This document shows, one piece after another, positions 1-64,000 of a stretch of DNA of 64,000 nucleotides. Below the pieces are notes generated by a model. That model had not been told where the DNA came from. It ran no database searches and saw only the letters and a list, made by a program, of their open reading frames with translations. The stretch's first letter is position 1. Every line of letters starts with the position of its first letter. The DNA lies in contig CP049016.1 in NCBI GenBank assembly GCA_004376055.2, positions 496,001 to 560,000 of the forward strand. Direction: 5' to 3'. The translations under genes and the position numbers were made by a program. This DNA comes from Nitrospirales bacterium LBB_01. GTDB taxonomy: Bacteria; Nitrospirota; Thermodesulfovibrionia; Thermodesulfovibrionales; Magnetobacteriaceae.

Positions 1-2
1 TT

Positions 3-356
3 AAAATATATGCGGTAGGGATTGGAACTGCTGAGGGTGAGCTTATTCAGATAACCGATGAAAAGGGCGGCGTGAGTTTCTTAAAAGACGAAGAAGGCAA
101 CATTGTCAAATCCCGGCTGGATGAGGGCACGCTTGAAAAAATTGCGCTTGCTACGGACGGGGCTTATATAAAAGCGACTGGCGTCGACCTTGGGCTTGAT
201 ATTATCTATGAAGAGAAAATCTCAAGCGGCAAGAATTATGCGACAGAGGATAAAATGGAAAGGCGTTATAATGAAAAATTTCAGTACCCGCTTGCCGCAG
301 CTTTGCTTCTGTTAATGATAGAGGCATTGATTGGTAACAGAAAGAGGGTTTTATGA
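3..356 (+). CDS. BatA/BatB-like VWA membrane protein, C-terminal part
   Basis: This is the end of a reading frame that begins before the window; it is open from base 3. The visible part starts with KIYAVGIGTAEGE, the last strand region of a von Willebrand A domain of the BatA/BatB type, and ends in a single hydrophobic membrane segment (YPLAAALLLLMIEALIG) with a short basic tail. Bat proteins are inner-membrane and periplasmic proteins linked to oxygen or stress tolerance. Its stop overlaps the start of the following batC-like gene (ATGA), and batD and batE homologues lie further on, which supports the call. BatA and BatB cannot be told apart from this fragment. Confidence 0.78.
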   Translation, partial: KIYAVGIGTAEGELIQITDEKGGVSFLKDEEGNIVKSRLDEGTLEKIALATDGAYIKATGVDLGLDIIYEEKISSGKNYATEDKMERRYNEKFQYPLAAALLLLMIEALIGNRKRVL

Positions 357-1189
357 ATATAGCCGCTATGCTGATATTCGCAGTAGTTTTTGTTATGACG
401 CCAAACTTGGCAAATGCAGCGATATTTGATAATCCGGTAAGTGAGGGCAATGAGCTTAACAAAAAGGGTAAATATGATGAGGCAATCCAAAAATATGACA
501 ATGCTCTCAAAAAGACCCCTGACTCAGATGTTGCTAATTATAACGCAGGCACAGCTTATTACAAAAAGGGTGACAATCAGAAGGCGCTGAGCCATTTTAC
601 AAAATCGCTGTCAAGTAAAGATAAATCTCTTGAGATGCGCTCAAACTATAACATTGGAAACACTCACTATATGACGGGTAAATCCGCCGAAAAGAGCAAC
701 CCCAATGAGGCAATATCATCTTATGAGGGCGCACTTCAATATTACAAACGGGCACTGGAACTTGACGACAAAGACAAGGATGCCAGATACAATTATGAAT
801 TTGTTACTAAAAAAATCCGTGAACTAAAAGAACAACAACAAAAACAAGATAAAAAAGACGACAAAAAAGATGATAAGAAAAATCAGGATAAGAAAGACGA
901 TAAAAACGGACAAGATAAAAAAGACAAAGACGAAAGCAAGCAAGGCGATAAAAAGGACAAGCAGGATAAATCCGATGAGAAGAAGGAGAATCAAGATGCT
1001 TCACAATCGCCACAGGAAAATAAGACGGAAAATAATGACAAGAAATCTGGAGAAAAAGGTAAGCAGCCTCGTCAAATGTCAAAAGAGGAGGCAAAGGCGC
1101 TTCTAAATGGGCTTGAAAATGACAGCCTGCAGCATAATATGACTGAAGAGAAAAAAAGCGGCTACCCAAAGGTTACTAAAGACTGGTAA
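353..1189 (+). CDS. batC: BatC-like TPR protein with charged Lys/Asp-rich tail
   Basis: The 278-residue protein has a signal-peptide-like start (MNIAAMLIFAVVFVMTPNLANA), TPR repeats over roughly residues 30-165, and a strongly charged KKDDKK-type low-complexity stretch at about residues 163-240. It ends in a short conserved segment, MSKEEAKALLNGLENDSLQ, and a final KDW. This layout is typical of BatC, a periplasmic protein thought to scaffold the Bat complex. The start overlaps the stop of the preceding VWA gene, so the two are translationally coupled. The low-complexity stretch produces long spurious frames on both strands. The next bat gene is not adjacent: about 1.5 kb of foreign-looking sequence follows. 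Confidence 0.82.
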   Translation: MNIAAMLIFAVVFVMTPNLANAAIFDNPVSEGNELNKKGKYDEAIQKYDNALKKTPDSDVANYNAGTAYYKKGDNQKALSHFTKSLSSKDKSLEMRSNYNIGNTHYMTGKSAEKSNPNEAISSYEGALQYYKRALELDDKDKDARYNYEFVTKKIRELKEQQQKQDKKDDKKDDKKNQDKKDDKNGQDKKDKDESKQGDKKDKQDKSDEKKENQDASQSPQENKTENNDKKSGEKGKQPRQMSKEEAKALLNGLENDSLQHNMTEEKKSGYPKVTKDW

Positions 1190-1219
1190 TGAGAGATGTT
1201 AAACTGTAAGACGGGTCAG

Positions 1220-1498
1220 CTACACCAATTCAAGGCGAAGTTCACGCCCGACAAGTGCAGCGGCGCGTTGCAGTGTTTCAATTGTCACGTTACCTTTTGC
1301 CTTGATAATACGGTCAACCTGTGTGCGGCTTGTGTTCATAAGGGCGGCCATTTCCAGCTTGGTAATTCCCTTCTTACGCATTTCCTCGGCAATCTGCCAC
1401 GAAATCACGCGTATAGCCGCCTCCGTCTTAGCGGCTTCGTAAATGCCCTCCTCGTGTAGAAACTCATCGAGCGTTGATCCTAAATGTTTATTGCTCAT
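1220..1498 (-). CDS. XRE-family HTH protein (antitoxin-type)
   Basis: This is a 92-residue protein with a helix-turn-helix at about residues 43-75 (GITKLEMAALMNTSRTQVDRI) and the LQRAAALVGRELRLEL ending seen in small XRE proteins that serve as antitoxins of RelE/HigB-type toxins. It lies 11 bases downstream of a hicA gene on the same strand, so it is the third gene of a hicB-hicA-xre unit. No RelE/HigB partner is present. Because the neighbouring HicB lacks a DNA-binding domain, this protein may supply the repressor function; that is inference. Confidence 0.8.
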   Translation of the reverse strand: MSNKHLGSTLDEFLHEEGIYEAAKTEAAIRVISWQIAEEMRKKGITKLEMAALMNTSRTQVDRIIKAKGNVTIETLQRAAALVGRELRLELV

Positions 1499-1509
1499 TC
1501 AGTTTATCA

Positions 1510-1725
1510 TTACACCAAATTTTTAAGTTCATCGATTGTAATGCCCGCCTTTTTGATAATGTTGCATAGAGTTCCTTTTTTTATTTCTTTATGAAACGGA
1601 ACAACCACTGAAATGTTTTTTCCCAGATTGTGCATAAAGATATGGCTTCCCCGTATGTGGTCAACAACAAAGCCTTTACGCCTCAGTGCTTTTACAACAT
1701 CTTTTCCGGAGAATGTTTTGCTCAA
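1510..1725 (-). CDS. hicA: HicA-type mRNA interferase toxin
   Basis: The 71-residue protein shows the HicA/YcfA double-stranded-RNA-binding-like fold signature: [15 protein letters not shown], then RGSHIFM with the catalytic-type His, then [19 protein letters not shown] near the C-terminus. HicA toxins cleave mRNA and are neutralised by HicB. The start overlaps the end of hicB by four bases, so hicB is translated first, the less common of the two known orders. An intact His and full length suggest it is functional. The module sits on the minus strand inside a plus-strand bat operon. Confidence 0.9.
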
Positions 1726-1937
1726 AGAGCCATTTCCACTTCTTTCAAAATGACATCAGGCCTTGATTTTATCTGATTCAGTTTTTCAAGTCCTTCTATA
1801 TAAGCATGTATAGCTTCTTTGGCATTTTCAATGGCCTCCTCTTCAGTATCCCCTTGTGTAAAACAACCGTCCAAAGCAGGCACTGTAACGTTGAAACCGC
1901 CTTCGTCGGCAGGCTCAAGTATTAAATTGAATTTCAT
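1722..1937 (-). CDS. hicB: HicB-type antitoxin (no DNA-binding domain)
   Basis: The 71-residue protein has the partial RNase H-like fold of Hic[44 protein letters not shown] is the usual core, followed by a short tail. HicB binds and blocks HicA. The C-terminal HTH or ribbon-helix-helix present in many HicB proteins is absent, so autoregulation would need another protein; the XRE gene downstream of hicA is the obvious candidate. The ATG is preceded by a clear AGGAG (bases 1945-1949, read on the minus strand). Confidence 0.88.
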
Positions 1938-1974
1938 AACAAAATCTCCTATTTATACCATATTTTAAGCACAG

Positions 1975-2052
1975 TCATCGTCTTTCAAGAAGGCGCAAGG
2001 CTTCGCACAATACCTCATTTTCAGAACCATAAAGCCCTCTGGCTACTTTCAT
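1975..2052 (-). pseudogene. ParD-like antitoxin remnant
   Basis: A 25-codon frame encodes KVARGLYGSENEVLCEALRL and ends LLERR. It matches in pattern the ribbon-helix-helix core of ParD/CopG antitoxins, which typically read V.SGRY.SASEVVREALRLLE. Only this core remains: the N-terminal strand and C-terminal partner-binding tail are missing, and no ParE toxin is recognisable beside it. It lies directly upstream of hicB. The match is short, so a chance resemblance is possible. Confidence 0.4.
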
Positions 2053-2208
2053 TTTACCAGTTTGCTTTGTTGAGAAACTCTATGTCTTTAAGTTGGCCGC
2101 TCATGTTTAGAGTATATCAATTGGTGAGACACTTTGCAAGCGTAATTTGCGATGTATCAATAATTTTGTTTGGTTTTTCAGAGCCTGATGGCGTCAAGAA
2201 CCTTTTCT

Positions 2209-2595
2209 TTACCTGCTCAATTCGTCAGCCAAAAGAACAGTATCATCGTGACTATATGGCGGGGAGGATGCGCAGAGGATTTGTAACGGCTCCACTGCCG
2301 TGTTTTTTATCTTATGCGGTAACCCTGGCTCTATTAAAATCGTGTCCCCTGGGTTAACTTCAAACTCATCACCATCTATGTGCATTAGCCCTGTGCCTGA
2401 CACTACATGGTAGAGCTCTTCGGTAGCTATATGCTTATGCCACAAAGTTTCTTTCCCTACGGCAATTATAGCGCTGGCAAGGCTCTGGTTTTTATTCCCA
2501 TGAACGGATGGATGCATAAGCTCACGTATCTCAGAGCCGTCCTTTGTGATATAGGAGAGCACCGATTTAAACTCGGATTTAACTATCGGCTTCAT
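2209..2595 (-). CDS. Cupin-domain protein
   Basis: This 128-residue single-domain cupin has the two cupin motifs: LWHKHIATEELYHVVSGTG (His, His, Glu metal ligands, about residues 52-70) and a second motif around PGDTILIEPGLPHKIKN (about residues 82-98) with its His. Small cupins of this type bind a metal and often act as sugar or mannose-6-phosphate isomerase-like or sensory proteins; substrate cannot be told from sequence. It is divergent from batD and belongs to the reverse-strand island that separates batC from batD. Confidence 0.85.
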   Translation of the reverse strand: MKPIVKSEFKSVLSYITKDGSEIRELMHPSVHGNKNQSLASAIIAVGKETLWHKHIATEELYHVVSGTGLMHIDGDEFEVNPGDTILIEPGLPHKIKNTAVEPLQILCASSPPYSHDDTVLLADELSR

Positions 2596-2676
2596 ATGAG
2601 AGTGTAATATATGATTTTAACGAGGGTCAAGGTAAATATTTTCAAACTCCACAATTTTTTGTATAATATTATAGTG

Positions 2677-4500
2677 ATGAAAAAATTGACAGTGCTGTTG
2701 TTGTTAATACTGCTGACAGCGGCTCTTGAGTTGTCGGCAGCCGAGTTGAAATTTGAGTTATCTGTGGATAAAACCACGCTTGCAATCGGCGAGGGTACTC
2801 AGTTAAGTCTGACATTTACAGGAGACAGGGGTGTGCCACAGCCAAATCCGCCACAGATTGATGATTTCTCTGTTAACTACATGGGCTCATCCACCCAGAT
2901 GTCCATCATAAACGGCTCCATGTCAAGTTCGGTCTCCTATAATTATTCCTTAGTGCCGATGAAAAAAGGGGAATTTAAGATAGGCCCGTTTTCTGTGCAA
3001 CACGACGGTAAGACATACTCCTCCAATACAATAACGATTAATGTGGTAGATGGTCAGGGAGGCGCTTCTCAACAGCAGCCAAAAACGCAGTCTCAGCAAA
3101 AAACGAAAGCTGCCGGAGATATGAAAGACCGATTATTTATAACCCTAAAGCCGTCAAAGACCGCCGTCTATGTTAATGAAATATTCACAGTCAAGGTTAA
3201 ACTCCATGTCAGAGACATTGCAGTGCGTGAAGTAGGCTTTCCACAGGTTGCTGATGGCGGGTTTTCACTCAGTAATTTTGAAAAACCTGTTCAAACCACT
3301 GAAAACATAAATGGACTAACCTATCAAACTGTGGAATTTACAACAACTGCCTTTGCTGCCACAGCCGGCGGCTCAATGAAACTTGGGGCTGCCACACTGG
3401 ATTGTAACATCATGATAAGGGAAAATCGGAGGATGTCTCCCGGGGGAATGTTTAACGATGATTTCTTTAACAATGTCTTTGCTTCACTGAGACCGGAGCC
3501 TGTTAAATTAAAGTCAGAAGCTGTCACTGTCAAAGTGTTGCCGCTGCCTGAGGAGGGAAAACCGAAGGGATTTAGGGGAGCACTTGGGAAATTTGAAATG
3601 AGCGCCTCAGTCACCCCTGAAAATGTAAAAACCGGTGACCCGGTTACGTTAAAAATGACATTCTCGGGAAAGGGTAATTTTAACACCATAACGAAACCAG
3701 AGCCTGAGGAAAATGCCAATCTTAAATACTATGAACCCCAGATTAAGCAGGATCCAAACTCTAAAAACTTTGATACGGCTGTTATACCGCTTACAAATAC
3801 AGTGACGCAAATTCCGGAGGTAGTGTTTTCATATTTTGACCCGGATGAGAAATCGTATAAGACAATAAAACGAGGACCGTTTCCGATAAAGGTGACAGGA
3901 GCGGCTACGGCAACCGCAGCTAAGATTGTTGAGCAGTCAAAAATTCAGGGAACAACCCCTGTAGAGAAAGAGGTGTTTGCAAAAGATGTGGTGTTTATAA
4001 AGGAGCATCCCGGAAATCTTGTTAAAAGGGGGGATATGGAGAAGATGCTCTACAGAAACCCCATATTTTTATCACTTTCGATGCTTCCCCTGTTAATTTA
4101 TATATTTGCCCTCATACACGCAAAAAGGAGCAAACGGCTGCGTAATGACGTCCAATATGTAAGGAGATTAAGAGCGCCTAAGCAAGCACGTGAGGGAATA
4201 AAAGCTGTCAGAGTTTATCTTAAAAACTCAAAAGAAGAAGAATTCTATAACACGGTGCATAAGACCGTGTATGAATACCTCGGCAATAAGCTCCATCTGC
4301 CGCCTGGTGAAGCAGCAGATGAGAAAATCTACGCATTATTAGAACAGAAAGGTGTGGAAACACAGTTACTGAAAGAGATATTAAACGCGTGTGAATTAGC
4401 ACGGTACGCCAAAGGCGGAACAGTTGGCAGCAGTTCTGAAATGGAGAGGATTTTTAAACACCTTGAAGACTTTATTGATAAAACCGAAAGGACGCTTTAG
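2677..4500 (+). CDS. batD: BatD (oxygen tolerance) membrane protein
   Basis: I take the start at 2677 (MKKLTVLLLLILLTAALELSAAE), which gives a good signal peptide; an in-frame ATG at 2611 would bury it. The 607-residue product has the BatD architecture: several periplasmic beta-sandwich repeats (about residues 20-420), one transmembrane segment near residues 470-490 (FLSLSMLPLLIYIFALIHA) followed by RSKR, and a cytoplasmic helical tail. BatD is a periplasmic, membrane-anchored component of the Bat system. batE follows by 7 bases. Confidence 0.88.
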   Translation: MKKLTVLLLLILLTAALELSAAELKFELSVDKTTLAIGEGTQLSLTFTGDRGVPQPNPPQIDDFSVNYMGSSTQMSIINGSMSSSVSYNYSLVPMKKGEFKIGPFSVQHDGKTYSSNTITINVVDGQGGASQQQPKTQSQQKTKAAGDMKDRLFITLKPSKTAVYVNEIFTVKVKLHVRDIAVREVGFPQVADGGFSLSNFEKPVQTTENINGLTYQTVEFTTTAFAATAGGSMKLGAATLDCNIMIRENRRMSPGGMFNDDFFNNVFASLRPEPVKLKSEAVTVKVLPLPEEGKPKGFRGALGKFEMSASVTPENVKTGDPVTLKMTFSGKGNFNTITKPEPEENANLKYYEPQIKQDPNSKNFDTAVIPLTNTVTQIPEVVFSYFDPDEKSYKTIKRGPFPIKVTGAATATAAKIVEQSKIQGTTPVEKEVFAKDVVFIKEHPGNLVKRGDMEKMLYRNPIFLSLSMLPLLIYIFALIHAKRSKRLRNDVQYVRRLRAPKQAREGIKAVRVYLKNSKEEEFYNTVHKTVYEYLGNKLHLPPGEAADEKIYALLEQKGVETQLLKEILNACELARYAKGGTVGSSSEMERIFKHLEDFIDKTERTL

Positions 4501-4507
4501 CAAATTG

Positions 4508-5269
4508 ATGAGAAAACGCTTTAAATTATTTCTGCTAATAATTGCCCTAACTGTGCTTGTCTTGCCTCAAATGGCGACTGCAGATAGTGCGGGTGAGGTT
4601 TTTAAACATGCTTCTGAGTTTTACGTTTCCGGTAATTACGATGCGGCGCTAAAACAATACGAAACTCTGATTAAAGAGGGCTACGAAAGCGGCAACCTTT
4701 ACTACAACATCGGTAACTGCTACATTAAAAAGAACAACATCGGCTTTGCAATATTGTATTACGAAAAAGCAAAAAGACTTATACCCTCTGATGCCGATTT
4801 AAGGGCAAACTCAGAGTATGCCTCATCTTTAATAAAAAATCGTCAAAGCGGCAGTAAAAACATTGAATCATGGATATATCGCCGCATAGAGAGGGTTTTT
4901 GATATATTTACAACAAATGGGCTGACTATGTTGTTGCTATTGCAGTACGTTTTGATGACTGCTGTACTTATCAGCAGCATTTACTCAGAAAAGATAAAAA
5001 GGTATGCCATGCCGATAGTATTGTCAGCAGCATTACTGTTCCTTCTGTCGTCTTATGTATTTTACGAGCGAGTTAGTGTAAAAGAGGCAGTAGTGTTAGC
5101 TGAAAGAGCAGATGTCAGATATGAGCCTTTTGACAAAGCAACAGTGTTTTTTACTATGTATGAGGGAATGACAGCAGATGTAGTTGACCTCAACAACGAA
5201 TGGTACAAAATAAAACGGGCCGATGGTAAAACAGGCTGGGTGCGTATCAGCGATATTGGATTAATATGA
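4508..5269 (+). CDS. batE: BatE-like TPR/SH3 protein
   Basis: I choose ATG 4508 because it begins a signal peptide (MRKRFKLFLLIIALTVLVLP, cleaved after ATA); the longer frame from 4424 overlaps batD. The 253-residue protein has TPR repeats (about residues 30-115), two membrane segments around residues 135-182 (LTMLLLLQYVLMTAVLIS and AMPIVLSAALLFLLSSYVFY), and a C-terminal bacterial SH3 domain (ADVRYEPFDKATVFFTMYEG to GWVRISDIG). This is the usual BatE layout. It closes the bat gene set; the next gene, a pilin, has its own promoter. Confidence 0.85.
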   Translation: MRKRFKLFLLIIALTVLVLPQMATADSAGEVFKHASEFYVSGNYDAALKQYETLIKEGYESGNLYYNIGNCYIKKNNIGFAILYYEKAKRLIPSDADLRANSEYASSLIKNRQSGSKNIESWIYRRIERVFDIFTTNGLTMLLLLQYVLMTAVLISSIYSEKIKRYAMPIVLSAALLFLLSSYVFYERVSVKEAVVLAERADVRYEPFDKATVFFTMYEGMTADVVDLNNEWYKIKRADGKTGWVRISDIGLI

Positions 5270-5306
5270 CGGTTGATAACACCAGAGGACTAAATATGAC
5301 GTTTTG

Positions 5307-5321
5307 TGTCAAAAAGTGACA
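5307..5321. promoter_or_regulatory. Inverted repeat, possible enhancer-binding site for pilin gene
   Basis: The palindrome TGTCA-N5-TGACA lies about 60 bases upstream of the sigma-54 promoter of the pilin gene. Upstream activating sequences of NtrC-family activators are typically short inverted repeats at such distances, and the TGTC half-site resembles those reported for PilR. Function is inferred from position. Confidence 0.45.
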
Positions 5322-5382
5322 ACATTTGTTAGTAAATATCCTAAAAAATAAATTTTATCTATAAAATAAGCGCTTCTTCCGC

Positions 5383-5398
5383 TGGCATGTAAATTGCT
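5383..5398 (+). promoter_or_regulatory. Sigma-54 (RpoN) promoter of pilin gene
   Basis: TGGCATGTAAATTGCT matches the -24/-12 consensus TGGCAY-R-N4-TTGCW at every defined position, with GG and GC at the correct spacing. It lies about 60 bases before the chosen pilin start. Type IV pilin genes in many bacteria are transcribed by RpoN with the PilS/PilR pair. Confidence 0.88.
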
Positions 5399-5457
5399 AC
5401 AATATGAGCAGTCAAGCGGTTTTTAACCGCCAGATTAAAGCAGTATGGAGGACTATG

Positions 5458-6021
5458 ATGTTTAAAGTTATGTCGGATATGAAGCACAGAGGGGATAGAG
5501 GCTTTACGTTGATTGAGCTTTTGATAGTTATCGCAATCATAGGGATTTTGACAGCAATCGCAGTGCCAGCGTTTCTTGGGCAGAGGGAAAAAGCGAAGGT
5601 TCGGTCAGTTGAGTCCGGAGCAAAGGGAGCAGTGTCAGACTTACAGGCATATCTTGATGCTTATGTTGGCGGCGACCCCTACATAATAGTGACAGACACT
5701 GCAGGTAACCAGGGTTGTTATGAGGCCACAACAGCCACTGCCACAGGTCACACTTGTAATGCTGTTTACAATCAGGCAAGCTCAGGCACATACACTGCAT
5801 TCCCTAACGGTGCTGTTACTGTAATCAGCCACTTTATTTCACACCACTCATTTAAAGGGGATAAGAGCCCTTACACTGGAGACCCGTTATTTACATCTGC
5901 AGCTCCCACCGTTGATGGTCAGGTCTTTGTAACGCCAGCATCCAGCCGTGCAGTTAACATAATGGCTTATACCACAAACTATACATCTCCAGTATTCAGC
6001 CAGATGGTAACCACTCGTTAA
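5458..6021 (+). CDS. pilA: Type IV major pilin-like prepilin
   Basis: The start at 5458 is the second of two adjacent ATGs and has GGAGG at good spacing. After a short basic leader (MFKVMSDMKHRGDRG) comes a class III prepilin signal: cleavage after Gly before FTLIELLIVIAIIGILTAIA, with Phe at +1 and Glu at +5. The 187-residue precursor has a soluble globular domain with two cysteines (about residues 84 and 98, QGCYEAT and HTCNAV) that could form a disulfide. It has its own sigma-54 promoter and a strong terminator, so it is monocistronic. Size and features fit a major pilin, but a pseudopilin is possible. Confidence 0.9.
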   Translation: MFKVMSDMKHRGDRGFTLIELLIVIAIIGILTAIAVPAFLGQREKAKVRSVESGAKGAVSDLQAYLDAYVGGDPYIIVTDTAGNQGCYEATTATATGHTCNAVYNQASSGTYTAFPNGAVTVISHFISHHSFKGDKSPYTGDPLFTSAAPTVDGQVFVTPASSRAVNIMAYTTNYTSPVFSQMVTTR

Positions 6022-6070
6022 TTACTAACAATATCAGCCTCTTTACTAAAGAGGTTTAAAAAAGAACAGT

Positions 6071-6104
6071 AACGGGAAGGACTAAGCGTCCTTCCCGTTG
6101 TTTT
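6071..6104 (+). terminator. Rho-independent terminator after pilin gene
   Basis: A 12-base-pair perfect stem (AACGGGAAGGAC / GTCCTTCCCGTT) with a 5-base loop is followed by GTTTTGTT. A weaker hairpin, CCTCTTT-ACT-AAAGAGG, lies just before it at 6038-6054. Confidence 0.88.
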
Positions 6105-6122
6105 GTTAACAGGCGCAGAAAT

Positions 6123-7877
6123 ATGGAAAACACTGACAGAATAGATTACTTACGCCACACTGTGTATGCGGTGAGTATTTTTATAATTTCCATTATTATC
6201 TATGCTCCGACATTTAGAAGCGGTCTTATATGGGATGATCAATACGTACTAAGCGGCTTCTCACTCATCAGCAGTAAACACCCCTATGATGTTTTTCTCT
6301 CATCAGGTCTTTATTATCGCCCTCTTACAATCATTTCACTTGGCCTTGACTACGCTCTATGGTATGGTAATCCCTTTGGTTACCATATCGGCAATGTTGT
6401 CATTCATGCACTAAACTCTGTGCTTGTCTATGTTGTCTCTGTGATCATACTTAAAAATTGGAAGCTTTTTTCACACGATAACTTAAGCGCTTTTTGGGGT
6501 GCACTCCTCTTTTCCCTGCATCCGATTCATACCGAATCTGTTGCCTGGATTTCCGGTAGAACTGATTTACTTGCTGCGTGTTTTGTGTTGTTTGCTTTTA
6601 TTGCTCTTTTGCTCTTTTTACATGAAAAAAAACGTGAAGGAGTTTTTCTTGCAGCGATTTTTTTTCTGTTTTCGCTTCTTTCTAAGGAAAACGCTATTGT
6701 CTTTGCACTCTTAGCGATTCTGTATGCCTCTATTGTCAAAGCAAGCCGTAAAGAGATTACACTGATTTCTGTCTCTATGGCCTCATCGCTGGGTCTTTAC
6801 GTGTGCCTGAGAAAACTCGTATGGTTGTCTGATTTATTTAAAACTCCTGGCGCCTCAGGAGCTTTTTTAAAAAAGGAGGTTCTTTCATTTGCCAGCGTTA
6901 AAAATCTTATATATGCAGTGAGTTACTACTATGAAAAGCTGCTCCTCCCCTGGAATTTAAATATAATCCCTGAGATGCCATCCGGTCAGGCCTATCTTGT
7001 ATTATTCATTTTGCCGATTCTTTTATTGGTATTTTTTGTATTAAGACGAGATTTTTTCAGTGGCTTTTGGTTGTTTTGGCTGATTGCCTTTCTGTTGCCC
7101 TCACTAACCATAGCTGTCTCTCAGGTAGCAGAGCCTATCGGAGAGCGTTACATGTATCTGCCGTCTGTGGGGTTGTCTTTTTTACTTATGATGCTCTTTA
7201 AACTAAAACCTCAAAACGTAGGTTTAAAAAGACAAATTAGACTTGCCATAATTTTTGTCATATGTTTAGCGTATGCGATTTTGACATATAACCGACTATT
7301 TGACTGGCGCTCAGACTTTACGCTTTGGCAGGCTGCCGCTAAGCAAAATCCGCATTCTGCAGCAACAAAAACCAATTACGGGCTGGCTTTGTTATCGGTA
7401 CAGAATTACGATGAGGCGCAAAGACAATTTTCGGAGGTACTTACTCTTAAAAATCTAACCCATGACAGTAAATCCATGCTGTTTAATGCTATGGCTTTAG
7501 TTGCGATAAACAAAAAGAACTACGAAAAAGCTGAGTTGCTGCTTTATGACTCGCTGAGGGAAAATATTCGCAACGTTGCCTCCTATCATACACTTGGGTT
7601 TTTGTACATGCAGTCAGGCTCACAGGTTACTAATGATCCTGCAAAAAGGAGGACATTTTTCCTGAAAGCCATACAGACATTTGAGGAATCATTAAAGTTT
7701 GTACCCGATGTCATGGAGGTGAACTTTAATATGGCTCTTTGTTATCTGGATTTGGGAGATTTAAAACGTTCTAAAGGTTATTTTGACGCCGTTATACAGA
7801 GGTCCCCTGATTCTGAACTTGCACAGAAAAGCGGTGCGTTCTTATCATACATTGAGCGTAAAGAAGGACAAAGATAA
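6123..7877 (+). CDS. TMTC/PMT-like membrane glycosyltransferase with C-terminal TPRs
   Basis: The 584-residue protein has about ten hydrophobic segments in residues 15-390 and TPR repeats from about residue 410 to the end. The first loop carries an acidic pair (IWDDQYVL) and a later loop reads LHPIHTESVAWISGRTD, the signature of the DUF1736/TMTC family of dolichol-phosphate-mannose O-mannosyltransferase-like proteins. The likely role is transfer of a lipid-linked sugar to a protein outside the membrane. It directly follows the pilin gene, after a terminator, which makes pilin glycosylation a reasonable guess but not shown. A paralogue lies at 48997-50739. Confidence 0.75.
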   Translation: MENTDRIDYLRHTVYAVSIFIISIIIYAPTFRSGLIWDDQYVLSGFSLISSKHPYDVFLSSGLYYRPLTIISLGLDYALWYGNPFGYHIGNVVIHALNSVLVYVVSVIILKNWKLFSHDNLSAFWGALLFSLHPIHTESVAWISGRTDLLAACFVLFAFIALLLFLHEKKREGVFLAAIFFLFSLLSKENAIVFALLAILYASIVKASRKEITLISVSMASSLGLYVCLRKLVWLSDLFKTPGASGAFLKKEVLSFASVKNLIYAVSYYYEKLLLPWNLNIIPEMPSGQAYLVLFILPILLLVFFVLRRDFFSGFWLFWLIAFLLPSLTIAVSQVAEPIGERYMYLPSVGLSFLLMMLFKLKPQNVGLKRQIRLAIIFVICLAYAILTYNRLFDWRSDFTLWQAAAKQNPHSAATKTNYGLALLSVQNYDEAQRQFSEVLTLKNLTHDSKSMLFNAMALVAINKKNYEKAELLLYDSLRENIRNVASYHTLGFLYMQSGSQVTNDPAKRRTFFLKAIQTFEESLKFVPDVMEVNFNMALCYLDLGDLKRSKGYFDAVIQRSPDSELAQKSGAFLSYIERKEGQR

Positions 7878-7979
7878 AACACAGATTGTCGCTGATGTGA
7901 GTATCTGTAGTAAAATTCTTTTTCCTTATATACAAAAAAACCCCACTTTTTATACATGGAATTTTGCTAAAATAGTTAA

Positions 7980-8720
7980 ATGCTTGTAGGTTATGGGATT
8001 TTAGCCGGTGAGACAGTCAAGGTATCTTCACCTGGCATCGTGCAGATTTCTGTTTTTAAGGAATGGGACGGTAATATAAGTGGAGCGGTAAATACGTCAA
8101 CATACTTAAAATCACTGGGAATTCCGGCTGTGTTTCATCCTGTGGGGTATTTTCTTTCTGAAACCAGAGAGGAGGTAAGACGTCAGAATATGGATGCGTT
8201 GCTCTATTTAGCCAAACACTCAACTCAGCCCATGATAGTGCATGATGAGACCACACCGTGGAGTACCCCATTGGTTGGACAGTATGAAGAGGCGTATGAG
8301 GAGGCTCTTAAGAAAATTACCGAACACTGTCCTGTCTCTATCGAAAACGCCTCAAACACATTGGATGTCACACGGTTTTGGCACAGGTTTGCATCCTCAA
8401 TAACATTGGACATAGGTCATGTTCAGGCCGCAGGGATTGATTCTGAGACATTTGTAGAGGAGCTTGATTCCGATCTTTGCAGCAAGGTTGAGTTTATCCA
8501 CGTGCACAGAGCAAACGGTCCTCATTATAACGGTGTCACTGACCACTGGGGGCTTACCCCAAACTGCAAAGAACTAAAGGCGTTGAGGAAATTTCTGAAA
8601 AGGAACTCTAACGTTAAAATTATTCTTGAAATAATAAACAAAGACGATGTCAGAGAGAGTCTTGCTCTTATAGAAGATGTGGTAAGGGAGGTTAACTATG
8701 CTGTTAATACCGGCAATTGA
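7980..8720 (+). CDS. Sugar phosphate isomerase/epimerase-like TIM-barrel protein
   Basis: The 246-residue protein has the xylose isomerase-like TIM-barrel pattern with metal-ligand motifs: PMIVHDET, CPVSIENAS (Glu after strand 5), SITLDIGHVQ (Asp, His), KVEFIHVHRA (His) and KIILEIIN (Glu). Members include epimerases and AP-endonuclease-like enzymes; the substrate is not evident. It overlaps hisA by 23 bases and is probably co-transcribed with it. The ATG at 7980 has no recognisable Shine-Dalgarno and sits only a few bases after a TAAAAT box, so the message may be leaderless or the start slightly off. Confidence 0.72.
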   Translation: MLVGYGILAGETVKVSSPGIVQISVFKEWDGNISGAVNTSTYLKSLGIPAVFHPVGYFLSETREEVRRQNMDALLYLAKHSTQPMIVHDETTPWSTPLVGQYEEAYEEALKKITEHCPVSIENASNTLDVTRFWHRFASSITLDIGHVQAAGIDSETFVEELDSDLCSKVEFIHVHRANGPHYNGVTDHWGLTPNCKELKALRKFLKRNSNVKIILEIINKDDVRESLALIEDVVREVNYAVNTGN

Positions 8721-9423
8721 TTTAAAAAACGGTTTTTGTGTAAGGCTGCTTCAGGGCAAAAGAGAGGAGGTCACTCAGTACTCAGACGATCCTGCAAGCA
8801 CTGCAAAGAGATGGGTGCATGACGGGGCTGAGTTAATCCATGTCGTTGACCTTGACGGCGCATTTAGCGGAGAGCAGAAAAACATAGAGAGTATAAAGGA
8901 GATTCGTGCGGCAGTGGATGTTCCAATTGAAGTCGGTGGGGGCATAAGAAGTATCGAGCGAATTGCAATGCTTCTGTCCCTTGGGGTTGACAGTATAATT
9001 TTGGGCACAGTAGCCGTTATAAACCCCATGCTTCTTGAGCAGGCTTGTGAAAAGTTTCCCGGTAAGATAATTGTAGGTATTGACGCTAAAGACGGGAAAG
9101 TAGCGATAAAGGGCTGGGAGGAGGTCACAGAGGTTGATGCTGGGGCACTTTCAAAAAATGCAGAAAAAGTTGGAGCCTCGGCAATTATTTATACGGATAT
9201 TGTAAGAGATGGGATGCTTTCCGGACCAAATGTTTCTGCCACAAAAGCTATTGCTGAACGGGTGAAAATACCGGTTATTGCTTCAGGTGGGATTTCAACG
9301 CTTAGCGATATTGAAAATCTTGCTAAAACCGGCGTTATATATGGCGCTATCACAGGGAAAGCAATTTATAGCGGCGCTATACATCTTAAGGAGGCGATAG
9401 AGTTTGTTAAAAACATTAAATAA
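8698..9423 (+). CDS. hisA: Phosphoribosylformimino-5-aminoimidazole carboxamide ribotide isomerase HisA
   Basis: HisA catalyses the fourth step of histidine synthesis, the Amadori isomerisation of ProFAR to PRFAR. The 241-residue TIM barrel starts MLLIPAIDLKNGFCVRLLQG with the catalytic Asp8, has the phosphate-binding GGGIRS and ASGGIST motifs, and the second catalytic Asp in YTDIVRDGM. Length is normal. The start has GGAGG at the right distance inside the end of the preceding gene. hisF follows after 233 bases that hold a dispersed repeat. Confidence 0.96.
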   Translation: MLLIPAIDLKNGFCVRLLQGKREEVTQYSDDPASTAKRWVHDGAELIHVVDLDGAFSGEQKNIESIKEIRAAVDVPIEVGGGIRSIERIAMLLSLGVDSIILGTVAVINPMLLEQACEKFPGKIIVGIDAKDGKVAIKGWEEVTEVDAGALSKNAEKVGASAIIYTDIVRDGMLSGPNVSATKAIAERVKIPVIASGGISTLSDIENLAKTGVIYGAITGKAIYSGAIHLKEAIEFVKNIK

Positions 9424-9533
9424 ATCTACCCATAGCGCCTTGCCAGCTGTTGGTGTGTACGCTAAGGAGCCTCCAATTAACTGCGGTATTTTTTTTAGTA
9501 AGAACCTCTTTAGTAAGGAATATACTTTATGTT

Positions 9534-9615
9534 GTCATTCCTGCGAAAGCAGGAATCCAGGTCACTTAAAGGAGGTTTTAAAAGAACTGGATTCCCGCTC
9601 GGGGGCGGGAATGAC
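9534..9615. repeat. Dispersed hairpin repeat, copy 1 (arms in rearranged orientation)
   Basis: Two imperfect palindromic arms, 9534-9560 (core ATTCCTGCGAAAGCAGGAAT) and 9587-9615 (core ATTCCCGC...GCGGGAAT), are separated by 26 bases. Each arm is the reverse complement of the corresponding arm in the other six copies, but their order is not reversed, so the CTGG/CCAG ends face inward instead of outward. It lies between hisA and hisF. The ATTCC(C)-N-GGGAAT arms resemble the dRS3-type repeats known from Neisseria. Confidence 0.9.
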
Positions 9616-9656
9616 ATATAAAAAAAACTTAGAGAGAGTTTCTCAGGAGCAGCGTT

Positions 9657-10502
9657 ATGCTTGCTAAGAGAATAATACCGTGTCTTGATGTGCGGGACGG
9701 GCGGGTTGTAAAGGGAGTTAACTTTGTAAATCTAAGAGATGCCGGAGACCCCGTGGAAAACGCCATTTTTTATGACGCTGAGGGTGCCGATGAGTTGACG
9801 TTTCTTGATATAACGGCATCTCACGAAAAGAGAAAAATCATTCTTGATGTTGTGGAAAGAACTGCGGCTGAGGTGTTTATTCCGGTAACAGTCGGAGGGG
9901 GAATCAATACGCTTTCAGACATCAGCGATTTACTTAACGCAGGGTGTGATAAGGTATCAATAAACACGGCGGCAGTAAAAACCCCTGGATTTATCAAAGA
10001 GGCGTCGGAGCGTTTTGGCAGTCAGTGCATTGTTGTGGCAATAGACGCTAAGCGCAGTGTGGGAGCAGCAGGGGAGTTGCCCGATTGGTTGACATCTGAT
10101 GTAAATCTGCATGGACTAAGTTTAAACGCTGGCTCTGGTGCAGAGGGAGAAAACCGTTTTGAAGTTTACACTCATGGGGGCAGAAAGGCGCGCGGCATAG
10201 ATGCTCTCAAATGGGCAAAGTACATGGAGGAGCTGGGGGCGGGAGAGATACTGCTTACAAGCATGGACAAAGACGGCACTAAGAGCGGCTATGACATAGA
10301 GTTAAACAGGGCAATTTCTGAGGGAGTCGGGATTCCAGTGATAGCCTCAGGGGGTGCCGGCACACTGGAACATTTATACGATGCGCTGGAATATGGTAAA
10401 GCTGATGCTGTTTTAGCCGCCTCCATTTTTCATTTCAGGGAATATTCCATCAAAGAGGCCAAAATGTTTCTTGACTCTAAAGGCATTACGATGAGGCTTT
10501 AG
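9657..10502 (+). CDS. hisF: Imidazole glycerol phosphate synthase cyclase subunit HisF
   Basis: HisF forms imidazole glycerol phosphate and AICAR from PRFAR with ammonia from HisH. The barrel motifs are complete: [20 protein letters not shown] with the catalytic Asp, TVGGGINT, and the second catalytic Asp in [14 protein letters not shown]. At 281 residues it is about 25 longer than usual. The extra residues lie at about 134-166, between VVAIDAKR and [10 protein letters not shown], where most HisF proteins have a short beta-turn. hisH is not adjacent. The start has AGGAG 10 bases upstream. Confidence 0.95.
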
Positions 10503-10512
10503 CGTATAACCC

Positions 10513-11079
10513 ATGGAGCCTAAGATATCAAGAGGGCGGCTGCTCTTACTTGCAGTTTTGACTGAATCCGGGGCACTCTTGTGTGCTGTTGCCATGTCAT
10601 GGTACTACGAGTTTGATCTTATTCCAACACCTAAGAATATTTTAAAAGAGGCAGCTTACGGAATCCTGTTTGCTGTTTTCCCGTTTGCGCTCTTTATTTT
10701 TACGCTTTCAAAGAGCGCTGACAATATTGGTTTTCTCAGGAAATCAAGAAATTTTATGCTAAATGAGATAAGAGAACTGTTTTCAGAGGCGAAGGTGGTG
10801 GACGTCTTTTTTATATCAATAATCGCAGGAATATGTGAGGAGGCGTTTTTTCGCGGCGCTCTTCAGTTAAAAATGGGACTTATAACCTCAAGTCTGGTCT
10901 TTGGGCTGTTTCATTTTATTAATCCGGTATATTTTGTATTTGCTACTCTTATGGGCCTCTACCTTGGCGCCCTGTATTCTTTCACGGGCACCCTTCTTGC
11001 TCCAATGCTCTGTCATTTTGCTTACGATTTTGCAGCACTGTGTTATCTCATAAATTACACAAAAAATGAGATTATCTGA
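10513..11079 (+). CDS. CPBP-family intramembrane metalloprotease-like protein
   Basis: The 188-residue membrane protein has four to five hydrophobic segments and the CPBP/Abi motifs: GICEEAFFRGAL (EExxxR, about residues 114-125), FGLFHF (FxxxH) and a C-terminal HFAYDF. These residues form the glutamyl/His active site of Rce1-like proteases. The target is unknown. It follows hisF by 10 bases and may share its transcript. No Shine-Dalgarno is obvious at the ATG. Confidence 0.82.
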   Translation: MEPKISRGRLLLLAVLTESGALLCAVAMSWYYEFDLIPTPKNILKEAAYGILFAVFPFALFIFTLSKSADNIGFLRKSRNFMLNEIRELFSEAKVVDVFFISIIAGICEEAFFRGALQLKMGLITSSLVFGLFHFINPVYFVFATLMGLYLGALYSFTGTLLAPMLCHFAYDFAALCYLINYTKNEII

Positions 11080-11098
11080 CATATCGCCCGGTAAGCCT

Positions 11099-11128
11099 TT
11101 GTATGAACAGGCATACTTGTACTATAAT
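11099..11128 (+). promoter_or_regulatory. Candidate sigma-70 promoter of the acetate kinase fusion gene
   Basis: A perfect TATAAT (11123-11128) is preceded at 18 bases by a weak -35, TTGTAT. It lies 44 bases before the start of the fusion gene. Confidence 0.5.
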
Positions 11129-11171
11129 ACGTAGGCAATGAAATTGTTAATCTGTTAACTCGGAGGGGAAA

Positions 11172-13487
11172 ATGAATTTGAATAAATTTTTATCGCAGGT
11201 AAAGCAGTTTGAGGAGTTGAGTGATGAGGAGTTGAGGGTCATTTCAGAGGCTGCCTCCGTGGTGGACTACTCAGACGGCATGTACATAAAGCGTGTAGGT
11301 GAGATGAGCAGGTTTTTTTATGTTGTCTATGACGGCAAGGTACGAGTGGCTTTAGAGTCTGGCGATACCATTACAATGTTTACACGCGGGGATATTTTTG
11401 GAGAGATGTCCCTTATGACAGGTGAGCCCTCAGGAGCAGATATAGTATCAGAGGGCAGCTCTCAGGTTGTAAAACTACCAAGGGAACTCGTTTCACATAT
11501 TATTTCAGGAAATCCTGCGGCTATGACAAAAATAGCCAAAACCATAGCCCACCGTCTGATTAAAAGAGATAGCAGCGAAAACGAAAAGTCTTCAATTCGT
11601 AACGCTAAAACTAAATCCAACGACCCCTATGATCTGGATTTTAGCTCAGCCATAGATCCGATAAAAATACTTGTCATAAATTCCAGAGCTAATTCTCTGA
11701 AGTTTTCACTGTTTGACACACGGTACAGTGTTGCCGCTATGGATGGGATAGTGGATAAAATCGGAACGTCATTGTCTTTTTATAAGGGGTCAGGCTCAAG
11801 GGGTGATTTTGAAGGAGACGTGTTAGTCGGCAGTATGGAGGAGGCGATTAAGCTTGTGGTGACACTGCTTACCGATGCTAAAGGGGGCGTCATCGGCAAA
11901 ATTGAAGAAATAACGGCGGTTGGACACCGTGTGGTTCATGGCGGCAACAAGTTTTATAATTCTATAGTAATAGATAAGAGTGTGATAGAGAACATAAAGG
12001 AATTCAATGTGTTTGCTCCCTTTCATAACCCTCATAACTTAGAGGGGATAGAGTGCTTGATGAGGCTGCTCCCTAATGCCTCTCACGTTGCGGTATTTGA
12101 CACGGCATTCCACAAGGGGATACCCGAACATGCCCGCAGATATGCACTGACTCCCAGCCTAAATACCGATGATAGAATACGGCGTTATGGTTTTCATGGA
12201 GTCAACCACCACTACGTGACACTGAAGGCAGCCGAGTATCTTAAAAAAACAACCGGACAGCTTAAGGTAATTTCCTGTCATCTCGGGCACGGCTCCTCGA
12301 TAACGGCAATAGACCACGGCAGAAGCATTGACACCAGCATGGGGATGACTCCGCTTGAGGGACTTGTCATGGGCTCACGGAGCGGGGATGTTGACCCCGG
12401 GCTGCTTCTGTATCTCATGACGCTTGGCTACACGGCTGATGATTTAAACAAGATGTTAAACGAACAAAGCGGCATAAAGGGAGTCAGTGAGGTTAGCAGC
12501 TACATGGAGGAGGTGCTTGCAGCTGCGGAGGATGGAAATAGAAAAGCAGAGACGGCTGTCAGTATGTTTTGCTACAAGGTGAAAAAGTACATAGGATCAT
12601 ATATAGCAGCTCTGGGCGGATTAGATGTTTTGGTATTTACAGGCGGTATAGGCAGTAATTCAACGGAGGTGCGGGCAAGGATATGTCAAGGGCTTGACCC
12701 TTTTGGCATAACTCTTGATGACAACGCAAACCGGCAAGTGCGTCCATTTTTAAGACAGGTTGAGGAAATATCAGAGGCAAACTCTAAGGTCAAAACTCTT
12801 GTAATACAGGCCGATGAAAAGCGTATGATAGCTCGTGAAACCCTTCACGCTCTGGGCAGACACACCACTGTGAGCAGTCGACAACAGGAGTACAAACAGA
12901 CCCCTATTCCTGTAAACGTATCAGCCCACCACGTGCATGTTACACCGGAGGCATTTAAGGTACTCTTTGGCGAGGGCAAACAGTTGACCGAAAAAGCGCC
13001 ACTTAGTCAACCCGGTCAGTATGCGGCAAATGAGACAGTTAATCTGATTGGCCCCAAGGGAAGAGTGGAAAAAGTGCGCATACTGGGGCCTTACAGAAAG
13101 GACTGTCAGGTGGAAATATCCCGCACGGAGGAGTTTAAACTTGGAATAGATGCGCCTGTCAGAGACTCCGGCGATATAGAGGGTACACCGGGAATTACGC
13201 TTGAGGGGACAGTTGGACAGTTAAAACTGGAAAAAGGCTTAATTTGCGCAAGACGTCACGTTCACATGTCCCCAGAGGATGCCCTCAAATTTGGACTAAG
13301 AGACAGAGATGTTGTGCTTATTAAAATAAAGAGCAAGCGGGAACTGACATTTGGCGACGTTTTAGTCAGAGTACATCCTGATTTCAGACTTGATATGCAC
13401 ATTGATACGGATGAGGGAAACGCTGTGGAACACGAGGCAGGTATGGTTGGCTTCATTGAGGGCATTCAACACAGAGCATATATGTAG
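11172..13487 (+). CDS. Trifunctional fusion: cNMP-binding-like domain, acetate kinase, PduL phosphotransacylase
   Basis: One 771-residue frame holds three domains. Residues about 4-130 are a cyclic-nucleotide-binding beta roll (FGEMSLMTGEPSG), in which the phosphate-binding Arg of true cAMP sites is not obvious. Residues about 160-560 are acetate kinase, with AVGHRVVHGG, FAPFHNPHNLEGI, RRYGFHGVNHHYV, CHLGHGSSITA and VFTGGIGSNS. Residues about 575-771 are PduL-type phosphate acyltransferase, with the two His motifs SAHHVHV and ARRHVHMSP. Together the enzymes would convert acetyl-CoA to acetate plus ATP, or the reverse, in one chain. The first lobe motif of AckA is altered (INSRANSLK rather than NxGSSSxK). 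GGAGGGG precedes the ATG. The frame is uninterrupted, so this is a true fusion. Confidence 0.92.
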   Translation: MNLNKFLSQVKQFEELSDEELRVISEAASVVDYSDGMYIKRVGEMSRFFYVVYDGKVRVALESGDTITMFTRGDIFGEMSLMTGEPSGADIVSEGSSQVVKLPRELVSHIISGNPAAMTKIAKTIAHRLIKRDSSENEKSSIRNAKTKSNDPYDLDFSSAIDPIKILVINSRANSLKFSLFDTRYSVAAMDGIVDKIGTSLSFYKGSGSRGDFEGDVLVGSMEEAIKLVVTLLTDAKGGVIGKIEEITAVGHRVVHGGNKFYNSIVIDKSVIENIKEFNVFAPFHNPHNLEGIECLMRLLPNASHVAVFDTAFHKGIPEHARRYALTPSLNTDDRIRRYGFHGVNHHYVTLKAAEYLKKTTGQLKVISCHLGHGSSITAIDHGRSIDTSMGMTPLEGLVMGSRSGDVDPGLLLYLMTLGYTADDLNKMLNEQSGIKGVSEVSSYMEEVLAAAEDGNRKAETAVSMFCYKVKKYIGSYIAALGGLDVLVFTGGIGSNSTEVRARICQGLDPFGITLDDNANRQVRPFLRQVEEISEANSKVKTLVIQADEKRMIARETLHALGRHTTVSSRQQEYKQTPIPVNVSAHHVHVTPEAFKVLFGEGKQLTEKAPLSQPGQYAANETVNLIGPKGRVEKVRILGPYRKDCQVEISRTEEFKLGIDAPVRDSGDIEGTPGITLEGTVGQLKLEKGLICARRHVHMSPEDALKFGLRDRDVVLIKIKSKRELTFGDVLVRVHPDFRLDMHIDTDEGNAVEHEAGMVGFIEGIQHRAYM

Positions 13488-13521
13488 TTTTGCCTTTACC
13501 ATTAATTCAGTTAACAAGAAA

Positions 13522-13640
13522 CTGGATTCCTGCTTTCGCAGGAATGACAAAAAAGGAAGACGGAATGACCTCACCTAAAGGGGATTCCCCTGTAAAATCG
13601 CTCCCATCCTTGTCATTCCCGCCTCCGAGCGGGAATCCAG
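13522..13640. repeat. Dispersed hairpin repeat, copy 2
   Basis: The left arm is 13522-13548 (core ATTCCTGCTTTCGCAGGAAT) and the right arm 13612-13640 (core ATTCCCGCCTCCGAGCGGGAAT). The outer ends are CTGG and CCAG. The inner segment (gacctcacctaaaggg...) is nearly the same as that of copy 4. It sits just downstream of the acetate kinase fusion gene and could act as a terminator. Confidence 0.92.
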
Positions 13641-13683
13641 TCTTTTTTAGGAGAGCTAACATCTGGTTTTGCTTTCAATTTTT

Positions 13684-13712
13684 TTGAATATTATCACAAT
13701 TTATGTTACAAT
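13684..13712 (+). promoter_or_regulatory. Sigma-70 promoter of the first two-component cluster
   Basis: TTGAAT and TACAAT are separated by 17 bases, 71 bases before the start of the first double-receiver gene. Confidence 0.7.
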
Positions 13713-13782
13713 TGGCTACTTACCGCCTAACTCAAGAGGGTAGGATAAGAGATGACTATGGCGCTAACGCTGTGGAGGTACT

Positions 13783-14994
13783 ATGTATAAAGTTCTGTTG
13801 ATAGAAGACGATGATACAGCCAGAAAGCAGTTGGCAAAGTTTGTTCAGAAGGAGCGCTTTGAGGTAGTACAGGCCGAAAACGGGCGTGTTGGTATAGAGC
13901 TTTTTGAGTCTGAACATCCACACATAGTGTTGACTGATTTGAAAATGCCTGATATTGACGGCATGGAGGTCGTTCACACTGTTAAACGCCTATCCCCTGA
14001 GACAGAGATAATCGTATTTACCGGCTACGGAGAGGTGGACACGGCAATAGCAGCCATTCGCGAAGGGGTATTGGACTACCTGAAAAAACCGATAGACCTT
14101 GACGCTCTTAGTATGGCTTTGGGACGTGCTTCAGAAAAAATCAGCATGAGGCACTCAGAGCAACTGTATCCTCATATTCTTTTAGCTGAGGATGAGGAAA
14201 CACCACGCATACGGCTTAAGAGGATATTAGAAAAGGAAAATTGGAGGGTTTTTGATGTTTCAAACGGTGAGGAGGCTCTCAGCACATTCATCAGCACAAA
14301 GATGGATATTGTTCTTTTAGATATCAAAATGCCTAAATTGGACGGACTTGAGGCGCTGCATCAGATGCGGGCCATAAATGATGATTTTGAGGCAATAATT
14401 TTTACCGGTTATGGTGATGAGCACAGCGCCATAAATGCGATGCGGTGTGGGGCAGTAAGTTTCTTAAGAAAGCCGGTTGATCTTGACCAACTGATAGCTA
14501 CAATTGAAAAAGCGCTGGAAAAGCTCTACAGAGACAGAGCGCTGAGGTATCGCACGCGAGAGCTTGAATTAGCCAAGCAGATTCTCGCTCATATTACCGA
14601 CGAGGAAGAGGTAATACTAAATATCCACAAAAATGTTGTGGAACAATCACTGACTTTTGCCCAAAAATTAATGGACTCCATTCCCACACCGGTTATTGTA
14701 ATAAATAAGGACCTCACAATAATATATATGAATAAATCTATGCTTGAAGCGTTAGATTTCACGCCTAAAAGGATTGACGAGAAACTGCTTGAAAATTTAA
14801 AAAATCTTGGAATTAAAGACCTTTCTATTGAACAGATAACCAATGCTATAGACATCCTATTTTTAGAACCCGGTAAATTAGAAATCCTAAAAACAGGCGC
14901 TCATTCGTTAATCACCCTTACTTTGATTACGGTTGTCGGCGATGTTAAGGAACATTATGTCTTGATGGCGATGCGCGGCGAAAGATCGGCTTAG
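13783..14994 (+). CDS. Double-receiver response regulator with C-terminal PAS-like domain (paralogue A)
   Basis: The 403-residue protein has two complete receiver domains: residues 1-120 with phosphoacceptor Asp52 (VLTDLKMP) and residues 128-245 with Asp180 (VLLDIKMP), each with the acidic pocket and the KP pair. After a helical linker, residues about 295-395 look like a divergent PAS domain (DSIPTPVIVINKDLTIIYMN). There is no DNA-binding or enzymatic output domain. A full-length paralogue of identical size lies at 21303-22514 at the other end of the cluster. GGAGGT precedes the ATG. It is likely a phosphorelay intermediate or adaptor. Confidence 0.85.
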   Translation: MYKVLLIEDDDTARKQLAKFVQKERFEVVQAENGRVGIELFESEHPHIVLTDLKMPDIDGMEVVHTVKRLSPETEIIVFTGYGEVDTAIAAIREGVLDYLKKPIDLDALSMALGRASEKISMRHSEQLYPHILLAEDEETPRIRLKRILEKENWRVFDVSNGEEALSTFISTKMDIVLLDIKMPKLDGLEALHQMRAINDDFEAIIFTGYGDEHSAINAMRCGAVSFLRKPVDLDQLIATIEKALEKLYRDRALRYRTRELELAKQILAHITDEEEVILNIHKNVVEQSLTFAQKLMDSIPTPVIVINKDLTIIYMNKSMLEALDFTPKRIDEKLLENLKNLGIKDLSIEQITNAIDILFLEPGKLEILKTGAHSLITLTLITVVGDVKEHYVLMAMRGERSA

Positions 14995-15005
14995 GGAGCT
15001 GAAGC

Positions 15006-16712
15006 ATGATGTCAGGTTCAAAAATTGTTCTCATCGTTGATGACGATAAGATGACAACTGCTCTTTTGGAAAAAGAGTTATTAAGAGGTTTTTTTACTGT
15101 TTTTACTGCGCCTGACGGTAAAACAGCCCTTGAAAAAATAGATACTACTAATGCCGGCATTGTCCTTATTGATGTCAACCTTCCCGACATAAACGGAATA
15201 GAGTTAATTAAAAAAGTTAAAGCAAAAAAACCTGAGTGTGAGATAATAATAATTACCGGCTATGGAACTCAGGATATAGCTATTCAGTCGCTTAAGCACG
15301 GGGCCTTAGACTACATAGAAAAGCCTATAAACATAGAGGAGCTTTTTGCAGCATTGGGAAGAGCTCAGGAAAAACTTACCGAAAAAAGCTCCCTCTTTAC
15401 CAAAAACACTCTTTTAATAATTGATGACGATGAGGTGGTAATAAAGAGACTGAAGAGGTTTTTTGAGTCTGAGGGGTTTGAGGTGTTTACAGCAACAAGC
15501 GGACTAAGAGGCTTAGAGATTATTGAATTCAGTAAAATAGACGTTGTTATTTCAGATATAAACATGAGCGATATGGACGGCATAGAGGTGATTACTGCGG
15601 CTAAGAAATATTATCAGGACATAGAGGGCATTATGGTAACAGGCGCTAACGATGATGAAAACGCCATAAGATCCCTTCGTGCTGGGGCTATAGACTATTT
15701 AACTAAACCTGTTAACCTTGATGAGCTGCTGTTTTCTGTTAAAAAGGCCATAGAACGAATACACCTTAACAGAACACGTCTCTACAGAAACCGCGAGCTT
15801 AAGATATCCACAGAAATCATCTCCAAGATGAACGAGGAGCTTGAAAGAAGGATACAGGAAAGGTCAACTGAGCTTAGCAAAATGCAGGTGCAGCTTTTTC
15901 AGACTTCAAAACTTGCAACACTCGGTGAGATGTCGGCAGGGCTTGCACACGAAATAAATCAACCACTGGGCGGCATAGCTCTTGTTGCCAAGAGTTTTCG
16001 CAAGCTCTTAGAACGGGATAGTTTAACAGAGACGGAGATTGTCTCCGGTCTCAATGACATCGAATCATCTGTAAAAAGAATGACTAAGATAATTCAACAC
16101 ATCAGGACCTTTGCCAGACAGGATACCCTGAAATTCGTAAAAGTTGATGTTGTTGATACAGTGGAGTCGGCTTTCAGCCTTTTGGATGAACAGCTAAGGC
16201 TTCATGAGATAGCAGTCATAAAGGACTTTGAGCCCTCCCTCCCTCAGATTATCGGAGAGCCTTATCAACTTGAGCAGGTGTGGATAAATCTTATCACTAA
16301 CGCCCGGGATGCTATGGATGAGAAGGATAAGCAACTATGTGCTGCAAGGATTGAATCATGTGATTACAGCAAGCGCCTCAACGTTACCGTCAAATACGAT
16401 ATTGATTTAGACTCTGTGGTTGTGACAGTTGCCGATAATGGAATTGGAATGAATAGAAAGGTCAGAGAGCGGGTGCTGGAACCGTTTTTTACAACAAAAG
16501 AGGTCGGACAGGCAACAGGACTGGGACTTTCGATAAGTTATGGTATTATAAGAAATCATAAGGGTAGAATTGAAATAGAAAGCCTTGAAGATGACCATAC
16601 AACAATAAAAGTGATATTCCCTACAGAGGATTCTCCTATTTATCAGAAGTTGGAGGAGACAGCTGAAAAACACGATGCGGTGATGGCAGCAAACAGTGAA
16701 AGGTTGTCTTAG
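15006..16712 (+). CDS. Hybrid histidine kinase with two N-terminal receivers
   Basis: The 568-residue cytoplasmic protein has two receiver domains (residues about 5-120, Asp in VLIDVNLP; and 130-245, Asp in VISDINMS), a coiled coil (ELERRIQERSTELSKMQVQL), a HisKA dimerisation domain with phosphoacceptor His in GLAHEINQPL (about residue 319), and a HATPase domain (NARDAMDE, DNGIGM, EPFFTTKEV, GLGLS). There are no membrane segments. Receivers N-terminal to the kinase suggest its activity is controlled by phosphorylation from another kinase. It lies 11 bases after the double-receiver gene. Confidence 0.9.
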   Translation: MMSGSKIVLIVDDDKMTTALLEKELLRGFFTVFTAPDGKTALEKIDTTNAGIVLIDVNLPDINGIELIKKVKAKKPECEIIIITGYGTQDIAIQSLKHGALDYIEKPINIEELFAALGRAQEKLTEKSSLFTKNTLLIIDDDEVVIKRLKRFFESEGFEVFTATSGLRGLEIIEFSKIDVVISDINMSDMDGIEVITAAKKYYQDIEGIMVTGANDDENAIRSLRAGAIDYLTKPVNLDELLFSVKKAIERIHLNRTRLYRNRELKISTEIISKMNEELERRIQERSTELSKMQVQLFQTSKLATLGEMSAGLAHEINQPLGGIALVAKSFRKLLERDSLTETEIVSGLNDIESSVKRMTKIIQHIRTFARQDTLKFVKVDVVDTVESAFSLLDEQLRLHEIAVIKDFEPSLPQIIGEPYQLEQVWINLITNARDAMDEKDKQLCAARIESCDYSKRLNVTVKYDIDLDSVVVTVADNGIGMNRKVRERVLEPFFTTKEVGQATGLGLSISYGIIRNHKGRIEIESLEDDHTTIKVIFPTEDSPIYQKLEETAEKHDAVMAANSERLS

Positions 16713-16727
16713 GGAGGCAGCTGACAC

Positions 16728-18125
16728 ATGGCAAAGTTATTAGTTATAGATGATGAGATAATCATACGGGAGAGGTTAAAGAAACTGCTCTTGCTGGATA
16801 AGTATGAGGTGTACTCAGCGGAAAACGGCATTGAAGGCCTCAAAATGTTTGAAACTCATGAGCCTGATATAATAATAACCGATATTAAAATGCCAAAGAT
16901 AAGCGGCATAGATGTTTTAAAAGAGGTTAAGGCAAAAAACACTATGGTCGAGGTTATTATGGTAACCGGTCACGGCGGCGTTGAAACTGCTATAGAGGCA
17001 ATGAAAGAAGGGGCCTTTGGCTATGTACAAAAGCCGATAGAGTACGATGAGCTGCATATAGAGATTGAAAAAGCGTTAGAAAAGCAGCAAATGAAAATGA
17101 AAATTGACTCAAACGTCAAGGAGCTTGAGTACAGGGTCAATGAGTGGGAAATTACCTTTAACTGTGTCAGCGATATGCTCTCTATTCACGATAAAGACTA
17201 TAAAATCGTCAAGTGTAACAGGGCATTTGCTGAAACTTTCAGCTTTAACCCTGAAGCTCCCGATAACAAACTTTGTTTTGAAATTTTTGACTGTCAGGAG
17301 GAAAGAGAATGCCTTAATGTTAAAACCTGCAACACTAAGCACTCTTGTATGACGGAGAAGTACTGGCCGAAGCTCGACATATATTTTGAGGTAACGGCAT
17401 CCCCGATTTTTGGGGTAGATGGGGAGTTTAAAGGCTCTATTCATATTTTTAAGGATATTACTCAGAGGAAGCTCTATGAGGAGAAAATAAAAGCATCGCT
17501 TCAGGAAAAAATCCTTCTATTGCGTGAAATTCACCACAGGGTTAAAAACAATATGGAAATAATCTCAAGTCTGTTGGAACTTCAGATTGAAGACTCAAGC
17601 GACGAAGGGCTTATCAGCATGTACAATGAGATGAAAAACCGGATACGCTCCATGTCTCTTATACACAGGCTGCTGTATCAAAGCGATAATTTCTCTGAGG
17701 TTGACTTTAACGAATACACTATAAACCTTATGACTGACCTTGTAAACTCCTACTGTGTTGATCCGTCAATGATAACGGTTAACATAGACATTGATAATAT
17801 ACTGATAAATATGGACACCGCCATGCCGTGCTGTCTGATTATAAATGAACTTGTAACGAACTCGTTAAAATATGCCTTTACAGAGACCGGCACGATAGAT
17901 ATTTCCATGAAGAGCGTTGGTGAAAAAATGTATGAATTAGTGGTGAGCGATAACGGAAAGGGCATACCAGAGGGGTTTGATATAAATCAATCGTCATCTC
18001 TTGGATTAAAACTGATTAGAACACTTGCTGAGTATCAGCTTGGCGGCAAGATTGAAATGAACACACGTGGCGGCACAGAGTTTAAACTTAGATTTAAGGA
18101 ACTTCAATACAAAAAAAGAGTCTGA
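16728..18125 (+). CDS. Receiver-PAS-HisKA_2 histidine kinase
   Basis: This 465-residue soluble protein has a receiver at residues 1-120 (Asp in IITDIKMP), a PAS domain at about 140-255 that carries several cysteines (CFEIFDCQEERECLNVKTCN), a HisKA_2-type phosphoacceptor region (LLREIHHRVKNNMEIISSLL) and a HATPase domain (NELVTNSLKYAF, DNGKGIPEGF). The Cys-rich PAS could bind a metal or sense redox state; this is inference. It lies 15 bases after the previous kinase with GGGAGG upstream. Confidence 0.88.
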   Translation: MAKLLVIDDEIIIRERLKKLLLLDKYEVYSAENGIEGLKMFETHEPDIIITDIKMPKISGIDVLKEVKAKNTMVEVIMVTGHGGVETAIEAMKEGAFGYVQKPIEYDELHIEIEKALEKQQMKMKIDSNVKELEYRVNEWEITFNCVSDMLSIHDKDYKIVKCNRAFAETFSFNPEAPDNKLCFEIFDCQEERECLNVKTCNTKHSCMTEKYWPKLDIYFEVTASPIFGVDGEFKGSIHIFKDITQRKLYEEKIKASLQEKILLLREIHHRVKNNMEIISSLLELQIEDSSDEGLISMYNEMKNRIRSMSLIHRLLYQSDNFSEVDFNEYTINLMTDLVNSYCVDPSMITVNIDIDNILINMDTAMPCCLIINELVTNSLKYAFTETGTIDISMKSVGEKMYELVVSDNGKGIPEGFDINQSSSLGLKLIRTLAEYQLGGKIEMNTRGGTEFKLRFKELQYKKRV

Positions 18126-18143
18126 AAATAACTAAGGGGTGAC

Positions 18144-19172
18144 ATGGAAGAGAAAGCAAGGGTTTTAGTCGTTGAGGATGAGGGCATAATAGCGTTAAAC
18201 TTGAAACGTAAGCTGGAAAAAATCGGCTACATTGTCACATCTATAGTGCCATCGTCTGAGGAGGCGATATTAAAGGCTGAGACTGACAAGCCTGACATAA
18301 TTATGATGGATATTGTAATACAGGGAGAGATGGATGGAATTGATACTGCGGCAGAGATAAAAAAACGCTCTGATATCCCAATAATTTTTATGACGGCTTA
18401 TGCTGACGATAAGCTGCTGGAAAGAGCAAAACTAATAGAGCCGTATGGGTACATTGTTAAAGCGTCCACCAATGATAAAGAGATATGTGTAACTTTAAAG
18501 ATGGCGCTTTACAAACATAAGATGGAAACATACCGCAAATCCTCTGAATATAAAGATATGCTCTTAAAGGAAATCCACCACAGGGTCAAAAACAATTTCC
18601 AGCTTATTACCAGTCTGCTAAGTTTGCAGTCAGAGGCGATAGAAGACGAAACCCTGCGCAATGTATTTATTGACAGCTTTAACCGGATACGCACAATGTC
18701 AATGATTCACACAAAACTATACCAGTCGGCAGACCTGTCAACTTTGGATTTTGCCGAATATGTTCAGGAACTGTGCGCAGAACTTGTCAATTCTTACGAA
18801 ATACATTCAAACACTCCGGCTATTAAGCTTGATATCAACATAAAAAGAGTTGATATAACTACAGCAATCCCTTGTGGGTTGATAATTAACGAGCTTATCT
18901 CAAATTCTATGAAGTATGCCTTTAAAGACGGCAGACAGGGTGCGATATTTGTCAGTCTTAATGAAGATGACAGCGGTAACTATGTTTTAATCACAGGGGA
19001 TAACGGAGTCGGGATTCCTGAGGGTTTTGACTTAAGCAAAGCACGCTCTCTTGGAATGCAGTTGGTACATGATTTGGTTAAGCGAAAACTCAAAGGTACA
19101 ATAGATATAGACACAACAAACGGTACGACATATCGGATGGTTTTTAAAAAGACCACAACTGAGAGTGTTTAA
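18144..19172 (+). CDS. Receiver-HisKA_2 histidine kinase
   Basis: The 342-residue protein combines a receiver (residues about 5-122, Asp in IIMMDIVIQGEMDG) with a HisKA_2 region (LLKEIHHRVKNNFQLITSLL) and HATPase (NELISNSMKYAF, DNGVGIPEGF). It has no sensor or membrane domain, so input presumably comes through its receiver. Related architecture occurs at 56434-57675 in the second cluster. It is the fourth gene of a tight run; a repeat element separates it from the next gene. Confidence 0.87.
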   Translation: MEEKARVLVVEDEGIIALNLKRKLEKIGYIVTSIVPSSEEAILKAETDKPDIIMMDIVIQGEMDGIDTAAEIKKRSDIPIIFMTAYADDKLLERAKLIEPYGYIVKASTNDKEICVTLKMALYKHKMETYRKSSEYKDMLLKEIHHRVKNNFQLITSLLSLQSEAIEDETLRNVFIDSFNRIRTMSMIHTKLYQSADLSTLDFAEYVQELCAELVNSYEIHSNTPAIKLDINIKRVDITTAIPCGLIINELISNSMKYAFKDGRQGAIFVSLNEDDSGNYVLITGDNGVGIPEGFDLSKARSLGMQLVHDLVKRKLKGTIDIDTTNGTTYRMVFKKTTTESV

Positions 19173-19189
19173 AATGTTGCACAAACTAA

Positions 19190-19350
19190 CTAATACTGAG
19201 TTGCGTTCAAAGATATATAAAAAACTGGATTCCTGCCTTCGCAGGAATGACAGAGAGAGTGGTTACGCCCCTTTGTCATTCCCGCCTGCGAGCGGGAATC
19301 CAGTCCTTTTTCTTCGCTATTATATTACCTTTTTGGAGGCTACCTGGTAT
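19190..19350. repeat. Dispersed hairpin repeat, copy 3 (long form)
   Basis: The core arms are 19225-19251 and 19275-19303. Similarity to copy 5 extends well outside the core: the left flank from CTAATACTGAGTTG (19190) and the right flank through TATTATATTACCTTT and GCTACCTGG (to about 19347). This defines a longer mobile unit of roughly 160-180 bases. It lies between two kinase genes. Confidence 0.88.
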
Positions 19351-19367
19351 AAGAGGATAATGCAAAT

Positions 19368-21278
19368 ATGATGACTTCTAAAAATAAGCAAACCAAAGGA
19401 TTTTTAAGCCGGGTTTCACTAACCGTAAAAATTGCGGCTATTACAATAGTCATAGGGATTACTCTTAGCACTGTGTTGGACCATTTCCACAGAAAAGCGT
19501 TAAAGGAAACCTTTAATGCACAGCTGCTGGAAAGACTGGAGACTCAGGCAAAAGAAGACAGAAAACTATTTGATACTCATTTCTTTGGTTATCACAGAGC
19601 TGTCAAAGCATTAGTAAACCACTATTTCTTAATCAATTATGTTGAAAAAGTGTCATGGAGTGATAACACACCAGTAAAGGTTTATCAAAAAGAAATCCCG
19701 CCATGGCTTCCTCAGGTTTCCGTTTTAAAATACTATCCTGAAATTGAATATGCGTTACTTGTTGACAGTCACAGAAAAATCAGGGAGGTTTATACTGAGT
19801 ACTCCGACCCTGTTCCACCTTCACTTACTTCAATAAGCGATTATGTAATTGAGACAGCGATTGCACATTCCTTTATAGCACGACTTGATGGAGTTAACTA
19901 TGTCATCGCCTCAGGGATTATAAAAAACGAAAATAACAAAGAAACTGACAGCCTTGTGATTGTTCACAGAATTAACAGTGATTTTCTAAAGGATGCAATG
20001 GGCACGGACAAAGGGATAGTCGCACTCTACAGTGATGATGAAAACGCTGTAATATCTACAAACGCTCCTGACATGATATCCATTGGTAAAAGTCTTGATG
20101 ACCTCAAAACAGAGTATATGTTTACGGGAAAATCGTTTTTAGACTATGGTGAAATAGAAAATAAGTATTCGTTTATATCGTTAATATCAAAAAGCACATT
20201 TGCAGGACTGAGCGTAAATATCCTCACCCGCAGTCTTAAATATAATGTTACTACGGCGTTTGCTCTTATTGTATCGTTTGTTATTATAGTGCTTTATATG
20301 ATGAGGAAAGTACGGATGTTAGACGACTACATAGCTGATGTTTCAAAGCGTCAATTAGGGATAGACTGTCCAACGTTAATTAAAAGCAAGAACAGATTTA
20401 TTAGAAGCGACCAAATTATAGCGCTTGAGTACAGGTTTCACAGTCTCTTTGACAAGATAGTGGAGGCAAAAAGACAACTTGAGAAAAAAGCTGTAGATCT
20501 TGAGCAGGTCAATAATGAGCTCAAAGAGGCTACGGCTCAACTGGTTCAAACTGCCAAACTCTCGGCTCTTGGTGAGCTTACCGCAGGGGTTGCCCATGAA
20601 CTTAACCAGCCGCTAAACGGCATAAAGATAATCTGTCAGTCAGTCATGAAAGACATACAAAAAGACAGGCATAACCCAGAGGAACTCGTCACAGACCTTG
20701 CAGATATAGTTGAACAGGTTGATAAAATGGCTGCCATCATTGACCACATGCGGATATTTACAAGACGCTCTGACACAATGGTTGTTGAATCGGTAAATAT
20801 TAACGCTTTAATTGAGGCGTCATTTAAACTCTTAGGCCAGCAGTTAAAATCTAACAACATAATGATAAAAACAAACTTTTCGCCGGAGCTGCTGCAAATA
20901 AAAGGCGACCATATCAGACTTGAGCAGGTTATAATTAATTTGACCTCTAATGCAAGAAATGCGTTAAAAGCCAGCGGCAAAGCTGAAATGCGGCTTGAAA
21001 TAAAAACCTATTGCTCTGATAACTTTAAGCTGCCCTCAGGCACAAATTCCATAGTAATCGAAGTACAGGACAATGGGCATGGAATTCCACAGGCGATTAA
21101 GGATAAAATCTTTCAGCCCTTTTTTACCACCAATGAACCAGGAAAAGGCACAGGACTTGGGCTTTCGGTATCAAGAAAGATAATTGAAGAACATGGCGGG
21201 TTGTTATTGGTAGAGAGTGAAGAAGGTATTGGGACGACATTTAAGATAGTGCTGCCAACTCCTGAGCAACAAGCTTAA
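19368..21278 (+). CDS. Membrane sensor histidine kinase
   Basis: The 636-residue protein has an N-terminal membrane segment (about residues 17-37), a periplasmic sensor region of about 260 residues, a second membrane segment (about 303-322, FALIVSFVIIVLYMMRK), then HisKA with the phosphoacceptor His in GVAHELNQPLNG and a HATPase domain (NARNAL, DNGHGIP, FQPFFTTNEPGKGTGLGLS). The periplasmic region resembles double-Cache-type sensors in length and hydropathy, but no ligand motif is recognisable. It is the only membrane receptor in this cluster and so the likely signal input. ATGATG at 19368 gives two possible starts. Confidence 0.88.
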   Translation: MMTSKNKQTKGFLSRVSLTVKIAAITIVIGITLSTVLDHFHRKALKETFNAQLLERLETQAKEDRKLFDTHFFGYHRAVKALVNHYFLINYVEKVSWSDNTPVKVYQKEIPPWLPQVSVLKYYPEIEYALLVDSHRKIREVYTEYSDPVPPSLTSISDYVIETAIAHSFIARLDGVNYVIASGIIKNENNKETDSLVIVHRINSDFLKDAMGTDKGIVALYSDDENAVISTNAPDMISIGKSLDDLKTEYMFTGKSFLDYGEIENKYSFISLISKSTFAGLSVNILTRSLKYNVTTAFALIVSFVIIVLYMMRKVRMLDDYIADVSKRQLGIDCPTLIKSKNRFIRSDQIIALEYRFHSLFDKIVEAKRQLEKKAVDLEQVNNELKEATAQLVQTAKLSALGELTAGVAHELNQPLNGIKIICQSVMKDIQKDRHNPEELVTDLADIVEQVDKMAAIIDHMRIFTRRSDTMVVESVNINALIEASFKLLGQQLKSNNIMIKTNFSPELLQIKGDHIRLEQVIINLTSNARNALKASGKAEMRLEIKTYCSDNFKLPSGTNSIVIEVQDNGHGIPQAIKDKIFQPFFTTNEPGKGTGLGLSVSRKIIEEHGGLLLVESEEGIGTTFKIVLPTPEQQA

Positions 21279-21302
21279 GCACATAAAACGGAGGTATTTC
21301 CT

Positions 21303-22514
21303 ATGTACAAGGTACTTTTGATAGAGGACGATGAGACAGCCAGAAAACAATTGGCAAAATATGTTCAAAAGGAGCGTTTTGAGGTAATATCGGCTGAAAA
21401 TGGGCGTGTAGGTATTGAGCTTTTTCAGTCAGAGCATCCGCACATAGTGTTGACAGACCTTAAGATGCCTGACATTGACGGACTTGAAGTGATTCATACT
21501 GTTAAACGCCTGTCTCCTGAGACAGAGGTAATAGTGTTTACCGGCTACGGAGAGGTTGATACCGCTATAGCGGCCATTCGTGAGGGAGTTCTGGATTATC
21601 TGAAAAAACCGATAGACCTTGATATTCTGAGTCTGGCTTTGGGTCGGGCAAAAGAAAAAATCAACATGAGACACTCCGATAACGTTGTTCCTCATATTCT
21701 TTTAGCCGAGGATGAGGAAATTCCTCGCATACGCCTTAAAAGGGTATTAGAAAAAGAGCAGTGGAAAATTTTTGATGTTGCAAACGGAGAGGATGCAGTC
21801 AGTCTTTTTTCTCACACAAAGATAGACATAGTGCTTTTGGATATCAAAATGCCAAAAATAGACGGGCTTGAGGCTTTGCACAAGATGCGGGAAATTAATG
21901 ACGATTTTGAAGCGATAATTTTGACTGGATATGGGGATGAGCAGAGCGCCATACAGGCGATGCGGGATGGGGCGCTGAGTTTTCTCAGAAAACCAGTTGA
22001 CCTTGACCAACTTATACTTTCCATAGAAAAAGCGATAGAAAAGCTAAGCGGTGACAGAGCGTTAAAATATCGCACCCGTGAGCTTGAACTGGCAAGGCAG
22101 ATTATCGCTCAGATTACAGAGGAGGAGGATGTAATAATCAATATCCATAAGACCATCGTGGAACAGGCAATGAATTTTGCCCAAAGATTATTGGACTCTA
22201 TTCCTATGTCAATTATAGTAATAAAAAGAGACCTTACATTAATCTACATAAACAAATCCATGCTTGACATGATAGATTTCACACCTGAAAAGATTGACGA
22301 AAAGCTGCTTGATAATCTGAAAAGAATCGGGATAAAGGACATTTCAATTAAACAAATAACAGACTCAATAGATATCCTTTTCAACGCACACGGGCGGGTG
22401 GAAACAATAAAGACAGGCACATACTCATTTATCACGCTGACACTGATTACGATAGTCGGCGAGGTAAAGGAAAATTATGTTTTAATGGCAGTGCGTGGTG
22501 AAAGGCTGCCTTAG
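21303..22514 (+). CDS. Double-receiver response regulator with PAS-like domain (paralogue B)
   Basis: The 403-residue protein aligns end to end with the protein at 13783-14994, with no gaps in the parts I compared: same start (MYKVLLIEDD), phosphoacceptors in VLTDLKMP and VLLDIKMP, and the same C-terminal PAS-like region (DSIPMSIIVIKRDLTLIYIN). The two arose by duplication and now bracket the cluster. It follows the membrane kinase by 24 bases with GGAGG before the ATG. There is no output domain. Confidence 0.87.
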   Translation: MYKVLLIEDDETARKQLAKYVQKERFEVISAENGRVGIELFQSEHPHIVLTDLKMPDIDGLEVIHTVKRLSPETEVIVFTGYGEVDTAIAAIREGVLDYLKKPIDLDILSLALGRAKEKINMRHSDNVVPHILLAEDEEIPRIRLKRVLEKEQWKIFDVANGEDAVSLFSHTKIDIVLLDIKMPKIDGLEALHKMREINDDFEAIILTGYGDEQSAIQAMRDGALSFLRKPVDLDQLILSIEKAIEKLSGDRALKYRTRELELARQIIAQITEEEDVIINIHKTIVEQAMNFAQRLLDSIPMSIIVIKRDLTLIYINKSMLDMIDFTPEKIDEKLLDNLKRIGIKDISIKQITDSIDILFNAHGRVETIKTGTYSFITLTLITIVGEVKENYVLMAVRGERLP

Positions 22515-22527
22515 TAGCTACTGATTG

Positions 22528-23571
22528 ATGTTGACCCTAAACAAGCGCGGGTTTACCACAGGCGCAGGCGCTGCAGCCGCTGCCAAAGCCGCTGCCATAT
22601 TCCTTAAAACCGGTACGCTGCCAAAAAGCGTTCACATCCTGCTGCCAAACGTAAAAGAAAGTTTGCTTATTAATATTCACAGCGGCACTCTTACGCTCAA
22701 CATTAACACGGCAACTGCCTCAGTAATCAAACTAAGCGGCGATGACCCGGATGTAACCAACGGACTTGAAATTGTTGCTGCACTACGGCTGCTTAAACAC
22801 AGTATCCACGGAATTGCTGTAACAGGAGGAGCCGGAGTAGGCAGAGTGACTAAAGAGGGTCTTCAGCAGAAGGTTGGTGATTGGGCAATAAATCCTGTGC
22901 CGAGGGCAATGATAACTCAGTCAGTCAGCGAGGTGTTTTCTGATGATTCGGTACGTTTAGAGATTGAGATTTCTGTCGTTAACGGAGAACTTGCAGCGTT
23001 AAAGACTTTTAATCCGCGGCTTGGTATTACAGGGGGAATCTCAATACTTGGTACTACCGGCATAGTTGAACCCATGAGTGTTGACGCCATAAAAGAGACT
23101 GTTAAATGCGAGATAGATGTGTCATTTTGTGAAAATCCGGACAGTATTTGCCTTGCTCCGGGAAAAATTGGCGAAGATGCCCTCAGGCGTATTTTGCAAC
23201 CAAGCAGAGTGGTACAGTTTAGTAATTTCCCGGGGTTTGCTATGGACTATGTCAAACAAAAAGGTTTTAGACACACAATAATCGGAGGGCATCCCGGTAA
23301 ATTAGCCAAGATTCTTATGGGATACGCTGATACCCATTCGGGGCGTTCGCCGCAGGCTACAGCGTTTGTTGCAGAGTTTATGGGGCTAAACGATAACTAT
23401 AATACGGTTGAGGAAATAATCGGCAAAGTTGCCAATATTGGGGGAGATTTTACAAAACTGGCGCATGAAATTTGTGTTAAAATTCAGAACATTTACAGGA
23501 TACCCTCGATAGATGTATATTTGTTTGATATGAAAAAAACGCTGATAGGACACAGCACATGCACAGGATAA
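22528..23571 (+). CDS. cbiD: Cobalt-precorrin-5B (C1)-methyltransferase CbiD
   Basis: CbiD methylates C1 of the corrin ring in the anaerobic cobalamin pathway using S-adenosylmethionine. The 347-residue protein begins MLTLNKRGFTTGAGAAAAAK, the family signature, and contains GGAGVGRVTKEGL and the GITGGISILGTTG motif. A TTG lies one codon before the ATG. The C-terminus overlaps cbiE by 13 bases. Only these two cob/cbi genes are in the window; no cobalamin riboswitch precedes them, since the upstream gene ends about 13 bases away. Confidence 0.93.
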   Translation: MLTLNKRGFTTGAGAAAAAKAAAIFLKTGTLPKSVHILLPNVKESLLINIHSGTLTLNINTATASVIKLSGDDPDVTNGLEIVAALRLLKHSIHGIAVTGGAGVGRVTKEGLQQKVGDWAINPVPRAMITQSVSEVFSDDSVRLEIEISVVNGELAALKTFNPRLGITGGISILGTTGIVEPMSVDAIKETVKCEIDVSFCENPDSICLAPGKIGEDALRRILQPSRVVQFSNFPGFAMDYVKQKGFRHTIIGGHPGKLAKILMGYADTHSGRSPQATAFVAEFMGLNDNYNTVEEIIGKVANIGGDFTKLAHEICVKIQNIYRIPSIDVYLFDMKKTLIGHSTCTG

Positions 23572-24188
23572 CTCTGATAGGGGTAGGCCCAGGTGGCAGC
23601 GATTATGTAACGTATAAAGCCGTCAAGAGCGCTCAGAGCTGTGAGGTCATAATTGGGATGAAACATCAGATAGCGGCAATTGGAGAAATCACTGGAAAGA
23701 CAATTTATGAACAAAGCGGCATAGAGGAGATTTTAAATATTGTCGGTAAAAACGAGGGCAAAGCCGTAGGGGTTTTGATAACTGGAGACGCTGGGATATA
23801 CAGCCTTGCTGAGAAAATCATGGAGAGGTTCGGACGGGATTCTGTTAAAGAGATAGTGCCTGGAATATCAAGTGTCATGGCGTCTTTTGCAAAGGTAAAA
23901 GAACAGTGGCTTAACGTGAAAATTATCTCTGTGCATGGCCGCCCAATTGAAAGACTAAACGATGCTTCTCATCACGAAAGGGTTGCTATCCTCTGTGATA
24001 AGAAAAATAACTCAATGCGGGTTTTAGAAGCACTCTCTCAAATGGGAGTTTTAAACAACAGCAGCATTTACATTTGCCGTAATATCACCTGTGACAATGA
24101 AAAGATAATAGAAGTAAGCACCCTTGCGGATTTAACGACGCCAGAAGAAAGTGACAAAGAAGTAGTCTTAATTGTGCCTGCCAGATAG
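23559..24188 (+). CDS. cbiE: Cobalt-precorrin-7 (C5)-methyltransferase CbiE
   Basis: The 209-residue tetrapyrrole methylase-fold protein starts MHRITLIGVGPGGSDYVT and has GDAGIYSLA and the PGISSVMASFAKV substrate-loop motif typical of CbiE/CobL-N. It methylates C5 of the corrin ring. It overlaps cbiD, so the pair is translationally coupled. The C15 methylase/decarboxylase CbiT is not fused to it and not adjacent. It converges with the tolC-like gene, with only 14 bases between the two stops. Confidence 0.9.
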   Translation: MHRITLIGVGPGGSDYVTYKAVKSAQSCEVIIGMKHQIAAIGEITGKTIYEQSGIEEILNIVGKNEGKAVGVLITGDAGIYSLAEKIMERFGRDSVKEIVPGISSVMASFAKVKEQWLNVKIISVHGRPIERLNDASHHERVAILCDKKNNSMRVLEALSQMGVLNNSSIYICRNITCDNEKIIEVSTLADLTTPEESDKEVVLIVPAR

Positions 24189-24202
24189 CGGCGCCCTGAG
24201 TA

Positions 24203-25870
24203 TCATACCGGTGTAATCCCCTGAAGACGCTTGATTTCTATGAGTGCTTTGGAGTATTCGTTTTTAGCCATTTTCTCCTGATATATTGCGGTTACGTAAT
24301 CGCTTTGGAATTTCAAGACGTCATTTAAAGTGGCAAGACCGGCTTTAAACCTGCCCTCCTCAGCTTCTAACTGTTTTTCAGCGGCAAGTCGGGTTTTTTC
24401 AGTTGTCTTGATTTTCTTTTCTGCAAAAATCAGGGCATTTAGCGCATCGCGCAAAGATGACTGAGTGGTTTGTTCAAGCTCCAATATTTTCGCCTCGTAT
24501 TGGTCTTTTTCATAAGACGCCTTATTATAGTAGCCCTTATATTTACGGTTTCCAATGGGAAGCGACACGGTAAGCCCTATTTGCCATGCAAAATCACTCC
24601 CAGTTTTCATTTTATCAAGTGCAGTGCCGTGATTTTCGTTAAGCCCTATGTAGCCGTAGGAGCCGGTTAGGTCAATCTCTGGGAGCATCTGGTTTTTGTA
24701 GTATTTCTTTAGCAGTTCCCGGTTTTGTTTTTCAAGTTTAGCGCTGAGGTAGTCCTGCTTATGTTTAAGCGCAGTTTCAACTAAAGCGTCTAAGTGAGGC
24801 GGCACAACCGGTTTGACCGGAGCCGAGACGGGCTTAAGCTGCACATCTTTTCCGTTTATGTTTAAGAGAGTCTTAAGGGCATTTTCAGTATCGGTTAGCG
24901 CTTTTTCGGCGTCAAGCAGATTGCCCTCCCGCCGTGCTATCTCCGCCTCTGCCGTGTATATGTCAACCGGAGCGCTTAAACCAACATCTATTTTTGCCGT
25001 AACTATTTTTTTGGTGTCATTGGCAAGCTTAAGACCAATGTTAGCCGCCTCAACGTTACTCATTGCCGAGGCCAAATCCCAGTACTTTTTAGCCGCTTCG
25101 GCTATCTTTTCAACAACTGTGGAGTCATATGTTAACTTTGCTATCTCAAATGCATTTTTATACACGTTAATGTTTGTACTTTGCACCGATGTGCCAAAAC
25201 CTTTCAACACCGGCTGAGTTATGGATAATTTCACCTCAGACGTGTAATATGGATTAAACGTCAGGTAGGAGGAGTTTCCCCAATAGCGGTAGTTTTCAAA
25301 TGACAACTCATACTGTGTGCCGGTAAGCAGTTTGCCGGAAAGGTAAGAGGTGTAAGAGGATGTACTGGACTGAGAACTGTCGTAAGAGGTGCTTGAAGGC
25401 TCTTTTGTATAGGAACTTGCTATCCCTATAGATACTGTTGGATCAAACTCTCCCTGATATATCAACACATCAGAGGCTGCAGCCCCTGGCTTATAGCTTT
25501 CTGTCTTTAAGCTCAGATTCTTGTTTAAAACCATAGCTGCCGCATCCTCAACCGTCAGCTCCATCTGCTCAAGCGCAAAGAGCCGATGAGCCGGTAAAAC
25601 TAAAGAAATCAAAAACAGAAAACAAAAAATAACTTTGTAGTTAACTCCTTTAATAAGAAACTGGATTCCTGCCTTCGCAGGAATGACAAAAAAAGAAAAA
25701 AGAGTGACCTCCCCTAAAAGGGATTCCCCTGTAAAATCGCTCCCCTCTTTGTCATTCCCGCCTACGAGCGGGAATCCAGTCCTTTCCCATATATTCTTAG
25801 CTGCCCAAAAATCTTCTACTGGTGTTAATTTAGTAAGCATTAAATAAAGTAATCTAATTGAGCTTCCCAT
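24203..25870 (-). CDS. TolC-family outer-membrane channel protein (5' end altered by repeat)
   Basis: The C-terminal about 455 residues form a TolC/OEP protein: two alpha-helical coiled-coil repeats (ALKHKQDYLSAKLEKQNREL, AEEGRFKAGLATLNDVLKF) and beta segments, ending SKALIEIKRLQGITP. TolC proteins form the outer-membrane tunnel of efflux and type I secretion systems. The frame stays open upstream through a hairpin repeat (25661-25779) to an ATG at 25870. A signal peptide (YKVIFCFLFLISLVLPAHRLFA) starts at about residue 78, just after an AAGGAG, but no ATG, GTG or TTG sits at its head. The true start is therefore uncertain: it may be a rare ATT codon, or the gene may have lost its start to the insertion. 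Confidence 0.82.
   Translation of the reverse strand: MGSSIRLLYLMLTKLTPVEDFWAAKNIWERTGFPLVGGNDKEGSDFTGESLLGEVTLFSFFVIPAKAGIQFLIKGVNYKVIFCFLFLISLVLPAHRLFALEQMELTVEDAAAMVLNKNLSLKTESYKPGAAASDVLIYQGEFDPTVSIGIASSYTKEPSSTSYDSSQSSTSSYTSYLSGKLLTGTQYELSFENYRYWGNSSYLTFNPYYTSEVKLSITQPVLKGFGTSVQSTNINVYKNAFEIAKLTYDSTVVEKIAEAAKKYWDLASAMSNVEAANIGLKLANDTKKIVTAKIDVGLSAPVDIYTAEAEIARREGNLLDAEKALTDTENALKTLLNINGKDVQLKPVSAPVKPVVPPHLDALVETALKHKQDYLSAKLEKQNRELLKKYYKNQMLPEIDLTGSYGYIGLNENHGTALDKMKTGSDFAWQIGLTVSLPIGNRKYKGYYNKASYEKDQYEAKILELEQTTQSSLRDALNALIFAEKKIKTTEKTRLAAEKQLEAEEGRFKAGLATLNDVLKFQSDYVTAIYQEKMAKNEYSKALIEIKRLQGITPV
25661..25779. repeat. Dispersed hairpin repeat, copy 4 (inside tolC-like frame)
   Basis: The arms are 25661-25687 and 25751-25779, with the same inner segment as copy 2 (gacctc...ctaaaagggattcccctg). 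On the minus strand it is read in frame into the tolC-like gene as about 40 residues (KAGIQF at the end of the block). Confidence 0.92.
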
Positions 25871-25891
25871 CGACGATTATTATATCATTTT

Positions 25892-25920
25892 TTGCCTTTC
25901 AAAACTGTTAAATTTATGAT
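25892..25920 (+). promoter_or_regulatory. Candidate sigma-70 promoter of the radical SAM operon
   Basis: TTGCCT and TATGAT are separated by 17 bases. The leader to the start at 26003 contains a small hairpin (AACCGC/GCGGTT, 25961-25978) just before the ribosome binding site. Confidence 0.55.
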
Positions 25921-26002
25921 AGACTAAATGGTGTGATTTTCCTGAGAAACAGAAATTATTAACCGCATGTTGGCGGTTGCAAAAAAGGAGCAATAGAGTC
26001 AG

Positions 26003-27595
26003 ATGAAAACCACGTTGATAGCGCCAACCCCGCCGGATGTTGCGGCGTTTGGCGTAAGAACTCTTTCAGCTTATCTGAAAAAGCACGGCAAAGAGGTTAG
26101 AAATATATTCCTGCCTGGTGGAGTTGAGAAATTTAAATATAAAACCGGCTTTAAGTATAACTACGAACAGAGATTTATGGAACAGGTAGTTGAACTGTGT
26201 AAAGGCTCTGACCTTATAGGGATTTCGTTTATGAGTAACTACCTTGACAGGGCAACACAGCTTTGTGAAACGTTAAGGGCTGCCCTTAAGGTGCCTGTTG
26301 TAGTGGGAGGTATTCATCCCACTGTAATGCCGGAGGATTGTCTCAGGTTTGCCGACATCGTCTGTGTCGGCGAGGGTGAGGAAACACTGCTTGAACTTGT
26401 TAATGCTATTGAAACAGGTAAGGATTACTCAGACATTCAAAATCTGTGCTTAAAGAAAAACGGTGCTGCCGTTAGAAACCCCATGAGGGCGCTTGTGCAG
26501 GATTTGGACACAATCCCGTTTTGTGATTTCGGAATGGATGAGCACTTTATCTATGATAATATCAAAAACTCCATTGAGCCGATGTCAAAAGACCTCCTGA
26601 AACGGATGTTTCCACTTGAGCCGCATGTTGAGGGAACATTTTATGATTCATACAAAAGGACTCTTAGTTTTAAAGTCATGACCACACGAGGCTGCCCTCA
26701 TCACTGCTCGTTCTGTGCGGAAAAGACTCTGTCAGAGATGTACAAGGGCCAGAGGTATTTAAGAAAACGCAGCGTTAACAACATCATAGAGGAGCTTTTG
26801 TGGGTAAAGCGCGAGTTTGACTTTGTGGAGAGCATATTTCTTTTTGATGATACATTTATGGTCAGAGGGGAGCCTGAAATAATAGAGTTTACCGCAGCTT
26901 ACAAAAAGCACATCGGATTGCCTTTTCATATTCAGGCAAGCCCAAGCACGGTCACTGAGGGCAAAATGGAGGCGCTGATTGACGCCGGCCTTGCCTTTGT
27001 TGAGATGGGAATTCAGTCTATGAGTGAACACGGTATGGCACTATATAAAAGAAGCATACAGGCAAGCACAATTTTAAAGGCTGCCGATGTGTTTCATAAG
27101 TACAAAGAGAGAATCAATCCGCCGTGTTATCATATAATTTTGGACAATCCGTGGGAGAGCACATCGGATGTTGCAGAGACACTTGATCTTATCCTTGAGC
27201 TTCCGAGTCCGTTTTGGCTAAAGCGTGCATCACTAGTGTGTTTTCCTGGAACTGACCTCTACGAAAAAGCAAAGCGTGACGGCATTATTAAAACTGAGGA
27301 GGATGAGTGGCGTGAGGTTTATTCAAAGCACCTCCACGCGCCGCATGGCTCCTATGTCAATTTTCTGACATATTTGGCCGGTTTTTCTCACCTCCCGCGC
27401 TTTATTGTAAAGCTGCTTGCCGCTAAATTTCTTATAAAACTCCTTGATAAAAAAGCGCTCAATGGGTTTTACAGTTATTTAAATAGAATAGGAGAAAGAC
27501 TGATAGTCGTATCAAAAGGTGTCCGTTCACTAATGAAAGGTGATTTTCATCGGATATACAGATATTTTGTACGGACAGCGTCTAAGACATCCTAA
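26003..27595 (+). CDS. B12-binding-domain radical SAM protein
   Basis: The 530-residue protein has an N-terminal cobalamin-binding-like Rossmann domain (residues about 1-150: MKTTLIAPTPPDVAAFGVRT, VVVGGIHPTVMPEDC, CVGEGEETLLEL), then a radical SAM barrel with the 4Fe-4S motif CPHHCSFC (Cys at about 231, 235, 238) and the FLFDDTFM strand. The cobalamin half lacks a clear DxHxxG, as in many of these proteins. Members methylate unreactive carbons or rearrange lipids; the substrate is unknown. AAGGAG lies upstream. It is followed 20 bases later by a zinc-ribbon/PCP_red gene, probably in the same operon. Confidence 0.87.
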   Translation: MKTTLIAPTPPDVAAFGVRTLSAYLKKHGKEVRNIFLPGGVEKFKYKTGFKYNYEQRFMEQVVELCKGSDLIGISFMSNYLDRATQLCETLRAALKVPVVVGGIHPTVMPEDCLRFADIVCVGEGEETLLELVNAIETGKDYSDIQNLCLKKNGAAVRNPMRALVQDLDTIPFCDFGMDEHFIYDNIKNSIEPMSKDLLKRMFPLEPHVEGTFYDSYKRTLSFKVMTTRGCPHHCSFCAEKTLSEMYKGQRYLRKRSVNNIIEELLWVKREFDFVESIFLFDDTFMVRGEPEIIEFTAAYKKHIGLPFHIQASPSTVTEGKMEALIDAGLAFVEMGIQSMSEHGMALYKRSIQASTILKAADVFHKYKERINPPCYHIILDNPWESTSDVAETLDLILELPSPFWLKRASLVCFPGTDLYEKAKRDGIIKTEEDEWREVYSKHLHAPHGSYVNFLTYLAGFSHLPRFIVKLLAAKFLIKLLDKKALNGFYSYLNRIGERLIVVSKGVRSLMKGDFHRIYRYFVRTASKTS

Positions 27596-27615
27596 GAAAA
27601 AGGAGGGAATGTACA

Positions 27616-27999
27616 ATGAAATTTATATGTCTAAAATGTAATGTAGAAATGCCTGTAAACAGGCAGCATGGTGCTGAGGCAGGTACAACGTTAACTTTTT
27701 CCTGTGGTGGTTGTGGAGCGTCTTTTTCAATGGTTGCCAACCCTATGGAGGAAAAGATGATAAAGGAGCTTGGCGTCTTTGATGGCAAGCTGAAAGTGCC
27801 AGAAAATCCGGCTGAGACTGTAAGAGCCGCTGCGGGGATACTACAGTGGGAACCGGAAGCGCTTAAGCGGCTTGATAAAGTGCCTGTGTTTGTTAGGTGG
27901 ATGGCCAAGTCGTCTATTGAAAAACATGCGCGGGAGAAGGGATTAACTACAATCACCGTCGCTCTGATGGAGGAGGCGAGGCATCTTTATGGAATGTAG
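27616..27999 (+). CDS. Small zinc-ribbon protein with PCP_red domain
   Basis: The 127-residue protein has an N-terminal Cys4 zinc ribbon (CLKCNVEMP at residues 5-8 and CGGCG at about 35-38) and a C-terminal helical segment (WEPEALKRLDKVPVFVRWMA, then AREKGLTTITVALMEEAR). The latter matches the PCP_red domain found at the C-terminus of light-independent protochlorophyllide reductase subunit B and in many stand-alone proteins of non-photosynthetic bacteria. No chlorophyll genes are near. Its role is unknown; the link to the upstream radical SAM gene and downstream leuD is by tight spacing only. AGGAGGG precedes the ATG region. Confidence 0.82.
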   Translation: MKFICLKCNVEMPVNRQHGAEAGTTLTFSCGGCGASFSMVANPMEEKMIKELGVFDGKLKVPENPAETVRAAAGILQWEPEALKRLDKVPVFVRWMAKSSIEKHAREKGLTTITVALMEEARHLYGM

Positions 28000-28007
28000 G
28001 AGGAGTC

Positions 28008-28505
28008 ATGTTAATTAAAGGAAAATCATGGAAATTTGGCAGAGACATTGATACTGATGCTATAATTCCGGCAAGATACTTAAACACGTCAGACCCGGCG
28101 GAGCTTGCAACGCACGTGATGGAGGACGCCGATAAGGATTTTTCTAAGAAAATAAGCCGTGGGGATTTAATAGTAGCTCTGGAGAACTTTGGCTGCGGCT
28201 CATCCAGAGAACATGCCCCTATTGCCATTAAAGCTGCCGGACTCTCTGCGGTTTTAGCAAAGAGCTATGCCAGAATATTTTACAGAAACGCCTTTAATAT
28301 TGGACTGCCGATTTTTGAATCTTCTGAGGCCGTTGAGGGCATAAAAGAGGGCGATGTGGTTGAAATTGACGCCGACACGGGAGTAATTAAAAACCACAGC
28401 ACGGGAGTGGAGTTTAAGGCTAAGCCAATACCTCCGTTTATGCAGGAGCTGATAAACTCCGGCGGCCTTATTGAATGGACACGGAAAAAACTAAAAATCG
28501 CCTGA
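28008..28505 (+). CDS. leuD: 3-isopropylmalate dehydratase small subunit LeuD
   Basis: LeuD is the swivel-domain subunit that pairs with LeuC in leucine synthesis (isopropylmalate isomerase). The 165-residue protein has GKSWKFGRDIDTDAIIPARY and the signature NFGCGSSREHAPIAIKAAG, with the substrate-loop Arg and Ser. At this length it belongs to the short, archaeal/thermophile-type LeuD, which can also be a homoaconitase or methylmalate dehydratase subunit. leuC is not adjacent. It follows the PCP_red gene by 8 bases with AGGAGG. Confidence 0.92.
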   Translation: MLIKGKSWKFGRDIDTDAIIPARYLNTSDPAELATHVMEDADKDFSKKISRGDLIVALENFGCGSSREHAPIAIKAAGLSAVLAKSYARIFYRNAFNIGLPIFESSEAVEGIKEGDVVEIDADTGVIKNHSTGVEFKAKPIPPFMQELINSGGLIEWTRKKLKIA

Positions 28506-28520
28506 GGTCACAAAAATTAC

Positions 28521-28838
28521 ATGGAACAAAAGGTAGTTAATGTAGTAAACAGGTTTAAAATACTTTTGTCGGAAAAAATTACAACAAAAGAGATAGTTGT
28601 GTTTGGCTCACGTGCAAGAGAGGATAACACTGAAAATTCCGACCTTGATATTTTAGTTGTTGTGGAGATAGCAGGGCATAGTGTTGAGAAAGTAATTAGT
28701 GACGCTGCATGGGAGGCAGGGTTTCCCGATGACATACTTATAGTTCCTGTAGTAATTACACTCGATCAATTAAGGGACAGCCCTGTTAGAGAGTCTTCAT
28801 TTATCAAGAATGTGTATAGAGAAGGCATTTTAGTTTGA
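28521..28838 (+). CDS. MNT-type minimal nucleotidyltransferase (antitoxin type)
   Basis: The 105-residue protein has the nucleotidyltransferase core GSRAREDNTENSDLDILVVVE (residues about 30-50) with the GS motif and paired Asp residues that bind metal. Proteins of this size pair with HEPN-domain RNase toxins; the MNT partner AMPylates the HEPN protein. A HEPN start overlaps its stop (TTGA) but is truncated after 29 codons. The antitoxin therefore appears intact while its toxin is broken. Confidence 0.85.
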   Translation: MEQKVVNVVNRFKILLSEKITTKEIVVFGSRAREDNTENSDLDILVVVEIAGHSVEKVISDAAWEAGFPDDILIVPVVITLDQLRDSPVRESSFIKNVYREGILV

Positions 28839-28924
28839 ATAATGATGTTTTTCAGCTAGTAAAATATAGACTTGAACAGGCTCACGATTGCCTAATACCG
28901 AGTTGTGTTCAAAGATATGCATAA
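28835..28924 (+). pseudogene. HEPN-domain toxin remnant, cut off by a repeat element
   Basis: From TTG at 28835 the frame reads NNDVFQLVKYRLEQAHDCL, which is the first helix of a HEPN protein (compare xLVxYRLExAxExL). It then enters the left flank of repeat copy 5 (from about 28892) and stops at 28922. The remaining roughly 100 residues, including the RxxxxH catalytic motif, are absent and are not found after the repeat. Confidence 0.75.
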
Positions 28925-29075
28925 AAAACTGGATTCCTGCTTTCGCAGGAATGACAAGAAAAAAAGGAATGACAGAAAGAAAAAAGCATCTCCACCATTG
29001 TCATTCCCGCCTACGAGCGGGAATCCAGTCCTTTTCTACTACTATTATATTACCTTTCTGGGAGCTACTTGGATA
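28892..29075. repeat. Dispersed hairpin repeat, copy 5 (long form)
   Basis: The core arms are 28929-28955 and 28999-29027. The flanks match copy 3: CTAATACCGAGTTG at 28892 and TATTATATTACCTTTCTGG...GCTACTTGG to about 29072. The left boundary falls exactly where the HEPN frame loses similarity to its family, which marks the insertion point. Confidence 0.9.
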
Positions 29076-29130
29076 ATGTGTTTTATTGACAAACACCTGT
29101 TCAATCTAATATCATCAAGGTTACACGGAT

Positions 29131-29706
29131 ATGATTTTATCGGACAGAGACATTAAACAATCTTTAGAGAGCGGGCGGATAAAAGTTGTACCAAGCCCGG
29201 AGCTTGACAAGCAGCTTGGCGCCTGCACGCTGGATATGCGGCTGGGTAACGTTTTTAGCGTGTTTGAACACAGCAGGTACCCCATACTTGATTTAAGATC
29301 TGGAATTAAAATAGATGACATTATGACTTCAATTACAATACCTGATTGTGATAGATTCATTCTTCAGCCGGGGGAGTTTGCTCTTGCTATGACCATAGAA
29401 AGGCTTGAGCTGCCGGATGACCTCGTAGGACGCATTGACGGCAGAAGCAGTCTGGGACGCCTTGGACTGATAATTCATGGCACCGCCTCTACGTTTGAGC
29501 CGGGTTGGAAAGGTAATCCCACCCTTGAGCTAAGTAACATAGGCAGAATGCCGATAGCCCTTTATCCGGGTATGCGAATATGTTCTTTTACGTTTGAAAT
29601 GCTCTCCAGTCCTGCCGAGGTCCCTTATGACAAGAAAATGAGTGCAAAGTACATGAATCAGGACGGCCCACTTCCAAGCAAGATTATTGACGATGACACC
29701 GTATAG
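29131..29706 (+). CDS. dcd: dCTP deaminase Dcd
   Basis: Dcd deaminates dCTP to dUTP, the precursor of dUMP for thymidylate synthesis. The 191-residue trimeric dUTPase-fold protein has GRIDGRSSLGRLGLIIHGTA and PGWKGNPTLELSN with the catalytic Glu, and ends with the usual Tyr/Lys-rich tail (KKMSAKYMNQDGPLPSKI). Starting MILSDRDIKQSLESGRI is typical. Downstream come a HAD hydrolase, a ParB-like protein and a thymidylate synthase-like fusion with small gaps, so the four genes look like one nucleotide-related operon. Confidence 0.94.
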   Translation: MILSDRDIKQSLESGRIKVVPSPELDKQLGACTLDMRLGNVFSVFEHSRYPILDLRSGIKIDDIMTSITIPDCDRFILQPGEFALAMTIERLELPDDLVGRIDGRSSLGRLGLIIHGTASTFEPGWKGNPTLELSNIGRMPIALYPGMRICSFTFEMLSSPAEVPYDKKMSAKYMNQDGPLPSKIIDDDTV

Positions 29707-29715
29707 ACAAGCGGT

Positions 29716-30384
29716 ATGAAAGGAGTGTTTTTTGATATAGGGTCAACTTTGGTAACAGGCCCTGATATATCACCCAGTAAAGCTATTGCCAAAATTCTTA
29801 ATATTGATGCCAATTTGGTCAAAGATATAATAATGGTTACAGATCTGACATCTTCATCCGATTTAGTCAAAGCTCTTGCAAACATCGTAAAGGTTGAAGA
29901 GCTAACGGTTCACACTGACAAGATTGTGCACCTCTGGGATACTCAGGAAAGTGCCGCTAAGGAAATAACAGGTGCTGCTGAAACAGTTAAGTCACTTAAA
30001 AAAATGGGTCTCCTTATAGGCCTCATTTCAGATATATGGTCGCCATACTATAAGTCTTTCAAACGTGCCTGCCCTGATATTGCAGCCATAGCTGACAGCG
30101 CTGCTCTGAGTTTCAAAGATGGTGTAAGAAAGCCAAACCCTGTGCTATTTGAGAAGGCTTTGGCTTCACTTAATTTGACTCCTGACGCTGCCGTTATGGT
30201 TGGGGATTCGTATGTGAGCGACATAGAACCAGCTATGATGCTTGGAATGCGCACTGTGTGGTGCTTGTTTCGTCCAGATAGTGAGCTAAGCTCAATTGTG
30301 CGTGTATTTAATGGTGAACTAAAAAAACCTGATTACGTTATAGGAACTATTTCCCAGTTACTGACACTGGATTTATGGAGTTGA
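29716..30384 (+). CDS. HAD-superfamily hydrolase
   Basis: The 222-residue protein has the HAD motifs FFDIGSTL (motif I; the first position holds Asp but the usual second Asp is Gly-Ser), LIGLISDIW (motif II), RKPNP with the Lys (motif III) and MVGDSYVSDIEPAMMLGM (motif IV). A helical cap lies between I and II. Loss of the second motif-I Asp, the usual general acid of phosphatases, makes phosphonatase- or dehalogenase-like chemistry or weak activity possible. It lies 10 bases after dcd, so a nucleotide substrate is a reasonable guess. Confidence 0.85.
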   Translation: MKGVFFDIGSTLVTGPDISPSKAIAKILNIDANLVKDIIMVTDLTSSSDLVKALANIVKVEELTVHTDKIVHLWDTQESAAKEITGAAETVKSLKKMGLLIGLISDIWSPYYKSFKRACPDIAAIADSAALSFKDGVRKPNPVLFEKALASLNLTPDAAVMVGDSYVSDIEPAMMLGMRTVWCLFRPDSELSSIVRVFNGELKKPDYVIGTISQLLTLDLWS

Positions 30385-30388
30385 ATTT

Positions 30389-31000
30389 ATGAAAATTTTA
30401 AAGATCAAACATTTTTCCACCCAGCAGTTGATTCAAAATCTTAAAAACATCACTATGCTTCATGCCCCTGAAATTCGTCCATACAAGGATGTGTCTATCT
30501 CGTTGGAGCATATTTCTACGGATTACCTGTACCCTGCACAGTATTACGTCTTACAAAAGGAGCTAAACAAAGTACGCAATCTTAGGTGGGAACTACAAAA
30601 ACACAATATAGACATTTTTAATTTAAACGGCTATGTGAAAATCTGGCTTGAAGGCGAGGATGAGCCGATAGACCTTCTGCCTCCGGTGATTGAAGAGTCC
30701 ATAGAGAAAAACGGGCGTGTCGTAAACATTATAAATGACGGAATGCACAGGGTGTTTTTATCCCGTCTTGAGTGGGTAATTCCTCAGGTTATTTTTGTGC
30801 GCGGTATTCCCAAAGACCTGCCCTATTATGCATACCCAATCCCAGAGGGTTGGAATAAGGTTGATATTGTTGAGGATTTGTCTGAGGGTTTTCTTAAGAA
30901 ATGGCACAGAATTGAGCAGTATAAAACCCTCTACAGAAATTTCAACTCTGCGTTTGAAAATGTCGGTGGCCCAAGGGGTCATAACGTTAAAAAGAGTTAA
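30389..31000 (+). CDS. ParB/sulfiredoxin-fold-like protein of unknown function
   Basis: I do not recognise a named family. The 203-residue protein has a stretch INDGMHRVFLSRLEW at about residues 115-130, which resembles the (D)GxHR core motif of the ParB/sulfiredoxin superfamily, preceded by PPVIEESIEKNGRVVN as expected for that fold. The N-terminal half (ISTDYLYPAQYYVLQKELNK) and the C-terminal half (YYAYPIPEGWNKVDIVEDL) have no recognisable motif. There is no HTH, so it is not a plasmid-partition ParB. It follows the HAD gene by 4 bases and its stop overlaps the next start. Confidence 0.6.
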   Translation: MKILKIKHFSTQQLIQNLKNITMLHAPEIRPYKDVSISLEHISTDYLYPAQYYVLQKELNKVRNLRWELQKHNIDIFNLNGYVKIWLEGEDEPIDLLPPVIEESIEKNGRVVNIINDGMHRVFLSRLEWVIPQVIFVRGIPKDLPYYAYPIPEGWNKVDIVEDLSEGFLKKWHRIEQYKTLYRNFNSAFENVGGPRGHNVKKS

Positions 31001-32442
31001 TGGAATTTGTCCCTGTTTATTATAAAGACTCCCTTACCATTATAAACCCAAATGGTCACGTTGGGGTTGTCACCTTGTGGTCAAAGCCGCAAGCCGTAAT
31101 AGAGAAATTCAAAGAGGCAGGGGTTGACTTAAACGAATCAAGCTCTCCAATTGCCGCTTTTGGCACACTCTATGGCAACGGGCTAAAACACCTTCTTGCC
31201 AATTTGCTCTATAACCCTCAGATAACACATATCTTAATTTGCGGACGTGATACCGGTGGATCGTTGCAGCATTTGTTGAACTTTTTTAATAAAGGTGTGG
31301 AAAAGGAAACTCAACTTGGCATTACAAGTAATAGAGTTATCGGCACATCAAGATTTTTGCCAGATGTATTAACTCCTGAGTTATTTAAAAGCGCTCCTAA
31401 GTTAACCTATATAGGCAGCGACCCTGAGTTTAAAAAGAAACTAAATGATTTCTTTGATAATCTGCCTGCGAGATTAGACAAAACAGAATTTGAACGAATT
31501 TCAGTTGAGCTGCCGGAAATTACACCATCGTATTTTCCTTCTAATCCGCTCAGTCATACCATTGTTAAAGATACTCCGCTTGAAGCATGGAAAGAGTTAA
31601 TCTTTTGTCTGGATCGTTTCGGGCGGATGGTAGAGCTTGAACCGGACAAGCGCCGCAAGGAGCTTCAAAACGTAAAAGTAATCGTTGAAAGTCCAACAGA
31701 AGAGGACAACGAGCTGCTAAATCCGTTTGGATTTTCCATTGAGGAACTTAGAGACTACCAGAGCAGGGTTATGAGTGACATTGTTGAAGGAGATTATGGC
31801 TACGGTAACAGAATCAGGGCTTATTTTGATGTGGATGCCTTAGAGGTTTGTATTGAAAAACTAAAGAAAAATCGTGAGGACAGGCGTTCTTATATTGTGC
31901 TATGGGATTCTCGTACTGATCTAACTGACACTGAGCGCTCTTCTCCGTGTTTAGCGACAATTTTTCTCCGGGTGTTTGATAATAAACTGACACTTTCAGC
32001 AACTTTCAGAGTGCATAACGCACTGGACGCATGGGTAAAAAATTTCTATGCGTTGATGGCTATTCAAAAACATGTTGCAGAGCTGACAGGAATATCGGCA
32101 GGAGCTATAACTGTAATCAGTCACTCAATAAGTATTAATCCCGATGAGGGATATGAAAAGGTTCAAATGATTGTCCGGCAACTCCGTGATAATTTTAAGT
32201 TTGAAGCCGACCCAAATGGACAGTTCCGATTTAAAATTGAGGATGGACAAATTGTTGCAGAGCATATCTTTAATGGAGAGAAACTTGGTGAATACAGGAG
32301 TAAAAAAGCCGAGCGAATACAGTATGAATTGAGACGTGACAGGGCAATATCAGACATTGGTCACGCTATTTTTGTCGGCAGACAGCTTGCTAAGGCTGAG
32401 AGATGCTTACAAACTGGCGAGGCATTTACAGAGGACTTGTAA
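31000..32442 (+). CDS. DUF4346/MtrA-like domain fused to archaeal-type thymidylate synthase-like domain
   Basis: The 480-residue protein has two parts. Residues about 15-150 (VGVVTLWSKPQAVIEKFKEA, THILICGRDTGGSLQHLLNF) resemble DUF4346, related to the N-terminal domain of methyltransferase subunit MtrA. Residues about 230-460 resemble thymidylate synthase of archaeal type: the catalytic-type Cys317 in SSPCLATIFL, then FRVHNALDAWVKNFYALMAI, where the phosphate-binding Arg and a conserved Asn are kept but the Asp of RSxD is Asn, and a His in SHSISINPD. It probably acts on a dUMP- or dCMP-like nucleotide with a folate-type cofactor; the product is not certain. It starts at the overlap with the ParB-like gene. 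Confidence 0.7.
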   Translation: MEFVPVYYKDSLTIINPNGHVGVVTLWSKPQAVIEKFKEAGVDLNESSSPIAAFGTLYGNGLKHLLANLLYNPQITHILICGRDTGGSLQHLLNFFNKGVEKETQLGITSNRVIGTSRFLPDVLTPELFKSAPKLTYIGSDPEFKKKLNDFFDNLPARLDKTEFERISVELPEITPSYFPSNPLSHTIVKDTPLEAWKELIFCLDRFGRMVELEPDKRRKELQNVKVIVESPTEEDNELLNPFGFSIEELRDYQSRVMSDIVEGDYGYGNRIRAYFDVDALEVCIEKLKKNREDRRSYIVLWDSRTDLTDTERSSPCLATIFLRVFDNKLTLSATFRVHNALDAWVKNFYALMAIQKHVAELTGISAGAITVISHSISINPDEGYEKVQMIVRQLRDNFKFEADPNGQFRFKIEDGQIVAEHIFNGEKLGEYRSKKAERIQYELRRDRAISDIGHAIFVGRQLAKAERCLQTGEAFTEDL

Positions 32443-32464
32443 CACTTTTGAGGATTTAGCGTTT

Positions 32465-33118
32465 CTAACCGGCTTTAGTTTTCTTTGAAATAGCATCAAC
32501 AAACTCAGCTGCGGCTGTTCCTATGTCATCTGATTCCATGATACCGGAGGCTACGGCAACAGCATGAGCGCCGGCTTCTAACACGTGTTTAACGTTTTCA
32601 AGCGCAATGCCGCCTATTGCAACAACAGGGATTGACACCCGGCTTAGCACTTCAGAGAGTGCCTCCACACCTTTTGGAGCACCAGCGTCTTTCGTTGTTG
32701 TGCGAAAGATTGGGCCAAATCCGATGTAGTCAGCGCCCTCCTCCTCTGCCCTTACCGCCTCCTCAACGCTGTGCGTGGATACTCCGATTACTTTATGCCG
32801 CTTTTTGGTAAAAATTTTTCTGACATATTTAAGCGACATGTCGTCCTGTCCGATGTGCACACCGTCTGCGTCCACAGCAAGAGCAATATCAGGGTAGTCA
32901 TTGATAATCAGTTTGACGTTGTTAGCCGATGTCAAAGCTCTCAAAATTCTGCCGGTTTTAAATATCTGAAGCCTATCGCTTGTTTTATCTCTTAGCTGTA
33001 TCCACGTAACGCCGCTCCCTATAGCCGACACTGCTGAGTCAAAGGCCGGTTTAATACGGTCGCCTCTGTCCATAATCAGACAAAGCCCGCTTTGATAGAG
33101 TCCCCTGTAACTTTTCAT
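32465..33118 (-). CDS. thiE: Thiamine-phosphate synthase ThiE
   Basis: ThiE joins HMP-PP and thiazole phosphate to give thiamine phosphate. The 217-residue barrel has VTWIQLRDKT, KLIINDYPDIALAVDADGVH, IGQDDM, GVSTHSVEEA, the DYIGFGPIFRTTTK phosphate loop and PVVAIGGI. It overlaps accC by four bases (ATGA), so it is the last gene of an efp-accB-accC-thiE operon. No TPP riboswitch is visible upstream of that operon. Confidence 0.94.
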   Translation of the reverse strand: MKSYRGLYQSGLCLIMDRGDRIKPAFDSAVSAIGSGVTWIQLRDKTSDRLQIFKTGRILRALTSANNVKLIINDYPDIALAVDADGVHIGQDDMSLKYVRKIFTKKRHKVIGVSTHSVEEAVRAEEEGADYIGFGPIFRTTTKDAGAPKGVEALSEVLSRVSIPVVAIGGIALENVKHVLEAGAHAVAVASGIMESDDIGTAAAEFVDAISKKTKAG

Positions 33119-34467
33119 AGATGACCGCCTTTTAGTCTTTCAAGGTATCCGGTATCAAATTCGCCGCTTAGGAAATCAGGATTAGTAAGAACGGTTTTAT
33201 GGAAAGGTATTGTTGTCTTTATCCCTTCTATTTTGAACTCCGAAAGAGCTCTCTTCATCTTGTCAACGGCATCCTTACGCGTGGCGCCGTGAGCGATAAC
33301 TTTGGCTATCAGTGAGTCATAGTAGGGCAGCACAGTGCAGCCGCTATAGATGTATGTGTCAACTCTGATGCCAGGGCCTCCGGGCAAGTATAAAAACGTT
33401 ATCTTACCTGGAGACGGCGCAAAAGTGTAAGGGTCCTCGGCATTAACCCGGCACTCGATAGCGTGACCCTGTATTTTTATATTTTTTTGCTTTATGCTTA
33501 GCGGCAGCCCGGAGGCCAGCCGTATCTGCTCTTTGATTATATCCACTCCTGTTACAGCTTCTGTAACAGGGTGCTCTACTTGAACTCTAGTGTTCATTTC
33601 CATAAAATAAATACCGTCGTCTCTGTCAACTATGAATTCTACAGTTCCCACGTTCCTGTATTTAAGGACTTCTGCGGCTTTAATTGCATATTTGCCGAGT
33701 TTTTCTCTCAGTTTTTCAGTAATGACAGGGGAGGGTGACTCTTCAATTAATTTCTGATGCCGCCTTTGGACGGAACAGTCCCGCTCGCCAAGATGAATAG
33801 CAGTGCCATCACCTCCCACCGCTATCTGAACCTCTATGTGCCGGATGAGGGGTATATATTTCTCAATGTACAAATCGCCAACGCCAAACGCTGCAAGGGA
33901 TTCCGCCTCTGCCGCAGAGAAAGCCTGCTCAAGCATTGACTCCTCTCTGACTATCCTCATGCCTCTGCCGCCACCTCCAGCTGAGGCTTTAATTATAACT
34001 GGATAGCCGATTTTTTTAGCTATACTCAGCGCGCTCTTTTTGTCCAAAATATTGCCGTCACTGCCGGGAATAACCGGAATGCCGTGTTTGCGGAGGATTT
34101 GCTTGGCTCGTGACTTATTTCCGCCAAGCCGGATGTTTTCAGGCGTTGGGCCAATAAAGGTAATTCTGGATTTTTTACAGGCCTCGGCAAAATGCGGATT
34201 TTCAGAAAGAAATCCGTATCCGGGATGGATGGCTCCGGCATCGGTTATCTCCGCTGCACTCAGTATTGAGGGAATGTTAAGATAGCTGTCTGCCGCTCGT
34301 GGAGGCCCAACACACACAGACTCATCCGCCAACGTAACGTGCATAGCGTCTTTTTCTATTTCCGAGTAGATTGCCACAGTTTTAATCCCCAACTCCTTAC
34401 ACGCACGGATTACACGTATGGCTATCTCACCTCTGTTAGCAATCAGTATTTTCTTTATAAGGGACAT
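33115..34467 (-). CDS. accC: Acetyl-CoA carboxylase biotin carboxylase AccC
   Basis: AccC carboxylates the biotin of AccB with ATP and bicarbonate, the first step of fatty acid synthesis. The 450-residue protein starts MSLIKKILIANRGEIAIRVI and has the ATP-grasp Gly-rich loop KASAGGGGRGMRI, the RDCSVQRRHQKLIEE block, and the catalytic region MEMNTRVQVEHPVTEAVTG. Length is normal. The 30 bases after accB contain a Shine-Dalgarno (GAGAG). Confidence 0.97.
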   Translation of the reverse strand: MSLIKKILIANRGEIAIRVIRACKELGIKTVAIYSEIEKDAMHVTLADESVCVGPPRAADSYLNIPSILSAAEITDAGAIHPGYGFLSENPHFAEACKKSRITFIGPTPENIRLGGNKSRAKQILRKHGIPVIPGSDGNILDKKSALSIAKKIGYPVIIKASAGGGGRGMRIVREESMLEQAFSAAEAESLAAFGVGDLYIEKYIPLIRHIEVQIAVGGDGTAIHLGERDCSVQRRHQKLIEESPSPVITEKLREKLGKYAIKAAEVLKYRNVGTVEFIVDRDDGIYFMEMNTRVQVEHPVTEAVTGVDIIKEQIRLASGLPLSIKQKNIKIQGHAIECRVNAEDPYTFAPSPGKITFLYLPGGPGIRVDTYIYSGCTVLPYYDSLIAKVIAHGATRKDAVDKMKRALSEFKIEGIKTTIPFHKTVLTNPDFLSGEFDTGYLERLKGGHL

Positions 34468-34497
34468 TTCTCTCTCACCTTCTAACGGAGACTGCCG

Positions 34498-34938
34498 TTA
34501 AAGCGGATTTATATGAAAAAGCGGTTCGCCATACTCTACAGACGTTTCGCTTTCATGGAATATTTTAACTATTTCGCCGTCGCATTCGCTTTCTATTTCA
34601 TTCATTAGTTTCATGGCCTCAACGATACAAAGCACCTGTCCGCTTTTGACCTTATCGCCAAGCTCTACAAAGTTTGTTGCTCCCGGTGATGGACAGCGAT
34701 AAAAAGTGCCTACAATTGGAGATTTTACCACGATATATTTGTCCTCATGCGCAGTGTCTGTGTGGAGTGTATTTGAGGTATCTGCTACGGCCTCAGAATG
34801 CAAATGTGCCGCTCTTGTAGCCGATATGCAATGCCCTCGCCGTATTTTTATTTTAAGTCCACCCTCTTCGTAAAAAAACTCTGTTATATCGGTTTCTTTC
34901 AAAAAATCCGACAGCTCTTTTATCTTTTCCAAATCCAT
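34498..34938 (-). CDS. accB: Biotin carboxyl carrier protein AccB
   Basis: The 146-residue protein has a helical N-terminal segment (MDLEKIKELSDFLKETDITEF), a flexible His/Ala/Thr linker (about residues 38-68) and the biotinyl domain with PIVGTFYRCPSPG and the biotinylation site EAMKLMN (Lys at about residue 112). It is part of the acetyl-CoA carboxylase complex. It sits between efp and accC, a gene order seen in many bacteria. Confidence 0.96.
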   Translation of the reverse strand: MDLEKIKELSDFLKETDITEFFYEEGGLKIKIRRGHCISATRAAHLHSEAVADTSNTLHTDTAHEDKYIVVKSPIVGTFYRCPSPGATNFVELGDKVKSGQVLCIVEAMKLMNEIESECDGEIVKIFHESETSVEYGEPLFHINPL

Positions 34939-34939
34939 A

Positions 34940-35500
34940 TTATTTCACCCTCTCTATGTACTCAAAGGTTCGTGTGTCAACCTTAATGACATCGCCCTCA
35001 TTTATGTGAAACGGCACCTTTACAGTTGCTCCGGTTTCAAGCACGGCTGGTTTATTACCGCCTGAGGCTGTGTCTCCCTTAAACCCTGGGTCGGTTTCAG
35101 TAACAGCAAGCTCCACAAAGATGGGAAGCTCTACGGCGAGCGATTTTTCCTTGTGAAAAAGCACTGTCACCATCATGTTTTCCTTTAGAAACTGCTTACT
35201 GTCACCGAGTTGCTCTTCTGTCATAGGCAGCTGCTCGTAACTTTCCATATCCATCAGGTAATAGTAACCGTCCTGAAAATAGAGATACTGCATCTGTCTT
35301 GCATCAAGATTGGCTTTAGGAAATTTATCTCCAGAGTTAAACGTATCCTCAATAACCTTGCCGCTTTTAAGGCCCTTCATCTTAGCCCTAACAAAGGCCC
35401 CGCCACGTCCCATCTTCACATGCTGAAACTCTATAACCTCATAGGGCTCACCCTTATACTCTATCTTGGTTCCCCTTCTAAAATCATTCGTTGCTATCAC
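34940..35500 (-). CDS. efp: Elongation factor P (Arg32 type)
   Basis: EF-P relieves ribosome stalling at polyproline. The 186-residue three-domain protein starts at a GTG (35500) with GGGAGG 7 bases before it and reads MIATNDFRRGTKIEYKGEPY. The tip of the first loop is HVKMGRGGAFVR: position 32 is Arg instead of the Lys modified by EpmA, and the usual Pro of the loop is Met30. Arg32 is rhamnosylated by EarP in some proteobacteria; no earP is in the window. It heads the accBC-thiE operon and starts divergently from the secreted cysteine-domain genes. Confidence 0.96.
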   Translation of the reverse strand: MIATNDFRRGTKIEYKGEPYEVIEFQHVKMGRGGAFVRAKMKGLKSGKVIEDTFNSGDKFPKANLDARQMQYLYFQDGYYYLMDMESYEQLPMTEEQLGDSKQFLKENMMVTVLFHKEKSLAVELPIFVELAVTETDPGFKGDTASGGNKPAVLETGATVKVPFHINEGDVIKVDTRTFEYIERVK

Positions 35501-35602
35501 ACAGACCTCCCGTGTTTTTTGTTGTAAAGTTCCCAGTCACTATATAGCATTAGCTCATCTTGCATATAATACATCACACACGCACTGTTTGTATAGAGGC
35601 TG

Positions 35603-35631
35603 TTGACAAAAATATGGTCTTATGGTAGTAT
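35603..35631 (+). promoter_or_regulatory. Sigma-70 promoter of secreted cysteine-domain gene
   Basis: TTGACA and TAGTAT are separated by 17 bases, 30 bases before the start at 35661. Confidence 0.75.
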
Positions 35632-35660
35632 TAATGAGAGTGGACATCATGGAGGCTGTT

Positions 35661-36194
35661 ATGATGAAAAGTGTTAAGAGTACCCTAATATGCTGGGTTG
35701 TGTTTGTTAGTTTTTTGATGATTCCAGATATAGGCAGTGGCAGCAGCACTGTGTACTATTACATCCCATATTTATCAACAAACGGCAGTGGTGCAACATA
35801 TTGCGTAGTATCTAACTCATCCACTTATGATGTGACAACGATGACGTTTGCCGTGATGGCGTCTCAGTCTGTTGAAGCATCGCAAACTGCACAAACATTT
35901 TCCTCTTCTTTGAATTTAGGTAAAGCCAAGACGTCTCTTATTGCTTTTGATGGACAGACAGTATCGGTAGATGGTACAACCGGCCTTGACATTTCCTCAT
36001 ACACGCAAACAAGCAGCATGTACGGCGGCACTTTAAAATTCCTCTCTACAAGCTCTGGCAGCATAAATTGCAAGAACATACTGATGTCATGCTTTCAGGG
36101 AACTACGTCGCCAAAACGCAATCTTATAGGGTATCTCTGTGAAGACGACAGTACATCGGGTCCAGGCAGCTACTTTAACCTCATAGGTTATTGA
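35661..36194 (+). CDS. Secreted protein of unknown function, cysteine domain
   Basis: I do not recognise a family. The start is one of two adjacent ATGs behind GGAGG (35651-35655); the longer frame from 35622 overlaps the promoter. The 177-residue protein has a signal peptide (MMKSVKSTLICWVVFVSFLM, about 26 residues) and then one domain rich in Ser, Thr and Tyr with four Cys: ATYCVVSN, INCKNILMSCFQG, GYLCEDD. The end, GPGSYFNLIGY, matches the last residues of the next protein. This same domain forms the C-terminus of the product of 36204-37355, so the pair arose by duplication. It is likely exported; the Cys could form disulfides. Confidence 0.75.
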   Translation: MMKSVKSTLICWVVFVSFLMIPDIGSGSSTVYYYIPYLSTNGSGATYCVVSNSSTYDVTTMTFAVMASQSVEASQTAQTFSSSLNLGKAKTSLIAFDGQTVSVDGTTGLDISSYTQTSSMYGGTLKFLSTSSGSINCKNILMSCFQGTTSPKRNLIGYLCEDDSTSGPGSYFNLIGY

Positions 36195-36203
36195 AAGCCT
36201 CCT

Positions 36204-37355
36204 ATGAACAATAAGCAAAAAAAGGGGAGAGGCTTAATACTAACAATTATAAATTCGGTAGTTATCATTTGTTTGGTGGCATCAGTAACCGAGTTGGTTG
36301 TGGATGCGGCTACTTATACTTTACTGATTTATAAGGCGGGAACCGGCGCTGCAAATGGCACTGTAACCTCAGACAACGGCACCATAACATGGTCAGGAAA
36401 TACGGGGACGTTTTCTTTCTCTGATAATGTCACATCTAATGTGTATTTTAAACCCTCAGCAACAGCTGGTGCAGAGTTTGCAAGCTGGAGCGGCTGTACT
36501 TCTGTTTCAAACAGCATCTGCGCACTAACTCCAACAGACAACAAATCAATTACTGCCACATTTAACGGCGTTGACGCTTACACTTTATCGGTTAAAATAA
36601 CCGGTATCGGAAGAGGTACAGTAAGGGACTCTACAGGCGGTATATATTTAAGCACTGACAACGTCACCACAAACGACAATGCTACCACAAGCGACAATTC
36701 CTCCACTACTTCGTCTAATTTCAGCGTAAACAAAATCGTTTACCTTACTGCAACTCCAAAAAGCAGCAATTATATACTATCATTTTGGAGCGGCTGTGAC
36801 AGTATTTACGACAACGGAACATGTGCAGTTACAATGTCGTCAAGCAGGACTGTAACTGCCAGATTTTCAGGTGCATATAACATCACCTACAGCCTCCCTT
36901 TTATCTCTCCAAATACAAATGGTGTTATTTATTGTGTTATTTCCAATTTTTCTCTGGATAATGCTACAACGGATGGGTTTGCCGTAATGAGTTTGCAAGG
37001 GAGTGTGGCGTCTCAGAAATATTATTATTTTCCATCTAATCTTTCTATTAAAAGAAAAAAAAGCACATTTCTGATGTTTTATGCCAACAATGCAGTTATT
37101 GGCGATAACCTAACAATATATGATAACTCAACACATATTGATTACTCATCAGAGATAAACGGTGGTTATCTATATGGCGTTAAATTAAAATTCACATCAA
37201 CAGGTGGAACGGGAATTTCCGGTATAACCTGCAAAAATATCCTCATGGCTTGTTTTCAGGGTAATACGAATCCCAGAAGAAATCTTGTCGGATACACTTG
37301 TGAGGATAACAGCACAGCAGGTCCTGGTGGAAAGCCTATTGTTATAGGATATTAA
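36204..37355 (+). CDS. Secreted InlB-B-repeat protein with C-terminal cysteine domain
   Basis: The 383-residue protein has an N-terminal signal or membrane segment (IINSVVIICLVASVTELVVDA), two divergent InlB B-repeat-like modules (residues about 35-115 with FASWSGC and about 120-220 with LSFWSGCDS, both beta-rich with a Cys after WSG), and a C-terminal domain of about 155 residues homologous to the upstream protein (YCVISN, CKNILMACFQG, GYTCEDNSTAGPGG, final VIGY). B-repeat proteins are cell-surface or extracellular. It starts 9 bases after its neighbour and is co-transcribed. Confidence 0.75.
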   Translation: MNNKQKKGRGLILTIINSVVIICLVASVTELVVDAATYTLLIYKAGTGAANGTVTSDNGTITWSGNTGTFSFSDNVTSNVYFKPSATAGAEFASWSGCTSVSNSICALTPTDNKSITATFNGVDAYTLSVKITGIGRGTVRDSTGGIYLSTDNVTTNDNATTSDNSSTTSSNFSVNKIVYLTATPKSSNYILSFWSGCDSIYDNGTCAVTMSSSRTVTARFSGAYNITYSLPFISPNTNGVIYCVISNFSLDNATTDGFAVMSLQGSVASQKYYYFPSNLSIKRKKSTFLMFYANNAVIGDNLTIYDNSTHIDYSSEINGGYLYGVKLKFTSTGGTGISGITCKNILMACFQGNTNPRRNLVGYTCEDNSTAGPGGKPIVIGY

Positions 37356-37424
37356 CGTTGTAGGGTAGTTAGTGAGTAAAATTTTGTTAAAATAGTTCAA
37401 CATTTCGTGTTTAAGGAGCAGCAG

Positions 37425-37829
37425 ATGGAGATAAAAGTGAGCTTTGGAGAGGGGAAAATAGTGAAGGCTGAGTTTGGTGACTTTTTAGTGCAAACAGACC
37501 AGTCGGTAAAAAACGGAGGAACAGGGACGGCACCAGAGCCGTTTATGTACTTTTTGTCGTCGATAGGTACCTGTGCAGGGATATATGTGCTTGGTTTTTG
37601 CCAAAAAAACCACATCCCAACAGATAACATTACACTTATGCAGAGAAACGAATTTGCTCCCGATGAAAGCGGTAAAATAAGGCTATCCAGGGTATCCATA
37701 GACATACAGGTACCACCGGATTTCCCTGAAAAGTATTATGATGCAATAATTAGGGTGGCAGATCAGTGCGCCGTTAAAAAAACCATCATGTCACCGCCTG
37801 AGTTTGATATTAAGACTGTTGTATCTTAA
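37425..37829 (+). CDS. OsmC-family protein
   Basis: I take ATG 37425, seven bases after AAGGAG, rather than the upstream GTG. The 134-residue protein has the OsmC/YhfA pattern: PEPFMYFLSSIGTCAGIYVLGFCQ (Cys at about residues 52 and 61, the peroxidatic-type pair), a beta-rich frame and a C-terminal CAVKKTI. OsmC proteins reduce organic hydroperoxides. It lies just upstream of a tRNA gene with its own promoter. Confidence 0.85.
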   Translation: MEIKVSFGEGKIVKAEFGDFLVQTDQSVKNGGTGTAPEPFMYFLSSIGTCAGIYVLGFCQKNHIPTDNITLMQRNEFAPDESGKIRLSRVSIDIQVPPDFPEKYYDAIIRVADQCAVKKTIMSPPEFDIKTVVS

Positions 37830-37834
37830 ACAGT

Positions 37835-37863
37835 TTGACATTTAGTTAAAATAAGCGTAAAAT
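37835..37863 (+). promoter_or_regulatory. Sigma-70 promoter of tRNA-Val
   Basis: A perfect TTGACA, a 17-base spacer and TAAAAT lie 12 bases before the tRNA. Confidence 0.9.
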
Positions 37864-37875
37864 CTAAGAGTATCA

Positions 37876-37950
37876 GGGCGATTAGCTCAGAGGTGGAGCG
37901 CTGCCTTCACACGGCAGAGGTCGCAGGTTCGAGCCCTGCATCGCCCACCA
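37876..37950 (+). tRNA. tRNA-Val (anticodon CAC)
   Basis: The cloverleaf is complete: acceptor GGGCGAT/ATCGCCC, D-arm GCTC...GAGC, anticodon stem CTGCC/GGCAG with loop TTCACAC (anticodon CAC at 37908-37910), T-arm GCAGGTTCGAGCCCTGC, and encoded CCA. It decodes GUG. Confidence 0.97.
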
Positions 37951-38012
37951 TATTAGGTGTTTATTTACTGAGGGATTTTTAACCACGAAAATCACGAAAA
38001 TTCAAGAAGTCA

Positions 38013-39065
38013 CTATCGCAAATGAATTTGAGTAACCGGACAGCGCATACACATAGTGTCACAGGTTAATTTTTTATTAGCAGGGTCTTTAATTAGCATT
38101 CTGCTTTTCAAGTAGTTGTCGTTATTCCAGATTGTTCTAAACCCATCCCTAAAGACGTTTCCAAAATCGTTTGAGAGCAATCTGGTGTCTTTGCAGCATG
38201 GGAGCAGTCCGCCGTCATAGTTTATATAGACGGAGCGGTATGGCCATGAGCAGCCTGGGTAATCCTGATTGCTTAGCTCAAGACGCTCACGAGGGAAAAT
38301 GTCAGATATGAAATCCTCCTCAGCGCTTACCGGAAAGAAGGGCTTAATAAAGCGCACATTGTCTATGCCAAGCTCTGCGGACTTCTTTTGTGCCAAAGGG
38401 ATTTCTCCCTGATTAAATTTAGTCACACAAAACTGCCAGTCAATAAAGGGGGTTTTGAGGCCGAGCGCTTTACGCTCTTTTAAAATACCGGTTACGTTTT
38501 TAAAGGCAAGCTCCATGTCGCCATTGCCCATGAATTTTGAGTAGCTTTCCTGGGTGACGCCGTGGCAGGAAAATATCAGCACTTCAAGACCGGATTCTAC
38601 AATCCTGCGGGGAAGCGAGTCATCCTTTATGTTAAGGTTTGAAGAGACGCCAACGCCGATGTTTTTTTCTGTGGCATAAGCAATCATATCAAGAGTTTCA
38701 GGGAAGAGAAACGGTTCGCCAAAACCGTAAAGATTAATTTTAAAAAGGGTTGAACCTATATCGTCTATGAGTTTTTTAAAGTTGTCGTAAGACATTCTGC
38801 CAAAGGCGCGTTCGCCGTCAACTGGCGGCCTGCGTCCATCATAACAGTAGGCGCATTTAAAATTACAAATATTAGAGGTCTCAAGTTTTAAAATATAGGG
38901 TAGTGAATTAAGTCTGATTTTTTTAGTTATAAGGTTATACTCTGTCTTTAAAAAGTTAAACAGTTTTTTAATTGTAAGATGCTTAATAAAAGCATATATA
39001 TGCCGTTTAAGTATTTTAAACCTTGTTTCTTCGTTTAGTCCGTGGGTAGCAAGCCCTAAGTCCAT
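38013..39065 (-). CDS. Radical SAM/SPASM-domain protein
   Basis: The 350-residue protein has the radical SAM motif CNFKCAYC (about residues 67-74) and a C-terminal SPASM-type Cys set (YPGCSWPY, GGLLPCCKD, CDTMCMRCPV) that would bind a second cluster. Such proteins mature peptides or modify enzymes; substrates are often encoded nearby, but no small Cys-rich precursor is obvious except the Cys-domain proteins 1.7 kb away. An N-terminal helical extension of about 55 residues precedes the barrel. A terminator separates it from the tusA gene upstream. Confidence 0.85.
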   Translation of the reverse strand: MDLGLATHGLNEETRFKILKRHIYAFIKHLTIKKLFNFLKTEYNLITKKIRLNSLPYILKLETSNICNFKCAYCYDGRRPPVDGERAFGRMSYDNFKKLIDDIGSTLFKINLYGFGEPFLFPETLDMIAYATEKNIGVGVSSNLNIKDDSLPRRIVESGLEVLIFSCHGVTQESYSKFMGNGDMELAFKNVTGILKERKALGLKTPFIDWQFCVTKFNQGEIPLAQKKSAELGIDNVRFIKPFFPVSAEEDFISDIFPRERLELSNQDYPGCSWPYRSVYINYDGGLLPCCKDTRLLSNDFGNVFRDGFRTIWNNDNYLKSRMLIKDPANKKLTCDTMCMRCPVTQIHLR

Positions 39066-39148
39066 TCAGTTTTCCTCCAAAATCAATTTTTGCATTTGTA
39101 TATCATACACTAAATGGATAAAGGATTCCATCAGATGTCCTTAAAGTC

Positions 39149-39176
39149 AAACGGGCAACTTTCAAGTTGCCCGTTT
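39149..39176 (-). terminator. Terminator hairpin after the sulfur-relay cluster
   Basis: A perfect stem (AAACGGGCAACTT with its complement, near-zero loop) lies 26 bases past the tusA stop. Only a short T-run follows on the minus strand. Confidence 0.65.
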
Positions 39177-39201
39177 GGATACGTTATAGTCGCATTGCGA
39201 T

Positions 39202-39456
39202 TTACTTGGTTTTCTTAATGTAGAGTTCCCAGTGGCCCTTATCTTCTACCTTAACGGAGTCAAAACCAAAACCCTGTTTTTCGGCGTACTTTGGAATAGA
39301 GTCCTCAGCGGATGCCGGGGCATCGCACAGAACTTTAAGAAGCGTGTCTTTTTCCATCTTTTCTAATTTTTTCTTTGTTAACACTAACGGATATGGACAA
39401 ACCCTGCCAAGTACATCAAGGACTTCAGTGGGCTCATCCGCTCTTAAATCACCCAT
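39202..39456 (-). CDS. tusA: TusA-family sulfur carrier protein
   Basis: The 84-residue protein has the TusA core: VLDVLGRVCPYPLVLTKKKL with the sulfur-carrying Cys in the CPxP-type motif (CPYP), a two-layer alpha/beta pattern and LLKVLCDAPASAEDSIPKYA. TusA passes persulfide sulfur to DsrE/TusD proteins. It is the last gene of a four-gene minus-strand cluster with DsrE/F/H-like proteins, which fits a role in sulfur trafficking. Confidence 0.92.
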   Translation of the reverse strand: MGDLRADEPTEVLDVLGRVCPYPLVLTKKKLEKMEKDTLLKVLCDAPASAEDSIPKYAEKQGFGFDSVKVEDKGHWELYIKKTK

Positions 39457-39483
39457 ATAGTTCTACCTCCAAAAGCAATTTTT

Positions 39484-39894
39484 TTAGAAATACATCAAGT
39501 GTACAGACGACTCCATTTCAGCCATTATTTCGCTAAAAGGAACAATCTGGCTTGTCATGTCAGCGCCCAAATCCTCGGCGTCCATAATCAACGCATCCTC
39601 TGAAAGTCCAAGCCTCTTAACATCCTCCTCACAGATCAACACCTTAATATCGGTAAGGAGTGCGTTTTTAATGTGAGACTCCAGCGTTGAAACGCCATAA
39701 GCCGCTGCGTCCTGATTTTTCAAACAATTTAAAACGCCGTCGCCGACAAATGCCAGCACAGGTTCCACGTTTTCGTCATCTTCAAGGTGTATCTCCACCG
39801 TCTGACTTGCTATGCAGTGGGTCAGTGCCAGCCTTGAACTTTCTCCCTTATACGGTAACTTATCAACAATGAAAGAAATCTTTTTGATAGCCAT
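39484..39894 (-). CDS. DsrF/TusC-like DsrE-superfamily protein
   Basis: The 136-residue protein has the DsrE fold pattern: MAIKKISFIVDKLPYKGESSRLALTHCIA, VLAFVGDGVLNCLKNQ and IKVLICEEDVKRLGL, closest to DsrF/TusC in the GDGVL...YG segment. It presumably forms a heteromer with the two neighbouring DsrE-type proteins. It lies between tusA (27 bases) and a DsrE-like gene (3 bases). Confidence 0.8.
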   Translation of the reverse strand: MAIKKISFIVDKLPYKGESSRLALTHCIASQTVEIHLEDDENVEPVLAFVGDGVLNCLKNQDAAAYGVSTLESHIKNALLTDIKVLICEEDVKRLGLSEDALIMDAEDLGADMTSQIVPFSEIMAEMESSVHLMYF

Positions 39895-39897
39895 ACC

Positions 39898-40257
39898 TTA
39901 CTCACCTCCTATGTGAAGCACCCTGTCGGCGCCAAAGCAACTGGCCAAATACCAATCCATACTCTTTCTGCCAAAGCCGTCAATCAGATCCTCTTTGTGG
40001 AAACCTCTTGCCTCAGCACATGCCTCACATGCTACGACGGTCATTCCGCCTGCCACAAGTTCAGTCATGGTTTTTTCAAGCGATGAGTAATCTTTAAAAG
40101 AGCGCTGTCCTTTCTTTGAAAGCATGGTGCCGTTACCGGAAAGCCACATGTCAACATCGTGTCCTTTTTTCCTTGCAGCCTCTGCAAGCTTCACGGCAAA
40201 ATCCAGCGTCATAGACCCCACAAGGGATGAAAAACATCCTATCGTTAATTTGCTCAT
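39898..40257 (-). CDS. DsrE/TusD-like sulfurtransferase subunit
   Basis: The 119-residue protein has SSLVGSMTLDFAVKLAEAAR and GMTVVACEACAEARGF, with a Cys pair in the place of the catalytic persulfide-carrying Cys of DsrE/TusD. In Dsr systems this subunit takes sulfur from TusA. Gene order (H-like, E-like, F-like, TusA) is a permutation of dsrEFH-tusA. It lies 16 bases after the first gene of the cluster. Confidence 0.85.
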   Translation of the reverse strand: MSKLTIGCFSSLVGSMTLDFAVKLAEAARKKGHDVDMWLSGNGTMLSKKGQRSFKDYSSLEKTMTELVAGGMTVVACEACAEARGFHKEDLIDGFGRKSMDWYLASCFGADRVLHIGGE

Positions 40258-40273
40258 TTTTTCCTGTCCCCCT

Positions 40274-40570
40274 TTACAGCCATATTAATTTTTCAAAATT
40301 GTTAAAAATCAAATCCACCAATCCGCCGTAATCCACGACTGTCACCCTCTTGTCCACCTTTGACGGATCAAACCCTCTTACCAGCAAATCCTCCGAAAGA
40401 GCATACACTTTCGTACCTTTTCCAAGAACTGGCGACGCCTGGCTGTTTTCACTGACCACTGCGTTGTAAACACCGTTTTGCACTAACACTATTCCCAGAA
40501 AATCCGCTTTCAGCCTTCCGAGGGTATCGTTCGTTGTGCCGTATTCACTTACAAATACTCCTAACTTCAT
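40274..40570 (-). CDS. DsrH/TusB-like protein without the usual Cys
   Basis: The 98-residue protein resembles DsrH/TusB at its end (VYALSEDLLVRGFDPSKVDK, VDYGGLVDLIFNNFEKLIWL) and is the usual length. The protein has no Cys at all, so the sulfur-binding Cys found in many DsrH proteins is absent and its role may be structural. It heads the cluster behind a good promoter. Confidence 0.75.
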   Translation of the reverse strand: MKLGVFVSEYGTTNDTLGRLKADFLGIVLVQNGVYNAVVSENSQASPVLGKGTKVYALSEDLLVRGFDPSKVDKRVTVVDYGGLVDLIFNNFEKLIWL

Positions 40571-40634
40571 AAATACACCCCCCTTACATTTAGGTTTTAT
40601 TCAACTGCTTAAATTCTATTCAAACAAGTTATTA

Positions 40635-40664
40635 ATTAAAACAATTAAAGCATAATATTGTCAA
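40635..40664 (-). promoter_or_regulatory. Sigma-70 promoter of the Dsr/TusA cluster
   Basis: On the minus strand, TTGACA (40664-40659) and TTTAAT (40640-40635) are separated by 18 bases. The leader is about 60 bases. Confidence 0.7.
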
Positions 40665-40807
40665 CTCTTTTACGGAGATTTGTTTAAGCATGCAGGATAG
40701 AGCAGCACATAGTTTACGTTTCATATTTAAAATAATACTTAATAGGGATTTAAAAGCCTGACGGAAATGTCATTGTACCATTTTAGGATAATTTCCCCAA
40801 ACGTTTC

Positions 40808-40841
40808 GGAGCAGTCTGAAAGACTGCTCCAACGCAGGGGA
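40808..40841. repeat. Short repeat with perfect hairpin, copy a
   Basis: GGAGCAGTCT-GAA-AGACTGCTCC is a 10-base-pair palindrome, followed by AACGCAGGGGA. The segment 40821-40841 recurs exactly at 41734-41754 in the same orientation; the two copies flank one gene. No T-run follows the hairpin on either strand, so it is not a standard terminator. Confidence 0.85.
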
Positions 40842-40853
40842 GACTTTAAAGTT

Positions 40854-41522
40854 CTACAAAAGTTTGAAGTTGATAGTAATCGTCCCGTTTTTGCCTTTAG
40901 GAAGATATCTTGTCAGTATTTCCTCTTTTCCACCGCCAACTACATCTCCACCACCTGCACTTCCTTCTCTTGTTTCTTTTATTTCGTTTTCAACGTTTAA
41001 ATCAAGTGGTACATTCCCGGGTGTTATGGAACCCGCGCCCACCCCTAAAGTAACCTGACCTATCGAATAGACTCTTTTTTCTCCAACTTTAATCTCACCT
41101 AAATAATCACTAAGAAGAGTTTTTGCTACTGGAAGCGCAATCCATCCGCCCGAAAAGAGTCCAATTCCTGCTGTAGCAATACCTTTGAATAAACTTATAA
41201 AAAACTTCTCTAAATCGGATATTTTTACCTCTTCAAAAAGTTCAAAGGTGATTTTAGAGTCGCCAGCCATATCTTCTTTAAATAGAAATTTCTCATTAAA
41301 ATAGTCAGTTAATGTTGCATCGAATCCTTTCTTTGTACTGTCAGGAGTAAATTTAAGTTGTATTGTTCTTTCTCTATAAAGCTGATCCATTCCACAACTT
41401 GGAGCATACCACTTAACGTGTAACACATTTTTCGCATCGTCACTTGCTCCGGCTACGTCAGTTGTAGTGTTTTTAACGTTTATAGCGCTGATACTAACCT
41501 CTACACTCTTTTTTCCAGCCAT
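40854..41522 (-). CDS. Orphan protein of unknown function
   Basis: I do not recognise a family. I use ATG 41522 (MAGKKSVEVSISAINVKNTT), which has GGGGGAA upstream; an ATG eight codons earlier has none. The 222-residue protein looks beta-rich at both ends, has a central hydrophobic stretch of about 35 residues (FFISLFKGIATAGIGLFSGG and following), and a Gly-rich segment EGSAGGGDVVGGGKEE before the last strand. The pattern could be a membrane-interacting or pore-like protein; that is speculation. It has its own promoter and lies between two direct repeats. Confidence 0.65.
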   Translation of the reverse strand: MAGKKSVEVSISAINVKNTTTDVAGASDDAKNVLHVKWYAPSCGMDQLYRERTIQLKFTPDSTKKGFDATLTDYFNEKFLFKEDMAGDSKITFELFEEVKISDLEKFFISLFKGIATAGIGLFSGGWIALPVAKTLLSDYLGEIKVGEKRVYSIGQVTLGVGAGSITPGNVPLDLNVENEIKETREGSAGGGDVVGGGKEEILTRYLPKGKNGTITINFKLL

Positions 41523-41618
41523 TGTTCTTTCCCCCAAATACAGCAATTTATATACATGGTAAAACCACGTGCAAAGTAAAACTTCTTGTTATACCACGCC
41601 AACCCTACATTATGAGGC

Positions 41619-41648
41619 AATATACACAACAATTAAAATAAAAGTCAA
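41619..41648 (-). promoter_or_regulatory. Sigma-70 promoter of the orphan gene
   Basis: On the minus strand, TTGACT (41648-41643) and TATATT (41624-41619) are separated by 18 bases, about 97 bases before the start. Confidence 0.7.
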
Positions 41649-41719
41649 GCATTTTTTAGAAATTAATCTATGTCTTTTATTTAATGAGTTTTTTTATTAA
41701 AATGAGGGTGTATTCCGAT

Positions 41720-41754
41720 GGAGCAACCTTGTAAGACTGCTCCAACGCAGGGGA
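41720..41754. repeat. Short repeat, copy b
   Basis: This is an imperfect version of the hairpin at 40808 (GGAGCA...TGCTCC with mismatches), followed by AACGCAGGGGA. The last 21 bases are identical to copy a. Together the copies bracket about 0.9 kb containing one gene. Confidence 0.8.
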
Positions 41755-41775
41755 TAGCAACGTGGCAAATCTATT

Positions 41776-41958
41776 TTATTTCCGGTATTGATAACTTTTT
41801 ACATATCTTATGGCCAGCGCATTTGGAATTTCTATGTGCCTTGGGACAGCCTCAACAGCGCCTGTTAACGGATTTATCCACAATGAATGCGCCCCTCCTT
41901 CCAGCTTTAGATAACATTCATTCATGCGCAGGTGCCTAAGTAATGCACTACGCTTCAT
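41776..41958 (-). CDS. hicA: HicA-type toxin (second hicAB locus)
   Basis: The 60-residue protein has the other common HicA pattern: LLRHLRMNECYLKLEGGAHSLWINPLTGAVEAVPRHIEIPNALA, with the catalytic-type His in GGAHS and PRHxEI. It resembles the VPRHREI-type HicA subfamily, unlike the GTL-type HicA at 1510. The start overlaps hicB by four bases. Confidence 0.87.
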   Translation of the reverse strand: MKRSALLRHLRMNECYLKLEGGAHSLWINPLTGAVEAVPRHIEIPNALAIRYVKSYQYRK

Positions 41959-42170
41959 GAAACAGTGATTACCTCATACAACGCATCTTCAGGAACGCCG
42001 CGGAGAGCATCCTCCCTTCTATCTTGTAGTATCAGCGAGATAGCATCCGCAAGGTTTTGTTTGCATTGCTCTACAGTCTTTCCCTGCCCGTTAGCGCCTG
42101 GAACCTCAGGACAATAACCAATATACCACTTACCGTCTTTTTCTATAATTGCTGAAAATTCGTTACGCAT
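41955..42170 (-). CDS. hicB: HicB-type antitoxin (second hicAB locus)
   Basis: The 71-residue protein has the HicB core (FSAIIEKDGKWYIGYCPEVPGANGQGKTVEQCKQNLADAI) and a short acidic tail, without a DNA-binding domain. It pairs with the overlapping hicA. It lies downstream of the AICAR transformylase gene on the same strand. Confidence 0.88.
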   Translation of the reverse strand: MRNEFSAIIEKDGKWYIGYCPEVPGANGQGKTVEQCKQNLADAISLILQDRREDALRGVPEDALYEVITVS

Positions 42171-42214
42171 GATTCCAACCCCTGTTAAATTATTTTTGGT
42201 TTATTAATTATATC

Positions 42215-43507
42215 TCAATGCTTAAACAATCGCTGTCCAGTAAAGACCATAGCGACTTTCGGGTTAGCCTCATTGCAGGCCTCTATGCACTCAAAGTCAC
42301 GCTCAGAGCCTCCGGCATGAACTATTGCCGAGACCCCCTCCTTAATTCCAGCATCAACGCCGTCTCTGAAAGGGAAAAACGCATCCGAAACCATAACAGA
42401 GCCAATCAGTCCGCCTTTGCTGCGCTTTGTCTCATCGTCTATCTCTCTAAGCAGAGCGATGTCTCTGCTGCCCTTTTCTGCCTCAAGCTCAAATGTCTTG
42501 TATGGTACGCCGTGTTTTTTAAAGCACAGCGCATCGGCGTATTTTACATATGCCTTAAAGGCGGCAATCTCAGCCACTCCAACCCTGTCCTGCTCTCCTG
42601 TGCCAATTCCAACCGTTACGCCATCTTTAACGTATATCACTGAGTTAGAGCTGATTCCAGTCTCAACGTGCCAGCCAAAGAGCATGTCCTCATATTCTCT
42701 CTCTGTGGGCAGACGGTCTATTGAATACTCTTTCCCTTTAAATGTAGCGCGGGCCGGAATGAAATCTTCTTTTATACGGATTTTGTTTTTTTGCGATTGC
42801 TGAAGTATAACTCCGCCATCTATCAACGATTTAAATTCAAGGTGCCTAAAATCACGGTATTTTGCAAGCTCATCAATTTTTTTAAGCCGGACGATTCGCA
42901 AATTCTTACGCTTAGATAGAATTTCAACTGTGCGCTCTCCAAATTCGGGGGCAGCTACAAGCTCAAGATAATTGGCGCTGACAAGCTCTGCCGTTTGAAT
43001 ATCCATTGGGCGGTTAAGCGCAAGACAGCCTCCAAAAGCAGCTATTCGGTCTGCCATGTTTGCTCTGTCATATGCCTCAGCTATGGTGCTGCCGGTTGCC
43101 ACTCCGCAAGGATTGTTGTGTTTCATTATTGCTGCCACTGGTTTTTCCATCAGGTGCTTTAAGATGTTCAGGGCGTTGTCTAAATCGGTCAGATTGGTTT
43201 TACCCGGGTGTTTTCCCACCTGAAGCATATCCTCTTCTGTGATGGCACTGACAAGTGCCTCGCCGGGGCTTATAAACTCCACGCCAGAAATGTTAAGATT
43301 CCCCTCTTTAAGCTCATATATAGCCGCCTGCTGGTCTGGGTTTTCTCCATAACGAAGACTTTTTATACATGGCACACCGGTTTTCTCATCGGGAAATGTC
43401 CATGTGCGTTTTTTGTAAACAAGCCTCAGCTGCCCAAAACTTATCACCATCTCAAGAGGAAAAGTATCCCCTGTAATGGTTTTATACATATCCTTAAGCT
43501 CTGCCAT
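42215..43507 (-). CDS. purH: AICAR transformylase (PurH C-terminal half as separate gene)
   Basis: This enzyme transfers a formyl group from 10-formyl-tetrahydrofolate to AICAR in purine synthesis. I use ATG 43507 (MAELKDMYKTITGDTFPLEM), inside the end of the DUF89 gene with GGGGG upstream; a longer frame to 43573 overlaps that gene further. The 430-residue protein has LRYGENPDQQAAIYE, the catalytic MKHNNPCGVATG and AFGGCLALN motifs, and FPFRDGVD near the end. The IMP cyclohydrolase half is missing and is encoded at 44382-44978. The last motif ends normally. Confidence 0.92.
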   Translation of the reverse strand: MAELKDMYKTITGDTFPLEMVISFGQLRLVYKKRTWTFPDEKTGVPCIKSLRYGENPDQQAAIYELKEGNLNISGVEFISPGEALVSAITEEDMLQVGKHPGKTNLTDLDNALNILKHLMEKPVAAIMKHNNPCGVATGSTIAEAYDRANMADRIAAFGGCLALNRPMDIQTAELVSANYLELVAAPEFGERTVEILSKRKNLRIVRLKKIDELAKYRDFRHLEFKSLIDGGVILQQSQKNKIRIKEDFIPARATFKGKEYSIDRLPTEREYEDMLFGWHVETGISSNSVIYVKDGVTVGIGTGEQDRVGVAEIAAFKAYVKYADALCFKKHGVPYKTFELEAEKGSRDIALLREIDDETKRSKGGLIGSVMVSDAFFPFRDGVDAGIKEGVSAIVHAGGSERDFECIEACNEANPKVAMVFTGQRLFKH

Positions 43508-44375
43508 TTGTTTGTACCCCCTGCTTGTTTCGGCACATAAGGAGCATAGCGCCGGTTTGAAGTTTAAGCGCACGCGCTATTACATCACATTTTGCCTGAA
43601 ACAGAAAAAAGTTATTTTTATCGGTATCTATCAGGGTTTCAAAGTTTCCCTGTCCTTTGCTTATAACCAGGTTGTGGCGGTTAAATTCCTCTGTAAATGT
43701 ATCGCTGCAAAACTCAAGCACCGTGCCTACGGCATCCGTGCCGTTATCAATTACCCTGCAAAGATCGGTTAGCCCCACGTCGATGGCATCTGTCATTGTA
43801 ACATCATTTATAACCGGTGAGCCTTTAACAACTGCTGTCACAGTTTTCCCCATGCAGGTCAGCACTTCAATAAGCATTAAATCAAACACTATCTCACCGG
43901 CATTATCAAGCAGATATAGTATCTCCTCATGCTTTTGTAGTTCTTTGTAAAAACACTGAAAATGATCTACTTCTATTTGCTCCTGTAAAGCTCTTTCCAC
44001 TGTGCCCTCAATGTCAACACCGTGGTCATATATACCAAAGTCAATGATGTTGCCGGCTATTGCCAGCCGAGAGGCTGTCAAGAGTGGGTTAGAACTTAAG
44101 ATAACTCTTTCCCTGTATTTTGGGTACAGTGACAGCGCTATCTGGTTGTATTGTTTTTTTAGGGTACGGAATGGATCTTCGCCTGTCATTGCCATAATTT
44201 TTCTGTAAATAAACGTGGTTGTATAAGCCGGGGGCTTGTTTAAGTTTGCCTCTTGAATCTCCTCAGTGACAGATTTCTGTATTTCAAACATTTTTGCATC
44301 TTCAATATTGAGGCGGCTAAGAGCCTTAAAGGTCTGCTTCATAAAACACGGTAAACACTCAGGATGCAGGTTCAT
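43494..44375 (-). CDS. DUF89/ARMT1-family damage-control phosphatase-like protein
   Basis: The 293-residue protein has the DUF89 signatures: MNLHPECLPCFMKQ (N-terminal Cys pair of the group I proteins), SNPLLTASRLAIAGNIIDFG with the metal-binding Asp, and LLDNAGEIVFDLMLIE. Family members are metal-dependent phosphatases acting on damaged or excess phospho-metabolites. It lies between the two halves of purH and overlaps the transformylase start by 14 bases, so it is translated with them. That context suggests a role against a purine-pathway side product; this is inference. Confidence 0.88.
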   Translation of the reverse strand: MNLHPECLPCFMKQTFKALSRLNIEDAKMFEIQKSVTEEIQEANLNKPPAYTTTFIYRKIMAMTGEDPFRTLKKQYNQIALSLYPKYRERVILSSNPLLTASRLAIAGNIIDFGIYDHGVDIEGTVERALQEQIEVDHFQCFYKELQKHEEILYLLDNAGEIVFDLMLIEVLTCMGKTVTAVVKGSPVINDVTMTDAIDVGLTDLCRVIDNGTDAVGTVLEFCSDTFTEEFNRHNLVISKGQGNFETLIDTDKNNFFLFQAKCDVIARALKLQTGAMLLMCRNKQGVQTNGRA

Positions 44376-44381
44376 AGGCGC

Positions 44382-44978
44382 TTATATATTAAACCCTGAC
44401 AGATACTTGTATATGGCGGCGTCATAAGCAGAGGTCACAGAAAACACCTTTGCGCCAAGCGTCAGGCGTGTTTTAAGGGTCAACTGCCCGTCATTTTCAC
44501 CCATTTCCTTAAGAAGAGCTGGGTAGTCGGCGGGGTCTGTGACAACAGCAACGTTTTTTAAATTCTTAGCCGCAGCCCTCAGTAAAGTGGGGCCTCCTAT
44601 GTCTATATTTTCAACCGCCTCGGCAAAAGTAACGCCCTCTTTTTCAATGGTTTTTTCAAAGGCATACAGATTAACCACAACCATGTCTATGCTTTTTATG
44701 CCGTGAGCCTTAATCGTATCAACGTGAGAGGGATTGTCTCTTAAAGCTAAAATACCGCCATATATCTTAGGATGCAGAGTTTTAACCCTGCCATCAAGAA
44801 TTTCTGGGAACCCCGTATAATCTGAAACCTCAGTCACGCTTAATCCGCCGTCTCTCAGTGATTTGGCAGTGCCTCCGGTTGAGAGAATATCATAGCCCAG
44901 ATTTTTTAATCCTTTAGCAAAATCTACAATTCCCGTTTTATCTGTCACACTTATAATTGCCGTTTTTGACACAAACAC
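44382..44978 (-). CDS. purH: IMP cyclohydrolase (PurH N-terminal half as separate gene)
   Basis: The 198-residue protein is the MGS-like IMP cyclohydrolase domain: [54 protein letters not shown] and [18 protein letters not shown]. It closes FAICAR to IMP. In most bacteria it is fused to AICAR transformylase; here the frame ends with FNI and the other half is a separate gene after a DUF89 gene. It heads the operon. Confidence 0.93.
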
Positions 44979-45088
44979 ACCTCCCTAGATATAACGATGT
45001 TGTATAGAGTACCATACTTTGTAATGGAAAAACACATGTTTAGTTAAATATCATTATAACGGCATTGTAGGTAACTTCACTAATAGAA

Positions 45089-45197
45089 CTGGATTCCTGC
45101 TTTCGCAGGAATGACAAACGAAAAAAAATGACAAAAAGAGAGAGTACCCTAAAAAGCATCCACCCTTTGTCATTCCCGCCTCCGAGCGGGAATCCAG
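45089..45197. repeat. Dispersed hairpin repeat, copy 6
   Basis: The arms are 45089-45115 and 45169-45197. It lies between the divergent purH and lptD-like genes, about 40 bases before the latter's start, so any lptD promoter is inside or overlaps it. Confidence 0.92.
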
Positions 45198-45237
45198 TCC
45201 TTTTTTATGTCCTTATGTGTTAGAATTAGAGCGGTTT

Positions 45238-47292
45238 ATGTTTAAGATGAGTATATCACTTATGACATTGTTGATATGTCTGTTTTCCATTAGCTCTGTT
45301 TCAGCCAAAACTATAACAGCTGACAAGCTTGAGTATGATGGAAAGACAAAGGTCTATTATATGTATGGAAATGTGGTGCTAAAGCAAGACAACACAACAC
45401 TTACCGCCGATTTCGGCAACTATGACGAAAACACATCCTATGCGTACTTTTCAGGGAATGTGTTTTACGAAGACACTGACGTTAAAGTACAAGCCGATGA
45501 GGCCGCCATGTTTACCGACAATAAAACTGGAACACTCACCCGCGCCAATATGGTTTTTAAAAAGGACGGCTACTTCATCAAAGGAGAGACTATCATAAAA
45601 CGGGGTGAAAATACCTATTATGCCGAAAAAAGCTCCTTCACAAGCTGCGACACTCCAATTCCTGCATGGTGTTTTCAATCGGATACGGTTGATATTGATA
45701 CTGAGGATAAAATTGTTGCCAAAGGTGTGTCTTTTAAGATTAATGACACCTCTGTGTTATATACACCTGTTTTTCAGATGGGACTTAAGAGAAAAACAGG
45801 ATTTTTGATGCCTACCTATGGCTATAAAAAAGGAATGGGAACTTATGTTAATGTTCCTTTTTATTATGTTATCTCGGAAAACCGCGATATGACGATAGTC
45901 GTTGATACCTACACAAAACGCGGTGTCGGAGAGGGACTTGAGTACAGGTATGTCGAAAAAGACAATGTCACAGGGTCGTGGTACATCTACCACCTTAAAG
46001 ACAGATTTCTCAAGGAGGATTTTTTACAGGTCAGAGGAGAACATAAACAATTTCAAGAAAATTTTTATACAAATTTTAATGTGCATTATCTCAACAATGA
46101 GGATTATTATAAATACTACACACCAAGTATTCAACTAAATATATCCCGTTTTCTTCAGTCATCCGGCGATATCGGCTATGCTACAGATAAGACCCGCGCG
46201 TACATGCTTTCTGAGTACTGGGTAGATTTGAAATATTACACGAGAAATGTATCGCAAAAGCTGCCCGAAATTGGCTTTACCGTACATCCAACTGAGTTTT
46301 TGCACTCAACTCCGCTTAAAACATCTTTATTTTTAATGGATTCATCCGTTTCCAATTTTATATCTGAGCAATCCGTTAAGGGAAAGCGTTTTGACCTGTA
46401 TCCAAAAGTATTATATTCCTTTGGCGACAAACTAAGATTTACGCAATCGGCAGGCGTAAGAAGTACCTTTTACGATGTCTATCTTAACAGACAGCCTGAC
46501 TCTGAAAACAACTATAATAGCACTGCTCTTACCTATAGCGGCTCTTTAGATACTACGCTTGTCAAAAACTACGGCTCTGTTACACATGTCTTGCAGCCGT
46601 CACTTTCATATAATTATGTATCAAATGGACTTGATAACTTAACTACAGTGAACTTCACTCCCGCTTCAAATTGGCTTGACACCAGAAATAAGCTTACACT
46701 TGATTCAACCGAGTACTTTAAAAAGACCTCTATTGCCGAGCTGTCACTTATGAACTACTTAAGAGACGGACGCGGCACTTTTTTGTACGCCAAGCTCTCT
46801 GAAGGATATGACACGTCTTTAGAGACAAACAAACTGCAGCCGTTAAAGTTTCAACTTGGCACGTTACGCCCGATTGAAGCAAAGGCTGAGGCACTATACG
46901 ACCTCAATAGCGACAAGTTAAAGGGAATTAACTCCGAAATAACATTTAAATTCAAGTCTCACAACACTATTCTTAATTTTGCTGAGAGATACAATAGAGA
47001 AATGAACATTATGTATCTAACCAACGTGTTCGGTTTTAATGTAACACCAAAGCTTCGGGTTAAAACGACAACATGGTATGACGCCACATTAAGCAGATTT
47101 GGCTACTTTGGTCTAAACTTGATTTACACACAGCAGTGCTGGAGTGTAGGACTGCTTTACAGCCAGACACCTGGCACCCCTCAAACGCCCACCTCCGCCC
47201 AAACACCCAGCCAGTACGGCTTCTACCTTACGGTTGAACTTAAAGGCGTTGGGAAATATGATATACTAGGTAGCGGACAATCAACCATGTAA
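45238..47292 (+). CDS. lptD: LptD-like outer-membrane LPS assembly protein
   Basis: I take ATG 45238 (MFKMSISLMTLLICLFSISSVSA signal peptide). The 684-residue protein has an N-terminal OstA/LptA-like periplasmic domain (KTITADKLEYDGKTKVYYMYGNVVLKQDNTTL and repeats) and a long beta-barrel region with many Tyr-rich strands. The first segment has Cys in SSFTSCDTPIPAWCFQSD, as expected for the N-terminal disulfide region. LptD inserts lipopolysaccharide into the outer leaflet. The length is at the short end for LptD. LptE is not adjacent. Confidence 0.88.
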   Translation: MFKMSISLMTLLICLFSISSVSAKTITADKLEYDGKTKVYYMYGNVVLKQDNTTLTADFGNYDENTSYAYFSGNVFYEDTDVKVQADEAAMFTDNKTGTLTRANMVFKKDGYFIKGETIIKRGENTYYAEKSSFTSCDTPIPAWCFQSDTVDIDTEDKIVAKGVSFKINDTSVLYTPVFQMGLKRKTGFLMPTYGYKKGMGTYVNVPFYYVISENRDMTIVVDTYTKRGVGEGLEYRYVEKDNVTGSWYIYHLKDRFLKEDFLQVRGEHKQFQENFYTNFNVHYLNNEDYYKYYTPSIQLNISRFLQSSGDIGYATDKTRAYMLSEYWVDLKYYTRNVSQKLPEIGFTVHPTEFLHSTPLKTSLFLMDSSVSNFISEQSVKGKRFDLYPKVLYSFGDKLRFTQSAGVRSTFYDVYLNRQPDSENNYNSTALTYSGSLDTTLVKNYGSVTHVLQPSLSYNYVSNGLDNLTTVNFTPASNWLDTRNKLTLDSTEYFKKTSIAELSLMNYLRDGRGTFLYAKLSEGYDTSLETNKLQPLKFQLGTLRPIEAKAEALYDLNSDKLKGINSEITFKFKSHNTILNFAERYNREMNIMYLTNVFGFNVTPKLRVKTTTWYDATLSRFGYFGLNLIYTQQCWSVGLLYSQTPGTPQTPTSAQTPSQYGFYLTVELKGVGKYDILGSGQSTM

Positions 47293-47320
47293 TGCCGAAT
47301 TACGTCACAATCGAAACCTT

Positions 47321-48913
47321 ATGCTTAAAAAAATTATCATAGTCAGTTACTTATTTTTGCTGATTTTGGCAGTGTTTTTGTCATTTTATGCTCTTGGCGA
47401 CCGGCCTCTCTGGGGTGATGAGGCTGAGACGGCTCTATTGTCAGCAAATATTGTTAAATTCGGTGTTCCAAAAATATTTGATGGCAAAAATCTGATTTCC
47501 CTCTTTAATCCGGCTATCGAGGCAAACCAAAACGGTGTGTGGATATGGAGACCGTGGCTGGGTGAATACCTCACAGCTCTTTCTTTTGCCATTTTAGGGA
47601 AAAGTACTTTTGCCGCACGATTGCCGTTTGCTCTTTTTGGCCTTATGACTTTATTGCTGCTTGCATACACGGCCTTTTACATATACAAAAGCCATAAAGT
47701 CTCTGTTTTATCAATCTTTTTTTTGCTGACCTCAGAGCTGTTTGTTCTTCATGTGAGACAGTGCAGATACTATTCAATAGTTATGTTCACAGAGGTCTGG
47801 ATTATACTGTCACTGTTTATGGTCTTTAAGAGAAAAAAATCTGCGCCTATACAACTTGCCATAGCGCTTACACTACAGTTTTATTCTAACTATATTGTGG
47901 TCTTGGGAAATGTTATTGCACTTGTAATTTTAGCTTGTCTTTTTTACAAAAAAATCCCAAACCTGCTGCGTAGTTTGGCTGTGTCAGCCCTGATATTTAC
48001 AGCGTTTGTATTGCCATGGATTCTTTATGCAAAGCCATGGCAGCAGCAGGCCTTCTTGGTTTATAGCGAGGATATAGCCTTTAAAATTTTATACTATATA
48101 TCGGAAATTCATTTTCATCTTTTTCCTATCCCGTTGCTGCTTGTTGTTCCGATATATCTATTGACACGGAAATCTAAAGAAACTGACCCTGCAGAGTCAA
48201 CGTTGTATGTGTTTATCTGTATCCTCATTCCCGTCACTATGCTTACAGTGGCAAGAGCGCCGGGTATCTATCTGCGATACAATGCACCACTTTTCCCTGT
48301 GTTTGCTCTGATAGCGGCGGTTATCACTGGAGAGCTTATAAGAAATAATCTTATTTCTGTGGCTTTGGCAATTTTGCTTGGACTTACAAATCTGCTTTCT
48401 ATCTATACGCTTTATCCGTTGAAAATCTTTTTAGAGGGATTTCAACACACTGGAGTACTCCTTAAAATTCATACCCCTGAAATGCCTGTTTTTAGGATGG
48501 TTAAATCCATTACAACCCACTATGAAAATAAACTAACAGCAGTTGTTACGTTTATAAATCAGGAAAGTAACGGGAAAATCGGCAGCATATATGTGGCTGA
48601 CCCTGAGTTCCCCCTGATTTTTTACACAAACATGGCAATCATTGACGCAAGACTTTTCCAGATTAATATTTCAAACCTTAACCCCCAAAATCTCCCTGAC
48701 TGGATACTGCCGGTATCAGCATCAGGGATAGTCAAAACCAGTATCGGTAACATTCCTGATGCACTCAACGCCTTTTATGAGAAACTAAACATTGAGGTCT
48801 ATGACTCAAAAGCCGACTGCTCTGTCCCAGAGCCGGACGGTTACGAATACTTTACAGCGGAGCGTAAGATCAGCTTTATTCTCTATAAGAAAAGAAATTT
48901 ATCAACTTTTTGA
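47321..48913 (+). CDS. GT39-type membrane glycosyltransferase
   Basis: The 530-residue protein has about ten membrane segments and the PMT/ArnT signature in the first loop: DRPLWGDEAETALLSANIV with the catalytic-type Asp-Glu. It then has a C-terminal soluble part (about residues 395-530). Such enzymes transfer a sugar from a polyprenyl phosphate to lipid A, glycans or protein in the periplasm. It lies 28 bases after lptD, so an envelope substrate is plausible. It converges with the next TPR protein. Confidence 0.85.
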   Translation: MLKKIIIVSYLFLLILAVFLSFYALGDRPLWGDEAETALLSANIVKFGVPKIFDGKNLISLFNPAIEANQNGVWIWRPWLGEYLTALSFAILGKSTFAARLPFALFGLMTLLLLAYTAFYIYKSHKVSVLSIFFLLTSELFVLHVRQCRYYSIVMFTEVWIILSLFMVFKRKKSAPIQLAIALTLQFYSNYIVVLGNVIALVILACLFYKKIPNLLRSLAVSALIFTAFVLPWILYAKPWQQQAFLVYSEDIAFKILYYISEIHFHLFPIPLLLVVPIYLLTRKSKETDPAESTLYVFICILIPVTMLTVARAPGIYLRYNAPLFPVFALIAAVITGELIRNNLISVALAILLGLTNLLSIYTLYPLKIFLEGFQHTGVLLKIHTPEMPVFRMVKSITTHYENKLTAVVTFINQESNGKIGSIYVADPEFPLIFYTNMAIIDARLFQINISNLNPQNLPDWILPVSASGIVKTSIGNIPDALNAFYEKLNIEVYDSKADCSVPEPDGYEYFTAERKISFILYKKRNLSTF

Positions 48914-48957
48914 GCAGATTCTTACTCAGCGGGTTGGGGTGTTTTTCCTATGCTTTC

Positions 48958-48987
48958 ATCTGCGTCAATCTGCGACATCTGCGGATT
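48958..48987. repeat. ATCTGCG triple repeat
   Basis: Three near-tandem copies of ATCTGCG with 2-3 base spacers (gtca, gac, ga) lie between two convergent genes. Similar short ATCTGCG runs occur in many bacterial genomes; the function is unknown. Confidence 0.5.
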
Positions 48988-48996
48988 ATTCTTTAT

Positions 48997-50739
48997 CTAT
49001 TTGTCTTTTTGACTGCTGTTTGGTATTGGACGTCCGGCTTTTTTCAGGGAAAGTCCCCTGTTATGAAGTAATTGATAATTCTTTGGGTTAATGGTCAGTC
49101 CGCGGGTAAACATCTCTACCGCATCCTCAAATTTTTCTAATCCCATCAGTGCAATTCCAAGATTATTGATACACTCTATGTCATTGTCTTTGAGCCTTAA
49201 CGAAAGGGAGAAAAAGTGCACAGCCTGCATATATTTTTTTTCTTTCAAATATTTAAGTCCCTCCCGTTTATAGTAGAAATCTTTGCTTATTGATAAGTTA
49301 GGAGAGCTCAATTTGAAATAATCATAAGCCTCATCAATTCTACCAAGTCTTGTAAGGGCATCGCCCATGTTGTAGTAAAGTTCTTTAGAGTTAGGATTTA
49401 CCCGCAGCCCCTTTTGAGTTACTTCAAGAGCCTCTTTATACCTTCCCAGAGCAATTAACTCCGCCCCGTAGTTATTGTATGCCTGAAAACTCTGCGGCGA
49501 TACTTTCACAGCGTAACTAAACAGAGTCAGGGAGTCTTTCCAGCGTTGAACCTGTTTAAACGTCATAATAGAAAAAAGCGCTAATATCAAAAGTGAAAGA
49601 TATGGCAGCAATTGTTTAACTTTAAGCAAAGCCGGGCGCTTAAGTAAATCCGATACTCCAACAGATACAATAATAAAAAGCCCTATATTTGCAATGTAAA
49701 CATGGCGGTCTGACATGGGGTCACGACCGGAAAAGAAAAACCTCATAACGGGTAAAAGCAATCCAAGGTACCAGGCCCAGCTAAAAAGAAAATATGGATG
49801 GGTTTTTCTCAATCTTACGGCAAACAATGTGACTAATAGAAGCAATACAGAGGAAAGAATAAACTTCATAATAAGGGAATTCTCAGGGTAAGGGTAAAAC
49901 AGAACCAGGTTAACCGGATATATCGTATTTATAATGTAATTTACGTATGAAACCAGCGAATACCCAATGCGAAAGGACAGTGGAAATGCGTTTAACGAGC
50001 TAATTGCAGCGCCATGCGTATGTAAATTGAAGGTTATAAAACTTTCTGAAAAAGAAAGAATGAAAAAGGGTATTTTCTCAAGTATTGTAAGTATAGAAAG
50101 TCGTCTAAGAGGCCAAAAATCCAACAAAAGCAATACAAAAGGCAAAGTTACAGCCATTGGTTTTGAAAGCAAACTAAGAATGAAAAAAATAAGACACAAA
50201 AAGTAGTCCTTCTTTTTTTTGTATTTTCCATAGTTTATATAGGCAACAAGAGATGGAAACCAAAAGACAGTGTATAAAAGATTTTTCTTTTCCGATACCC
50301 ATGCTACTGTCTCAACATTTATTGGATGGAGAGCAAAGAGCGCTGTCACAAACAATGACTGATAAAGCCCTATCGGCATTTTCCTAAGAAACCAAAGTAA
50401 TAACAGAGTATTTAGAACGTGCATAATAAGACTTGTCATATGATGACCTGCCGGGTTCAGAGCAAACATCTGAACATCTGACATGTGAGCAAGCCATGTC
50501 AAAGGATGGTAGTTAAAAAAAAAGTTGGTCTTAAATGCCCACTTAAACCCCTCCCACGTAAGTCCTTCTAAAACATAAGAGTTCTCGGTAACATACTGTG
50601 GATCGTCACAGTTTATAAACCCGTTTTCCCTAAGTGGAAAGTAAGCTGCTAAAACAGCAACCACTATAAGTAAAATCAGGGATAGTTTATTTGAGCGGTT
50701 TTGTACACTTGTCCCTGCTAATGAATCATGGAAAAACAC
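48997..50739 (-). CDS. TMTC/PMT-like membrane protein with C-terminal TPRs
   Basis: The 580-residue protein is a paralogue of the product of 6123-7877: about ten membrane segments, an acidic first loop (FINCDDPQYVTENSYVL), LFALHPINVETVAWVSEKKNLL, and four or so TPRs from about residue 395 (NNYGAELIALGRYKEALEVTQKGLRVNP). It probably transfers a lipid-linked sugar to an exported protein. It sits next to another GT39 gene and converges with it. Confidence 0.75.
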   Translation of the reverse strand: MFFHDSLAGTSVQNRSNKLSLILLIVVAVLAAYFPLRENGFINCDDPQYVTENSYVLEGLTWEGFKWAFKTNFFFNYHPLTWLAHMSDVQMFALNPAGHHMTSLIMHVLNTLLLLWFLRKMPIGLYQSLFVTALFALHPINVETVAWVSEKKNLLYTVFWFPSLVAYINYGKYKKKKDYFLCLIFFILSLLSKPMAVTLPFVLLLLDFWPLRRLSILTILEKIPFFILSFSESFITFNLHTHGAAISSLNAFPLSFRIGYSLVSYVNYIINTIYPVNLVLFYPYPENSLIMKFILSSVLLLLVTLFAVRLRKTHPYFLFSWAWYLGLLLPVMRFFFSGRDPMSDRHVYIANIGLFIIVSVGVSDLLKRPALLKVKQLLPYLSLLILALFSIMTFKQVQRWKDSLTLFSYAVKVSPQSFQAYNNYGAELIALGRYKEALEVTQKGLRVNPNSKELYYNMGDALTRLGRIDEAYDYFKLSSPNLSISKDFYYKREGLKYLKEKKYMQAVHFFSLSLRLKDNDIECINNLGIALMGLEKFEDAVEMFTRGLTINPKNYQLLHNRGLSLKKAGRPIPNSSQKDK

Positions 50740-50795
50740 AACAGACTATTTTACACCAGCAAATATGTTATAATAAAGCCTGTGGATGAAATCTT

Positions 50796-51551
50796 ATGAA
50801 ACAGGTATTTAAGCGGCCCGAGAGCCTGAAATCGGCGGCATTCCGGTTTTGCCCCGGCTGCGGTCACAGTCTTGTGCACAGGATGATAGCAGAGGCGGTA
50901 GATGAGCTCCAAATCCGCGAACGTGTCATTGGCATTGCTCCAGTAGGCTGCGCTGTGTTTGCCTACGACTACTTTAACTTTGACGTGATAGAGTGCGCCC
51001 ACGGCAGACCACCTGCAGTAGCAACTGCGCTTAAGCGCGTAAATCCTGATTCAATCGTGTTTTCGTATCAAGGGGATGGCGACCTTGCCGCAATTGGTAC
51101 TGGAGAGATAATACACGCCGCAAACCGTGGGGAAAATCTCTCTGTGTTTTTCATAAATAACGCTACCTACGGAATGACAGGCGGGCAAGCTGCCCCAACA
51201 ACCCTGCTCAAACAAAAAACCACAACTACTCCTAAAGGAAAAACCATATCCTCCGAGGGCTACCCTCTTAAGGTAAGCGAACTTATAGCCACTTTGGATG
51301 GTGCTGCTTTTGTTGCCAGAACCGCTCTTGACGGTATAAAAGGCATTACTGCCACAAAATCCTTGATTGTAAAAGTGCTTTCCAATCAAATGCAAGGCAT
51401 GGGTTTTAGTTTTCTGGAAATCCTTTCGCCGTGTCCCACAGATTGGCATCTCAGTAGTGTTGACTCTTTTAAGTGGATAAGCACTGAAATGTCCAAAGTG
51501 TTTAAACCAGGGATACTAAAAGATGTTGACAATGGTAACGGAAAACATTAA
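50796..51551 (+). CDS. 2-oxoacid:ferredoxin oxidoreductase beta subunit
   Basis: This is the thiamine-pyrophosphate-binding beta subunit of the KorB/VorA type. The 251-residue protein has FRFCPGCGHSLVHRM, CAHGRPPAVATALK and the TPP motif QGDGDLAAIGTGEIIHAANR with INNATYGMTGGQ. The enzyme oxidatively decarboxylates a 2-oxoacid to an acyl-CoA with ferredoxin reduction. The gamma subunit follows immediately, but the alpha subunit, which usually precedes, is not adjacent; the upstream neighbour is on the other strand. Confidence 0.9.
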   Translation: MKQVFKRPESLKSAAFRFCPGCGHSLVHRMIAEAVDELQIRERVIGIAPVGCAVFAYDYFNFDVIECAHGRPPAVATALKRVNPDSIVFSYQGDGDLAAIGTGEIIHAANRGENLSVFFINNATYGMTGGQAAPTTLLKQKTTTTPKGKTISSEGYPLKVSELIATLDGAAFVARTALDGIKGITATKSLIVKVLSNQMQGMGFSFLEILSPCPTDWHLSSVDSFKWISTEMSKVFKPGILKDVDNGNGKH

Positions 51552-52115
51552 ATGGAAAGAAGATTTCTTATAGGCGGCTCAGGCGGTCAGGGGATACTGT
51601 TTATGGGTAAACTTATGGCTGCAGCCGCCATGATTAGCGGCAAAAATGTAACGTGGTTTCCCTCATACGGAGCTGAGATAAGATGCGGTACGGCAAATTG
51701 TACGGTTATTGCGTCGGATGAGCCGATTGGTTCGCCGGTTATTAAACATATAGACGTGCTGATTGTTTTTAATGACATGTCATTAAAAAAATTCATACAC
51801 AGATTAAAACCTGACGGTATATTGTTTTATGACTCATCACTGCTTTTTTATGAAAATGGCACATCTGGAATAAAAGCTGTCGGGATTCCCGCCACAACGC
51901 TTGCCTCAGAGCTTGGCAGCAAGAAGTCTGCAAATATGCTTATGCTTGGGGCTGTTGCTTCAGTGACAGATATGCTGTTTTTGAAAAAGGATGCGCTGCT
52001 GTCAGTTATGGAAAATGATTCCATGAAGTTACCCTCTGAGACGCTACTACTTAACAAGATTGCGATTGCTAAAGGTTTTGATATAGTTGAAAATCAGAAA
52101 CGCTCTAATCTCTGA
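51552..52115 (+). CDS. 2-oxoacid:ferredoxin oxidoreductase gamma subunit
   Basis: The 187-residue protein has the gamma-subunit pattern RRFLIGGSGGQGILFMGKLM, WFPSYGAEIRCGTANCTVIAS, and PIGSPVIKHIDVLIVFNDMS. It starts at the base after the beta-subunit stop and ends inside the next gene. With the beta subunit it would need a separate alpha subunit to form an active enzyme. Confidence 0.92.
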   Translation: MERRFLIGGSGGQGILFMGKLMAAAAMISGKNVTWFPSYGAEIRCGTANCTVIASDEPIGSPVIKHIDVLIVFNDMSLKKFIHRLKPDGILFYDSSLLFYENGTSGIKAVGIPATTLASELGSKKSANMLMLGAVASVTDMLFLKKDALLSVMENDSMKLPSETLLLNKIAIAKGFDIVENQKRSNL

Positions 52116-52977
52116 TATAAAACCAGCCCAAAAGCTGGTAAACGAGTTTGCTGCACGTGGAGTGATGCTGTCGCGTTCTCTTAATGAATTCTATGAGCAT
52201 GTCAGGGATTATTTCGTGTGTGAGGATGATGCCGGAGATATTATCGGCGTCTGTGCGTTGCATGTTCTGTGGGAGGATTTGGCTGAAATAAAGTCGCTTG
52301 CAGTAAAAGAAAGTGCTCAGAAAAAATCTATCGGAGCGGAGCTTTTAAAGCGCTGCATAAAAGATGCCGGAGCGCTTGGCATAAGCCGGGTCTTTGCCTT
52401 GACGTATGTGCCCGGGTTTTTCATAAAACACGGTTTTTCAGAGACGGATAAATCCGGGCTGCCTCAGAAAATCTGGGGAGACTGTTTAAAATGCCCGAAA
52501 TTTCCGGACTGCGACGAGCAGGCAGTCATTTTAGACTTACAAGAGGAACGCTCTTATGGAATCATTCCTGTGTATGAGCAAGACAGTGAGCCGCTTTTTC
52601 TTCTGATACAGCATAATGCCGGCCACTGGGCATTTCCCAAAGGACACGCAAATGCGGGTGAAACTCCAGTTGAAACAGCTAAAAGAGAAATGGAGGAGGA
52701 AACCGCCATAACTGATTATAAACTATATGAACACCCGCCATTTATTGAGCACTATATAGTCACAAGGCAAGGAAAGCCGGTTAATAAGACCGTCACGTAT
52801 TTCTTAGCATTTGTGAAAGAGAAAACCGTTAAGATTCAGGAATCTGAAATTGCAGATTACAAATGGGCTGACTACAGCGAGGCATTGGCAACAATTACGT
52901 TTAGGGAAGGGAAAGAGTTGTTATTTAAAGTCAACAACTGTTTAGTTAATTTCTCACAGAACGAAAGGGGTTTATGA
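52087..52977 (+). CDS. Fusion of ArgA-like GNAT acetyltransferase and Nudix hydrolase
   Basis: One 296-residue frame has two domains. Residues about 1-152 match the short ArgA-type N-acetyltransferase (KIRNALISDIKPAQKLVNEF, SLAVKESAQKKSIGAELLKR, GFFIKHGFSETD, plus Cys in CLKCPKFPDCDE). Residues about 157-290 are a Nudix domain of the bis(5'-nucleosyl)-tetraphosphatase type (GHWAFPKGHANAGETPVETA, then REMEEETAI); the usual Gly of the box is Ala. It starts at a TTG inside the oxidoreductase gamma gene. N-acetylglutamate formation is the likely GNAT activity; why Nudix is attached is unknown. Confidence 0.88.
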   Translation: MKIRNALISDIKPAQKLVNEFAARGVMLSRSLNEFYEHVRDYFVCEDDAGDIIGVCALHVLWEDLAEIKSLAVKESAQKKSIGAELLKRCIKDAGALGISRVFALTYVPGFFIKHGFSETDKSGLPQKIWGDCLKCPKFPDCDEQAVILDLQEERSYGIIPVYEQDSEPLFLLIQHNAGHWAFPKGHANAGETPVETAKREMEEETAITDYKLYEHPPFIEHYIVTRQGKPVNKTVTYFLAFVKEKTVKIQESEIADYKWADYSEALATITFREGKELLFKVNNCLVNFSQNERGL

Positions 52978-54422
52978 CTTACCTATATTCCGTATCTACT
53001 GGTTTAATTTTTTTTGGTTTTAAAAATGTTTTGAGACTTATGTTATTAGTGTTTGCTATGTGTTTTATGATAAGTTACTGTCCTCAAAGCAAATCTTATG
53101 CAGCAAATCAGACAGCAGATTCACATTTTGGCTATCTGGGAAACTACTATGGGCTGGTCGGTAACGAGGATGACGATGTCTTCTGGTACTATGCCCTGAC
53201 TAACCTGCCTTATTTTGAACCATTTGCGGATGTAGGCTTCAAATATGACAGGCCGCATCCAGGGCCCTTTGTCTGGGGCTTAATAGAGCATCAGAAGGGT
53301 ACATATGACTTCAGTATTCCTGATGCATATATCAGACAGGCACAGGAGCGCGGCATACTAGTGATGCCAACCATATGGCCTTATGCAGTTTGGGATCAGG
53401 CAAACAATGATATATCCATGTGTCTTGGCTCAAGGTGGGAGGCAGACTTGCCTATGTCCCGATGTAAGCCTTATGACGTGGATTCTTACACTCACTTTGT
53501 TAAAGCGCTTGTGGAAAGATATGGCACAAGAGGAGCAAACAGTATGCCTGGATTGACAACTCCCATAAAACATTGGGAGGTGTTAAATGAGCCGGAAACA
53601 TCCTTTCAAACTACTCATATAGGTCTTCGGCCTATGGTTTTTTTCAGAGGTAGTCAGGATGACTATTACGAGGTGCTGACAAACACAGCCGCAGCCATTA
53701 AAGAAATAGATCCTGACGCTCAGGTTCTAAACGGCGGAGCCACATCCATAGCAGCAGCTTCCTTTTATTGGGAGAAAGTGTTTAGTTACGGACTTCCAAA
53801 TGTGGACATAGGGAATTACCACTATGATCCCTACTTTGATGACGGCATGGAGGCAGCGTCCTCTTCATGGTACAATTTCTTTACCTCTTACGGTAAAAAA
53901 ACTCCATGGTTGACTGAGTACCGCGTTTTTAATATACAAGTTTCAGAAACATCCCCCTGCGGCACTCCCTTTACGGCGGACAATTACTGTCAGGCACAAC
54001 AACTTGTAAAGGGTTATGTAAAAATTTTCAATAACGGTACCGATAAAATTTTCTATACGTATTATATGATGCAAAACCAGGGCCTGGTAGCAATAGACGG
54101 GGTAAAAAGACCGGCCTTTTACGCTCTAAGGCTGCTTATACAAAAGATAGATTACTTCACCTCAGTAACCACCGTTGCACCGCATGATAATGTAAACTAT
54201 TTTGCTTACAAGTTTACTGTAAGTGATAAGCCTGTGTATGTTATATGGTCATCTGAGGACAACAAGACTGTTTCTCTAAGTTTAGATAATTCCACTGTCA
54301 CAAGTGTTAAAATAACAAATTCCGTGCCGGATAACGATACCTTGCAACAACAGTACGTAAGTGTTAGCAACTCAACGGCAACGTTTGATGTGTCCACCAC
54401 GCCTGTTTACGTAGAGGAGTAG
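52974..54422 (+). CDS. Secreted clan-A glycoside hydrolase-like protein
   Basis: The 482-residue protein starts at ATGA overlapping the Nudix fusion stop, has an N-terminal hydrophobic signal (a second ATG at 53040 gives a shorter one), and then a TIM barrel. It carries the acid/base-type motif HWEVLNEPE (Glu206) and a second Glu in PWLTEYRVF (Glu315), as in clan GH-A enzymes such as GH39/GH5. A beta-rich C-terminal domain follows from about residue 390. Substrate is not evident. Export and position near glycosyltransferase genes suggest a polysaccharide or cell-surface role. Confidence 0.75.
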   Translation: MTYLYSVSTGLIFFGFKNVLRLMLLVFAMCFMISYCPQSKSYAANQTADSHFGYLGNYYGLVGNEDDDVFWYYALTNLPYFEPFADVGFKYDRPHPGPFVWGLIEHQKGTYDFSIPDAYIRQAQERGILVMPTIWPYAVWDQANNDISMCLGSRWEADLPMSRCKPYDVDSYTHFVKALVERYGTRGANSMPGLTTPIKHWEVLNEPETSFQTTHIGLRPMVFFRGSQDDYYEVLTNTAAAIKEIDPDAQVLNGGATSIAAASFYWEKVFSYGLPNVDIGNYHYDPYFDDGMEAASSSWYNFFTSYGKKTPWLTEYRVFNIQVSETSPCGTPFTADNYCQAQQLVKGYVKIFNNGTDKIFYTYYMMQNQGLVAIDGVKRPAFYALRLLIQKIDYFTSVTTVAPHDNVNYFAYKFTVSDKPVYVIWSSEDNKTVSLSLDNSTVTSVKITNSVPDNDTLQQQYVSVSNSTATFDVSTTPVYVEE

Positions 54423-54425
54423 GCT

Positions 54426-54869
54426 CTATGCGGTAGTGTGGAACAGGTTGCTTGAAATTTCCTTAAGAACCTTAGACATTTTAATATATTCCTCAGGCGG
54501 TATCTGGCTGACAACATTGCCCTTTGAGTCTTCCACCTTGATGACAACATTTCTGTTGTCATCAACGGCAAAATAAGCCTTGCCCGCAGCCTGCTGTATA
54601 GCAGAACTTTTATCTTTACTCTTACCGGCGCTATCCTCTATCTTTCTTACTACCGCTGAGATACCCTTGTCAGTGCTTTTAACCTGAGCGTCAGGAAGAA
54701 CCCCTCTATTAGGAGAAGTAGAGGTATCCTGCTGGTTGGCAGCGCTGCCGCTTGTAGCGGCAGTCTTATCCGCAACAGGAACCTGCCTGCGGTTGCCGTC
54801 CGTCTCAGCCGTGTTTTGCACCGGCTGGGAATAACCCGGTATGTTAGTATTGTATGCTTTTATGTCCAT
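54426..54869 (-). CDS. flaG: FlaG-family flagellar protein
   Basis: The 147-residue protein has a disordered Gln/Ser/Thr-rich N-terminal half and a FlaG domain at the end: YFAVDDNRNVVIKVEDSKG, then NVVSQIPPEEYIKMSKVLKE. FlaG influences flagellar filament length. No other flagellar gene is in the window apart from a possible companion upstream. Its 137-base leader contains an unusual set of inverted repeats. Confidence 0.85.
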   Translation of the reverse strand: MDIKAYNTNIPGYSQPVQNTAETDGNRRQVPVADKTAATSGSAANQQDTSTSPNRGVLPDAQVKSTDKGISAVVRKIEDSAGKSKDKSSAIQQAAGKAYFAVDDNRNVVIKVEDSKGNVVSQIPPEEYIKMSKVLKEISSNLFHTTA

Positions 54870-54927
54870 AATGCCATCCTTGACAAAAAGACAATTGTCT
54901 CATAACAACCACCTTTTAACAATTTCA

Positions 54928-54990
54928 GCGTCCACGGGCAACCAGCCAAAAACGCTGTTCCACATGCAATTACCATGTGGACGCCTGCCC
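54928..54990 (-). promoter_or_regulatory. Possible structured leader of flaG
   Basis: On the minus strand, GCGTCCAC (54984-54977) can pair with GTGGACGC (54935-54928), and GGGCA (54990-54986) can pair with TGCCC (54940-54936). The two pairings cross each other. A local hairpin (CCACATG/CATGTGG, 54980-54960) competes with the first. This arrangement resembles switching RNA structures, but matches no riboswitch class I know. Confidence 0.35.
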
Positions 54991-55006
54991 TTTGCCATAA
55001 TTCCCT

Positions 55007-55372
55007 CTACCCTGTAATAGAAGCCTGAGCTTTTCTCGCTGTTTCCTCAGGTTTCTTAGTCGGTGTTGCTGCGTTTGCCTGGGCATTTTTTGCCTCTTGA
55101 GACAAATTCACCACTGCTGCACCACCTGCTGCCTCAGTTGCCTTTGTTCCGGCTGACTCTGTTGCCTCATCTTTACTGCCGGCATTTGCTGCCTTAGCTG
55201 CATCAGATATCTTTACAACAGCCGCTGCGTTTGTCTTTTGGGAATTCTGCTCTTTCTCATTGTTCTGCTGTACCTGTCGTTTGTTTTGCTGTGCTGCCTG
55301 ATCATACGCATTTACCTTGCCCTGCGTCACTCCCTGTGTCTGATTATTGACGTTTCCTACCATTTTACTCAC
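55007..55372 (-). CDS. Low-complexity protein, possibly flagellum-associated
   Basis: I do not recognise a family. The 121-residue protein is rich in Gln, Ala, Asn and Lys, with no signal peptide or membrane segment. Two short motifs, AAVVKISDAAKAANAG and AAVVNLSQEAKNAQ, are of the VxISxxA type seen in small flagellar proteins. It is upstream of flaG on the same strand with a leader between them. The ATG at 55372 has AAGGGGGG close upstream. A long low-complexity frame can be spurious, but the strong Shine-Dalgarno supports it. Confidence 0.6.
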   Translation of the reverse strand: MSKMVGNVNNQTQGVTQGKVNAYDQAAQQNKRQVQQNNEKEQNSQKTNAAAVVKISDAAKAANAGSKDEATESAGTKATEAAGGAAVVNLSQEAKNAQANAATPTKKPEETARKAQASITG

Positions 55373-55484
55373 CCCCCTTGCTATTACTAATAGTATTACT
55401 TCTTATATCGGTTAATATTGTAAAAACTTTAGCCCATTTAAAATTTTTTTTATTGCCTATGCAGTTAGCTCCGCAAACAAAAAA

Positions 55485-55583
55485 ATGGATTCCTGCCTTC
55501 GCAGGAATGACAAGAAAAAAAGGAATGACAAAAAAAAGAAATTGCCCCCCCTTTGTCATTCCCGCCTACGAGCGGGAATCCAG
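55485..55583. repeat. Dispersed hairpin repeat, copy 7
   Basis: The arms are 55486-55511 (left end TGGATTCC, so CTGG is changed to ATGG) and 55555-55583. It lies between the low-complexity gene and the second kinase cluster. Confidence 0.9.
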
Positions 55584-55649
55584 TCCTTTTAACTGTATCA
55601 TTTGCAGACTGAAAGAAATTTACAGGAGTTAACTCAATAAACATTTTTT

Positions 55650-56405
55650 TTAATCCCCGCTTGCACTATGAATAAGGATAGCCACACCCATGTTTCTTTT
55701 ACTCTCATCGGTAATTGAAATAGCGCTGAAGTCTATCTTAAGCTGTGCTCCTTTTTTATTGGTTAGCAAACTGTTTTTGGAAATAACCATGCCCTCCTGA
55801 AGAACTTTCTTTACAGGATGCTCATGTGATACATTAAAAACTTCTGTTATCTCCTCCCCTATCGCCTCTTTCATAGTCCAACCGGTGATAGTGGCAGCCT
55901 CAGCATTCATAAACGTGACCGTACCGTTTATATCAGTTGTTATCAGAGCTGCCGACATAAGTTTCAAAGTGGCCAGTAGCCAATTTTCGCTTGCTTTTAA
56001 TTTTCTCTCCAGCTCGTGCTTATACACGGCTATCTCGATTGCTATTAAAAGCTCCCTCTGTTCAAACGGTTTTAGGATATAGCCGTAGGGTTCGGTTATT
56101 TTGGCGCGTCTTAGCGTATCATTGTCTGAGTATGCTGTAAGAAATATCACCGGTATGTCGTGGGCGTTGCGAATTTTATCGGCTGTCTCCACCCCGTCCA
56201 TATCGCCCTTTAACACTATGTCCATAAGCACAAGGTCTGGGTCAAGCTCCCCAGCTCTTTTTATCGCATCTACCCCAGTTGAGACCACATCTGCCACATC
56301 ATACCCCAAGTCTTTCAGCCGCTCGCATATGTTCATAGCCACGATGCTTTCGTCCTCTACAACCAGAATTCTTGATTGTGAAAAGTTTCCCGGATTTTCA
56401 ACCAT
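55650..56405 (-). CDS. Receiver-PAS protein
   Basis: The 251-residue protein has a receiver domain (residues about 10-130, Asp in LVLMDIVLKGDMDG, with the KP pair) and a PAS domain (about 135-245, LMSAALITTDINGTVTFMNA). No output domain follows. It is the last gene of a kinase cluster transcribed leftward and may receive phosphate from the two kinases upstream. Such receiver-PAS proteins can act as adaptors. Confidence 0.85.
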   Translation of the reverse strand: MVENPGNFSQSRILVVEDESIVAMNICERLKDLGYDVADVVSTGVDAIKRAGELDPDLVLMDIVLKGDMDGVETADKIRNAHDIPVIFLTAYSDNDTLRRAKITEPYGYILKPFEQRELLIAIEIAVYKHELERKLKASENWLLATLKLMSAALITTDINGTVTFMNAEAATITGWTMKEAIGEEITEVFNVSHEHPVKKVLQEGMVISKNSLLTNKKGAQLKIDFSAISITDESKRNMGVAILIHSASGD

Positions 56406-56433
56406 AATATGTCTCCTCTTTGTCAGGTGTCAC

Positions 56434-57675
56434 CTATCTTCTCTTATCATATTTTAATTCCTTAAATTTTATCAAATATTTAGCGCCGCCATCTCCCTCA
56501 TAATCTATGGAACCCTCCAACTGATCGACCACAAGGGCGTTAACAAGCCTAAGTCCCAGTGATTTAACGCTTTTTGGATCAAACCCATCCGGCAGTCCTA
56601 CGCCATTGTCGCCTATTGTCAGGGAAAAACCGTCATCCTCGTCCCTTTTCAGATAAACACTCAGAATACCATCCACGCCGTTTTTAAAAGCATATTTAAG
56701 CGAATTTGATACCAGTTCGTTTATTATCAGCCCGCATGGCACGGCAGTATCCACCCCTATTGATATATCCTCTATGTCGGTATCCAAAAATATGACTGAT
56801 GTGCTGAGGTTATATGACTGGTAAAGATGGTTTAGCAGGCTTGGAATGTATCGTGAGAAATTTATAATAGACAAATCATCAGACTGATATAGTTTTTCAT
56901 GTATCAGGGCCATGGTTTTAAGACGGTTCTGACTGTCTTTAAACATGTCAAGAAGTTCAGTGCTATTGATATACTTTGACTGTAAGTCAAGAAGTGACGA
57001 CACTATCTGAAGATTATTTTTTACCCTGTGATGGATTTCCTTAAGCAAGACCTCTTTTTCCCTGAGTGAGAGACTGATTTTCTCCTCAGCCTTTTTCCGT
57101 TGTACAATCTCAACCTGCAGCTGCTCATTTGAAAGCTCAAGCTCCGCTGTGCGCTTGTGCACAAGTTCTTCTAAATGGTACCGGTATATGCGGAGTTCGT
57201 CCTCCATTTTTGTACGCTCAAGGAGCTCGCATCTCAAATTTTCTCCAACCTGCTTAAGGGCTATTGAGTGCTTTACCAGCCCCTTTAGTTCATAGACGTT
57301 AAACGGCTTGTGCAAAAAAGCGCCAATTCCCAGATCAAAACACCGCTGCATATCCTCATCGCTGCCATGCCCGGTAAGTACAATTACGGAGGCCGGGTCA
57401 TCCGGAGAAAGCTGCAGGTTCTCTAAAAACTCAATACCGTCCATAACCGGCATCTTTAAATCCAGGATTACCAGCATAGGTTTGACTTCAGAGTACAAAC
57501 GAAGTCCCTCTTTGCCGTTTTTTGCAGAATAGATTTTATATCCGGAGTCTCTCAGATGCTTCTTTATCGCCTCTATCACGACCTGTTCGTCATCCAGCAC
57601 CAGTATTCTGACATCTTCTGTCCCGGACGTGTTGACCTCAGATGCGGCTATTCTACTCTCCAACAGTTTCCTCAC
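56434..57675 (-). CDS. Receiver-HisKA_2 histidine kinase
   Basis: The 413-residue protein has a receiver (residues about 22-140, Asp in LVILDLKMP), a coiled coil (LVHKRTAELELSNEQLQVEI), HisKA_2 (LLKEIHHRVKNNLQIVSSLL) and HATPase (NELVSNSLKYAF, DNGVGLPDGF). It overlaps the end of the upstream PAS kinase by 23 bases. Architecture is like 18144-19172 in the first cluster. Confidence 0.88.
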   Translation of the reverse strand: MRKLLESRIAASEVNTSGTEDVRILVLDDEQVVIEAIKKHLRDSGYKIYSAKNGKEGLRLYSEVKPMLVILDLKMPVMDGIEFLENLQLSPDDPASVIVLTGHGSDEDMQRCFDLGIGAFLHKPFNVYELKGLVKHSIALKQVGENLRCELLERTKMEDELRIYRYHLEELVHKRTAELELSNEQLQVEIVQRKKAEEKISLSLREKEVLLKEIHHRVKNNLQIVSSLLDLQSKYINSTELLDMFKDSQNRLKTMALIHEKLYQSDDLSIINFSRYIPSLLNHLYQSYNLSTSVIFLDTDIEDISIGVDTAVPCGLIINELVSNSLKYAFKNGVDGILSVYLKRDEDDGFSLTIGDNGVGLPDGFDPKSVKSLGLRLVNALVVDQLEGSIDYEGDGGAKYLIKFKELKYDKRR

Positions 57676-60199
57676 AAGCTGGAATTTTAATTGTAAACAC
57701 AGTTCCTTTATTTTTTACGGATTCACAGGCGATAGTTCCATTGTGTTCGCTTATTATGCCATAAACAATGGAAAGCCCAAGTCCTGTGCCTTTGCCTACC
57801 TCTTTTGTAGTAAAAAAGGGTTCAAATATTTTATCCAGATTTTCGGGGTCTATCCCTGATGCATTATCGGAAATCTTAATAACTACCCACTTGCGCTTCT
57901 CAGAGCTAAGAGACACGTTAACTTTAATTGTGGGGTTGGCAGTGCCTTTAGGGAAAGCATCCATAGCGTTTTGAAGCAGGTTGATAAACACCTGTTCCAG
58001 TTGGTTAGCGCTTCCTGGCACACAGGGAAGCTCGTTTTTTTCCAGAGTTCTCTGTAATTTAATGTTTTTAAGACGTATCCTCTCCCCGATAAGCAACATG
58101 GTGTTATTCAGCACAGTTTCTATATTTACAGGCGTTAGTTCAAGGTCGTCACGCCGGCCAAAAGTTCTTAGATGCTGAATTATATCGACAATTCGTCCGA
58201 CCTGCTTGTAGGCAGTCCCGGCATCCTTTTGAACTTCTTTTTCATCAAGCCGCTGTTTTCTTATATCAAGCAAGAGCCCCTGTATGAAACTGCTTATGTA
58301 GGTTAGGGGTTGGTTTATTTCATGCGCTATGCCTGTTGCTATCTCACCGAGGGTTGCCATTTTTGAGGCAGATAGCATCTTTAACTGTATCCGCTGGGTC
58401 TCTTCCTCGAGCTTTTTTATATCGCGCATATCATGAACCACTATTATAGTCTCTTCATTTTTTTTGCCCAGTCTTGACAAGTTAACCAACACTGGAATCG
58501 TCTGTCCGGTTTTTGTCCTGACAGTCATAAACTCATCCTTTGCTTTTTCATGTGTCCTGACCTCATTTATGACTGTCTCAAGATTCTCTGAAAAGACACT
58601 TTTTATGTCCTTTCCGACAAGTTCTTTTTCCTTGTATTCAAGCATTATACACGCAGAGAGATTAACTCTCCTTATTGTGAAAGAAGAATTTATAACAAAC
58701 AGGGCGTCTGTCAGCGATGTAAGCACACTTTCAAGATATGAAGCAGCATGGTAAAGCTGAGCAGTACGCTCTTTTACTCGCAGTTCAAGGTCGTCATTGA
58801 GGCGTTTCAGGGTATCTTCGGCTTTCTTTATTTCCGTAAGATCATGGAAAATACCACGTGCTGCAGATGGTTTCCCATGCTCGTAGCTATAGCTTACGCT
58901 GCCAAGCACCGATATATGCCGCCCATGTTTTGTGATAAACACGGTTTCAAACCTGTTTGCATGGCCTGTTGTAAGGATTTCATGAAGTACAGCATCGTAT
59001 TCACTGAGGAAGTCGGGATGAATTATCTCTGACATGTTAAGCGTTTCAACCTCCTGTGTGTCGTAACCAAGAGTGATAAGCCACGAGCGGTTGACGTACT
59101 TAAACCTACCCTGCATATCAACAATCTGAATCATATCGTATGCGTTATCAAAGAAATCTGCCAGTCGCTCTTTGTTTTTTCTAAGAGCCTCCTCGGCAAG
59201 TTTTCGTTCCGTTATGTCCGTTATAAGGCCGTCGTACGCTATCATGACGCCATCTTTATCGTGTCTTGGAACAGGAGTGTTTCTCACCCACCGGATTGAG
59301 CCGTCTTTGTGAATAATCCTATGCTCCACAGGCTGCACCTGTTCGCCTCTTAGTGTTTTTCCAGCCATATCTGAGGCATTGTGACGGTCCTCGGGGTGAA
59401 TCATCCGATACCAGAGGAAGGAATCTTGTGCATACTCCTCCGATGTGTAGCCGGTAACGGCAAGACAGCCCGGACCGTGACCGGTTGATACGGCTCTGCC
59501 CTCACTGACATCCACTGTGTATATGTAGTCGGTAGTGGCATTAAGCAGGTGTTTGTACCGCTGTTCGCTAAGCTTTAAAGCCTCATCGGTACGGCGGCGT
59601 TCGGTTATATCAGAGATAAGTCCATCGTATGCAATTAAGGCGCCTTCTTTGTCACGGCGAGGAACTATGGTGTTTCTTACCCATCGGATGGTGCCGTCTT
59701 TGTTGGTGATCCGGTGCTCGATGGAGGGCATTATATCGCCTGCCAGAACCCGGCGAGTCATCTCCATAACAGAGTGGCGATCCTCGGCATGTATCATCTG
59801 ATACCACAGGAAGGGGTCACGGACGTACTCCTCAGAGGTATAGCCGGTGACTGCCACACAGCCCGGCCCGTGGCTGGTTGATACGGCCTCGCCATCCACA
59901 ACATCGACGGTATAAATATAATCCGTAATAGCGCCCAGTAGATGTTTGTAGCGATGTTCACTAAGTCTTAGCGCCTCTTCTATTTGTTTACGTTCAGTAA
60001 TTTCAAGTTGAAGTTTTTTATTTATGTTGTCAAGCTCTATGGTTCGCTGGTAGATTCGCTCCTGGAGTGCGATGTTACTTTCAAAAAGAGAAGTTATATT
60101 GCTCTCAACGCGGTCTTTCAGGGATTTTCTCAGATTTTCCACAAACGAGAGTTTATTCCTTATTGTTTTTATCTTATCATCCAGCTCTTCACTTATCAT
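57653..60199 (-). CDS. Multi-PAS histidine kinase with duplicated PAS pair
   Basis: The 848-residue soluble protein has an N-terminal coiled coil (residues about 1-75), four PAS domains (about 85-205, 215-335, 340-460 and 490-605), a HisKA domain with phosphoacceptor His in GIAHEINQPLTY, and HATPase (NAMDAFPKG, DNASGIDPENL, FEPFFTTKEVGKGTGLGLS). PAS1 and PAS2 are close repeats of each other (both contain HGPGC and AVTGYTSEEY), a recent tandem duplication. Without membrane segments it should sense a cytoplasmic signal. It is the first gene of the second kinase cluster. Confidence 0.9.
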   Translation of the reverse strand: MISEELDDKIKTIRNKLSFVENLRKSLKDRVESNITSLFESNIALQERIYQRTIELDNINKKLQLEITERKQIEEALRLSEHRYKHLLGAITDYIYTVDVVDGEAVSTSHGPGCVAVTGYTSEEYVRDPFLWYQMIHAEDRHSVMEMTRRVLAGDIMPSIEHRITNKDGTIRWVRNTIVPRRDKEGALIAYDGLISDITERRRTDEALKLSEQRYKHLLNATTDYIYTVDVSEGRAVSTGHGPGCLAVTGYTSEEYAQDSFLWYRMIHPEDRHNASDMAGKTLRGEQVQPVEHRIIHKDGSIRWVRNTPVPRHDKDGVMIAYDGLITDITERKLAEEALRKNKERLADFFDNAYDMIQIVDMQGRFKYVNRSWLITLGYDTQEVETLNMSEIIHPDFLSEYDAVLHEILTTGHANRFETVFITKHGRHISVLGSVSYSYEHGKPSAARGIFHDLTEIKKAEDTLKRLNDDLELRVKERTAQLYHAASYLESVLTSLTDALFVINSSFTIRRVNLSACIMLEYKEKELVGKDIKSVFSENLETVINEVRTHEKAKDEFMTVRTKTGQTIPVLVNLSRLGKKNEETIIVVHDMRDIKKLEEETQRIQLKMLSASKMATLGEIATGIAHEINQPLTYISSFIQGLLLDIRKQRLDEKEVQKDAGTAYKQVGRIVDIIQHLRTFGRRDDLELTPVNIETVLNNTMLLIGERIRLKNIKLQRTLEKNELPCVPGSANQLEQVFINLLQNAMDAFPKGTANPTIKVNVSLSSEKRKWVVIKISDNASGIDPENLDKIFEPFFTTKEVGKGTGLGLSIVYGIISEHNGTIACESVKNKGTVFTIKIPACEETVGE

Positions 60200-60339
60200 C
60201 GCTCTTACCTGCTGTGTAACTCCTTTTCTGCTATCTACTACACCAGTATCTATTATAACACATATATATTTTGGTTTTTTGTCAAATTTCGCGGGATAGA
60301 AAAAAAGTAGAAGCCGCAGTCATCTTTATTTGAAAGATA

Positions 60340-61497
60340 TTATGTGCGTGATGAGCAGGTTGCCATAAGGGCGCTCATTACGGCAAACTCAATAGCCTGT
60401 TTGTGATGCAGTGTTGTATCAAAAAATCCGCCTGCAAAGATAACCAGGAAAGCGCCCATAGCGCCATACTTAACAGTTTTCTCAAACCCTGAGACAGCAT
60501 CAAAGATACACCATGTTTTTATAAAGCCATACATAATCAGCATCAAAGAAATTAATCCAAATATTCCTGTTTGTGCAGCGGTGTTTAAATACAAACTGTG
60601 GGCGTCACAGACAAGACGTCCGCCGTCCATCGTGATGGGCAGCGTAAAACGAAAATTATTTAATCCGACTCCGGTTAAGAAGTTACAATTAAATTCGGTG
60701 AGAGCAAATTCCCAGATTTCTATCCGGTAGGGAATGGACGCCGTAGATAGAAGTTTGTCCCACATGGGTTTATACAAATACAGTGCCGTAAAGAGTACAG
60801 CAACAAACGTAAAGATTATCAAAACGTTTTTGCTGGCGGCTTTTTTCCCTGTTAACAGAATGACAAGAAACAGGGCAAGAGCGATAAATGAGGTTCTCAT
60901 GGTTGTCATAACAGATGCTGCAAGGGTAATAGTTAGTAAAGAAAAAAGAACAGCCGTTGTGATTTTGCTTTTTCTATCGTTGTGAACAATCATACTAAGC
61001 ATGATACAGGCAGAAATTATAAGATACATGGCAGTGTAGTTATAGTGACCAAGGGTTGGCACTGACAGGGCTGAGTGAGCGGACAGGGAGTTATATATTC
61101 CATAAATTACGGCAGCTCCGGTTGAGGTAAAAAAAGCCCAAAGCAGGAGATTTACCTCTCTTTCTTTACGAAATACTTGGAAAACAAAAAAAGTAACACT
61201 ATAACGCAGGACATCATGTATTCCCTTAATGGCTTCAGTTTTATCTTGTGCAAAAAATGCAGTAGCACATGAAACAAGAAAAAACAGTAGGAAACCATAA
61301 TGCAGAGACGTAATTTTAATGCGAATATTTCCTGCGTATAGGTTATATAAAAAAACGGGCAGCAAAAGTGCATAAAGCGAGATATTCTTTATACTTTCAG
61401 AAAGCGGCAGAGCAAGCAATAAAATCACTGCTGCTATGAGATTAATACTGTTTATCTTGCCATCAAAATTTAACTTAGAATTATTGGTCATCTGCAA
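60340..61497 (-). CDS. O-antigen ligase-like (Wzy/WaaL) membrane protein
   Basis: The 385-residue protein has about ten to twelve membrane segments and the Wzy_C-type periplasmic loop with an Arg and His-containing segment (EFALTEFNCNFLTGVGLNNF to VCDAHSLYLNTAAQTGIFGL). The GxGxxxF and H-S-x-Y-L-x motifs are typical of O-antigen ligases and polymerases. It would join or polymerise O-antigen or another surface glycan. It stands alone on the minus strand. Confidence 0.85.
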   Translation of the reverse strand: MQMTNNSKLNFDGKINSINLIAAVILLLALPLSESIKNISLYALLLPVFLYNLYAGNIRIKITSLHYGFLLFFLVSCATAFFAQDKTEAIKGIHDVLRYSVTFFVFQVFRKEREVNLLLWAFFTSTGAAVIYGIYNSLSAHSALSVPTLGHYNYTAMYLIISACIMLSMIVHNDRKSKITTAVLFSLLTITLAASVMTTMRTSFIALALFLVILLTGKKAASKNVLIIFTFVAVLFTALYLYKPMWDKLLSTASIPYRIEIWEFALTEFNCNFLTGVGLNNFRFTLPITMDGGRLVCDAHSLYLNTAAQTGIFGLISLMLIMYGFIKTWCIFDAVSGFEKTVKYGAMGAFLVIFAGGFFDTTLHHKQAIEFAVMSALMATCSSRT

Positions 61498-61673
61498 ATC
61501 CAGTTTTTGTATTGTAACACAAAGCGGTGTTTAATCGGATAATTATAAAACAACTAATTTTCACTCAATTTTTTAAAAATACATTCTATATGATTTCTAA
61601 AATCCAGTGACCTGTAGCCGGTAAGACTAAAAGCACGGGCACTAAAACACAATTTATTGTTACAATACTTACC

Positions 61674-63383
61674 ATGCGATTAAGTCTAATTGATTGGCTT
61701 ATTGTAGCCGCCTATATGTTGATATCTTTGGTGCTGGGGCTTTATTTTACCAAAAAAGCATCCTCATCAACGGAGGAGTTTTTTCTCTCAGGCCGCAAAC
61801 TTCCGTGGTGGCTGGCAGGGACTTCAATGGTTGCAACAACATTTTCCTCCGACACTCCCCTTTATATCACAGCTCTGGTGAGAACCAAAGGGATATACGA
61901 AAACTGGCAGTGGTGGTGTTTTCTTATGACAGGGATGCTATCGGTCATCGTGTTTGCACAGTTTTGGAAACGAGCCGGTGTTATGACCGATGTGGAACTA
62001 ACCGAGATGCGGTACTCCGGAAAAGCCGCCTCAACTTTGCGGGCATGGAAAGCGCTGTATTTCTCCCTGTTATTACACACCATCATCAAAGCTCAGGTAA
62101 TACTTGCAATGGCTAAAATACTTGACGCCACACTTGGATGGGGTAAGTGGACTGCTATCTTAATTTCAAGCTCTGTGACAATTGTCTATTCACTGCTTTC
62201 TGGGTACTGGGGAGTTATCGTCACGGATTTTTTTCAATTTGTGCTTGCTCAGGCTGGAGCCATCTTAGTTGCCGTATATGCTGTCAATAAAATTGGCGGA
62301 CTAAGCCAACTAAAACCTCAAATAGACGCTATCTACGGAGACAACCATTTTATGGATTTTATGCCGCCAATAGACGGCGGGTTTCTCTCCCTGCCAATTC
62401 TTACATTTATTGCCTACATGGGGATGAGCTGGTGGTCTAAGTACTCATCGGATGGCGGCGGTGTGGTTGTTCAACGTATGGCATCCTGTAAAAGTGAAAA
62501 AGACGCTATCGGCGCCACGTTTTTCTTTAACGTGATAAATTATGCGCTAAGGAGCTGGCCGTGGATAATTGCGGCTCTGGCCTCTTTGATTTTATATCCG
62601 GCAATTAAAGACCACGAATCGGTGTATCCGATTATGGCTCTGAATATTCTTCCAAATGGACTGAAAGGCATTGTGTTTGCCTCGTTTTTTGCCGCCTTTA
62701 TGTCCACAGTCGGTGTCTATCTAAATCTCTCCAGCGCCTACTTTATGAAAGATTTTTACATGCGATTTGTTAAACAAAACGCTACGGAAAAACACTATAT
62801 ATTTGTAACACGGCTCTCTATGCTTGCAATAAGCGGAGTTACCGCAGTGGTCACCTACTACGCAACCTCAATAGAGGGAACGTTTAAGTTTCTGATAGCC
62901 TTTGGAAGCGGCACAGGACTTGTGTTTATCATGCGGTGGTACTGGTGGCGCGTAAACGCTTGGAGTGAAATATCAGCCATGACGGCATCCACAATTTCTG
63001 CCTCCGCTATATACATATTCTACGGAGACATCCCATTTTACCAGAAACTGTTTTTCATAATATTCTCTTCAACCGTAGTGTGGGTGGCTGTAACGCTTTT
63101 AACAAAACCAACTGATGAAAGCACTCTGATAGAGTTTTATAAACGCGTGCCGGTTGGTGGTTTTGGCTGGAGGCCAGTTGAGGAAAAGTTAACGAGAGCT
63201 GGTATTAAACTAAATAAAGTGGAAACATCGGTCTTTGATTGGCTGCTTGGAATAGTGTTTGTATATGGACTGACCCTTTCAACCGGAATGCTTCTATTGA
63301 GCAGATATACAGAAGGACTGATTTGTTTGATAACTGGTATAATATGTTTTACTATGCTAAAAAAGAGGATTTTTACCGCATGA
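61674..63383 (+). CDS. Sodium:solute symporter (SSS family)
   Basis: The 569-residue protein has about thirteen membrane segments and the SSS motifs near the start (SLVLGLYFTKKASSSTEEFF, RKLPWWLAGTSMVATTFSSDT). The TM region around residues 265-330 and the C-terminal YTEGLICLITG tail follow. Solute unknown. Its stop overlaps the start of nagA (ATGA), so an amino sugar or a related solute is plausible, by context only. A TACAAT box lies 8 bases before the ATG. Confidence 0.88.
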   Translation: MRLSLIDWLIVAAYMLISLVLGLYFTKKASSSTEEFFLSGRKLPWWLAGTSMVATTFSSDTPLYITALVRTKGIYENWQWWCFLMTGMLSVIVFAQFWKRAGVMTDVELTEMRYSGKAASTLRAWKALYFSLLLHTIIKAQVILAMAKILDATLGWGKWTAILISSSVTIVYSLLSGYWGVIVTDFFQFVLAQAGAILVAVYAVNKIGGLSQLKPQIDAIYGDNHFMDFMPPIDGGFLSLPILTFIAYMGMSWWSKYSSDGGGVVVQRMASCKSEKDAIGATFFFNVINYALRSWPWIIAALASLILYPAIKDHESVYPIMALNILPNGLKGIVFASFFAAFMSTVGVYLNLSSAYFMKDFYMRFVKQNATEKHYIFVTRLSMLAISGVTAVVTYYATSIEGTFKFLIAFGSGTGLVFIMRWYWWRVNAWSEISAMTASTISASAIYIFYGDIPFYQKLFFIIFSSTVVWVAVTLLTKPTDESTLIEFYKRVPVGGFGWRPVEEKLTRAGIKLNKVETSVFDWLLGIVFVYGLTLSTGMLLLSRYTEGLICLITGIICFTMLKKRIFTA

Positions 63384-64000
63384 GAGTGGTTGACATTCAC
63401 ACGCATGGAATTGGCGGGTTTGACACCTCAACTGCCTCCCGCAAACAGATTATCCGTATGGCTGAGGTTCATTTCCAGCACGGAGTCACTGAAATCCTGC
63501 CTACAATTTATAGTGACGAGACAGCGGTCATGCGCCTTCACATAGAGACGGTTAAGCGTGCAATGGAAATTCAGGCACAATCGGAAAACAAAATAACAAC
63601 TCAGGCTAAAATAATTGGTATAAATCTTGAGGGGCCATTTCTTAACCCCACCAAGTGCGGCGCATTAAACAGGCAGTCGTTTACTACGCCTGATGTTAAA
63701 GTCTTTGACCGGCTGGTTGAGGGGTTTGAAGATATTGTAAAAATTATAACGATAGCTCCGGAGCTGGATGGCGCAATTGAGTTAATAAAACACGTTGTAA
63801 AACGTGGGATTATAGTAAGCATGGGGCACTCTGAGGCAACGTACTCACAGGCTGAGGCGGGGTTTTATGCAGGGGCCACCGGAGTCACTCATTTATTCAA
63901 CGCTATGCCTGTGTTTCACCACAGAGAGCCGGGGCTTACCGGTTTTGCTCTTACAAATAAAGATATTTACATAGAGGTCATTGGGGATTCGTATCACCTT
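63380..64000 (+). CDS. nagA: N-acetylglucosamine-6-phosphate deacetylase NagA, 5' part
   Basis: The frame is open to the end of the window (207 residues visible). It starts MRVVDIHTHGIGGFD, with the HxH-type metal site, and contains INLEGPFLNPTKCGALN (catalytic-region Glu), VSMGHSEATYSQAEAGFYAG (His ligand) and THLFNAMPVFHHREPG. NagA releases acetate from GlcNAc-6-P. Many NagA proteins have a longer N-terminus before this motif; here the ATG overlaps the symporter stop. It is translationally coupled to the symporter. Confidence 0.92.
   Translation, partial: MRVVDIHTHGIGGFDTSTASRKQIIRMAEVHFQHGVTEILPTIYSDETAVMRLHIETVKRAMEIQAQSENKITTQAKIIGINLEGPFLNPTKCGALNRQSFTTPDVKVFDRLVEGFEDIVKIITIAPELDGAIELIKHVVKRGIIVSMGHSEATYSQAEAGFYAGATGVTHLFNAMPVFHHREPGLTGFALTNKDIYIEVIGDSYHL

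Follow-up and report, generated by a model that had tools for sequence, protein, structure and literature searches.

One protein encoded in the window, the 64,000-nucleotide stretch of DNA analyzed here, joins a cyclic-nucleotide-binding-like (cNMP-like) domain, an acetate kinase (AckA) and a PduL phosphotransacylase, and in its AckA domain the nucleotide-binding part of the active site has been lost while the acetyl-phosphate part is retained. We propose, with a probability of roughly 0.55, that the PduL half works, that the ATP comes from a separate AckA, and that the altered AckA half is a regulatory or docking module. The Pta-AckA step is at the center of anaerobic energy metabolism, and repeated loss of the ATP site with the acetyl-phosphate pocket held in the window type would represent a regulatory or scaffold use of acetate kinase for which no earlier description was found.

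The fusion gene, its domains and its surroundings

Positions 11172–13487 of the + strand form a single uninterrupted 771-aa frame with an ATG start and a GGAGG close upstream (Table 1). All three Pfam domains score above their curated cut-offs. The AckA domain scores 422 bits against PF00871 with a match that spans the whole domain, the PduL domain scores 251 bits against PF06130, and the cNMP-like domain scores 51.9 bits against PF00027 (cut-off 27.5). An AlphaFold model based on 25 family members has a mean pLDDT of 81. Its AckA part matches 1g99 (TM 0.90 by target), its PduL part matches 5cuo (TM 0.96, 1.1 Å), and its cNMP-like part matches the cNMP domains of PKA/PKG. The ORF, Pfam and fold matches bear out the sequence-only reading that the three domains share one frame, and the search it proposed found the same domain order at full length in many independent genomes. 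Because of these full-length orthologues the fusion is not an assembly artifact, and a frameshift or assembly join of separate genes is ruled out. The three-domain fusion is real beyond reasonable doubt. No published description of a cNMP-AckA-PduL fusion was found in the open literature searched.

Table 1. Features of the fusion gene and its flanks (window coordinates; MtACK, Methanosarcina thermophila acetate kinase)
Feature	Position	Strand	Evidence
Shine-Dalgarno-like GGAGGGG, directly 5' of the ATG	11162..11168	+	sequence
cNMP-like/AckA/PduL fusion gene, 771 aa	11172..13487	+	ORF list, Pfam, orthologues
cNMP-binding-like domain, aa 31–111, GEMSLMTGEPSGAD	11262..11504	+	Pfam PF00027 7.6e-14, family alignment
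Linker DPYDLDFSSA, aa 151–160	11622..11651	+	comparison with the separate AckA in this genome
Acetate kinase domain, aa 165–555	11664..12836	+	Pfam PF00871 2.2e-126, fold match 1g99
Altered PHOSPHATE1 motif LVINSRANSLKF, aa 167–178	11670..11705	+	canonical LVINxGSSSLKY; Arg172 = MtACK Gly9
His373 in GHGSS, PHOSPHATE2, = MtACK Asn211	12288..12290	+	alignment
Changed LOOP4 residues of the adenosine pocket, Tyr444 (= MtACK Asp283) and Glu446 (= MtACK Arg285)	12501..12509	+	
PduL phosphotransacylase domain, aa 580–753	12909..13430	+	Pfam PF06130 7.9e-75, active-site alignment
Inverted dispersed repeats/terminator-like stem between fusion and receiver cluster	13526..13640	+	sequence

Full-length proteins with this three-domain order were found in some 15 Magnetobacteriaceae genomes as well as in Desulfobacterota, Planctomycetota and Lentisphaerota. 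Among 246 Nitrospirota genomes sampled, the fusion family is limited to the window's own family (9 genomes). Sampling of the phyla to which a Phycisphaerae, a Syntrophales and a Lentisphaerae member belong found it in 13 of 294, 9 of 297 and 5 of 289 genomes, respectively; a few of these fusions are partial or split. In Myxococcota the fusion consists of AckA and PduL, with no cNMP-like domain.

The PduL half of the window protein has all six metal ligands (H48, H50, E109, H157, H159 and H204) at the two-zinc ligand positions taken from PMC4784909. Residues S45, R97, R103, S127 and R194 are also present, leaving Lys70 as the sole tested active-site residue that is not kept. The PduL active-site residues are intact in 13/13 window-type orthologues. 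Judged by these residues, the PduL half is very probably active.

The roles of a Glu and a phosphate-binding Arg are established for the cNMP-binding family. The loop of the cNMP-like domain, GEMS..TGEP..AD(V/I), retains the Glu and lacks the Arg. The sequence-only reading had described a pocket without this Arg, and the family alignment agrees. It had also put both enzyme steps under one ligand sensor. Control by a cyclic nucleotide is not supported: the Arg is missing in every aligned three-domain fusion, in Nitrospirota, Syntrophales, Planctomycetota and Lentisphaerota alike. The absence of the phosphate-binding Arg makes a cyclic nucleotide unlikely as ligand, and the ligand of the domain, if any, is probably not cAMP or cGMP. 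The domain may instead bind another ligand or have a purely structural role. The cNMP-like domain is the fastest-evolving of the three domains.

Six receiver/kinase genes (13783–22514) lie downstream of the fusion in the ORF list, as first described, but the functional link drawn from them finds no support among relatives. Apart from the window, a single genome of the same genus has the cluster beside the fusion; it is absent from this position in another genome of that genus and in all other genera examined, and it was rejected as a conserved neighbor. No conserved gene neighbors of window-type fusions were found among 8 loci. Two 403-aa double-receiver proteins (13783–14994 and 21303–22514) flank the histidine-kinase cluster, are 78% identical and resemble a duplicated gene pair. 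A dispersed palindromic, MITE-like repeat, TGTCATTCCCGCC..GAGCGGGAATCCAG, has seven copies in the window (9587, 13611, 19274, 25750, 28999, 45168 and 55554) with 0 expected by chance.

The nucleotide site of the AckA half

Alignment with MtACK places the changes on the nucleotide side of the AckA active site. Gly9, Ser10 and Ser11 correspond to R172, A173 and N174, Asn211 to H373, Asp283 to Y444, and Arg285 to E446. The nucleotide-site residues of PHOSPHATE1 (GSSS), PHOSPHATE2 (Asn211) and LOOP4 (Asp283/Arg285) are not retained, whereas the acetate/acetyl-phosphate and Mg residues R91, V93, H123, D148, H180, R241 and E384 are all present. The changes first noticed in the GHGSS loop and the first AckA motif (NSRANS) are confirmed by this alignment. 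The comparison used 55 canonical AckAs, in which 96 positions are conserved at 90% or more (Methanosarcina numbering). The window type lost 6 of the 96 (G9, S10, S11, D283, R285 and E385), and five of these six lie in ATP motifs (hypergeometric p 0.003). Asn211 is replaced by His in 12/13 window-type orthologues; R91, V93, H123, D148 and H180 are unchanged in 13/13, and R241 and E384 in 12/13. Substitution of N211 in MtACK lowers activity 6- to 200-fold (PMC4390882), and the equivalents of N211, D283 and R285 in StAckA are listed as nucleotide-binding (PMC3475010). With the nucleotide side lost and the acetyl-phosphate/acetate side kept, ATP is most likely no longer made at a useful rate, and the residue changes predict that ATP activity of the AckA half is probably strongly reduced. 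Residues N7, S12, K14, G239 and G331 are unchanged in the window type, which leaves room for some remaining or modified kinase activity.

The AckA domain is under purifying selection in the window genus (dN/dS 0.04–0.09), with values as low as those of the separate canonical AckA. Global decay of the window-type domain is ruled out by dN/dS together with its identity to the canonical panel. A second variant clade, in Planctomycetota and Lentisphaerota, has 10 of its 15 lost AckA positions in ATP motifs (p 0.0002). Its members additionally lost Asn7, Ser12, Lys14, His123 and Gly239, and on these residues their AckA halves are unlikely to be kinases. A further idea treats the AckA half as a passive relic, needed just for folding between two useful domains, and draws on the lost catalytic motifs and on the AckA-wide sequence divergence of the Planctomycetota/Lentisphaerota variants. 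It is very improbable for the window type, where the overall AckA rate is near baseline, dN/dS is low and the acetyl-phosphate residues are nearly invariant.

The AckA half could alternatively be an active kinase that uses a different phosphoryl donor or acceptor (PPi/Pi or a different nucleotide), on the model of the PPi-dependent acetate kinase of Entamoeba. The intact acetyl-phosphate side, the selection on the domain and the convergent replacement of Gly9 by Arg in both variant clades are consistent with such an enzyme. However, Gly331, which Gln replaces in the one PPi-dependent AckA known, is unchanged, and the Planctomycetota variants have also lost Asn7, Ser12, Lys14 and Gly239, which does not agree with a working kinase. 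We consider this explanation decidedly unlikely.

Canonical fusions, paralogues and second acetate kinases

The AckA and PduL motifs are both intact in the fusions of Syntrophales, Myxococcota, most Planctomycetota and one Magnetobacteriaceae genome (G007), and in most of these genomes the canonical fusion is the only AckA. Both active sites are thus intact on one chain in canonical fusions and not in the window type. These fusions bear on the possibility that the window protein is fully bifunctional and hands acetyl-phosphate from one active half to the other. Bifunctionality agrees with a conserved, single-chain fusion and with the catalytic R91, D148, H180, R241 and E384 retained in the window type, and the canonical fusions, intact in both halves and mostly the sole AckA, make it the likely ancestral role. 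For the window type it is unlikely, given the selective loss on the nucleotide side and the canonical AckA that is always also there. The original suggestion that both steps run on the window chain is not supported, on the same two points, the lost nucleotide residues and a canonical AckA elsewhere in every variant genome; the channeling and ligand-control mechanism is a better match for the canonical fusions in other phyla than for the window copy.

In the AckA tree the two variant clades lie in separate places, and canonical fusions surround each of them. A single origin was rejected (AU p = 0.0011 against grouping), and the nucleotide-site variants have at least two origins. Of the genomes with a variant fusion, 20/20 encode an extra canonical AckA, compared to 4/27 of those with a canonical fusion (Fisher 1e-9), counted by hand and with related genomes taken as independent. 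Once the pattern had appeared in the window family, the other phyla were examined: each of the six Planctomycetota/Lentisphaerota genomes whose fusion is a variant also encodes a separate canonical-motif AckA. Where the fusion is canonical, in Syntrophales, Myxococcota and most Planctomycetota, no such second AckA was found; these absence counts come partly from incomplete MAGs, which many of the genomes are. The fusion of G1076, one of the four exceptions, has an in-frame stop. There are only two phylogenetically independent pairs, and the association is not significant so counted, a count with no power; it is therefore suggestive, not proven, that a variant fusion goes with a second canonical AckA.

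Most Magnetobacteriaceae carry two fusion-family genes, type A and type B (the window type). In type B the AckA nucleotide site is altered and PduL is intact, whereas type A is the mirror image, with canonical AckA motifs and a PduL that is eroding or lost. In type A PduL, R103 is Lys in most members and R194 is Lys or Met in half. The type A protein of G008 (L114 172-2502) lacks five of the six PduL metal ligands in an intact frame, and those of G010 and G012 have no PduL at all. Mean within-type identities are 82% for PduL, 66% for AckA and 52% for the cNMP-like domain in type B, compared to 70% for AckA, 56% for PduL and 40% for the cNMP-like domain in type A. Within genus g3, type A has dN/dS values of about 0.06 in AckA and 0.11–0.30 in PduL, and type B has 0.06–0.14 in AckA and 0.03–0.10 in PduL. 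The identities and dN/dS thus indicate stronger constraint on one half per copy.

The window genome has a separate canonical AckA of 432 aa at genome position 450893. Its N terminus, DPYDLNFTSA, is a trace of the fusion linker, and it nests within the fusion clade of the AckA tree. It is therefore most simply a broken-out fusion. A separate PduL (L003, G000:C1:403488-404075, reverse strand; dN/dS 0.06–0.10) contains an AckA stretch in its first ~150 aa, with a local score of 97 compared to a maximum of 53 in 500 shuffles. This PduL with its remnant, about 75 aa of AckA, is conserved in the genus (L003, L118 and L034). In the AckA structure from Salmonella (PMC3475010), the helix and segment to which the remnant aligns form part of the dimer interface. 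The structure model of the remnant is of low confidence, and the remnant may serve docking. Pta and ADP-forming acetyl-CoA synthetase had no match in the window genome; AMP-forming Acs is present. Side matches of the Acs search at G000:C1:2107093-2136757 are very large adenylation-domain proteins (frames of 2,100–3,400 aa) that probably belong to a nonribosomal peptide synthetase cluster. The only true Pta among the family members searched is G009:C72:18957 (E 1e-129), beside both fusion paralogues. G009 is the genome with the Ca. Magnetocorallium paracelense contig.

In the mechanism that we favor, the PduL half of the fusion would be the working catalytic half (acetyl-CoA + Pi <-> acetyl-phosphate + CoA), and the second canonical AckA, 450893 in the window genome, would carry out the ATP-forming step. 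The altered AckA half, kept under purifying selection, would be an acetyl-phosphate-responsive regulatory and/or docking module. The fusion and the separate AckA may associate via the AckA dimer interface, and the cNMP-like domain may modulate both through a ligand that is not a cyclic nucleotide. Hetero-association of the fusion with the canonical AckA is plausible but tentative. More speculative still is a wider scheme for the duplicated copies, in which one has kept only PduL active and the other only AckA, the two form a mixed complex via the AckA dimer interface, and the disabled AckA is an acetyl-phosphate sensor, the ATP site having been lost on two or more occasions with an identical Gly-to-Arg change in the ATP loop.

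Comparison with known systems

Freshwater magnetotactic Nitrospirota have been contrasted with a marine relative said to hold a complete Pta-AckA pathway (PMC10278575). The relatives searched here have no real Pta but have PduL and a canonical AckA, so a route from acetyl-CoA to acetate looks available, which bears on that contrast. The window AckA resembles the M. thermophila enzyme (1g99/1tuy; PF00871, TIGR00016) in fold, with ~44% identity, and has R91, H123, D148, H180, R241 and E384 in common with it. It differs at Gly9/Ser10/Ser11, Asn211 and Asp283/Arg285 and in its fusion to PduL and a cNMP-like domain. The window PduL shares its fold, metal ligands and phosphate- and CoA-site residues with the PduL/PTAC phosphate propanoyltransferase of Rhodopseudomonas palustris (5cuo; PF06130), but that protein is a free, microcompartment-packaged enzyme, whereas the window PduL is the C-terminal domain of a 771-aa protein. 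The Entamoeba PPi-dependent acetate kinase also has changed nucleotide-side motifs; its changes include ADENOSINE (the Gly331 equivalent) and not PHOSPHATE1 or LOOP4, and it is unfused. The canonical fusions of Syntrophales, Planctomycetota and G007 share the domains and their order with the window protein and, in those aligned, the missing cNMP Arg. Unlike it, they have canonical AckA motifs and are usually the only AckA of their genome.
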